Below, in pieces: positions 1-35,447 of a stretch of 35,447 nt of DNA. The notes under the pieces are model-generated. The model had not been told where the DNA came from. It searched no databases and was given only the letters and a program-made list of their open reading frames with translations. The translations under genes were made by a program, and so were the position numbers. Each line of letters starts with the position of its first letter. The stretch's first letter is position 1. The DNA comes from an uncultured Solirubrobacteraceae bacterium (GTDB lineage Bacteria; Actinomycetota; Thermoleophilia; Solirubrobacterales; Solirubrobacteraceae), in assembly GCA_902806205.1 (NCBI GenBank), contig CADCVR010000018.1:1-35447 (forward strand), read 5' to 3'.

Positions 1-1
1 T

Positions 2-1315
2 GCCCCGGAGCTCGTCCCGGACCGTCGCTCCTGCCCGGCCGGCGCGGGCTTCGACTGCTTCACCCTGCGGGTGGACCTGGACCGCGCCGGACGGGCCGCG
101 AGCGCCTCGGGGCGACTGACGCTCCGCGTCGCCGTCCAGGCGGGCGGCCGGCCGGCCGAGGGGTACCTCGTGTCGCTCTCCGGCGGGCCGGGGCAGCCCG
201 GCCTGCCCTCGGCGCAGGAGGTCCGCGAGCGCCTGGGGTCCGTCGCGCCGGGCTACGGGCTCGTGGTCCTCGACCAGCGCGGAACGGGCGCCGGCGCCCT
301 GGACTGCCCGCGGCTGCAGCGCTCCGTCGGGTCCTCCGATGTCGCCGTGGCCGCCCGCGGGAGCGTCGAGGCGTGCGCGCGCGAGGTCGGCGCGCGCCGC
401 GCGGCCTTCACCACCGCCGATACGGTCGCCGATCTGGAGGATCTGCGTGAGGCGCTCGGTGCCGAGCGCCTCACGCTGGCCGGTGTCTCCTACGGCACGT
501 TCGTCGCCGAGCGCTACGCCCTGGCCCATCCCGGGCGCGTACGGGGACTGATCCTCGACTCCGTGGTCCGCCAGCACGGGGCGGACGCCCTGCTCGCGCG
601 GAACATGGCGGCGGTCCCGCGGGTGCTGCGCGCGGTCTGCCGGCGGGAGCGCTGCCGCGGGGACGTCGCGGCGGACCTCCGCGCCGCGTTCGCCTTCGGC
701 GCCGACGACGTCGCGCTGCTCGACACGCTCGTCGCGCTGAGCTTGGGCGAGCCGCGGCTCGACGAGCTACCCGCGGCGCTGCGCGACGCGGCGCGCGGAC
801 GCCTCGAAGGGCTGGAGCGGCTGGGTGCGCAGGTGCGCGAGGAGGCCGCCGGCGTCCCCCCGGAGCTCTTCTCGGCCGGGCTGCACGCGGCGACGCTCTG
901 TGCCGAGAGCGACGTGCCGTGGGCCGACGCGACCGCGCTGCCCGCCGACCGCGAGCAGGGCCTGGCCCAGGCGCGCGCTCAGCTGACGCCGGGGCGCCTC
1001 GGCGGCTTCGAGCCCGCGACCGCGGTGGAGAACGGACTGGCCGACACCTGCCGGCGCTGGCCGCCGCTCAAGCAGGCACCGTCGACGCCGACCGGGCCGC
1101 TGCCGCCGGTCCCCACGCTGCTGCTGGCCGGGGAGCTCGACCTCGCGACCCCGCTGGAGGACGCCCGCGAGCAGCGGCTCCGGGCACCCGCCGGGACGCT
1201 GGTGATCGTCCCGGGGATGGGCCACTCCGTGCTGGCGCGCGACCCGTCGGGGTGCGCGCTTCGAGCGGCGGAGCGCTTCCTGGCCGGCCGCCCGGTCGAC
1301 ACGCGCTGCGGCTGA
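2..1315 (+). CDS. Alpha/beta hydrolase, TAP-like peptidase type (5' end outside window)
   Basis: The open frame runs from the first complete codon at base 2, so the N-terminus and probably a signal peptide lie upstream. The visible start resembles the mature N-terminus of secreted TAP-like hydrolases, with two Cys before a 'TLRVDLD'-type strand. The nucleophile elbow GVSYG (S at about codon 164 of the visible frame), the acid loop LAGELDLATP and the C-terminal histidine in PGMGHS form a complete Ser-Asp-His triad. Known members of this family are exported proteases or aminopeptidases that remove short peptides; the substrate here is unknown. The gene is convergent with the downstream nucleotidyltransferase gene, with 32 bp between the stops. 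The hydrolase fold is secure and the peptidase activity is inferred. Confidence 0.9.
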   Translation, partial: APELVPDRRSCPAGAGFDCFTLRVDLDRAGRAASASGRLTLRVAVQAGGRPAEGYLVSLSGGPGQPGLPSAQEVRERLGSVAPGYGLVVLDQRGTGAGALDCPRLQRSVGSSDVAVAARGSVEACAREVGARRAAFTTADTVADLEDLREALGAERLTLAGVSYGTFVAERYALAHPGRVRGLILDSVVRQHGADALLARNMAAVPRVLRAVCRRERCRGDVAADLRAAFAFGADDVALLDTLVALSLGEPRLDELPAALRDAARGRLEGLERLGAQVREEAAGVPPELFSAGLHAATLCAESDVPWADATALPADREQGLAQARAQLTPGRLGGFEPATAVENGLADTCRRWPPLKQAPSTPTGPLPPVPTLLLAGELDLATPLEDAREQRLRAPAGTLVIVPGMGHSVLARDPSGCALRAAERFLAGRPVDTRCG

Positions 1316-1347
1316 GCAGCCCGGGACGACGCGTGCCGTCCGGCAGT

Positions 1348-2739
1348 TCAGGCCCCGAGCGAGCGGGCGAGGGCGACGGCCTCGTCCTTGGTCGCGATCT
1401 CGCCCGCCCAGCGCGCCTCGGCGATCGCCGCCAGCAGCGTCCCGAGACGCGGGCCCGGGTCGACCCCGAGGGCGCGCGCGAGCTCGTCGCCGCGCACGAG
1501 CGGCGCGGGACGCGCGGCGTCGTGCCAGGCCAGCGCGTCGTGGAGGATCTCGCGCGCGAGGGCGAGGTGCGCGCTGATCGCCGGGCGGGCATTGTCACCG
1601 CGGGTCGCGACGCGGTCGCAGACCGTCAGCAGCGTCACGTCGGCGGCCACCGGCTCGCACGCCGTCAGGTAGCGGTAGACCGTCCGCCGGCCCAAGGGTT
1701 GCTCGCGGACCAGGAACCCGAGGCGCAGGTGATGGCGGGTGAGCGCGGCGACGTGTGCGCGCAGCCGCTCGGACGCCTTCCAGCGCGCGAGGATCTGCCG
1801 CCCCAACTGCGCTCCGGTGGTGTCGTGGCCGATGAACGTCACGCGCCCGTCGTCGAGCACGTCCCGGGTCGCCGGCTTGGCGATGTCGTGCAGCAGCGCG
1901 CCGAAGCGCAGCGCGACGCCGCGCGTCAGCCCGTCGGCCAGTGGCTCGGCCAGCAGCGCCGTGACGCCCGCGGCGTGCTCCTCGCCGACCAGCGTCTGCG
2001 GCTGCGCCTCGAGGTCGACGGCGACCTGCAGCGTCGCGAGCGTGTGGTCGTGGACGTCGAGATGGTGGAAGCGGTTCTGGGCCATGCCGCGGCAGGCGGC
2101 GAGCTCGGGCAGGAGCGCCTCGTAGAGCCCGAGGCGCTCCATCAGCTCGAAGCCGTGAAGCACGGCCGGGGCCGCCACGACCCGCTTGAGCTCGGCGAAG
2201 ACGCGCTCCTGCGCGATCCCGGCCGCGCCCGTCGCCTCCGCGCGCGCGGCGGCGAGGCTTGCCCGGTCGGGCTCCAGCCCCAGTTCGCAGGCCAGGCGCG
2301 CGAGCCGCAGCACCCGAAGCGGGTCGTCGGCGAACGCGCACGGCGCGACCATCCGCAGGCGACCACTCGCCAGGTCGCCCACACCGTCGTGCGGGTCGAC
2401 GAGTGGGCCCCCGCCGAGTGGCTCGGCGATCGCGTTGACGGTGAAGTCGCGCAGGCCGACGTCGGCTTCGATGGAGCCGCCGCGCAGCGGCACCAGGTCC
2501 ACCTGCCAGTCGCGGCCGGGGGCGAGGACCCGCCAGCCGCCGAACGCGTCGGAGAGCGGGAACGCCGGCCCTCCCACCCCGACGGCGAGGTGGCGGGCGG
2601 CGGCGCGCACGTCACCGTCGAGGACGAGGTCGACGTCATCGACGGGCCGGTGCAGGAGCCGGTCGCGCACCGCACCGCCGACGACCCAGGCCCGCGCGTC
2701 GCCGAGCAGCTCACGCGCCGCGTCGAGCGCCGCGCTCAC
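1348..2739 (-). CDS. cca: CCA-adding / poly(A) polymerase family nucleotidyltransferase with HD domain
   Basis: 463 residues. The head domain opens with WVVGGAVRDRLL followed by DDVDLVLDGD, the GG-x-VRD and D-x-D metal-binding signatures of class II tRNA nucleotidyltransferases and poly(A) polymerases. The RNA-binding middle region follows (LRVLRLARLACELG). The C-terminal half carries an HD phosphohydrolase domain with HHLDVHDH and FGALLHDIAKP. Family knowledge: the enzyme adds or repairs the 3' CCA of tRNA, and HD-containing versions also have phosphatase/phosphodiesterase activity. Sequence alone does not firmly separate CCA addition from poly(A) polymerase. I chose the GTG start at 2739 because it gives the natural domain start and overlaps the alr stop by GTGA, implying translational coupling. 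A longer open frame upstream to 2988 is the antisense-phase shadow of alr. Confidence 0.9.
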   Translation of the reverse strand: MSAALDAARELLGDARAWVVGGAVRDRLLHRPVDDVDLVLDGDVRAAARHLAVGVGGPAFPLSDAFGGWRVLAPGRDWQVDLVPLRGGSIEADVGLRDFTVNAIAEPLGGGPLVDPHDGVGDLASGRLRMVAPCAFADDPLRVLRLARLACELGLEPDRASLAAARAEATGAAGIAQERVFAELKRVVAAPAVLHGFELMERLGLYEALLPELAACRGMAQNRFHHLDVHDHTLATLQVAVDLEAQPQTLVGEEHAAGVTALLAEPLADGLTRGVALRFGALLHDIAKPATRDVLDDGRVTFIGHDTTGAQLGRQILARWKASERLRAHVAALTRHHLRLGFLVREQPLGRRTVYRYLTACEPVAADVTLLTVCDRVATRGDNARPAISAHLALAREILHDALAWHDAARPAPLVRGDELARALGVDPGPRLGTLLAAIAEARWAGEIATKDEAVALARSLGA

Positions 2740-3809
2740 GCCACCTCGGTGCGCGTGACCCGCGCGGTGAGTCCGCAGGTCACCTCGTAGTTCAAGGTGC
2801 CCAGGCGCCCGGCAACCTCTTCGGCGGTGATCCCGTCGCCGATCAGCGTCACCGTGTCGCCGGGGCGCACCGGGCTCCCGCCCGGTCCGAGGTCGACGGT
2901 GATGTTGTCCATCGAGACCGTCCCGACGAGCGGGTAGCGCTCGCCGTGGATGACGACGTCCGCGTTGTTGGTCAGCCCGCGCCGCCAACCGTCGCCGTAG
3001 CCGATCGGCACGGTGGCCAGGACGGTGTCACGGGCGGCGACGAAGCGCCGCCCGTAACCCGCGCTCTCCCCTGCGGCGCAGGCCTTCACCGCCGCCACGT
3101 AGGACGTGAGCCGCAGCGCCGGGCGCAGAGCGAGCCGTGCGGGGTCCGTGTTGGCCGGGTCGAGGCCGTAGAGGGCGACGCCCGCGCGGACCATGTCGAA
3201 GTGGGCGGCGGGCGCTGCGAGGGTCGCCGCGGAGTTCGCCGCGTGCACGAGGGCGTCGGGGAAGCGCGCGTTCAGGGGGCGCGCCCAGGCGGTGAAGCGC
3301 GAGAGCTGCTCGGCGAAGAACGGGTCGCCCGGGACGTCCGCGGTGGCGAAGTGCGTCATGAGCCCGGCGAGCTGTCCGCGCGCCGCGAGCGCCTCGGCGA
3401 CCGCGGTGGCCTGCTCGGGCGAGCGCGTTCCCAGGCGGCCCATGCCGCTGTCGAGCTTGACGTGGACACGGGCGACCGACGGCAGGCCGTCCAGGGACGC
3501 CAGGTTCCAGGCGACGATGTCGGCCCGGGCGGCCAGCGCGATCTCGCGCTCGGCCGGCGAGAGCGCGCCCATGACCAGGATCCGCGGGGTGGCGAAGCCG
3601 GCGGCGCGGAGGCCGGCCGCTTCGAGCGCCGTCGCGACCGCGAGCCAGTCTGCGCCCGTGTGCGCCGCCGCCAGCGCGGCGCCGTGGCCGTAGCCGTCGG
3701 CCTTGACGACGGCGCACAGCCGGGTCCCGCGCGACAGGACGGCGCGCAGCGTCACGGCGTTCGCCGCGAGGGCAGCAGGATCGATGTGCGCCTGGGCCCG
3801 CAGAGCCAC
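2736..3809 (-). CDS. alr: Alanine racemase
   Basis: 357 residues, the usual length. PLP-dependent interconversion of L- and D-alanine for peptidoglycan, in the cytoplasm. The fold-III barrel opens with AHIDPAALAAN. The PLP lysine is K36 in AVVKADGYGHG. The second catalytic base is the tyrosine in SAGYGRRF, and the C-terminal beta domain has GTVSMDN. The GTG start at 3809 has a GGGGA ribosome-binding sequence 6-7 bases upstream. The stop overlaps the next gene's start (GTGA). In many actinobacteria alr directly follows nnr; here a channel gene, a CBS gene and two large palindromes intervene, and the first palindrome ends only about 15 bp before the start codon. The alr promoter must therefore lie in or beyond the palindromes, or alr is read through from upstream. 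Confidence 0.95.
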   Translation of the reverse strand: MALRAQAHIDPAALAANAVTLRAVLSRGTRLCAVVKADGYGHGAALAAAHTGADWLAVATALEAAGLRAAGFATPRILVMGALSPAEREIALAARADIVAWNLASLDGLPSVARVHVKLDSGMGRLGTRSPEQATAVAEALAARGQLAGLMTHFATADVPGDPFFAEQLSRFTAWARPLNARFPDALVHAANSAATLAAPAAHFDMVRAGVALYGLDPANTDPARLALRPALRLTSYVAAVKACAAGESAGYGRRFVAARDTVLATVPIGYGDGWRRGLTNNADVVIHGERYPLVGTVSMDNITVDLGPGGSPVRPGDTVTLIGDGITAEEVAGRLGTLNYEVTCGLTARVTRTEVA

Positions 3810-3823
3810 CGCGTCCCCGGGCT

Positions 3824-3991
3824 CAGGAGCCTCTTGAGATATTCGCGCGCCCGCTCAAAACTCCCTCGCGCGCACCATCCGCCACGCGACGACTGGCAGA
3901 TCCGACCAGGATCTGCCACGTCGTCACGCGACACCTGGCGCGGGCGATGTGGCTCTGAGCGACCACACGGCGATACATCAACAGACTCCTA
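3824..3991. repeat. Long imperfect palindrome A, tandem with palindrome B
   Basis: The segment folds back on itself around base 3906. The centre is a perfect 10-bp stem (TGGCAGATCC at 3894-3903 with GGATCTGCCA at 3909-3918, loop GACCA). After a one-base bulge come GACGAC/GTCGTC (3888-3893 with 3920-3925). The outer ends AGGAGCCTCTTGA (3825-3837) and TCAACAGACTCCT (3978-3990) pair at 11 of 13 positions. The intervening arms align with small gaps. I find no convincing gene in it. It ends just upstream of the alr ribosome-binding site. Confidence 0.7.
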
Positions 3992-4159
3992 GATGATTGA
4001 TTCCACGAGGTGGTCCCGTCGATCGGCGGTTCGGGTGGATGGCTGACGCCGCACGATTCCGCAGCCGATCCTGTACGGATCGGCAAGGGATCGGGTGGTG
4101 TCAGGTGCCAGCCGAAACGTCGAGCGGGCGGCACCGAATCCGTGGAATCACTCATCTAG
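3989..4159. repeat. Long imperfect palindrome B, overlapping the CBS gene stop
   Basis: A 171-bp palindrome centred at 4074. The outer 19-base arms (3989-4007 and 4141-4159) are inverted copies with one mismatch. The centre is a perfect 8-bp stem GCCGATCC (4064-4071) / GGATCGGC (4077-4084) with a 5-base loop. Intermediate arm sequence, for example CTGAC at 4043-4047 with GTCAG at 4100-4104, also pairs. CTAG occurs in the same orientation at both ends (3989-3992, 4156-4159), resembling a target-site duplication. The right CTAG contains the TAG stop of the CBS gene. Confidence 0.75.
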
Positions 4160-4620
4160 TCGCGAGCGAGCGACTCGAGCACGTCGACGCGCGTGACCAG
4201 GCCGACGAGCCGGCCGTGCTCCACGACCGGCAGGCGGTTGTGGTGCTTGGCCGAGATGAGGTGCGCGGCCTCCTTGACCGTCGCCTCGGGTCCGATCGTC
4301 ACCGGGTCCTCGGTCATGAGCTCCTCCGCGCGCGCGGCGGTCGCCTTCTTCAGGCGATCCTCGAAGTGCTTCATGCCGTTGAACTCGAGCGGGATCAGCC
4401 CGCCGAAGAGCTCGATGTAGTGCGGTACGTGGAGGTCGCCCTCCTCGTCGCCGATCACCAGGTCGGCTTCGGTGATCATGCCGACGCAGCGCCCACCCGC
4501 GTTGACCACCGGGAGCCCGTTGACCTCGTGCTCCTGGAGCTTGCGCACGACTTCCTCGAGCGTCGCGTCCGGGGCCACGGTCACGGGCTGTGGGTCCATG
4601 ATCTCGGCGACGGTCTGCAT
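4156..4620 (-). CDS. Tandem CBS-domain protein
   Basis: 154 residues made almost wholly of two CBS motifs. The first starts MQTVAEIMDPQPVTV and contains HEVNGLPVVNAGGRCVGMIT. The second starts AEELMTEDPVTIGPEA and contains HHNRLPVVEHGRLVGLVTR. CBS pairs (Bateman modules) bind adenine nucleotides and regulate partner proteins. The ATG at 4620 has a GAGG ribosome-binding sequence about 5 bases upstream and lies 11 bp after the K+ channel stop, so the two genes are very likely one transcription unit. A role as nucleotide-sensing partner of that channel is a reasonable inference only. The stop codon lies inside the terminal arm of a 171-bp palindrome. Confidence 0.9.
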   Translation of the reverse strand: MQTVAEIMDPQPVTVAPDATLEEVVRKLQEHEVNGLPVVNAGGRCVGMITEADLVIGDEEGDLHVPHYIELFGGLIPLEFNGMKHFEDRLKKATAARAEELMTEDPVTIGPEATVKEAAHLISAKHHNRLPVVEHGRLVGLVTRVDVLESLARD

Positions 4621-4631
4621 CGCGCCTCAGG

Positions 4632-5987
4632 CTACCGGGCGCCCGAGGCGGCAGACCCGGCGGTCGCGGCCGTCCCCACGTGCACGTCGAACGACTCGAT
4701 CCGCCCGTCCCGCCCGATCACCCAGACGGCATCGTCGGCGACGAAGGCCTCCAGGGCCGACGAGCCCAGCGCCGCGGCGGCGAACAGCGTGCCGCCGATC
4801 CGGTACACGTCGCGCACGGCACCGACCCGCAGCAGGGCGCGCGTCTCGTCCATGACATCGCCGCTGCCGGCGCGCAGGACCGTCCGCAGGTCCTCGCGCA
4901 CCGCCAGCGCGGCCATCGCCGTCGAGATGTTCTCGATCTCGTCGGAGGTGACGGCGGCGAGCCCGCGGGCGCGCCCCAGCGAGAGCCGCTGCAGCACCGC
5001 CCGGCTGTTCCCCCGGCCGATCACGACGGGGATCCCGTACTGCTTGGCCCGCCTGATGTTGTCGGCCTCGGGATCGTGCTCGACCGCCACGACGGGCACG
5101 CCGAGCTCCCGAAGCATCATGCACAGCCGCAACCCGACCTGGCCGAGGCCCACGACGACGACATGCTCCTTGCGCGGCATCGACCGCCGGCCGAAGATCG
5201 CGACGAGGCGACGGTTCAGCAGGCGGTCGATGAGGCCCGCGGTGAAGACGGCGGTGAAGGCCAGGGCAGCGAGCATCATCGTGGCCGAGAAGATCTTCAG
5301 CCAGCCGGGCCCGTCGTCGACCCCGGGGTTGGGCCCGACGGTGACGAGCGTCTTCATCGCCAGGTAGATCGCGTCCACGGCGGACTCGTGCAGCACCAGC
5401 CCCACGACGGTGGCGTCGGCGACCAGGACCAGCAGGAACCCGAGAAGGCCCGCGAGGAGCGTCTTGGCGCTCAGCTCGAAGGGATGCAGCAGCGCGCCCA
5501 GGTTCAGTGCGAACCGGTCGCCGGCCCCCGGCACCGCCAGCGGCACGGTGACCGGTCCGTCGGCGCCGTCGCGGACGCCGAGCACCCGGTCGCCGTCGCG
5601 CCGGACGGTGAGCAGGTCGCCCGCGAGGCAGGCGGCCGCCAGCGACGGGGCTGCGACGTCGGCCATCGAGACGACCCGGGCGGTGGGCACCGCGCGGTGC
5701 AGCTGCGCGGCGAGATCGCGGTTGTAGATCGTCACGATGAGGCGCACTCCGGGCCGCAGACCCTCGACGACGAGCGCGAGGCGCAGGGAGACGCGGTCGT
5801 CGCGCGAGGTGACCAGCACGGCGTCGACGCCTGGGGCCAGCACGCGACGGATCTCGCGGTCGGGCGGCTCGCGCAGGTGGATCACCTCCGCATCTGCGTC
5901 GTCCAGGGCACGGCGCGCGGCGTCGGCCACGCGTCCGTGCCCGACGACGAGGATGCGTCCCTTGCCGGCTGGCGAAGGCTGGCTCAC
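4632..5987 (-). CDS. Two-TM potassium-channel-like protein with N- and C-terminal TrkA-N/RCK domains
   Basis: 451 residues. An N-terminal nucleotide-binding domain (ILVVGHGRVADAA, about residues 11-130) precedes the pore module: TM1 about 175-199, a pore loop with TLVTVGPNPG about 213-222, and TM2 about 232-255. A second TrkA-N domain (VVVVGLGQVGLR, about 275-400) follows. This is the layout of an ion channel gated by ligand-binding RCK domains in the inner membrane. The selectivity filter reads TVGPNP instead of TVGYGD, so ion selectivity cannot be assumed. The GTG start at 5987 lies 6 bp past the nnr stop and the CBS gene follows 11 bp downstream. Family assignment is good; conductance is uncertain. 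Confidence 0.85.
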   Translation of the reverse strand: MSQPSPAGKGRILVVGHGRVADAARRALDDADAEVIHLREPPDREIRRVLAPGVDAVLVTSRDDRVSLRLALVVEGLRPGVRLIVTIYNRDLAAQLHRAVPTARVVSMADVAAPSLAAACLAGDLLTVRRDGDRVLGVRDGADGPVTVPLAVPGAGDRFALNLGALLHPFELSAKTLLAGLLGFLLVLVADATVVGLVLHESAVDAIYLAMKTLVTVGPNPGVDDGPGWLKIFSATMMLAALAFTAVFTAGLIDRLLNRRLVAIFGRRSMPRKEHVVVVGLGQVGLRLCMMLRELGVPVVAVEHDPEADNIRRAKQYGIPVVIGRGNSRAVLQRLSLGRARGLAAVTSDEIENISTAMAALAVREDLRTVLRAGSGDVMDETRALLRVGAVRDVYRIGGTLFAAAALGSSALEAFVADDAVWVIGRDGRIESFDVHVGTAATAGSAASGAR

Positions 5988-5993
5988 CAGGGC

Positions 5994-7496
5994 TCAGCTC
6001 GCGTGGCCGAGTCGCGCGACCACGTCACCGGCGATCACCGCGCGCGCCGAGCCGGCGGCCTGGGCGGCGAGCTGTCCCGCCCGGAGGTGCAGGTGGACGG
6101 CTGTCACCGCTGCGGTGAACGGATCGAGGCCCGCGGCCAGCCCCGCGCCGCAGACCCCGGCGAGCACGTCCCCTGTCCCGGCGGTCGCCAGCCCGGGGGC
6201 GCCCCCGGGCGAGACGGCGACGCGACCGTCCGGCGCGGCCACCAGCGTGTCGTCCCCCTTGAGCACCACCACGGCGTCGGCCTGCACGGCGGCGGCGCGG
6301 GCGTGGCGCAGCCGCTCGCGCTCGACGGCATGGCTCTCCACCCCGAGCAGCCGGCCGAGCTCACCGGCATGGGGCGTGATGATCGTCGCGGCCGCACGCG
6401 GGCCGATCCAGCGCACCTGGCCGGCGAACGCGTTCAGGCCGTCAGCGTCCAGCACGAGCGGTAGCGGGCACTCCTCGGCCAGCTCGATGGTCATGTCGCG
6501 CGTGGCCTCGGCGCGTCCCAGCCCACCCCCCAGGACGAGCGCCCCGTGGTGGCGGGCCGCTTCGGCGAGCGCCTCCTGCGCGGCCGCGACGGCGAGCGCG
6601 CCGTCCGCGTCGGCCAGCCCGCGGGTCATGATTTCGGTGAGCTTGACCTCGAAGATCGCCTCGAGCGACGCGGGCACCAGCGCGGTGACGTAGCCCGCGC
6701 CCGACCGGGCTGCGGCGCTCGCCGCCAGGCAGACGGCGCCGGTCAGGCCCCGCGAGCCGCCCACGACCAGCACGTGACCGGCGCTGAACTTCGTCGAGGC
6801 CAGGCCACGCGCGGGGAGCGCGTCGAGCACCCCGGGACCCGTGAGCGAGATCTCCGCGTCGGGCCAGCGCTCCTGAAGGCCGATGTCGACGACGTGAACG
6901 GTGCCGGCGCAGCTCTTGCCCGGATGGATCCACAGCCCGGGCTTGGCGGCGGCGAACGTCACCGTGGCCTCGGCGCGGACGACGGTCTCGCCCTCGGCGA
7001 CCACGCCGGTCGAGGCGTCGACACCGCTCGGCACGTCGCAGGCGACCACGGGCAACCCTGCGCTGCACACCAGCCGGATGGCGTCAGCCGCCCAGCCGCG
7101 CGGCGCACCCGAGGTGCCGGTGCCCAGCAGGCAGTCGACCACGCCGGCCGCGCCGTCGAGCGCGCCGGGCTCGACGGGGACCGGAGGGTCGCCCGTGAGC
7201 GCGCCGGCGGCGCCGCGCGCGTCGCCCTCGAGCTCTGCCGCCGGCGCGGCGGCGAGCACGCGGACCTCCCGGCCGGCCTCGCGCAGCAGCCGCGCCGCGA
7301 CGTAGCCGTCGCCGCCGTTGTTCCCCTTGCCGCAGACGACGGCGATCAGTCCCTCGGGCAGCTCGCGGGTGACGACGTCGGCCAGGCCACGGCCCGCGCG
7401 CTCCATCAGCTCACCGCCGGGCGTGCCCGCGGCGATCGCCGCGGCGTCGGCGGCGCGCATCGCCCGGGCGTCGGGCAGCGGCTCGAGGCCGTTCAC
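5994..7496 (-). CDS. nnr: Bifunctional NAD(P)H-hydrate epimerase / ADP-dependent NAD(P)H-hydrate dehydratase
   Basis: 500 residues, the normal size of the fused enzyme. The N-terminal YjeF_N epimerase half carries VCGKGNNGGDGYVAARLL (about 50-67) and VVACDVPSGVDASTG. The C-terminal ribokinase-like dehydratase half carries GHVLVVGGSRGLTGA, TPHAGELGRLL and TAGTGDVLAGVCGAG. It repairs the damaged cofactors NADHX and NADPHX: the first half interconverts epimers and the second dehydrates the S-form with ADP. The GTG start at 7496 overlaps the acpS stop (GTGA). acpS-nnr adjacency is a conserved actinobacterial arrangement. Confidence 0.95.
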   Translation of the reverse strand: MNGLEPLPDARAMRAADAAAIAAGTPGGELMERAGRGLADVVTRELPEGLIAVVCGKGNNGGDGYVAARLLREAGREVRVLAAAPAAELEGDARGAAGALTGDPPVPVEPGALDGAAGVVDCLLGTGTSGAPRGWAADAIRLVCSAGLPVVACDVPSGVDASTGVVAEGETVVRAEATVTFAAAKPGLWIHPGKSCAGTVHVVDIGLQERWPDAEISLTGPGVLDALPARGLASTKFSAGHVLVVGGSRGLTGAVCLAASAAARSGAGYVTALVPASLEAIFEVKLTEIMTRGLADADGALAVAAAQEALAEAARHHGALVLGGGLGRAEATRDMTIELAEECPLPLVLDADGLNAFAGQVRWIGPRAAATIITPHAGELGRLLGVESHAVERERLRHARAAAVQADAVVVLKGDDTLVAAPDGRVAVSPGGAPGLATAGTGDVLAGVCGAGLAAGLDPFTAAVTAVHLHLRAGQLAAQAAGSARAVIAGDVVARLGHAS

Positions 7497-7849
7497 CGCG
7501 CGAGCACCGCCACCGCGCCCGCCATCGCGCGCGTGTGGGTCAGCGAGACCTCGACGCGCACCCCGAGCGCGGCTGCCCGCGCGGCGACGGAGCCGTGGAG
7601 CACCATGCCCACCCGGGCGCTGCCCCCGCCGGCGACCTCGATGAGCTGGGGCGAGAAGGCGTCGAGCCCGAGTGCCTTGGTCACCGCCTCCTTCGCGCAG
7701 AACCGCGCCGCGAGGTGCTGCGCCGGACGTGCCCGCGAGGCGGCGTAGGCGCGTTCGCCGGGCGTGAACAGGCGCTCGGCGAGCCCCGGGCGGCGCTCCA
7801 GCGCGGCCGCCATGCGCTCGACCTCGAGCAGATCCAGTCCGATGTCCAC
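7493..7849 (-). CDS. acpS: Holo-[acyl-carrier-protein] synthase
   Basis: 118 residues from the GTG at 7849. Transfers 4'-phosphopantetheine from CoA to acyl carrier protein. Signatures are VDIGLDLLEVERM at the start (the metal-binding D of the family G-x-D motif), RLFTPGERAY, and ARFCAKEAVTKALG, the F-x-x-KEA-x-x-KA motif. I prefer 7849 because family members start two or three residues before the G-x-D motif. An in-frame ATG at 7882 would add 11 residues and neither start has a strong ribosome-binding sequence. The stop overlaps the nnr start. Confidence 0.92.
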   Translation of the reverse strand: MDIGLDLLEVERMAAALERRPGLAERLFTPGERAYAASRARPAQHLAARFCAKEAVTKALGLDAFSPQLIEVAGGGSARVGMVLHGSVAARAAALGVRVEVSLTHTRAMAGAVAVLAR

Positions 7850-7904
7850 GGTGTCCGAGGCTACCTGGCCCTTCGGCGCCACGGCCGTCGCGGCGGCCCG
7901 GGAC

Positions 7905-9251
7905 TCAGGCGGAGAGCCGCTCGACGACCGCGACCAGGCGGGCGCAGACCGCGTCGGTCTCCTCCGGGGTCGGCGCCTCGACCATGACCCGGACGAGCTG
8001 CTCGGTGCCGCTGGAGCGCACGAGCACGCGTCCCCGGCCCGCGAGCTCCCCGTCGGCCGCGCGCGTGGCGTCGGTGAGCTCCGCCGCGGCCATCACGCCG
8101 TCGCGATCGGTGACGGGGACGTTGACGAGCCGCTGCGGGAGCTTGGTCATCGCGTCACGGTCGGCGAGGTCTGAGCCCGCGAGCGCCTCGAGGGTGAGCA
8201 GCGCCGCGGCGATCCCGTCCCCGGACGGGGCGAAGCCCATGTCGATGATGTGGCCGGACTGCTCGCCGCCGAGGCTCCAGCCCCGCGCCCGCAGCTCCTC
8301 CAGGACGTAGCGGTCGCCGACCCTCGTCGTGGCGGTCCGGACACCGGCCGCTTCCATCGCGCCGAAGAAGCCGTAGTTCGTCATCACCGTGACGGCGACC
8401 CCGTTCCCGTCGAGCAGGCCCCGTCTGCGCAGGTGCAGCGCGATCAGGGCGATGAGCTCGTCGCCGTCCACGACGGCGCCGAGGCGGTCGACGGCCAACA
8501 GCCGATCGCCGTCGCCGTCGAACGCGAACCCGAGCGCGTGACCGCCCGCGACAACGATCTCGGCCAGCGCTTCGACGTGCGTCGAGCCGCAGCCGGCGTT
8601 GATGTTGCGCCCGTCGGGTGCGTCGGCGATCACGACGGGCTCGGCGCCCAGGCGCCGGAAGATCTCGGGTGCCGCGCGGTGCGTCGAGCCGTTCGCGCAG
8701 TCCAGGACGACGTCGAGGCCGTCGAGATCGAGGTCGGCGAAGCGGCTGTGGAGCGCGCGGAGGTAGTCCTCGTGCGTGCCGTGGAGCGTCCTGATCCGGC
8801 CGATGCGCCCGGACACGCCCGCCCGCCCGTCCTCCAGGCGCCGCTCGATCGCGAGCTCGGTCGCGTCGGAGAGCTTGAAGCCGTCCGCGCCGAAGAACTT
8901 GATGCCGTTGTCGCGATACGGGTTGTGCGACGCGGAGATGACGGCCGCGACGTCGAAGCCGTAGCGCCCGAGCAGCAGCGGCGCCGCGGGCGTGGGCAGA
9001 ACGCCGCCGAGGAGCACCTCGCCGCCGGCGCTCGCGACGCCTGCGGCCAGTGCGGACTCGAGCATGTCGCCCGACGCGCGCGTGTCGCGGATGACGAGCA
9101 CCCGGACCGGCGCCGAACCTCGAGCAGCCGCCGCGTCCGCGCGGGCGCCCGCCTCCCGGGTGACGGCGCGGCCCAGGCGCAGCGCGAGCTCGGCCGTGAG
9201 AGCCTCGCCCGCGACGCCGCGAACCCCGTCCGTGCCGAACAGCCTGCGCAC
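7905..9251 (-). CDS. glmM: Phosphoglucosamine mutase
   Basis: 448 residues, full length. Converts glucosamine-6-phosphate to glucosamine-1-phosphate for UDP-GlcNAc and peptidoglycan. It opens with RLFGTDGVRG. The phosphoserine loop VISASHNPYRDNGIKFF has the catalytic serine at about residue 108. The Mg2+ site is FDGDGDRLLAVD, the sugar-binding loop is GGEQSGHI, and the C-terminal phosphate-binding loop RSSGTEQLVRVM is intact. The GTG start at 9251 lies 24 bp after rpsI, so it is probably co-transcribed with the ribosomal protein genes, a common actinobacterial arrangement. Confidence 0.96.
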   Translation of the reverse strand: MRRLFGTDGVRGVAGEALTAELALRLGRAVTREAGARADAAAARGSAPVRVLVIRDTRASGDMLESALAAGVASAGGEVLLGGVLPTPAAPLLLGRYGFDVAAVISASHNPYRDNGIKFFGADGFKLSDATELAIERRLEDGRAGVSGRIGRIRTLHGTHEDYLRALHSRFADLDLDGLDVVLDCANGSTHRAAPEIFRRLGAEPVVIADAPDGRNINAGCGSTHVEALAEIVVAGGHALGFAFDGDGDRLLAVDRLGAVVDGDELIALIALHLRRRGLLDGNGVAVTVMTNYGFFGAMEAAGVRTATTRVGDRYVLEELRARGWSLGGEQSGHIIDMGFAPSGDGIAAALLTLEALAGSDLADRDAMTKLPQRLVNVPVTDRDGVMAAAELTDATRAADGELAGRGRVLVRSSGTEQLVRVMVEAPTPEETDAVCARLVAVVERLSA

Positions 9252-9275
9252 GCCCGCGGGCCGGTCTCAGGGGCC

Positions 9276-10067
9276 TTAGCGCTTGGAGAACTGCGGCTTC
9301 TTGCGGGCCTTCTTGAGGCCGGCCTTCTTGCGTTCCTTCACGCGCGCGTCGCGGGTGAGGAAGCCGCGCTTCTTCAGCTCCCCGCGGAGGTTCGGGTCCG
9401 CCTCCAGCAGCGCGCGGGAGATGCCGTGGCGCAGGGCGCCGGCCTGGGACGAGACGCCGCCGCCGTGGAGGCGGACATCCACGTCCATGCGGTCGTCGTA
9501 GCCCACCGCTTCGAGGGGCTGACGGATGTTCCGCTGCAACGTGGGGCGGGGGAAGAAGACGTCGAGCGTCTTGCCGTTGACGAGATAGACCCCCGTGCCC
9601 GGCTTGAGGATGACGCGGGCCACCGCCGTCTTGCGCTTGCCCGTCGCGCTGTAGCGCGCGCCGTCGGCGAGCACGATCGAGGCGGCGATGGGCTCCGCGT
9701 GAAGATCCTCGTCCTCTCCGTCGGCGGCGTCGCTCTCGGCGTCGTCGTCCCCGCGGCCCTCGTCGCCCTCCAGGACGATGTCGACCTCGAGGTCCATGCC
9801 GGGGATCGAGGGCTTCACGCGGGGCTCCGCGGGCTCGTCGTCCTCCAGGTCCTCGTCTTCGTCGACGCCCGCGTCGGGGGCGACGTCCGCGTCGAGTTGC
9901 GGCGCCGGATCGTTCGGAGCCCGGGCGGGTTCCGGGGCGGGTGTGGACTCCGCCGCCGGGTCGGGCGTGGACTCGGCGGCCGGGGTCGCCGCGGCCTCCT
10001 CGGCCTCGGTCTGCTGCTTGGCGGGAGCGACGGTCTCGTCGTCGCCGGGGGGCGTCTGGTCGGCCAT
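9276..10067 (-). CDS. rpsI: 30S ribosomal protein S9 with long acidic N-terminal extension
   Basis: 263 residues, about twice the usual S9 length. The conserved S9 domain occupies roughly residues 138-263: [49 protein letters not shown], and the basic tail [12 protein letters not shown] that reaches the decoding site. The first ~135 residues are low-complexity: Ala/Pro/Glu/Thr-rich to about 60, then strongly acidic ([26 protein letters not shown]). The ATG at 10067 shares one base with the rplM stop (TAATG). No other in-frame start gives an obviously better protein, because a start near the S9 domain would have to be internal to a continuous open frame. The extension reads as coding in the same frame with the local GC-rich third-position bias. 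Confidence 0.95.
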
Positions 10068-10501
10068 TACCTGGCGATCTCCATCTGGACGGGCATCTGG
10101 GCGGCGTGCGGGTGCTCGGGTCCCGCGTAGACCTTGAGCTTCGTGATCTGCTTGCGGGCCAGGCGGTTGCGCGGGAGCATCCCCTTGACCGCCTTGCGGA
10201 TGACCTCCTCCGGGCGGCGGTCGAGCATCTCCTCGAGCGTGCGGGACTTAAGGCCGCCGGGATAGCCCGAGTGGCGGTAGTAGCGCTTCTCGGTCCGCTT
10301 GGAGCCCGTCACCGAGATCTTCTCCGCGTTGATCACGACGACGAAGTCGCCCGTGTCGACGTGCGGGGTGTACTCGGGCTTGCGCTTGCCGCGGAGGGCG
10401 TCGGCGATCTGGGTCGCCAGACGCCCGAGGGTCTGGCCCTCGGCGTCGACGACGAGCCAGTTGCGCACGCGGTTCTCGGGGGTGGCGACGTAGGTCTTCA
10501 C
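10067..10501 (-). CDS. rplM: 50S ribosomal protein L13
   Basis: 144 residues, standard length. Starts [14 protein letters not shown] and contains [53 protein letters not shown] and [11 protein letters not shown], all typical of L13. It binds 23S rRNA early in large-subunit assembly. The GTG start at 10501 has no strong ribosome-binding sequence. It is coupled to rpsI through TAATG. A 228-bp leader/intergenic region with hairpins separates it from the DUF2339 gene. Confidence 0.96.
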
Positions 10502-10593
10502 GGGGGAGCTCGGCAGGTCTTCGAGAAGCGGGAGCCGCCCGGGGGCTTGCAGCGGCAGGAGGATGCGTCGCGCTGACCGCGCGGCGGCGACGG

Positions 10594-10599
10594 ACTATA
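10594..10599 (-). promoter_or_regulatory. Possible -10 element (TATAGT) upstream of rplM
   Basis: On the minus strand TATAGT lies about 90 bases before the rplM start; I see no good -35 partner at 16-18 bases. If used, the leader would contain small GC-rich stems (for example around GCGCGGTCAGCGCG) that could serve ribosomal-protein feedback. Weak evidence. Confidence 0.3.
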
Positions 10600-10732
10600 G
10601 CGGCACGGCGCGGACAGGAGTCGCTGCCGTGAGCCTCCGACGAGCCGTTCGACATCTTGCCCGCCGGGCGGGAAGGACGTCGAGCAGTTCGCCCGCGCAC
10701 GTTCGACCCGCGGCAGACGCGCCCTTGGCTCA
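10598..10732. repeat. Imperfect palindrome E between the DUF2339 stop and rplM
   Basis: The core hairpin at 10647-10685 has CCCGCC/GGCGGG at its centre and TCGAC/GTCGA outside, with few mismatches. Pairing continues outward with gaps to GGCGCG (10607-10612) and CGCGCC (10718-10723). The right base touches the TGA stop of the DUF2339 gene (10730-10732). The core is a credible factor-independent terminator-like hairpin without a U-tract; the outer pairing is weaker evidence. The rest of the 228-bp gap has no gene. Confidence 0.5.
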
Positions 10733-12880
10733 CTGCGGCGCCGGGGCGCCGTCGCCCGGCGGTTCGGGCCGCAGCCGCTGGTAGGCGAACGCGGCGCCGA
10801 GCAGCAGCACGCCGAGGCCGAGGAAGGAGGCGACGCGATAGCTGGGCTCCTGGGTGGCCAGGTCGTACACGAACACCTTGACCACGGTGACGGAGAGCAG
10901 TGCCAGCGCCCCGGCGCGCACCGCCGCGACGTCGCGCCGCAGGCCGGCGACGAGCGCGGCGACCCCGACCAGGGCCCACAGGCCGCTGAGGCGCAACTGG
11001 CCCTCGCGAACATCTTGAACCCCGAAGTCGACGACCACCAGTGAAGCGAGGTACAGGCCCCCGAGGGCGAGCGCGCCGAGCACCAGCGGCCGCTCGTCGT
11101 CGGCGACGAGTATCGCGATGCGGCCGGTGGCGGCCAGCAGTGCGGCGAGCCCGAGCACCGCCGCGCCGAGGTCCTCGACGCCGCCGTAGAGCCCCTCGGG
11201 CGGGGCTTGGTCGGCGAGGCACCACGCGGTCGCGAGGCCGAGGTGCACCACCCCCGCCTGCCGCGCGGTGCGATCCCCGCGCGCGCCGAGCGACCAGAGC
11301 GCCACCGCCTCCAGCGCCCACACGCCGGTGAGCGCGACCCCGTCGAGCGAGAGCGCCGCGAGGATGGCAGCGGCGGTCAGGCCGGTCACGTCGAGCGCGA
11401 CCCGATACGCGGGCGCGAGGCGCGCCGACACGAGACAGGCGCCGGCGAGCGCGGCGAGCATCGCGACTGCCCCCCCGGTGGGCGTGCCACCGGTCAGCAG
11501 CGTCTGGGTCTCGAGCGCCGGCGTCGCCGTCGCGACGGCGAGCGCGACGTGAAGGCCGAGGCCCGAGGCCGCGGCGGCCGTGTCGCGCGTCGCGTCACGC
11601 GCCAGACGCGTCAGCCCGGCGAAGGCGACCGCCCCGGCGGCGAAGCCCAGCGCCCGCACGACGCCGTCGGTGGCCAGCACGAACGCGACGTCGGCGAGCA
11701 GCACTCCCAGCGTCAAACCGAGGATGCCGAGGTCAGCAGCCAGCCGCGGCGCACGCCGTGCGACGAGGCCGAGAGCGAGGTGGGCGGCAGCCAGCCCGGC
11801 GAGCCAGGCGACGGCGCTCGGCCGCCCGCTCACGTCGAAGATCGCAAACCACCCGGCGACGCCGAGCACCAGCGCGTTGACCGACAGCAGGACGGCGGGG
11901 AGGGTCGGCAGGCCGTCGTCCGGCGCCCGCAGCACCGTCCCGACGGCGGCGACGACCTGGAGCACGCCGAAGACCACGAGCACCAGCAGCGTCGCGCTGA
12001 CGGCGCGGTCCGCGTCGAGCCACCCGAGCCACTGCGGGGTGGCGACGAGCGCGACGCAGACCGACAGCCAGCTCCAGCGCTGCCAGACGAGCACGGCGAT
12101 CGCGGCGGCGGAGGCCACGGCCAGGAACCAGAGCCCGCCCGTCTCGAACGGCACGCTCGCGAGAACGGGCGACAGGAGGGCGCCGACGATGCCGAGCCCG
12201 GCCACGACCGGGGCCGCCCAGCGAATGGCGAGCGCCACCGCCAGCGCACCGACCGCCGCGGCGAGGCCGATGCCGATCGCGGGCGGCACCAGCTCGTAGT
12301 GGGAGGTGGCGACCGTCAACGTGAGAAAGAGCCCGGCCAGCCCCGTTGCCACGGCGGCGCGGGCCGCCTGCGAGCGGCCGGAACGCTCGTGCAGCCGAAC
12401 GCCGAGGCCGAGCAGGACCGCGCAGCCCGCGGCCGCGATGAGGCACCGCTCAGCCTCGCCGATCCAGCCGTTGGAGACGCCGAGCGCGAAGAGCAGCGCA
12501 AGTCCGACGATCACCGCCGTCCCGCCCACCCAGGCGAGAACCTGCCCGCCCAGCAGCTCCTCGAGCGACCGTGGCGGCTTGGAGGCGGCGGTGACCGCGG
12601 GCGGGGCGAAGGCGGGCTGGGCCGGCGGCGCCGGAGAGCGGCCCGGTGGCACCGGAGAGCCGACCTCGACCGGAGGAGAGGGAACGACCTCGGCCGGAGG
12701 CTCCCCGATGCCAGACCGCGGCGGCGCAGCCGGCGACGCCACGTGTTCGGGGATCTCGACCCAGGGGACCTCGCGTGCCGGGACGGGGGCGACGGCGAGC
12801 TCGAGGCGGCGCAGCCGCTGCTCGGCCCGGCGGGCGTGCTCCTCGAGGTGATCGAGGCGTTGCTCGGTGGTGGGGATCAT
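10730..12880 (-). CDS. DUF2339-type polytopic membrane protein
   Basis: 716 residues. A short N-terminal charged helix (TEQRLDHLEEHARRAEQRL, likely coiled coil) is followed by a Pro/Ala-rich linker to about residue 105. The family entry motif LEELLGGQVLAWVGGTAV comes next, then some twenty hydrophobic membrane segments to the C-terminus. This is the plan of the DUF2339 family, whose function is unknown. The ATG at 12880 has GGGAG upstream and begins the coiled coil. A start at 12985 is possible but would run through the regulatory region. Its promoter overlaps a palindromic operator shared with the divergent TetR gene, so TetR repression is likely. Confidence 0.85.
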   Translation of the reverse strand: MIPTTEQRLDHLEEHARRAEQRLRRLELAVAPVPAREVPWVEIPEHVASPAAPPRSGIGEPPAEVVPSPPVEVGSPVPPGRSPAPPAQPAFAPPAVTAASKPPRSLEELLGGQVLAWVGGTAVIVGLALLFALGVSNGWIGEAERCLIAAAGCAVLLGLGVRLHERSGRSQAARAAVATGLAGLFLTLTVATSHYELVPPAIGIGLAAAVGALAVALAIRWAAPVVAGLGIVGALLSPVLASVPFETGGLWFLAVASAAAIAVLVWQRWSWLSVCVALVATPQWLGWLDADRAVSATLLVLVVFGVLQVVAAVGTVLRAPDDGLPTLPAVLLSVNALVLGVAGWFAIFDVSGRPSAVAWLAGLAAAHLALGLVARRAPRLAADLGILGLTLGVLLADVAFVLATDGVVRALGFAAGAVAFAGLTRLARDATRDTAAAASGLGLHVALAVATATPALETQTLLTGGTPTGGAVAMLAALAGACLVSARLAPAYRVALDVTGLTAAAILAALSLDGVALTGVWALEAVALWSLGARGDRTARQAGVVHLGLATAWCLADQAPPEGLYGGVEDLGAAVLGLAALLAATGRIAILVADDERPLVLGALALGGLYLASLVVVDFGVQDVREGQLRLSGLWALVGVAALVAGLRRDVAAVRAGALALLSVTVVKVFVYDLATQEPSYRVASFLGLGVLLLGAAFAYQRLRPEPPGDGAPAPQ

Positions 12881-12920
12881 GCGACGCGGCTCCCGTCTTG
12901 TCAACCAGCGGTCAGGAACG

Positions 12921-12949
12921 ACGGTAGCGGGTTGCTGACCGACGGTCAA
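12921..12949 (-). promoter_or_regulatory. Promoter of the DUF2339 gene
   Basis: On the minus strand, -35 TTGACC (bases 12949-12944) and -10 TACCGT (12926-12921) are separated by exactly 17 bases. The -35 is inside operator 1 (12936-12948), so a bound repressor would block it. Confidence 0.55.
12936..12948. promoter_or_regulatory. Palindromic operator 1 for the adjacent TetR regulator
   Basis: TGACCGACGGTCA is a perfect 6+1+6 palindrome. It is nearly identical to the second site 24 bp away and overlaps the -35 of the leftward promoter. TetR-family genes typically bind such sites beside their own gene. Binding by this TetR is inferred. Confidence 0.65.
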
Positions 12950-12959
12950 GTCAGCCTGC

Positions 12960-12972
12960 TGACCGTCGGTCG
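12960..12972. promoter_or_regulatory. Palindromic operator 2 for the adjacent TetR regulator
   Basis: TGACCGTCGGTCG matches operator 1 except for the centre base and the last base. Its first six bases are also a plausible -35 for the tetR promoter, with CATGCT (12983-12988) as -10 at a 17-base spacing. Autorepression is the natural reading. Confidence 0.6.
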
Positions 12973-12994
12973 GCGGGCGTGCCATGCTTGACGG

Positions 12995-13615
12995 GTGTCC
13001 TCACCGGCCTACACCCGCCTGGAGAACGACGAGCGTCGCCGCCAGCTCGTCGCGCTCGGCGAACGCCTGTTCACCGAGAACGCCTTCGACGAGATCTCCA
13101 TGGCCGCGATCGCGCGCGAGGCGGGGATCTCCAAGGCGCTGCTCTACCACTACTTCCCGAGCAAGCGCGACTTCTTCGCCGCGACGCTGGCCGAGGGCGC
13201 CGAGGCGCTCCGCCTCGCCGTCGAGCCCGACCCCGACGCCGCCCCGGCCGAGGCGCTGCTGGCCAGCCTCGCCGCCTACCTGCGCTGGGTCGAGGAGCAC
13301 CGCGACTCCTACGCCAAGCTCATGCGCAGCGTCGCGACGGTCCGCGAGGCGCGGGAGCTCGTCGATCAGGTCCGCGACCTGACCGCGCAGCGCGTCCTCG
13401 ACGGCCTCGCCGGCGGCTCGGGCGCGCCGCTCCCGCCGACAGCGCGCATCGCGGTCCGGGGCTGGCTGTGGTTCCTCGACGGTGCGATCCTCGACTGGCT
13501 CGACGGCGGAGACGTCGCCCGCGAGGAGCTCCTCGGCCTGCTCGTCGGCACGCTCCTCGGCGCGCTGACCGCCGCAGGCGCCGGCGACTTGCTGCAGGCG
13601 GCCGCCGACGGCTGA
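12995..13615 (+). CDS. TetR/AcrR-family transcriptional regulator
   Basis: 206 residues. The N-terminal DNA-binding domain (RRQLVALGERLFTENAF, then ISMAAIAREAGISKALLYHYF and PSKRDFFAA) is a textbook TetR helix-turn-helix at about residues 15-62. The C-terminal ligand/dimer domain is all-helical and not recognisable as to ligand. It is divergent from the DUF2339 gene across a 114-bp gap with two matching palindromes, so it likely represses itself and that gene. The GTG start lies 6 bases after a candidate -10, with no ribosome-binding sequence, consistent with a leaderless mRNA. Confidence 0.92.
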   Translation: MSSPAYTRLENDERRRQLVALGERLFTENAFDEISMAAIAREAGISKALLYHYFPSKRDFFAATLAEGAEALRLAVEPDPDAAPAEALLASLAAYLRWVEEHRDSYAKLMRSVATVREARELVDQVRDLTAQRVLDGLAGGSGAPLPPTARIAVRGWLWFLDGAILDWLDGGDVAREELLGLLVGTLLGALTAAGAGDLLQAAADG

Positions 13616-13658
13616 AGCTTTGGACCCGCGACGGGCCCGAAGCCCGAGGTGGACAGCA

Positions 13659-13690
13659 GGCCGGCCGGCGCGCTGAAGCGCCGGCCGGCC
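13659..13690. terminator. Bidirectional terminator hairpin
   Basis: A perfect 13-bp stem, GGCCGGCCGGCGC (13659-13671) with GCGCCGGCCGGCC (13678-13690), and loop GCTGAA. It lies between two convergent genes, 43 bp after the tetR stop and 7 bp from the LVIVD gene stop. There is no clear U-tract, as is usual in very GC-rich actinobacteria. Confidence 0.8.
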
Positions 13691-13697
13691 GATCGCT

Positions 13698-15578
13698 CTA
13701 GTTCGTGCCGGTGTAGCGGAAGATCCGCAGCCCGCTGTCCCGGTCGCTGGTGGCGATCAGCTCCTGCCCCTTGTCGGAGAAGACCTCGACGCCCCAGAGG
13801 TTGCTGCCGCCGTCCTCGATGTACCGGCCCGCTTCCACGAGCTCGCCGTTGTCGATCCTCAGGACCCGCAGGCCGCCCGAGTAGTACGACAGGTACGCGA
13901 GGTCGGCCCTGCTCTTCGACGTGGCCACCTCGTGCACCGAGAGGTCACCGAACCCGGTCGCGAAGGCCGGGTCGTGGGCCTCGTCGATCGCGTAGGTGTC
14001 GAGCTCCTGCATCTTGCCGCCGCTGTTGGCGAACAGGTGCACGTAGCCCCAGCCGTCGAACTTCGACGCGAAGCTCAGCGTGTCGCCGGTCGCGCCGAGG
14101 GGGATCCCCGACTGCTGGCTTCCGTCCCCGGCCCGGCAGGCGGCATCGATGTAGGCAGCGCCGAAGAGCGCGAAGCCCTGCTCTCGCGGCGCCACGCCGA
14201 ACGTCGGGATGTTCCCGTCGACGCTCATCCCGAGCGACTCGTTGCAGGCGTCCGAGCCCGTGCGGTTGAAGACCAGGACGGCCTTGTAGCCGCCAGCCTC
14301 GATGACGTTGGCGACCTTCTCGGTGAAGGGGCACACGCCGCGTTCGACCACCGCGATCTGCGAGACCCCCTGCGCAGCAGCCGGCACCCCTGGATCGGCG
14401 TCGCAGGCGCGGCCGACGAACCTCGACTGGCCCGTGATCGTCTGACCCTCCTCGAGCTGGGTGGTGCCGCTGCCCTGGCTGGCCGTGACCGGCGTGCCCT
14501 TCGTGGTGTTCGTCGCGAACAGGGCGTACGGCGCGAAGTCCTCGTCGGCTCCGATGACGAACTTGTCGTCATCCGTGAACTCCGCCTGGTGACCGTTGCC
14601 CTCCGGCGGCACGTCGATGCCGCTCTCGGCCGCTTCCGGATCGGGGTCGGTGAAGTCGGTGTCCCCCAGGTACACGGGCTCGAGCGGGTTGCTCATGTCC
14701 AGCTTGACGTAGCCCCCGTCCCAGTAGGAGAGCAGCATGACCTGCCTGCCGCCGATGTTCTTGACGACCATGTCGTGCAGGAAGATCTCGCCGAGGTTCG
14801 CCGGCGTGGCTTGCTTGATCTCCGGGAACCTCTCGTCGAGGTCGTACTCGGCGATGAGCTTGGCCTTGCGCGGGTCGGTGATGTCGACGATGTCGACGTC
14901 CTTGCCCTCCTCGTTGTCGACCATGACGGCGTAGGCCTTGTTGCCGTCCTGCCACGCGAAGACCGAGTGGATGTCGTTGGCGGCCTTCTTGCCCTGACCG
15001 CTGACGCCTTCGGCGTCACCGAAGCCCTCGACCAGCGGCGTCGGGCTCGATGGCCTGGTCACGTCGTAGATGTTCATGCCCCCGAAGCCGGCCGTTTCCT
15101 TGCACTTCTCGTTGTTCGTGACGAGGATCTGGCCCTTGAAGGCGGAAGTGGAGAGGTTCAACGCTTGGACGCCCTCGCCGGAGTAGCTGCCCTCCTTGGA
15201 GTTGATGAAGGCGACCTCGCGCGGCGTCTTGGGATCGGCGATGTCGACCACGTGGACGCCGTTGTACCTGCACGTCTCGCCGCCCCAGGCGGCCAGGTAG
15301 GCGGTGTTGCCGTCGGGCGAGACGCCGATGTCGGCGATCTTGCCCGGCTCGGCGTTCTTGAGCTTGAGGCTGCTGACCAGGTCGACGTTCGCCTTTTCGG
15401 CCTTCAGATGGCCGCCGGTGCCGCCGTGCTGATGGGTGTCGCGCTGCTCGACGCCGTCGCTGACGCCGCCGTCGCTGGCGATGAGCTGCTCGTGGGCGAC
15501 GGCGACCGACGCGAGGCTCGCGGTCAGCGCCGCACCGAGGGCGGCGGCACGCAGCCGCCGGGATCGAATTGGGGGCAC
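13698..15578 (-). CDS. Secreted LVIVD-repeat beta-propeller protein with embedded PA domain
   Basis: 626 residues. A signal peptide (RSRRLRAAALGAALTAS, cleavage after about residue 28) directs export. LVIVD-type blades recur: HVVDIADPKTP (about 107), NIYDVTRPSSP (168), DIVDITDPRK (228), KLDMSNPLEPVYLG (292), and a last pair near 570 and 615. Between them, about 384-480, lies a protease-associated (PA) domain with AVVERGVCPFTEKVANVIEA and KAVLVFNRTG. The LVIVD family is of unknown function; PA domains mediate protein contacts in secreted enzymes. No catalytic motif is visible. The GTG start at 15578 is supported by AAGAGGAG six bases upstream; longer open frame to 15734 lacks this and would bury the signal peptide. 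Confidence 0.88.
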   Translation of the reverse strand: MPPIRSRRLRAAALGAALTASLASVAVAHEQLIASDGGVSDGVEQRDTHQHGGTGGHLKAEKANVDLVSSLKLKNAEPGKIADIGVSPDGNTAYLAAWGGETCRYNGVHVVDIADPKTPREVAFINSKEGSYSGEGVQALNLSTSAFKGQILVTNNEKCKETAGFGGMNIYDVTRPSSPTPLVEGFGDAEGVSGQGKKAANDIHSVFAWQDGNKAYAVMVDNEEGKDVDIVDITDPRKAKLIAEYDLDERFPEIKQATPANLGEIFLHDMVVKNIGGRQVMLLSYWDGGYVKLDMSNPLEPVYLGDTDFTDPDPEAAESGIDVPPEGNGHQAEFTDDDKFVIGADEDFAPYALFATNTTKGTPVTASQGSGTTQLEEGQTITGQSRFVGRACDADPGVPAAAQGVSQIAVVERGVCPFTEKVANVIEAGGYKAVLVFNRTGSDACNESLGMSVDGNIPTFGVAPREQGFALFGAAYIDAACRAGDGSQQSGIPLGATGDTLSFASKFDGWGYVHLFANSGGKMQELDTYAIDEAHDPAFATGFGDLSVHEVATSKSRADLAYLSYYSGGLRVLRIDNGELVEAGRYIEDGGSNLWGVEVFSDKGQELIATSDRDSGLRIFRYTGTN

Positions 15579-15809
15579 TCTGCTCCTCTTGTGAGATTGA
15601 CGCCGGAGGACACGTGGTGCGCCCGGCGGGCTGATGGCGCGAAAGCTAGCGCCGCAGTCCAGCCTTGAAACCACCACGCCCGGACGGATATCCCTGATTG
15701 TACGAGTTCGAACCAGTTTTCGCCGGGGCCTCAACCCGAGCCCTGATCACCGCCGCCGCCGACGGCCGCGGCTACCACCCGGCGACTAGCGGCGCCGCCC
15801 CGCGATACG
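15579..15809. other. Divergent intergenic region with imperfect palindrome G
   Basis: 231 bp between two divergent secreted-protein genes; no gene seen. Bases about 15602-15695 fold back: GGCGC/GCGCC (15636-15640 with 15649-15653) at the centre, then GGCGGGCTG against CAGTCCAGCC, and GTGGTG/CACCAC further out. It would form a structured 5' leader for the leftward gene. TACAAT on the minus strand (near 15700) is a candidate -10. Confidence 0.4.
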
Positions 15810-16352
15810 GTGCCCCACTTGCCCCGCCTCCTGGTGCTCTGCCTCGCGCTCGTGCTCACCGTCCCGGCGGTCGCGGCCGCTTCCGGCGAACGCCTGCCTT
15901 CCACGAGCGTGCTCGGCGGCGGCTTCAAGACCGTCAAGACGTTCGACATCCCGGCCTCGAGCGTCGTCAAGTTCCAGCCGGGCGTCGCGGCGTCGAGCGT
16001 CGCGTCGGCCTCCGTGCGTGAGTTCCGCCGTCGCACCCGGGCCAAGGTCACCGAGACGGCATTCGTCGGCGTCTACGTCTTCAAGGACCCCGGGGCGTCC
16101 AGCGCCTACTTCAACGGCGCGACCTCGACGTTCTCCGGTGCGGGCAGCGTGGCGACGGAGAAGATCGGCGAGGCGAGCGCGGCCCGCCGCAGCACCTACA
16201 GCATCGACGACCGAAGGAAGCGCAGCGTGCAGCTGCTCTACCTCAAGGGCAACGAGGTCTGGGAAGTCTCGGTGGTGCGAGCCCGGAGCAAGCCGCGCCC
16301 ATCGGTGGGGACGGTCGTCGGCATCGCCCGGCGCAACGCGGCGCGGGGCTGA
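15810..16352 (+). CDS. Small secreted protein of unknown function
   Basis: 180 residues from GTG 15810; a TTG at 15819 is an alternative. A clear signal peptide (RLLVLCLALVLTVPAVAAAS) is followed by a ~155-residue basic, Ser/Val/Lys-rich mature domain without cysteines. I do not recognise the domain. Pattern SVLGGGFKTVKTFDIPASSV, YVFKDPGASSAYF and LLYLKGNEVWEVSVV suggests a compact beta-rich fold. It is convergent with guaA, with stop codons separated by a single base (16350-16352 and 16354-16356), so the two messages must overlap at their 3' ends. A candidate -10 (TACGGT, 15806-15811) sits right at the start. Confidence 0.7.
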   Translation: MPHLPRLLVLCLALVLTVPAVAAASGERLPSTSVLGGGFKTVKTFDIPASSVVKFQPGVAASSVASASVREFRRRTRAKVTETAFVGVYVFKDPGASSAYFNGATSTFSGAGSVATEKIGEASAARRSTYSIDDRRKRSVQLLYLKGNEVWEVSVVRARSKPRPSVGTVVGIARRNAARG

Positions 16353-16353
16353 C

Positions 16354-17994
16354 TCACTCCCACTCGATCGTGCCGGGCGGCTTGCTCGTGATGTCGAGCA
16401 CCACCCGGTTGACCTCGCGCAACTCCCCGATCATGCGCGCGGCGATCGTCTCGAGCAGGTCGTAGGGCAGCCGCGCCCAGTCGGCGGTCATCGCGTCGTC
16501 GGAGGTGACCGCGCGGATGACGACCACCCACCCGTAGGTGCGTTCGTCGCCCTGGACGCCGACCGTCCGGACGTCGGGCAGCACGCAGAAGGACTGCCAC
16601 AGCTCTCGGTAGAGGCCGGCGCTGCGGATCTCTTCCTGCAGGATCGCGTCGGCGTCGCGCAGGAGGTCCAGGCGCGCCTTGGTCGCCTCGCCGCCCACGA
16701 CGCGGATCGCGAGGCCAGGCCCCGGGAAGGGCTGGCGCCAGACGAGGCGCTCCGGCAGTCCGAGCTCCGCGCCGACCGCGCGCACCTCGTCCTTGAACAG
16801 CGCGCGGAGCGGCTCGACCAGCGCGAACTCGATGTCTTCCGGCAGGCCGCCCACGTTGTGGTGGGACTTGATCGTCGAGGTGCCCGTGCCGCCGCCGGAC
16901 TCGATGACGTCGGAGTACAGCGTGCCCTGGACGAGGAACTTCGCGCCTTCGCCGCCCTGCGCGAGCTTCTCGGCCTCCTCCTCGAAGACGCGGATGAACT
17001 CCGTGCCGATGAGCTTGCGCTTGGTCTCGGGATCGGAGACCCCCTGCAGCTTGGCGAGGAAGCGCTCCTCGGCGTCGACCGCGACCAGCGGCACGCGGAA
17101 GTGGTCGCGGAAGGTCTTGACGACCTGGGCGCCCTCGTCCTTGCGCATCATCCCGTGGTCGACGAAGACGCACGTCAGCTGGTCGCCGATCGCGCGGTGC
17201 ACCAGCAGCGCCGCCACGCTGGAGTCCACCCCGCCCGACAGGCCGCAGATGACCTTCTTGGGGCCGACCTGCTCGCGCACGCGGGCGATCTGCTCCTCGA
17301 CGATCGACGCGGCGCTCCAGTCCATGGCGCAGCCGCAGACCTCCCCGAGGAACGTCTTGAGGATGTCCTGCCCGAACGGCGTGTGGACGACCTCGGGGTG
17401 GAACTGGATGCCGTATATATTCCGATCGCGATCCTCGAGCGCGGCCACCGGAGAGACCGTGCTCGACGCGAGCGCGGTGAAGCCGGGCGGCGCGGTGAAG
17501 ACCGTGTCGCGGTGGCTCATCCAGCACGGCTGCTCGAGCGGCAGGCCGGCCAGCAGGCGCCCGGGCTCGGTGACCGTCAGCGTCGAGCGCCCGTACTCCC
17601 CGACTTCGGCGCCCTCGACCCGGCCGCCCTGGTCGAGCACGACCAGCTGCATGCCGTAGCAGATGCCGAGCACCGGGATACCGAGCTCGAGCAGCTCGCG
17701 CTCCAGCGCCGGCGCGCCCTCGGCGTAGACCGACGCCGGCCCCCCCGAGAGGATGAGGCCCTTGGGCTCCCGCCGGCGGACCTCCTCCACGCCGACGTGA
17801 TGCGGCAGCAGCTCGGAGAAGACCCCGCATTCGCGCACCCGCCGCGCGATGAGCTGCGAGTACTGCCCGCCGTAGTCGAGCACGACGACCTCGTCGAGCC
17901 GGGTGCCGCTCGGCCCGATCGTGATGGGGGCACCCTCGTCGACGATCTCCGCTGCGGCGGAGGACGCCGTGACGGGCGCATCCGGGTGTATCAC
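16354..17994 (-). CDS. guaA: GMP synthase (glutamine-hydrolysing)
   Basis: 546 residues. Converts XMP to GMP using glutamine and ATP. The class-I glutamine amidotransferase domain has [18 protein letters not shown], oxyanion strand [11 protein letters not shown], catalytic Cys in GICYGMQLV, and the His/Glu pair in [11 protein letters not shown]. The ATP-pyrophosphatase domain has the P-loop [14 protein letters not shown] and [11 protein letters not shown]. The C-terminal dimerisation domain ends [13 protein letters not shown], the canonical GMP synthase C-terminus. About 33 extra N-terminal residues precede the amidotransferase domain. The GTG start at 17994 overlaps the guaB3 stop (GTGA). 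Confidence 0.97.
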
Positions 17995-19238
17995 GCCTCG
18001 GTCAGTGCCGGCTCACGCGTGACGTCGGCGGGGACCGCGCCGCCGCCGCCGTGGTCCTCGCGAGCAGCCGCCCCGCCGCGGGCGCCCATGCCGACCCCTT
18101 GAGCGGTCTGCAGGTGCTTGCCCTCCGTCATGAGCGCCGGGGCGATCATCACCTCGGCCCGGTTGAACTCCGCGAGATCCTGATAGCCGCAGGTCGCCAT
18201 GGAGGTCCGCAGGCCGCCGAACAGGTTGAACGTGCCGTCGTTCTCGTGCGCGGGGCCCAGCAGGATCTCCTCCAGCGTGCCGTTCTGCACCGTCTGCACG
18301 CGCGCGCCGCGCGGCAGCGACGAGTGGAACGTCGCCATGCCCCAGTGGTATCCCCGGCCCGGCGCCTCGTACGCGCGCGCCAGCGGCGAGCCGATCATCA
18401 CGGCGTCGGCGCCGCAGGCGATCGCCTTGGAGACGTCGCCGCCCGTGCGCATGCCGCCGTCGGCGATGACCTGGACGTACTCGCCGGTCTCGAGCATGTG
18501 CGTCGAGCGTGCGCCCGCGACATCGGCGATCGCCGTGGCCTGCGGAACGCCGACCCCGAGGACGCCGCGCGTGGTGCACGCCGCGCCCGGCCCGACGCCG
18601 ACGAGCACGCCGGCCGCCCCCGTCCGCATGAGGTGCAGGCCCGTGTGGAAGCTCGCGCAGCCGCCGACGATGACCGGGACACCGGCCGCGCGGACGAACT
18701 CCTTCAGGTTGAGCGGCTCCGAGGAGGTCGAGACGTGCTCGGCCGAGACCACCGTGCCCTGGATGACGAGGATGTCCAGGCCGGACTCGAGGGCGAGCTC
18801 CCAGTGCTTGCCCACGCGCTGCGGGGTCAGGGCGGCGGCCGCGACGACGCCGGCCGCCTTGATCTCCTCGATGCGCCGGGCGATGAGCTCGGGCTTGATC
18901 GGCTCTGCGTAGATGGCCTGCATTTCCCGCGTCGCCTGGTCCTTCGGCAGCAGGGCGATGCGCTCGAGCTGCTCCTCTGCATCCTCGTAGCGGGTGAAGA
19001 CCCCCTCGAGGTTCAAGACGGCCAGCCCGCCGAGCTTGCCGACGATCCCCGCCGTACGCGGCGAGACCACGCCGTCCATCGCGGAGGCCAGGAGCGGCAG
19101 CTCGAAGCGGTAGGGACCGAGCTTCCAGCTCACGTCGACGTCGTCCGGGTCGCGCGTGCGGCGACTCGGCACGATTGCGATGTCGTCGAATCCGTAGGCG
19201 CGGCGGGCCTTCTTGCCGCGGCCGATGTCGATTTCCAT
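17991..19238 (-). CDS. guaB3: GuaB3-family IMP dehydrogenase-related protein
   Basis: 415 residues. A CBS-less IMPDH/GMP-reductase barrel. It opens with the GuaB3-type sequence [20 protein letters not shown], has [15 protein letters not shown] and [16 protein letters not shown], the active-site loop [20 protein letters not shown] with the catalytic Cys, [20 protein letters not shown], and the flap region GATFHSS-like [11 protein letters not shown]. The GuaB3 group is distinct from canonical GuaB and lacks CBS domains. Some members have been shown to act as IMPDH; whether this one makes XMP or acts as a reductase cannot be told from sequence. ATG 19238 has GGAGA upstream; a longer frame to 19310 adds unconserved residues. 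Confidence 0.9.
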
Positions 19239-19334
19239 GGCGTGGTCTCCAACTCGGTGAGGTTCGACGGGGAGCAGGCAAGGTAGCACCGGCCGTGGAC
19301 GGATCCGCACTTCGCGTTAGTGTCACAAACGCCA

Positions 19335-19934
19335 ATGTCACTCCAAGCTCGCAGGGAGCCGGTTCCCCGGCGTCCGTACCGTCAAGTCGCCCGCGCGCAG
19401 ACGGCGGCGGCAACGCGGCAGCGGATCCTCGACGCGACCGAGGCGCTGCTCCGCGAGCACGCCGCCCGGACCGTGGCGATCACGACCGTCGCACAGGCCG
19501 CGGACACCACCGTTCCCACCGTCCTGCGCCACTTCGCCACCAAGGACATCCTGGTCTGGTCCGCGCTCGCGACGGCGCTCACGCGGATCCGCGCCGCTCG
19601 CCCGCGGATGACGGCGGGCGACCACCTCGGGGCCGCCCGGGTGCTTGCGGAGGAGTACGAGCGCCACGCGCCGCTCCTGGGCGCCGCCGAGACCGCGCTG
19701 CCCGACGCGCGCCGCGAGCTCGAGGCGGCGAGCCGCCTGCACCGCGACTGGCTTGCGCGCACCTTCGCGCGATCGCTCTCCCCCCTGCCGCCGGTCGTGC
19801 ACCGCCGCCGCCTCGCGCAGCTCGTTGCGGTCAGTGGCCCGGAGCCGTGGCGCGTGCTGCGCGAGACAGAACGGCTGGGGCCGGCGCAGGCCCAGGCGGC
19901 GCTGGCGGAGCTGCTCCGCGCGCTCGCGCCCTGA
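19335..19934 (+). CDS. TetR-family transcriptional regulator (second copy, distinct)
   Basis: 199 residues from ATG 19335; an in-frame GTG at 19320 would add five. The N-terminal helix-turn-helix reads TRQRILDATEALLREHA, TVAITTVAQAADTTVPTVLRHF and ATKDILVWSA. The C-terminal helical domain is not assignable to a ligand. It is divergent from guaB3 with about 96 bp between starts. A -10-like TAGTGT (19317-19322) just before the ATG suggests a leaderless mRNA. TGTCAC occurs twice as a direct repeat at the start (19321-19326 and 19336-19341). A target cannot be named; guaB3 is the obvious candidate. Confidence 0.88.
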   Translation: MSLQARREPVPRRPYRQVARAQTAAATRQRILDATEALLREHAARTVAITTVAQAADTTVPTVLRHFATKDILVWSALATALTRIRAARPRMTAGDHLGAARVLAEEYERHAPLLGAAETALPDARRELEAASRLHRDWLARTFARSLSPLPPVVHRRRLAQLVAVSGPEPWRVLRETERLGPAQAQAALAELLRALAP

Positions 19935-19959
19935 CCGCGGCTCGGGAGTCCGGCCGACC

Positions 19960-20131
19960 CTAAGTGCTCCGATTCCGAAGTTCCATGGCAGCATCCGGGC
20001 GCCTCACCGGGCCGTGACGCCCGGCGACGGCCCCGCAAGTACGCCCGGTACGAGCAGGGCCGTCGCCGAACGCCACGGCGCGCCGATCCATCCCGGATCC
20101 TGCGACGGAACTTACGAATCGGAGCACTAAG
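19960..20131. repeat. Long imperfect palindrome C between convergent genes
   Basis: A 172-bp palindrome. The outer arms are perfect over 12 bp (GTGCTCCGATTC 19964-19975 with GAATCGGAGCAC 20116-20127), then two mismatches and seven more pairs (19978-19984 with 20107-20113). An inner block of 23 bases (20011-20033 with 20057-20079) pairs at 20 positions. GTAC (20039-20042 and 20048-20051) closes a 5-base centre. TAA flanks both sides (19961-19963, 20128-20130). The right base contains the TAG stop of the ZIP-like gene (20127-20129). Confidence 0.75.
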
Positions 20132-20846
20132 CGGCGAGCACGAAGGAGACGAAGAAGCCCGCCGCCGTGGCGAAGGCGTTGTAGGGGCGCCCGTGCTCGA
20201 ACGCCTCGGGCATCAGCGTGTCGGCCAGGGAGGCGAGCACCGCCCCGCCCGCAAAGCCCAGCGCGAGCGCCAGCACCTCCTCCGACAGCCCGTCCGCGAC
20301 CCCGCGGCCGAGCACGACCATCAGCGCGAGCAGGACCGCGCACGCCGTCCACGTGCCGATGACCGCCGATCCCGAGCGGCCGCCGCGGCGCATCGCCACG
20401 GCCCCCACGAGCGCTTCGGGAAGATTCGAGGCGAAGATCGCCACCAGCAGGGTGAGCGAGGTGTTCTCGACGAGCGAGACGCCGAGCGCGAGGTTCTCCG
20501 GCACGCCGTCGAGCGTGACCGCCGCCAGCAGCGCCCAGCCCACCGCCCCTCCCGCCACCTCGCGGTTGTCGGGGCCGGAGCGGCCGGTGGTCCGGCGGTC
20601 GAGGTAGGTGTCCGCCGCGACGAACGCCGCCGCGCCCGCGAGCAGGCCGAGCCCCGAGCGCACGGCGCCCCCGAGCTCGAAGGCGTCTTCGAAGAGCTCG
20701 AAGGCGAGCGCGGAGATCAGCGCGCCCGAGGCGAAGGCCAGCAGCGTCCCCGTCACCTGCCTCGACGGGGAGAAGCGGGAGCCGATCAGCGCCCCGATGA
20801 CCAGGGCGCTCGACGCGGCCAGCCCGAAGAGCACGGCGGTCAGCAC
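20127..20846 (-). CDS. ZIP-family-like membrane transporter
   Basis: 239 residues with about eight hydrophobic segments and the ZIP topology. The signature segments are present but altered: LDGVPENLALGVSLVENTS in place of the family H-x-x-PEG stretch, and FASNLPEALVGAVAMRRGG in the next helix. FASGALISALAFELFEDAF matches the first conserved helix with an Asp/Glu-rich end. Family members move Zn2+ or other divalent metals, but the usual metal-binding histidines of TM4 and TM5 are missing, so the substrate is uncertain. GTG 20846 has a strong AGGAGG sequence. It is convergent with the second tetR gene. Confidence 0.85.
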   Translation of the reverse strand: MLTAVLFGLAASSALVIGALIGSRFSPSRQVTGTLLAFASGALISALAFELFEDAFELGGAVRSGLGLLAGAAAFVAADTYLDRRTTGRSGPDNREVAGGAVGWALLAAVTLDGVPENLALGVSLVENTSLTLLVAIFASNLPEALVGAVAMRRGGRSGSAVIGTWTACAVLLALMVVLGRGVADGLSEEVLALALGFAGGAVLASLADTLMPEAFEHGRPYNAFATAAGFFVSFVLAA

Positions 20847-20891
20847 GCGGGCCTCCTACCCGAGGCGCGGCCACGCGCCACATCCCGGCGC

Positions 20892-20915
20892 CGAGCCGGC
20901 GGGTGTCCCGGCTCG
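20892..20915. terminator. Terminator-like hairpin after the pfkB-family gene
   Basis: CGAGCCGG (20892-20899) and CCGGCTCG (20908-20915) form a perfect 8-bp stem with an 8-base loop. It starts six bases past the stop of the leftward kinase gene, before the ZIP-like gene start region. No U-tract. Confidence 0.6.
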
Positions 20916-20920
20916 CGACG

Positions 20921-21880
20921 TCAGGGCACGCCCGCCGCCGGCGTCAGCCACTCGACGGTGGTCTCCGCGTACATGCGCTCGACCGCCCGCGGGTCGATCA
21001 GCCCCGCTCCCAGGCGCATCGTCGACTCGGCGCCGCAGGCCACCCCGAAGCGGAGGCACTCCTCGATCGTCTTGCCCTCGTAGCGCGAGGCGACGAGCCC
21101 CGCGAGGAACGCGTCGCCGGACCCGACCGCCGCGACCGCCTCGCGCGGATCGATCCACACGCGGAGGAGCTTGCGCTCCCCGCCGGCCGAGGCGCACGCG
21201 ATGCAGCCGTCGGGCAGCGTCATGATCGCCTCGTGGGGGCCGAGGCCGACCATCTCGCGCACGGCTATCGCGCGGTCCTCCTCGTCGTTGAACTCGTGGC
21301 CGACGAGCTCCTCCGCCTCGAGGACGTTCGGGCTGATGACGTCGGGCTCCGCGCGCGAGGCGTGGCGCAGCGGCTCGCCGTCGGTGTCGATGACGGTCAC
21401 GACGCCGAGCTTGCGCAGCTCGCGTATCAGCCCTGCGTAGATCTCGGGTTCCACGCCGCGCGGGAGCGAGCCGGCGAAGACGACGATGTCCGCGCCGCGC
21501 GCGAGGTACAAGAGCTTGTCGCGGAAGAGCTCGACCTCGGCGGCGGTCACCGCGGGGCCGCGCTCGTTGACCTCGGTGGTCTCCCCGTTGGTCGGGTCGT
21601 ACACGGCCATGTTCGTGCGCGACTCCTCGCGGATTCTCACGAAGTCGTTGAGGATCGACTCATGGGTCAGCTGCTCGACGATGCGCGTGCCGGTCGGGCC
21701 GCCCGCGAAGCCCGTGGCGATCACGGGCTGGCCGAGCATCTTCAGGGCGCGCGCGATGTTGACGCCCTTGCCCCCGGCCATCGTCGTCTGGTCGACGGTG
21801 CGGTGGCGGCGCCCGAGCCGGAAGCTCGGAACCGACAGCGACTTGTCGATGGCGGCGTTGAGGGTGACGGTGATGATCAT
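20921..21880 (-). CDS. 1-phosphofructokinase-family sugar kinase (PfkB)
   Basis: 319 residues. Ribokinase/PfkB fold with N-terminal IITVTLNAAIDKSL, the first PfkB signature MAGGKGVNIARALKMLG, the substrate-lid FAGSLPRG, ISPNVLEAEELVG, and the C-terminal catalytic loop AVGSGDAFLAGLVAS with the base aspartate. These features fit the hexose-phosphate kinase subgroup (FruK/LacC/Pfk2-like), phosphorylating fructose-1-phosphate, fructose-6-phosphate or tagatose-6-phosphate. The exact substrate is not determined by sequence. No PTS gene is adjacent. The ATG start overlaps the preceding carboxypeptidase stop (ATGA), so expression is coupled to the wall gene. Confidence 0.92.
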   Translation of the reverse strand: MIITVTLNAAIDKSLSVPSFRLGRRHRTVDQTTMAGGKGVNIARALKMLGQPVIATGFAGGPTGTRIVEQLTHESILNDFVRIREESRTNMAVYDPTNGETTEVNERGPAVTAAEVELFRDKLLYLARGADIVVFAGSLPRGVEPEIYAGLIRELRKLGVVTVIDTDGEPLRHASRAEPDVISPNVLEAEELVGHEFNDEEDRAIAVREMVGLGPHEAIMTLPDGCIACASAGGERKLLRVWIDPREAVAAVGSGDAFLAGLVASRYEGKTIEECLRFGVACGAESTMRLGAGLIDPRAVERMYAETTVEWLTPAAGVP

Positions 21881-23118
21881 GCGATCTCGGTCGTCCGGGG
21901 TCCTCGGGTGGATCGGGTGATGCGCCGGCGGAGCACGACGAGCAGGAGGCTACCGAGCAGGAAGACCGAGAGCAGGAGAACCGTCCGGGTGCGGCTGACG
22001 AAGTCCTTGAGGCGATCGGCCGCGCCGGCCTCGGTGACCGCGGCGGCGGTCACGAGCGGCACCCGCGCCACGAGCTGCCCGCGCTGACGCACGACGATCG
22101 TGCCGACCCGTGAGCCCTGCGGCAGCGGGCCGTCGAGCTCGGCCGGGGCGTCCATGACCCGGACGTCGAGACGCTCGCCGCGCCGAGCGGTGCGCACGAC
22201 GTCACGCCCGGCCACCAGGGCGACGGACGCGTCGCGGTAGCGCAACTGCGACCGGGCGAACCGGCGCCCCGCCCGGACCGCCGCCTTGCGGCCGTAGCGG
22301 CGCAGCCCGTAGCGCAGGAGCCTCAGCGTGTCGGCGTTGCGCGCCGACTCGCTCTGGTCGCCGAGCACCGCGGAGAGCACCGTGACGCCGTTCCGGCTGG
22401 CCGAGCCGACCAGCACGTAGCCCGCGGCGTTCGTGCGGCCCGTCTTGACGCCGTCGACCGACGGGGTGATGCGCACGAGCGTGTTGCGGTTGACGAACGT
22501 GCGGGGAAAGGCCCCGGAGCGGATCGTGACCCGCGGAAGGTCGACGGTGTCGCGGAAGAACGGCTTCGTGCGCAGCACGAGCGCGAGCTTGACGAGGTCG
22601 GCGGCGCTCGAGAAGTTGTCCGGGTCGTCGAGGCCGATGGGGTTGGCGTAGCTCGTGTCGGTCAGGCCGAGCTCCTCGGCGCGGCGGTTCATGTCCTGCA
22701 CGAAGCGGGCGCGGGTGCCTGAGATCCGCACCGCGAGCGTCGCCGCCGCGTCGTTGGCCGAGGCGAGCAGCAGCGCGCGGAGCACGTCGCGCACGGTCAC
22801 GCGCTCCCCGCGCTGGAACCCGGCGACGGACTCCGCGGGTGCGGCGCTGTAGGGCACCTGCACGAGCACGTCGTCGAGCGACAGGCGCTCGAGGGCCAGC
22901 AGCGCGGTCATGAGCTTCGTCGTGGACGCGATGGGCCGGCGGGCGCCGGGCTTGCGGGCGAAGACGACGTCGCCCGTGGCGGGCTCGACGAGGATGGCCG
23001 CGGGCGCCTTGACGCGCGGCGGCGTCCCCCCGCGCTGCGCCCCGGCGACACCCGGGACGAGCAGGCAGAGCAGCAGCACGACGAGGCCCGGCCACGCCGC
23101 GCGTGGTACCGGCCTCAC
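21877..23118 (-). CDS. D-alanyl-D-alanine carboxypeptidase (S11, PBP5-like)
   Basis: 413 residues. Signal peptide/anchor VVLLLCLLVPGVAGAQ at about 13-28. The penicillin-binding catalytic motifs are all present: SxxK as STTK (65-68), SxN as SAN (120-122), and KTG (225-227) in VDGVKTGRTNAAGY. A beta-rich domain follows, and a C-terminal TM helix (VLLLSVFLLGSLLLVVL) then an Arg-rich tail anchors it. It trims the terminal D-Ala of peptidoglycan pentapeptides outside the membrane. GTG 23118 overlaps the LysM gene stop (GTGA). The much longer upstream open frame, to 24537, is a shadow of pyrF and the LysM gene. Confidence 0.94.
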   Translation of the reverse strand: MRPVPRAAWPGLVVLLLCLLVPGVAGAQRGGTPPRVKAPAAILVEPATGDVVFARKPGARRPIASTTKLMTALLALERLSLDDVLVQVPYSAAPAESVAGFQRGERVTVRDVLRALLLASANDAAATLAVRISGTRARFVQDMNRRAEELGLTDTSYANPIGLDDPDNFSSAADLVKLALVLRTKPFFRDTVDLPRVTIRSGAFPRTFVNRNTLVRITPSVDGVKTGRTNAAGYVLVGSASRNGVTVLSAVLGDQSESARNADTLRLLRYGLRRYGRKAAVRAGRRFARSQLRYRDASVALVAGRDVVRTARRGERLDVRVMDAPAELDGPLPQGSRVGTIVVRQRGQLVARVPLVTAAAVTEAGAADRLKDFVSRTRTVLLLSVFLLGSLLLVVLRRRITRSTRGPRTTEIA

Positions 23119-23465
23119 GGGGTCAGCTTGAGCTTCTGCCCGACGCGCAGGCTCTGCGGGTCTTGGAGGTCGTTGTAGTCGAGCAGGTCGACCAGGGAGA
23201 CCCCCGTGGTCTCGGAGATGTCGCCCAGCACGTCGCCCGGCTTGACCGTGTAGACCTTGGGCTCCGCCTTCTTCCGGGTGGTGCCGGAGCGGTCCTCCCT
23301 CCGGGCGGCGGTCGTCGTCGGCCTCGAGGAGGATTTCGCGGCGGTGGGGACGGTCGAGGTCTTCGGCCCGCCGCCGAGCTCCGGGCGCGCCACCAGGTAG
23401 ATCGTCGCAACCGCTGCGAGGAGGGCAAGAGGCGCCAGGAAGCGGGCGGGACTCCGGTCGGCCAT
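23115..23465 (-). CDS. Membrane-anchored LysM-domain protein
   Basis: 116 residues. An N-terminal TM anchor (FLAPLALLAAVATIYLVA, about 9-26), a Ser/Thr/Arg/Lys linker, and one C-terminal LysM domain (YTVKPGDVLGDISETTGVSL then LLDYNDLQDPQSLRVGQKL). LysM binds N-acetylglucosamine-containing glycans such as peptidoglycan. Translationally coupled to the downstream carboxypeptidase, which suggests a shared wall-related task. ATG at 23465, 36 bp after the pyrF stop. Confidence 0.9.
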   Translation of the reverse strand: MADRSPARFLAPLALLAAVATIYLVARPELGGGPKTSTVPTAAKSSSRPTTTAARREDRSGTTRKKAEPKVYTVKPGDVLGDISETTGVSLVDLLDYNDLQDPQSLRVGQKLKLTP

Positions 23466-23501
23466 CGCGCTCTGAGGATAGGGCGCTCCAGGCGGAACGC
23501 A

Positions 23502-24410
23502 TCACGACGCAAGCGTCCATGCGGTCGTGCGGAGGCGCTCGGCCTCGGCCCGGGCGGCCGACGCCGGATCGCCGCCGTCGGCCTCGTGTGCGCGCACCAG
23601 GGAGCGCGACGCGGTCACCAGGCCCCCCGCCGGTCCCGGCGCCCAGGCCGGCCCGAGCGCTTCCACGCGGCCCCCCTGCGCGCCGACGCCCGGAAGCAGG
23701 AACGGCGTACGCGGCATGAGCTCCCGGAGGCGGGCGAGAAGCTCGGGCGCCGTGGCGCCGACCACCGCCCCCACGTCGGCGATCGGTGCTCCGGGCGTCG
23801 CCAGAGCGGCGACGAGCCGCGCGACGCGGGCCCAGACCGGTTGGTCGTCCGGGGCGGTCAGCAGGTCCTCGACGTCCGCGGCCCCCGGGTTGGACGTGCG
23901 CACGAGCACGAAGACCCCGCGCCCGCGGGGCCGCGCGACCTCCAGCAGCGGGGCCAGGGTGTCCGCGCCCATGTAGGGGTTGGCCGTGAGCGCGTCGGCG
24001 CCCAGGCCGGCGACGGGACCGAACGGCGTGGCGGTCTCCCCCAGGAAGGCGTCGGCGTAGGCGCGCGCGGTGACGTCGATGTCGCCGCGCTTGGCATCGG
24101 CGATGACCAGCAGCCCGCGCTCCCGCGCGTGGGCACACGACGCGCCGAGGACCGTGCGGCCCTGCGCGCCGAGCCGCTCGAAGCACGCGACCTGCGGCTT
24201 GATCGCCACGACGGCCGGCGCGACGGCGTCGACGACGAGGTGGCAGTGCGCGAGCACGGCTCGCGCGAGCCGCTGCTCGGGCGGTCCGTCCCCCGCCGCG
24301 CGATAGGCGTCGGGCCAGAGCCTTCCCGGCTCGGGGTCGAGGCCGAGGACCACGTTGGACTGCCGCGCGTCGACCGCCCCGGCGAGCCGTTGGCCGAAGG
24401 GCGTGCTCAT
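23502..24410 (-). CDS. pyrF: Orotidine-5'-phosphate decarboxylase (type 2)
   Basis: 302 residues, somewhat longer than typical type-2 enzymes. Decarboxylates OMP to UMP, the last step of de novo pyrimidine synthesis. Signatures: NVVLGLDPEPGRLWP, VVAIKPQVACFERLG, the catalytic-loop VIADAKRGDIDVTARAY with the Lys/Asp array, and LTANPYMGADTLAP. The ATG start is at 24410. A small perfect hairpin (CCGACGT at 24428-24434 with ACGTCGG at 24441-24447) lies in its leader, possibly regulatory. The other pyrimidine genes are not in the window. Confidence 0.95.
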   Translation of the reverse strand: MSTPFGQRLAGAVDARQSNVVLGLDPEPGRLWPDAYRAAGDGPPEQRLARAVLAHCHLVVDAVAPAVVAIKPQVACFERLGAQGRTVLGASCAHARERGLLVIADAKRGDIDVTARAYADAFLGETATPFGPVAGLGADALTANPYMGADTLAPLLEVARPRGRGVFVLVRTSNPGAADVEDLLTAPDDQPVWARVARLVAALATPGAPIADVGAVVGATAPELLARLRELMPRTPFLLPGVGAQGGRVEALGPAWAPGPAGGLVTASRSLVRAHEADGGDPASAARAEAERLRTTAWTLAS

Positions 24411-24517
24411 CAGAGACCACCACGCTACCGACGTGCACGGACGTCGGGCGGCGCGGATCGGGCGGCCTGGTGCGCCGCACCGCGAGCCGCCTGCCGATCG
24501 GGGAGGATGTGCGTCGC

Positions 24518-24661
24518 ATGCCGCCGCTGAACCGCATCGCCTGGAGCGTGACCGTCGGCGCCTGCGTCGTGCTCGTGGTCCTCTTGCTCCTCGCGGGCTA
24601 CCAGGGCTACGGCGCGGTCACGTTCGCGGTGGGCCTGAGCGCCGCCATCAACCTCCGGTGA
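24518..24661 (+). CDS. 47-residue small membrane protein
   Basis: Starts MPPLNRIAWSVTVGA and ends LSAAINLR; two hydrophobic stretches (about 8-28 and 31-45) fit one or two TM helices. ATG 24518 has a strong GGGGAGGA ribosome-binding sequence 9-10 bases upstream, better than most genes here, which is the main support. It lies on the opposite strand to its neighbours, divergent from pyrF, and its end overlaps the CDF transporter's end by 14 bases. An in-frame start at 24470 is possible but unconvincing. Function unknown. Confidence 0.65.
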   Translation: MPPLNRIAWSVTVGACVVLVVLLLLAGYQGYGAVTFAVGLSAAINLR

Positions 24662-25619
24662 CGGGCCCGTTCCGGCCGCGCGCCTGCACCGGCGGAACCT
24701 CGGTCCCGGGCACGACGCTGTCCTCGGGCTCGAGGTGGATGAGCACGTCGGCGCCGGCGACCCGGCGCCGGATCGCGTCCTGGAGCACGTGGGACGTGGC
24801 GTGGGCGGCCTCGAGCGTCGTGCCCGAGCGGAACTGCACGTGGAGGTCGACGTAGCGGCGGGCACCCGCTCGCCGCGCGCGGAGCTTGTGGAAGCCCGCG
24901 ACGCCGCGCGGGCCGAACCCGACCACTTCCTCCTCGATCGCGGCAAGCTCCTCCAGCGGCAGTGCCTCGTCGATGAGCACCCGCGAGGACGACCGCAGGA
25001 TCCGCACGCCGGCGACGACGATCGACGCCGCGACGAGCAGCGCGACGACGGGATCGAGCCACGTCTCGCCGGTGAGCTGCACGAGCGTGAGGCCGATGAG
25101 CACCCCGCCCGAGGTGGCGGCGTCCGTGCGCAGGTGCGCGGCGTCGGCCTCGAGCGCCGGCGAGCCGGTCTCGCGCGCCCGCGTGCGCAGCCGCGCGGAC
25201 ACCGCGAGGTTCACCACCACGGAGATCGCCAGGACCGCGATGCCGAAGCCGAGCGCATGGACCTCGCCGCCCACGACGAGGCGGCGGACGGACTCGAAGA
25301 CGATGACCCCCGAGCCGACGAGGATGAGCATCCCCTCGATCGCGGCGGCCATATCCTCGAACTTCTCGTGGCCGTAGGGATGGTCCGCGTCGGCGGGGAT
25401 GTCGGCCTTGCGGACCGACACGAACGCCACGACGGAGGCGACGAGGTCGAAGCTCGAGTGCAGCGCCTCGGTCAGCAACGCGACCGAGCCCGTCACCGTG
25501 CCCGCGATGACCTTGAGCAGGATCAGGGTCGAGTTGGAGACGATCGACAGCGCCGCCGCCCCCGAGCGGGAGCCCGGGGCGGGCGCCACCGCGCGGATGG
25601 GCGTCCGCGCGGGCTTCAT
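24648..25619 (-). CDS. Cation diffusion facilitator (CDF) metal exporter
   Basis: 323 residues, six TM helices plus the cytoplasmic metallochaperone-like C-terminal domain. The transport-site motifs are HxxxD in TM2 (LLTEALHSSFDLVASVVAF) and HxxxD in TM5 (AAHLRTDAATSGGV). Conserved TM1-2 text is LILLKVIAGTVTGSVALL, and DHPYGHEKFE follows. The His-Asp/His-Asp set is typical of Zn2+-selective CDF proteins, so zinc/proton exchange is likely. The ATG 25619 overlaps the rdgB stop (ATGA), so it is the last gene of the murI-rph-rdgB operon. The C-terminal domain has VDLHVQFRSGTTLEAAH, as in the family. Confidence 0.93.
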   Translation of the reverse strand: MKPARTPIRAVAPAPGSRSGAAALSIVSNSTLILLKVIAGTVTGSVALLTEALHSSFDLVASVVAFVSVRKADIPADADHPYGHEKFEDMAAAIEGMLILVGSGVIVFESVRRLVVGGEVHALGFGIAVLAISVVVNLAVSARLRTRARETGSPALEADAAHLRTDAATSGGVLIGLTLVQLTGETWLDPVVALLVAASIVVAGVRILRSSSRVLIDEALPLEELAAIEEEVVGFGPRGVAGFHKLRARRAGARRYVDLHVQFRSGTTLEAAHATSHVLQDAIRRRVAGADVLIHLEPEDSVVPGTEVPPVQARGRNGPVTGG

Positions 25620-26203
25620 CCCCGCCGATCGAGCCGGCGCAGCAAGGCGGTCGCCGCGCGCCCGCGGTGGGAGATCGCGGCCTTCTCCTCGGGCTCGAGC
25701 TCGGCCATCGTGCGGCCGGGGCGGCCGGGGTCGACCACGTCGTCGGGCAGGAAGGCCGGGTCGTAGCCGAAGCCGTTGGCCCCGCGCGGGTGCGGGTCGA
25801 GGGTTCCCGTGCAGCGGCCCTCGACCGTCCACGCGTCGCCGTCGCGCGGATCGACGAAGGCGAGGGCGCAGACGTAGGCCAGCGCGTCGCCCGCGGGGGC
25901 GTCGCGCAGCAGCTTGCGCAGATTGTCCGCGTCGCCGGCGCCGGGACCCGCGAAGCGCGCGGAGCGGACCCCGGGCGCGCCGGCGAGCGCCGCGGACTCC
26001 ACTCCCGAGTCGTCGGCGATCACCGGCACCCCGAGCGCGTCGGCGGCCGCGCGCGCCTTGATCAGCGCGTTCTCGGCGAACGTGGCGCCGGTCTCCTCGG
26101 GCGTGTCGAGGTGCTCGGGAAGGCCCACGAGCTCGTGATCGGGGAGCAGCGCCCCGAGCTCTGCGACCTTGTGCGCGTTGCGGGTGGCCAGGACCAGCCG
26201 CAT
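25616..26203 (-). CDS. rdgB: Non-canonical purine NTP pyrophosphatase (RdgB/HAM1)
   Basis: 195 residues, standard. Hydrolyses ITP, dITP and XTP to keep them out of nucleic acids. Motifs: LATRNAHKVAELGALL (substrate and metal-binding start), TFAENALIKARAAA, VIADDSGVESAAL, GFGYDPAFLPDD, and the C-terminal SHRGRA specificity loop. ATG 26203 shares one base with the rph stop (TGATG); this rph-rdgB pair is conserved across many bacteria. Confidence 0.96.
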   Translation of the reverse strand: MRLVLATRNAHKVAELGALLPDHELVGLPEHLDTPEETGATFAENALIKARAAADALGVPVIADDSGVESAALAGAPGVRSARFAGPGAGDADNLRKLLRDAPAGDALAYVCALAFVDPRDGDAWTVEGRCTGTLDPHPRGANGFGYDPAFLPDDVVDPGRPGRTMAELEPEEKAAISHRGRAATALLRRLDRRG

Positions 26204-26940
26204 CAGGCGGCTCCCGCGATCGCGGCCTCCTGCGCCACCCGGAGGTCGGCGATGCCCCCCTCGGCGAGCACGAGCAGCTCGTCGAGGTGCGCGCGGGACA
26301 GCGGCGTGCGCTCCGCGGTCGCCTGGACCTCCACCAGGCCTCCGTCGCCGGTCATGACGACGTTCGCGTCGACGGCGGCCGTCGAGTCCTCCGCGTAGTC
26401 GAGGTCGAGCAGCGGCACCCCGCCCACGACGCCACAGGAGACGGCCGCGAGCGAGCCCGTGAGCGGCGAGCGCTCCAGCCGGCCCTCGGTGACGAGCCGC
26501 CCCATCGCCAGCGCGAGCGCGACGTAGGCGCCCGTGATCGACGCGCAGCGGGTGCCGCCGTCGGCGGTCAGGACGTCGCAGTCGAGGTAGACCGTGCGCT
26601 CCCCGAGCGCCTCGCGATCGACGACGACGCGCAGCGAGCGGCCGATGAGCCGCTGGATCTCGACCGTGCGCCCGTCAGGACGCCCGTTGGTGACGTCGCG
26701 GGGCTTGCGCTGCCCCGTGGACGCCGGAAGCATCCCGTACTCCGCGGTGACCCAGCCCGTCCCGCGTCCCTGCATCCAGCGGGGAACGCTCTCCTGGACG
26801 GAGGCGGTGCAGATCACGCGGGTCTCCCCGCACGCGATCAGCGTCGAGCCCGTCGCGGTGGCGACGAAGCCGGGCGTGAAGGCGACGGGGCGCAGGTGGG
26901 CGCGGGCGCGGCCGTAGGAGCGGGCGGGTGCCGCGCTCAT
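26203..26940 (-). CDS. rph: Ribonuclease PH
   Basis: 245 residues. Phosphorolytic 3'-5' exoribonuclease that trims tRNA 3' ends. Hallmarks: LIACGETRVICTASVQ, WVTAEYGMLPAST, the phosphate-binding GRPDGRTVEIQRLIGRSLR, and LDCDVLTADGGTRCASITGA. ATG 26940 overlaps the murI stop (ATGA). The frame stays open upstream to 27993 but that part is antisense-phase shadow of murI. Confidence 0.96.
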   Translation of the reverse strand: MSAAPARSYGRARAHLRPVAFTPGFVATATGSTLIACGETRVICTASVQESVPRWMQGRGTGWVTAEYGMLPASTGQRKPRDVTNGRPDGRTVEIQRLIGRSLRVVVDREALGERTVYLDCDVLTADGGTRCASITGAYVALALAMGRLVTEGRLERSPLTGSLAAVSCGVVGGVPLLDLDYAEDSTAAVDANVVMTGDGGLVEVQATAERTPLSRAHLDELLVLAEGGIADLRVAQEAAIAGAA

Positions 26941-27866
26941 CGGGTGGGGACCTCGGACGGGCGGACGGCGCCGGCTCGCGGCGCCTCGCGGCGGCGGGCG
27001 GCACCCGGGTCGGCGGGCACCCCCGGGTCGAGCCGGATCCGCGCGACGGTGCCGAGCGGCATCTGGAGGAAGCGGGTCCCGAGCGCGCGGAAGGACTCGG
27101 GCTCTCCCGTGCAGAGGAAGGAATACTCGCCCTCCTCGGTCCTCCGCGACGCGAGCCCGCGGGCGCCGAGCACGTGGGACACCTGGCGGGCAAGGGGGGC
27201 CCCGGAGGCGATGATCGTCACGTCGGGGCCGAGCATGCGCTGCAGCATCGGCCGCACGAGCGGGTAGTGGGTGCAGCCGAGCACCACCGTGTCCACCCCC
27301 GCTTCGCGCAGGGGCGCGACGTAGGTGCGCACGGTCTCGACGACCCGCGCGTCGTAGGGAAAGCCCTCTTCGATGAGCGGCGCGAGCTCGGGGCAGGCGA
27401 CCTGGGTGACCGCAACGTGCGGGTCGGCCGCCGCGACGGCCTCGAGGTAGGCGCCCGACGCGACGGTGGCGGGGGTCGCGAGCACCCCGACCCGTCCGTT
27501 GCGCGTGGCGGCGACCGCGTGGACGCCGCCGGGGTGCACGACGCCGATGACGTCGACTCCGAGCGTCGTCTGCATCATCCGCGCCTGCAGCGCGGGCAGT
27601 GCCGCGGCGGTCGCGGAGTTGCACGCGACCACCAGCAGCTTCGCCCGGTGGCGCAGCAGCTCCTCCCCGATCTCGAGGCTGAAGCGCTCGAGCTCCTCCC
27701 GGGGCCGCGCGCCGTAGGGAAAGCGCTCGGTGTCGGCGAGGTAGACGAAGTTCTCCGTGGGCAGCCGGACGAGCAACTCGTGGAGCACGGTGAGCCCACC
27801 GACGCCCGAGTCGAACACGGCGATCGGCCGGTCGCGTGGATGGGCTTGCGCGGCGACGACGACCAT
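26937..27866 (-). CDS. murI: Glutamate racemase
   Basis: 309 residues, with a ~30-residue Arg/Ala/Pro-rich C-terminal tail beyond the usual end. Supplies D-glutamate for peptidoglycan. IAVFDSGVGGLTVLHELL opens the first domain; the two catalytic cysteines are in VVACNSATAAALPAL and VVLGCTHYPLVRP. First gene of the murI-rph-rdgB-CDF operon. ATG 27866 has no strong ribosome-binding sequence. Confidence 0.96.
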   Translation of the reverse strand: MVVVAAQAHPRDRPIAVFDSGVGGLTVLHELLVRLPTENFVYLADTERFPYGARPREELERFSLEIGEELLRHRAKLLVVACNSATAAALPALQARMMQTTLGVDVIGVVHPGGVHAVAATRNGRVGVLATPATVASGAYLEAVAAADPHVAVTQVACPELAPLIEEGFPYDARVVETVRTYVAPLREAGVDTVVLGCTHYPLVRPMLQRMLGPDVTIIASGAPLARQVSHVLGARGLASRRTEEGEYSFLCTGEPESFRALGTRFLQMPLGTVARIRLDPGVPADPGAARRREAPRAGAVRPSEVPTR

Positions 27867-27935
27867 CCCGGCAGCGTAGGCGAACGCGCCGCCCCCGACC
27901 CGGGCCGGCGGCGCGCAGGCGGCCGGCCCAGGACG

Positions 27936-28005
27936 GGTTGAGAAGCTGTCTCACGAGAACCGATGGTCCGCGGAAGCCACTTCGGTCTTGCAACAGCTTC
28001 CTACC
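27936..28005. terminator. Large hairpin D after the pilin gene
   Basis: A 70-base imperfect palindrome: GAAGCTGT (27942-27949) with ACAGCTTC (27993-28000), inner CCGA/TCGG and TGG/CCA stems with bulges, and outer GGT/ACC. It begins at the pilin TAG stop (28001-28003) and is therefore placed as the pilin gene terminator. A further ~70 bp to murI holds nothing I recognise. Confidence 0.55.
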
Positions 28006-28240
28006 TGCTCACCTTGCCGATGGCCTCCTTGAGCTCCCCCGTGACGATCTGGTCGAACTTGAACGAGGACTTGCCGGCGGCGGCGACGGCGACAGCGAGC
28101 ACCCCGGCGACCAGCAGGATCAGCGCGACGTACTCGACCGTCCCCTGGCCGCCCTGAGGGGCGGTGCGCAGGCGAGTGGTGACGGCCGCGATGGACAGGA
28201 CGAGCCAGGCGTGGAGCCGGGCGGAGAAGCGATGGGTCAT
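28001..28240 (-). CDS. Flp-type pilin-like protein
   Basis: 79 residues. A 31-residue leader ends at a prepilin site (...PQGG|QGTVE): cleavage after G31 would place Glu at +5, the hallmark of type IV/Flp prepilins. It is followed by the hydrophobic helix VEYVALILLVAGVLAVAVAAAG and a short polar C-terminus. Flp pilins are exported and assembled by the Tad system, none of whose genes are in this window. The leader is unusually long and itself contains a hydrophobic patch (AWLVLSIAAV). ATG 28240 has GGGAGG upstream; an earlier in-frame start at 28285 is less likely. Confidence 0.8.
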   Translation of the reverse strand: MTHRFSARLHAWLVLSIAAVTTRLRTAPQGGQGTVEYVALILLVAGVLAVAVAAAGKSSFKFDQIVTGELKEAIGKVSR

Positions 28241-28425
28241 GACGTTGGGCCCTCCCGGGCGGGGTCGGATGCGGGATGGCGCCAAGCTTTCAACCGCACC
28301 GCGTCACGGATCTAGACGCACCCGTGGAGAATCAGTCACGAAACCGCGCACGGGGTGTCACGTGCGCGGGCGTCCTGGAGGCGAGCGGGTCGCAAGGCTG
28401 CCCGACGGCGGGTCGGAAGCGCCGC

Positions 28426-28431
28426 TATGGT
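28426..28431 (+). promoter_or_regulatory. Possible -10 (TATGGT) of the zinc-ribbon gene pair
   Basis: TATGGT lies 33 bases before ATG 28465 in a 224-bp divergent gap to the pilin gene. The -35 partner is weak. Low-confidence assignment. Confidence 0.3.
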
Positions 28432-28464
28432 GCGGCGCGGCGCCGACCGCGGCGCCGCCACACC

Positions 28465-29352
28465 ATGACCCGCCGACTGTCCTTGAGGCGAAAAGGCGCC
28501 GCCGACCCGGCCCCCGGCGCCGAGCCACCCGTAACGGCCCCCGCTGCCGTGCCTGATGCGACGCCGCCGCCGTCCGGTGCCCCCGCCGTCGACCCGGCCG
28601 CGCCGGCGAAGGTCCCCCCGTCCGCGGCGACCGCCGTCCACGCGGCGGTGCCCGACCGGTCCGCCGTAGGCCCCGAGCGCAAGCCGGCCGACGCGCCCGG
28701 CGCGCCGAGCTTCCGCGACCGCAGCCGCCTGCGCCGCCGGTTGCGTTATCTGCGCCGGGTCCGCGAGCTCGGCTTCCGCGACCTCGGGGGCCTCGTGTTC
28801 GACCTCCATCGCTTCGGACGCGAGGGCTCCGGGCTCATCGCGGGCAAGCTCGGAGCGCTTGCGGCCGTCGACGTCGAGCTGCGCGCCCTCGAGACGGTGC
28901 TGGACGACCGCCAGGAGTACGTCGTCCTCCGCGAGCCCGGCATCGCCGCCTGCCCGCGCTGCGCCGCCTTGCACGGCTCCGACGCACACTTCTGCCCGAA
29001 CTGCGGCCTGCGCCTCGACGGGCCGCAGGCGATCGCCGAGGTCGTCACCGCGCCGGCCGGGGCGCCCGCTGCGCCGCCGACCGGGGATCGGGTCACCGTC
29101 CCGTCGGCCGGCGACGCCACCCGTCCCGGTCCCGAGCTGCCGTCCCCGTCCGCGCCGCCGGAGGACCGCCCAACGGGTTCCCTTCGCGCCTTCGAGGCCG
29201 GCGCCAGGCCCGCTGCCTCCGCCACGGACTCGCCGGCGCGGGAGCAGCCGGCTCCGGTCGAGCCGGGCCCCGGCGCCGTCGAGCAGTCCACCGAGACGCA
29301 TCCCGCGGTGGAGCCCGGCGCCGAGCCCGGACGGTCCCCCCAAGCACCGTGA
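28465..29352 (+). CDS. Zinc-ribbon protein with low-complexity flanks
   Basis: 295 residues. An Ala/Pro-rich N-terminal region (to about 80), an Arg-rich helix (RSRLRRRLRYLRRVRELGF), then an amphipathic segment (DLGGLVFDLHRFGREG, with LETVLDDRQEYV to about 155). The zinc ribbon CPRCAALHGSDAHFCPNCG has cysteines at about 163, 166, 177, 180. A Pro/Ala/Glu-rich tail follows. No signal or TM helix, so it is cytoplasmic. The function is unknown; the layout suggests nucleic-acid or protein binding. ATG 28465 was chosen as the start of the continuous gene-like region; the upstream open frame to 28276 is poorly supported. Its stop overlaps the next gene's GTG (GTGA). Confidence 0.72.
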   Translation: MTRRLSLRRKGAADPAPGAEPPVTAPAAVPDATPPPSGAPAVDPAAPAKVPPSAATAVHAAVPDRSAVGPERKPADAPGAPSFRDRSRLRRRLRYLRRVRELGFRDLGGLVFDLHRFGREGSGLIAGKLGALAAVDVELRALETVLDDRQEYVVLREPGIAACPRCAALHGSDAHFCPNCGLRLDGPQAIAEVVTAPAGAPAAPPTGDRVTVPSAGDATRPGPELPSPSAPPEDRPTGSLRAFEAGARPAASATDSPAREQPAPVEPGPGAVEQSTETHPAVEPGAEPGRSPQAP

Positions 29353-29861
29353 GCGACGCGACGCCGCCGCCCGAGGGCGGCGTGATCAGCTGCCCGCGCT
29401 GCGCCGCCCCGGTCGGGCGCGATCAGGACTGGTGCCTGGCCTGCGGCGCGGCCGTCCGCACGCGGCTGGCCCAGCCGCCCAACTGGAAGCTCCCGATCGC
29501 CGGGCTCGCGTCGGTCGTCGCGCTCTCCCTGGTGGCCCTCGCGCTCGCCTTCGCCACCCTGACCGGCGACCCCGAGCTCACCACGGGTGCCACGGGCGCC
29601 ACGGGTGCGAGTGGGCCCACCGCGGTCGCACCGGCTCCGGCCCCCGGCGTCCCCACGGCGCCGACCGGCCCCACGGGAACCCCGGCGCCGTCCCCGGTCC
29701 CCGTACCGCCGGTGACGACCGTTCCTCCGCCGCCGGCGCCCGGCGCCACCGGCCCGACGACACCACCGTCTGCCACCACCGGACCGAGCGGCGCCGCCGG
29801 CGCACGCCCCGGCGGTAGGGTCCGCCGCGGGAACGCCCGGCCTCCCGGCGCCGCGGGCTGA
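29349..29861 (+). CDS. Zinc-ribbon membrane protein with Gly-Pro-Thr-rich tail
   Basis: 170 residues. N-terminal zinc ribbon ISCPRCAAPVGRDQDWCLACG (first pair CxxC at about 15-18), a single TM helix (VVALSLVALALAFATL, about 55-72), and a ~100-residue Gly/Pro/Thr/Ala tail that would be outside the cell. The tail starts with collagen-like triplets (GATGATGASGPT). The ribbon resembles that of the preceding protein (CPRCAA in both), and GTGA coupling with that gene suggests joint function. Role unknown. Confidence 0.72.
   Translation: MSDATPPPEGGVISCPRCAAPVGRDQDWCLACGAAVRTRLAQPPNWKLPIAGLASVVALSLVALALAFATLTGDPELTTGATGATGASGPTAVAPAPAPGVPTAPTGPTGTPAPSPVPVPPVTTVPPPPAPGATGPTTPPSATTGPSGAAGARPGGRVRRGNARPPGAAG
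29581..29607 (+). repeat. Three 9-bp tandem repeats coding collagen-like Gly-Ala-Thr triplets
   Basis: CCACGGGTG / CCACGGGCG / CCACGGGTG in frame with the zinc-ribbon membrane protein. Such short coding repeats often vary in copy number. Confidence 0.8.
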
Positions 29862-29871
29862 TCGGGCTACT

Positions 29872-30888
29872 TCAGAGCAGGCCGAGCGTGCGCTCCAGCG
29901 CCTCGGCCGCCAGCGGGTGCCGTGGGATCTCAGACCGGCGATCGACCGGCTCGGCGGCGAGGGCCGTCAGGGTGGCGCCGAGCCCGCGCGTCAGCGCCCC
30001 GAGCTCGTACCCGCCCTCGAGCACGATCCCGACCGGCGCTGCGAGCTCGTCCGCCACCCGCCGCAGGGAGGACGCCATCGCCGCGTAGCCCGCGTCGGTG
30101 ACCGCGCAGCCCGCGAGCGGGTCGTCGACGTGCGCGTCGAACCCGGCGGAGACGAGCAGCAGCTGCGGGCGCCACTCGCGCGCGAGCGGCACCACGAGAT
30201 GCTCGACGACCGAGCCGAACGTCTCGTCCCCCGACCCGCGGGGCACGGGCACGTTGACGTTGGTGCCGTGGCCCGGTCCCGAGCCGACGTCCGTGGCGGG
30301 GCCGGTGCCGGGGTACAGCAGCGACTGGTGCACCGAGACGAACAGCACGCGCGGCTCCGCGCGGAAGATCGCGTTGGTCCCGTTGCCGTGGTGCACGTCT
30401 GAGTCGAAGACGAGCACCCGCTCGAGCCCGTGGTGGTCGAGCGCCCACCGCGCTCCCACGGCCACGGAGTTGAACAGGCAGAAGCCCATCGCCCGGGCGG
30501 CCTCGGCGTGGTGGCCCGGCGGACGGTGCAGCGAGGCGCCGACAAGTGGGGTGCCGGGGGCCAGCAGCGCATCCACGAGCGCGACGACGCCGCCCGCCGC
30601 GTGGCGGGCGGCCTGGCAGGATCGTGCGGAGACGATCGTGTCGGAGTCGATGGCCCCGCCGCCCGCCGCGCAGAGCCGCTCGAGCGCGGCGACGTACTCG
30701 GGTGGATGCACCGCGTGCAGCTGCGCGGCGGTCGCAGGCGGCGACTCGTGGAGCTCATAGCCGAAGCAGGCGTGCTGGTCGAGGGCCGCGGCGATGGCGG
30801 CGATGCGCTCCGCCCGCTCGGGGTGACCGCGACCCGTGTCGTGCGCCATCGACGACGCGAAGTGCGCGAACAGAGGTCCGTGGGCCAC
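29872..30888 (-). CDS. Histone deacetylase-family (class II-like) deacetylase
   Basis: 338 residues from GTG 30888. Zn-dependent deacetylase fold. Motifs: HDTGRGHPERAERI near the start, active-site histidine pair in RPPGHHAEAARAMGFCLFN, Zn ligands in VFDSDVHHGNGTNAIF and SAGFDAHVDDPLAG, and the catalytic Tyr near VLEGGYELG. Bacterial relatives deacetylate acetylpolyamines, acetylated proteins or small molecules; the substrate here is unknown. Start choice: GTG 30888 gives the domain start. An upstream frame to 30942 runs into nadB. Divergent from nadB with 22 bp between starts. Confidence 0.9.
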   Translation of the reverse strand: MAHGPLFAHFASSMAHDTGRGHPERAERIAAIAAALDQHACFGYELHESPPATAAQLHAVHPPEYVAALERLCAAGGGAIDSDTIVSARSCQAARHAAGGVVALVDALLAPGTPLVGASLHRPPGHHAEAARAMGFCLFNSVAVGARWALDHHGLERVLVFDSDVHHGNGTNAIFRAEPRVLFVSVHQSLLYPGTGPATDVGSGPGHGTNVNVPVPRGSGDETFGSVVEHLVVPLAREWRPQLLLVSAGFDAHVDDPLAGCAVTDAGYAAMASSLRRVADELAAPVGIVLEGGYELGALTRGLGATLTALAAEPVDRRSEIPRHPLAAEALERTLGLL

Positions 30889-30894
30889 GCGGGT

Positions 30895-30901
30895 TACCGT
30901 A
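30895..30901. promoter_or_regulatory. Overlapping face-to-face -10 elements of the HDAC/nadB pair
   Basis: TACCGTA reads TACCGT rightward (10 bases before nadB ATG) and TACGGT leftward (7 bases before the deacetylase GTG). The gap between starts is only 22 bp, so both promoters must overlap here or lie inside the genes. No convincing -35 for either direction. Confidence 0.45.
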
Positions 30902-30910
30902 CCCCGCTCG

Positions 30911-32389
30911 ATGGTCGGGACCGCTGACGCAGCCGAGCCCACGGAAGCTGTCGACGTCTGCGTCGTCGGTGCCGGCGGCGCAGGGCTCTACGCGGCGCTG
31001 ACCGCTGCCCGCGAGGGCGCGCGGGTGGTGCTCGTGTCGGCCACCCCGCTCGCGCAGACCTCGTCCTACTGGGCGCAGGGCGGCCTCGCCGCGGCGCTCG
31101 GCTCCGACGACACGCCGGATCTGCACCGCCACGACACGGAGGCCGCGGGCCGCGGCGCGGTCCGCCGGACGGTCGCGACCGTCCTCGCGCGTGAGGCACC
31201 CCGAGCCGTGCACGAGCTGCAGGAACTCGGGGTCGTCTTCGACCACGACGAGCGCGGCGAGCTTGCACTCGGCCTGGAGGGCGGCCACGGCCGCCGCCGG
31301 GTCGCGCACGCGGGCGGCAGCGCGACGGGGCGGCGCGTCGTGCGGCAGCTGTCCGCCGCCGTCGTCGAGGAGCCCGGCATCAAGGTGCTCGAGGGCGCCC
31401 GCGTGGCGGCGCTCTGGACGACCCGGGAGGAGGGCCGCTGCGTCGGCGTGGTGTGCGAGGACGGGCGCATCATCGGTGCCCGGGCGACCCTCCTGGCGAC
31501 GGGCGGCGCCGCTGCGCTGTGGTCGCGGACGACGAACCCGCCCGGCTCGCTGGGGATCGGGCTGCTGCTCGCCCACGCCGCGGGCGCCGCCCTCGCCGAT
31601 CTCGAGTTCGTCCAGTTCCACCCCACCGCGATCATCGGTGTCCCCGGCCGCGAGGGCTTCCTGGTCACGGAGGCGATCCGGGGGGAGGGCGCCCTGCTGC
31701 TGGACGCGGGCGGCGAGCGCTTCGTCCAGGAGCTCGCGCCGCGTGACGAGGTCGCCCGGGCGATCGTCGCCAAGCTCCGCTCGCAGGAGACGACGCACGT
31801 CGACCTCGACATGCGCCACATCGACCCGGCGCTCTTCCCGAACGTGGTCAGCGCCCTGCGCGATCACGGCCTGGACCCCGTGACCCAGCTCCTGCCGGTG
31901 GCGCCCGCGTGCCACTACGTCATGGGCGGCATCGTCGCCGACCTCGACGGCGACACCACGGTTCCGGGGCTCTATGCCGTCGGCGAGGCGGCGTGCACGG
32001 GCCTGCACGGGGCCAACCGCCTGGCCTCGAACTCCCTTAGCGAGTGCTTCGTGATGGGCCGCCGCGCGGGCCTTGCCGGCCTCGACGAGCCCGTGCTGCC
32101 CGGACAGCTCCCCCCGGCGCCGGCCCCGAGCGCGATCATGGCGCCGAGCCGGGAGACGCGCACGGCGCTGTGGGAGCTGGCCGGGGTCGAGCGTGAAGGG
32201 GAGGGCCTCGAGCGGCTCCGGGCCGACCCGCACCCGCTGGCGCGCATGGTCGCCGCGTGCGCCCGGCACCGCGAGGAGAGCCGGGGAGCGCACCTGCGCA
32301 CGGACTTCCCGGCGCTCGCCCCGGCGCTCGACGGCATGCACACCGTGGTCCGCGGCGACGACCCCCCGCAGCTCGAGCGCTGGCCGTAG
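30911..32389 (+). CDS. nadB: L-aspartate oxidase
   Basis: 492 residues. FAD flavoprotein that oxidises L-aspartate to iminoaspartate, the first step of de novo NAD synthesis. FAD-binding VVGAGGAGLYAALTAA, SSYWAQGGLAAAL, LEFVQFHPTAII, the catalytic region TEAIRGEGALLLDAGGERFV, HYVMGGIVADLDG, and C-terminal FAD loop LHGANRLASNSLSECFVMG. ATG 30911 was chosen because it begins just before the FAD fold. The frame stays open back to 30836 inside the deacetylase gene. nadA and nadC are not in this window. Confidence 0.95.
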   Translation: MVGTADAAEPTEAVDVCVVGAGGAGLYAALTAAREGARVVLVSATPLAQTSSYWAQGGLAAALGSDDTPDLHRHDTEAAGRGAVRRTVATVLAREAPRAVHELQELGVVFDHDERGELALGLEGGHGRRRVAHAGGSATGRRVVRQLSAAVVEEPGIKVLEGARVAALWTTREEGRCVGVVCEDGRIIGARATLLATGGAAALWSRTTNPPGSLGIGLLLAHAAGAALADLEFVQFHPTAIIGVPGREGFLVTEAIRGEGALLLDAGGERFVQELAPRDEVARAIVAKLRSQETTHVDLDMRHIDPALFPNVVSALRDHGLDPVTQLLPVAPACHYVMGGIVADLDGDTTVPGLYAVGEAACTGLHGANRLASNSLSECFVMGRRAGLAGLDEPVLPGQLPPAPAPSAIMAPSRETRTALWELAGVEREGEGLERLRADPHPLARMVAACARHREESRGAHLRTDFPALAPALDGMHTVVRGDDPPQLERWP

Positions 32390-32430
32390 CGCGCCTCAGG
32401 AGCGGCGCTGCGCCGGGAGTCCCGAGCGCT

Positions 32431-32446
32431 GGTCAGGGAACTGACC
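32431..32446. terminator. Hairpin after nadB
   Basis: GGTCAG (32431-32436) with CTGACC (32441-32446), GGAA tetraloop. It lies 41 bp past the nadB stop. A competing stem CCGGATC (32445-32451) / GATCCGG (32475-32481) overlaps its right arm. Probable transcription terminator; no U-tract. Confidence 0.45.
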
Positions 32447-32581
32447 GGATCGCCACCGTCGGTGCCCCTGCGCGTGATCCGGCCGGTGCTGCTTAACGCC
32501 AAAAAAATACGGAAATCGTTGGAGCCTTCATACCGCAACCCGACACTGCTTCGTGGTTTCGGTAGGGAGATCGTCCGTCAC

Positions 32582-32606
32582 GGAGGAGAGACGAGCCCGA
32601 GGGCTC
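32582..32606 (+). promoter_or_regulatory. Displaced ribosome-binding sequence followed by a hairpin
   Basis: GGAGGAG (32582-32588) is a strong Shine-Dalgarno but lies 27 bases before ATG 32616. Between them sits a perfect stem GAGCCC/GGGCTC (32593-32598, 32601-32606). Folding of that stem would bring the SD to about 13 bases from the ATG. The region before it, 32485-32581, is the most A/T-rich stretch nearby (AAAAAAATACGGAAATCG) and probably holds the promoter. Confidence 0.4.
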
Positions 32607-32615
32607 ACGATAATC

Positions 32616-33047
32616 ATGTTCCAGTTCAGCAGAGCCATCTACCGCGAGCTCGCGCGAGACATCCAGGCGCCGAAGGGTTGTGCCAACTCAGGTCACGAGG
32701 CGGTGCTCAAGGCCTGCGAGGCGAACCTCGAGCGCCTGGCGACCGACCGGCATTACTTCGCCAAGCCGGCGCGAACGCTGTTCTCCGACATCCGCCCGTA
32801 CTTCCCGATGTCGGCGCAGGCGAAGGTCTGGCACGTCGTGCAGATGTACATCGCCGCGGCCGAGGAGTGGCTGCTCAAGCAGCCGCGCCACGGCTACGAC
32901 GCCAACGGCAACCCGCTGCAGTGCCGCGCCACCACGCGCCGCGGCACGGCCTGCCAGCGCGAGCCGCTGCCGCACAACGGCTACTGCCCGTCGCATCAGC
33001 ATCTCGCCGAGACCGAGCAGTCCGAGGTCGCCGTCATCGCGGCGTAG
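32616..33047 (+). CDS. Small Cys/His zinc-binding-type protein, function unknown
   Basis: 143 residues from ATG 32616. N-terminal helical part (MFQFSRAIYRELARDIQ, then LKACEANLERLATDRHYFA, and WHVVQMYIAAAEEWLLKQ). The C-terminal module CRATTRRGTACQREPLPHNGYCPSH has a C-x8-C-x10-C-x2-H spacing, seen in small zinc-binding domains of unknown function in diverse bacteria. No signal or TM helix. An in-frame GTG at 32553 is an alternative start, but 32616 begins the protein-like sequence. Not recognised with certainty as any named family. Confidence 0.75.
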   Translation: MFQFSRAIYRELARDIQAPKGCANSGHEAVLKACEANLERLATDRHYFAKPARTLFSDIRPYFPMSAQAKVWHVVQMYIAAAEEWLLKQPRHGYDANGNPLQCRATTRRGTACQREPLPHNGYCPSHQHLAETEQSEVAVIAA

Positions 33048-33054
33048 GTGAGTT

Positions 33055-33105
33055 GGCGCCCGACGGGGCACCCGCGCGACGACGACGGGTAGGCGGTTAT
33101 GCGCC
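33055..33105. terminator. Terminator-like hairpin after the Cys/His gene
   Basis: ACCCG (33070-33074) with CGGGT (33086-33090) and GGCGC (33055-33059) with GCGCC (33101-33105) share one centre, with an internal loop. It starts eight bases after the TAG stop. Confidence 0.45.
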
Positions 33106-33140
33106 CGCTGTCTGGGGAAACGGTGGCTGGGTCGCGGGCT

Positions 33141-33146
33141 TAGACT
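33141..33146 (+). promoter_or_regulatory. -10 element of the LAL regulator gene
   Basis: TAGACT ends six bases before ATG 33153, and no ribosome-binding sequence precedes the ATG. This matches a leaderless mRNA starting at or near the ATG. The -35 is weak. Confidence 0.45.
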
Positions 33147-33152
33147 CAGCCG

Positions 33153-35447
33153 ATGGGGAGTCCGACCGGGATCACCTCCAGAGGTGCGCCCTCCCGGAGC
33201 GGGTTGCTGGAGCGGGGGGCGGCTCTGGCGGCCGTCGATGGGATCGTCGCCGCGGCGGCGGGCGGCGAGGGATCGCTGTGTGTCGTCGAGGGGCCGGCGG
33301 GGATCGGGAAGACCGCACTGCTGGACGCCGGCCGCGAGCGCGCGGGGGCGCGGGGGGCCCGTGTCGTGCACGCACGGGCGAGCGAGCTGGAGCGGGGGTT
33401 CGCTTACGGCGTGGTGCGGCAGCTGCTCGAGCCGGTGATCGCGGGGCGTTCGGCGGAGGAGCGGGCGACCGTCTTCGAGGGTGCGGCGCGGCCGGCGGTA
33501 CGGGTGCTGGGAGCCGAGCTCGGTGCGGAGAGCGATGCGTCGTTCGCGATCCTTCACGGCCTGTACTGGGTGACCCTCGGGTTGGCGGCGCAGACGCCGC
33601 TGGTGTTGTGCGTCGATGACGTGCAGTGGGCAGATCGGCCCTCGTTGCGCTTCCTGGTGCACTTGGCGCGCCGCCTCGAGGGCACCGCGACGGGGTTGTT
33701 GCTGGGGCTGCGCACCGCGGAGCCCCAGGCGCGTGACGAGCTGCTCGAGGAGCTGCTCGCCACCGACGGGGCGCGGATCGTGCGGCCGGCGCCGCTCTCT
33801 CAGGGTGCAGTCGTCGAGCTGGTCCGCGGCGAGTTGTCTGCTGACGCAGATCCGGAGTTCGGTCGGGCCTGTCACCAGGCGAGCGGGGGCAACCCGTTCT
33901 ACCTGCGAGAGCTGCTGCGCGCGCTGGCAGCGGAGTCCGTTCTGCCCCCACACGAGCAGGTGGCAAGGGTGGGTGAGGTCTGGCCGGCGTCGATCGCACG
34001 CCATGTGCTGCGCCGGATCGCCCGCGTCGGCCCGGGGGCCCCTGGGCTCGCCGGCGCGATGGCGGTGTTGGGTGATGGCGCGCGGGTCCGCCATGCCGCC
34101 GTCCTGGCCGGCATCGAAGACGCAGGAACGCTCGCGCGCGCGCTTCTCGAGATGGAGATCCTGGCCGAGGAGGAGCCGTTTCGCTTCGTCCATCCCGTCG
34201 TGCGCGGCGCGGTGTACGCCGACCTGACGCCCGACAAGCGTGAAGGGCTTCACCTGCGTGCCGCTCGCCTGCTGATCGATGAGGGCGGTGAAGCCGACCG
34301 GGTGGCAGCCCACCTGCTCGCGATCAGCCCCGGCGGCGGGGAATGGTGCGTCGACGCGCTGCGCTCCGCGGCGCGCCAGGCGATCTCCCGCGGAGCGCCG
34401 GAGATCGCGGTGCTCTACCTACGCCGCGCCCTGGCGGAATGCACCACGCGAGGCGATCAAGGGGTCGACGTGCTGCGCGAGCTCGGGGCGGCAGAGGCGC
34501 ACAGCGCAGACCCGGCAGCGGTCGAGCACCTGCAGCAGGCAAGGGCACTGTGTGTTGACCCGCGCGGACGCGCAATGATCGCGCTCGAGCTGGCGCAAGC
34601 ACTCGAGAACCGCGGGCTTGACGTCGAGGCCGCCGAGGTGATCAGATCGGCGCTCACCGAGCGCCAGGACCTGAAGGACCCCGAGTTGGAGCTGCGGCTC
34701 GAGGCGGCGCTGGTCAGCGCCGCGGCTTCCGATGCTCGTGGATACGCCCGGGACGTGGTCGAGGTATATGGACGGTTGCTTGTGGATGTTCCCGACGGGG
34801 AGGCGGGCCAGATCGTCCAGGCGTTCGCGGCCGGGGCTGCCGCCTGGGCGGGCGCCCCGGCTGACGCGGCGGTAGAGCTCGCGCGGCAGGCGTGCCAGCG
34901 CGGTCTGTTGGAGAGCGAGCAGTGGGATGCGATCGGCAGGTGCATGTGGGCGCTGATCCTTTGTGAGCGGTATGAGGAAGTCTCGGCGCACCTTGCCGAG
35001 CTAAACCGCGCCGTTGAGCGCCGCGGCCACGCACGCGGGCTCGCGCTCGTAGCCCAACTGCAGGCCAACCGGGCGGAGCGACTCGGCTCCCTGGCCGAGG
35101 CGGAATCGAGCGCCCGCCTGGCGCTTGAAATCCTCGAGCAGGGCGAGATCGCCGTCGGGAGCCTCAGCCGGATCCTCTGCAGCCTCGTCGACGTCCTCGT
35201 CGAACGCGGCGAGCTCGACGAAGCAGAGTCAGCGCTCTCGCGCATGCCCGCCGGCGACTGGCCGCCACACCTGGGCTGCATCTCGACGCTTGCGGCACGG
35301 GGGCGACTGCGCTTCGCCCAGGATCGCCCCGACGACGCACTTTCAGACCTCCTCGCTGTCGGCCGTCAATACCGCGCGTGGCCGAGCTTCCCGCTCGACG
35401 GCCCAGCTCCGAGCCATTGGCGCTCGAGCGCCGCGCTGGTCCTACAC
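33153..35447 (+). CDS. Large ATP-binding LuxR-type (LAL/MalT-like) regulator, 3' end outside window
   Basis: 765 codons open to the window edge. The N-terminal STAND-type ATPase has Walker A GPAGIGKTALL (about 47-57) and Walker B LVLCVDDVQWAD (about 151-162), followed by LRFLVHLARRL, a sensor-like GLRTAEPQ and QASGGNPFYLRELL. Long Ala/Leu-rich helical repeats (TPR-like) occupy about 380 onward. LAL proteins end in a LuxR helix-turn-helix that would lie beyond base 35447, so the DNA-binding part is not seen. Signal and targets are unknown. Codons such as CTT, GTT and CAA look somewhat commoner than in the operons to the left. Confidence 0.88.
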   Translation, partial: MGSPTGITSRGAPSRSGLLERGAALAAVDGIVAAAAGGEGSLCVVEGPAGIGKTALLDAGRERAGARGARVVHARASELERGFAYGVVRQLLEPVIAGRSAEERATVFEGAARPAVRVLGAELGAESDASFAILHGLYWVTLGLAAQTPLVLCVDDVQWADRPSLRFLVHLARRLEGTATGLLLGLRTAEPQARDELLEELLATDGARIVRPAPLSQGAVVELVRGELSADADPEFGRACHQASGGNPFYLRELLRALAAESVLPPHEQVARVGEVWPASIARHVLRRIARVGPGAPGLAGAMAVLGDGARVRHAAVLAGIEDAGTLARALLEMEILAEEEPFRFVHPVVRGAVYADLTPDKREGLHLRAARLLIDEGGEADRVAAHLLAISPGGGEWCVDALRSAARQAISRGAPEIAVLYLRRALAECTTRGDQGVDVLRELGAAEAHSADPAAVEHLQQARALCVDPRGRAMIALELAQALENRGLDVEAAEVIRSALTERQDLKDPELELRLEAALVSAAASDARGYARDVVEVYGRLLVDVPDGEAGQIVQAFAAGAAAWAGAPADAAVELARQACQRGLLESEQWDAIGRCMWALILCERYEEVSAHLAELNRAVERRGHARGLALVAQLQANRAERLGSLAEAESSARLALEILEQGEIAVGSLSRILCSLVDVLVERGELDEAESALSRMPAGDWPPHLGCISTLAARGRLRFAQDRPDDALSDLLAVGRQYRAWPSFPLDGPAPSHWRSSAALVLH

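Follow-up and report, generated by a model that had tools for sequence, protein, structure and literature searches.

The repeat unit of pneumococcus, or RUP, is 107 bp long, AT-rich and inserted at TA, and it is thought to be moved in trans by IS630-Spn1 (PMC2229807, PMC3049150). The Correia elements of Neisseria, also called NEMIS, measure around 107-155 bp. They have terminal repeats with TA at the termini, and their transcripts are highly paired (PMC2229807). Yersinia has YPAL, or RU-2, a palindromic intergenic repeat of about 168 bp without TA at its termini (PMC2229807). ISY100 and canonical IS630 elements transpose by cut and paste into short AT-containing targets, and they duplicate TA (PMC2170065).

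The locus described here is a palindrome of 172 bp, called C below, at positions 19960..20131 of the forward strand. It is part of a stretch of 35,447 nucleotides, which is called the window. C is very probably a non-coding miniature inverted-repeat transposable element (MITE) of the IS630 family, which is related to Tc1/mariner, and more precisely of a subgroup with CTNAG as its insertion site.

C runs from one CTNAG to the other. Both pentamers are CTAAG (19960..19964 and 20127..20131), and their outer bases are exactly 19960 and 20131. A sequence-only reading had proposed a palindrome of 172 bp here, and its coordinates are correct to the base. Within the pentamers lie the 19-bp terminal inverted repeats. 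The 5' one, TGCTCCGATTCCGAAGTTC, is at 19965..19983 on the forward strand, and the 3' one, which reads TGCTCCGATTCGTAAGTTC inward, is at 20108..20126 on the reverse strand.

Paired without gaps, the outer arms give 2 pairs, a mismatch, 13 pairs, two mismatches and 7 pairs. Further inward there are runs of 1, 4 and 7 pairs with single mismatches between them. The sequence-only reading had given 12 perfect outer pairs and then 7 after two mismatches. The first mismatch, after the outermost 2 pairs, is the middle N of CTNAG. Among inverted repeats within 300 bases of each other, the outer and inner arms of C are the longest two that the window has. As DNA, C folds at -71.1 kcal/mol; dinucleotide shuffles average -46.2 +/- 3.5 (z = -7.2), and none of 200 equalled it. 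The curated models of Rfam had no match anywhere in the window.

The assembly from which the window comes (3.38 Mb, 108 contigs) holds approximately 27 dispersed copies of C, which were located by sequence search and then read as stretches. They sit at unrelated sites, so the earlier idea of a dispersed family of mobile palindromes holds for C. Ten copies are full-length, and the nine besides the window copy are 87-98% identical to it. Another nine are shortened: they miss at least 48 middle bases and retain both ends. These are mostly unequal in length, and it is the tip of the hairpin that has gone, as would be expected if unstable palindromes suffer deletions. The remaining eight or so are truncated, one-ended or cut by a contig end. 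Almost all copies start with CTNAG-TGCTCCGATTC and finish with GAATCGGAGCA-CTNAG. C is thus short, non-coding, present in many copies and bounded by terminal repeats, which is what makes a MITE.

The ends of C are also found elsewhere. A 16-base end pattern was searched for in 84,980 genomes. Such a scan mostly yields chance matches, and the loci kept are the few at which extension gave a longer match. These are L162, L199, L177 (metagenome bin.280), L175 and L182 (Acidobacteria) and L196 (Phycisphaerales). L162 is a short element from an unrelated genome, and its end CTNAGTGCTCCGATTCGTAAGTTC is identical to the 3' end of C at 23 of 23 fixed positions. L196 (2209-3503) is a complete insertion sequence of 1,295 bp that has CTAAG at either side. 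Its transposase reading is of the IS630 type, and one of its ends is close to the 3' repeat of C. Over all collected IS630 ends, agreement with C reaches up to 21 of 24 bases, where shuffles reach 17 at most. Viral contigs were found to contain no C ends.

CTNAG bounds both ends of several complete IS630 elements: L196, L212, L215, L216, L286 and one on the Polaromonas plasmid NC_007950.1. The last has CTAAG on both sides, and its gene is annotated as an IS630 family transposase. Long open transposase frames are present in relatives within the same bacterial family (L214, L215 and L216), and G256, from the same phylum, has an intact transposase with a protein that is 84% identical. The transposase readings contain DDE_3 (PF13358). 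Their best match is the IS630 model NF033545, at scores under its whole-protein cut-off since the readings are partial. C thus has its termini in common with elements whose transposase is of the IS630 (DDE_3) kind.

The two ends of C also differ from each other in the way the ends of the insertion sequences do. The 5' end, with its CCGAAGTTC, is like the right ends of IS630 elements of the CTNAG type (TCGGAAGTTC), and the 3' end, with its CGTAAGTTC, is like their left ends (CGTAAGTAA). Inward of the ends, C and these elements have no evident sequence in common.

The window's own genome contains one such IS630 element, L212 (G000:C108, 843-2115), of 1,273 bp and with CTAAG on both sides. Its transposase has frame breaks, yet shows a clear DDE_3 domain. 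Read directly, its ends agree with those of C at only some 14-15 of 24 bases. Because of the frame breaks and this end match, L212 may not be the mobiliser of C, even though it is the only matching element in the assembly. A transposase gene with matching ends, for which the sequence-only reading had suggested looking, thus does exist: decayed in this genome, intact in others. Other candidates were dropped. L211, a second IS630 in the window's genome, has unrelated ends, and L209, an IS1182 in that genome, has no relation to C. Locus L158 of Nonomuraea looked promising in a weak alignment, but its sequence has no such palindrome.

The middle base of CTNAG can be A, T, C or G. It varies among sites and mostly agrees within one site. 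With middle bases read by eye and decayed pentamers assigned by position, both flanks have the same base in 12 of 17 copies of C (permutation P 0.003) and in 12 of 13 related elements (P 0.001), among them L183 with CTGAG on either side. This match indicates a target duplication of TNA (3 bp) or CTNAG (5 bp), and not the TA that is usual for IS630. TA duplication as a mark of IS630 fails here, as CTCAG and CTGAG are inexplicable by TA. Five copies of C have unequal middle bases, four of them among the copies that are most alike. Our guess is that near-identical copies have recombined, or that these are misassemblies or assembly chimeras.

The complete IS630 elements with C-like ends carry the same CTNAG pentamers. 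A whole subgroup of IS630 therefore departs from TA, and the assignment of C is limited to IS630-type, CTNAG subgroup. Within the order, other IS630 elements occupy CTAG, so that both target types exist side by side. A search of the literature found no paper describing IS630 elements with a CTNAG, TNA or CTAG target.

C is probably mobilised in trans, to judge by its ends and flanks. An IS630-type transposase would bind the TGCTCCGATTC... ends, excise C and insert it at a CTNAG site, with duplication of the target. Where such a site overlaps a stop codon, the duplication would preserve the stop, so that insertions at gene ends would be tolerated. We infer both the transposition in trans and the position of the cut.

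The window copy is in such a place. From the left, a TetR-type regulator gene (19320..19934, forward strand; Pfam PF00440) converges on it, with its stop 25 bp ahead of C. From the right comes a ZIP-family transporter gene (20127..20846, reverse strand; Pfam PF02535, at its cut-off), which ends exactly in the target pentamer: the CTA of the right CTAAG, TAG on the reverse strand, is its stop codon. In G015, where the comparison covered the flank on the ZIP side, the orthologous gene has its stop at the same residue and no C element beside it. No pair of strains with and without the window copy was found. Over the family, 11 copies have a gene stop no farther than about 20 bp from their right end, and 1 copy has one that close to its left end. 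On the left side, several genes end at a distance of 22-28 bp, and the orientation of C relative to genes looks biased.

Copies at the 3' ends of genes, several of them between converging genes, are also what one would see if C were a feature of the host: a bidirectional terminator or mRNA-end hairpin selected at gene ends, with its transposon origin in the past. We consider this unlikely. The right end of C coincides with a gene stop in 6 of about 20 copies. Over 302 kb of the window's genome, 42 of the 127 CTNAG outside gene interiors overlap called stops, where the calls come from a codon-position script and are approximate. With a third of non-coding CTNAG overlapping stops, the 6 in 20 need neither selection nor special targeting, and the idea that C specifically targets stop codons was dropped. 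Target choice and gene avoidance together would give the observed placement. There is also no T-run behind the stem of the window copy, on either strand, and the nine copies without a centre persist.

The state of the hairpin is a further point in favour of a host role. In an alignment of 8 copies, taken from 4 species of one genus, pairing holds in 90% of cells, and 26 of the 54 pairs have changed on both sides (12.6 on average in shuffles, none of 500 reaching 26). If the partner is slid by one base, pairing falls to 29-39%. The inner stem covaries as well. Sister species thus keep the pairing even as the two arms change. Selection is not the only possible source of this, however, since one arm correcting the other can also produce covariation. 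For the outer part, some of it may come from both ends needing recognition by the same enzyme.

REP-like palindromes are a different class, 20-40 nt in size and linked to a Y1 transposase (TnpA_REP/RAYT). C is likewise extragenic, palindromic and present in many copies. It is nevertheless hardly conceivable that it was moved by such an enzyme, given its 172 bp, its IS630-type terminal inverted repeats and its target duplication on both sides. C falls outside this class on both size and flanking duplications: Y1 enzymes are not known to make target duplications.

The window holds two more palindromes of this size. Palindrome A (3822..3992, forward strand) has at least about 20 copies and IS1182-like ends, GGAGNCTGTTGA, as compared with L209. 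Palindrome B (3989..4159, forward strand) has around 30 copies and IS982-like ends, similar to those of an IS982 in G007. Both assignments are by short end similarity alone. A and B abut within 3822-4159 and have the CTAG between them in common, as if B had been inserted at a CTAG created by A. The junction of an A end and a B end, or remnants of it, recurs in L078, L056, L052, L055 and L060. In G007, L308:367-1372 is an IS982 with B-like CTAGATGGTTCGTTCCACGG ends, and a 1,135-bp IS630 is inserted at its end; this genome has at least 8 IS630 copies, several adjoining such CTAGATGGTTCGTTCCACGG ends. Back in the window's genome, a fragment of C is fused directly to one of B (G000:C36:8956-9138, L035), a composite of two families. 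Contigs often break off within B, and sometimes within A or C. These repeats thus interrupt the assembly, and the copy counts of all three are minima.

On the basis of their common size, the sequence-only reading had taken A, B and C for one family. What emerges is three multi-copy families, with IS1182-, IS982- and IS630-like termini. A single transposon lineage behind all of them is very improbable. They are equal in size (171-172 bp) and all palindromic, and A and B do have an interior in common: their consensus sequences share some 93 bp, collinear and in the same register, and score 29.6, where 1,000 palindrome-preserving shuffles reach at most 21.7. The termini of A and B differ, however, and those of the three palindromes fit three IS families and two target types. 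The similarity of C to A and to B is weak, in the case of A also out of register, and makes no convincing case for kinship with either. GATTC does occur 12-16 bases from the ends of C, as had been noted, and B has it at 11-15. With B and C only marginally similar overall (P 0.03-0.045), this motif is not evidence of kinship.

Relatives of C in two other genomes have different ends. In G001, these are nearest to CTAG-type IS630 elements (L229/L239, 18 of 24), with the CTNAG-type L162 close behind (17-18). A palindrome in G006 shares about 107 bp of homologous interior with C and ends differently. It has 35 of 44 bases in common with the central hairpin core of C (20023..20066), which covaries and is retained in palindromes of sister species. 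Used as a lone pattern with 3 mismatches, the central 21-mer matches half of all genomes, and of its matches just the one in G006, exact and in register, was counted.

The interior shared by A and B and that shared by C and G006 suggest, from few sequences, that ends may have been exchanged on persistent palindromic bodies. The palindromic body would then be the lasting unit, with cores that swap terminal repeats and are moved by different transposase families. A related core would carry IS1182-like ends in A and IS982-like ones in B; the core of C would have CTNAG-type IS630 ends here, IS630-like ends nearer to the CTAG type in G001 and others in G006. Taken together, these proposals are tentative and rather doubtful. 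If borne out, such sharing of cores beneath different ends would imply that a mini-transposon is able to switch the transposase it depends on.

A conspicuous palindrome is thus explained as a mobile element. As an IS630-type MITE, C is of an already known kind, and its odd points are the CTNAG target and a hairpin body that is paired across related species. The subgroup is a clear case of IS630 elements that target CTNAG rather than TA.

Of the systems named at the start, YPAL/RU-2 is like C in being palindromic and in its size, with the difference that PMC2229807 reports no IS630-type ends for it. Correia/NEMIS elements have other ends and another host, and the description in PMC2229807 lacks a linked IS630 parent. 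ISY100 and the canonical IS630 elements have a transposase of the same family as the C-type elements. They duplicate TA, where C-type elements are flanked by CTNAG with an N that is mostly equal within a site. Like C, RUP is a short non-coding repeat with terminal repeats that match IS630; C differs from it in being 172 bp long, GC-rich, fully palindromic and flanked by CTNAG.
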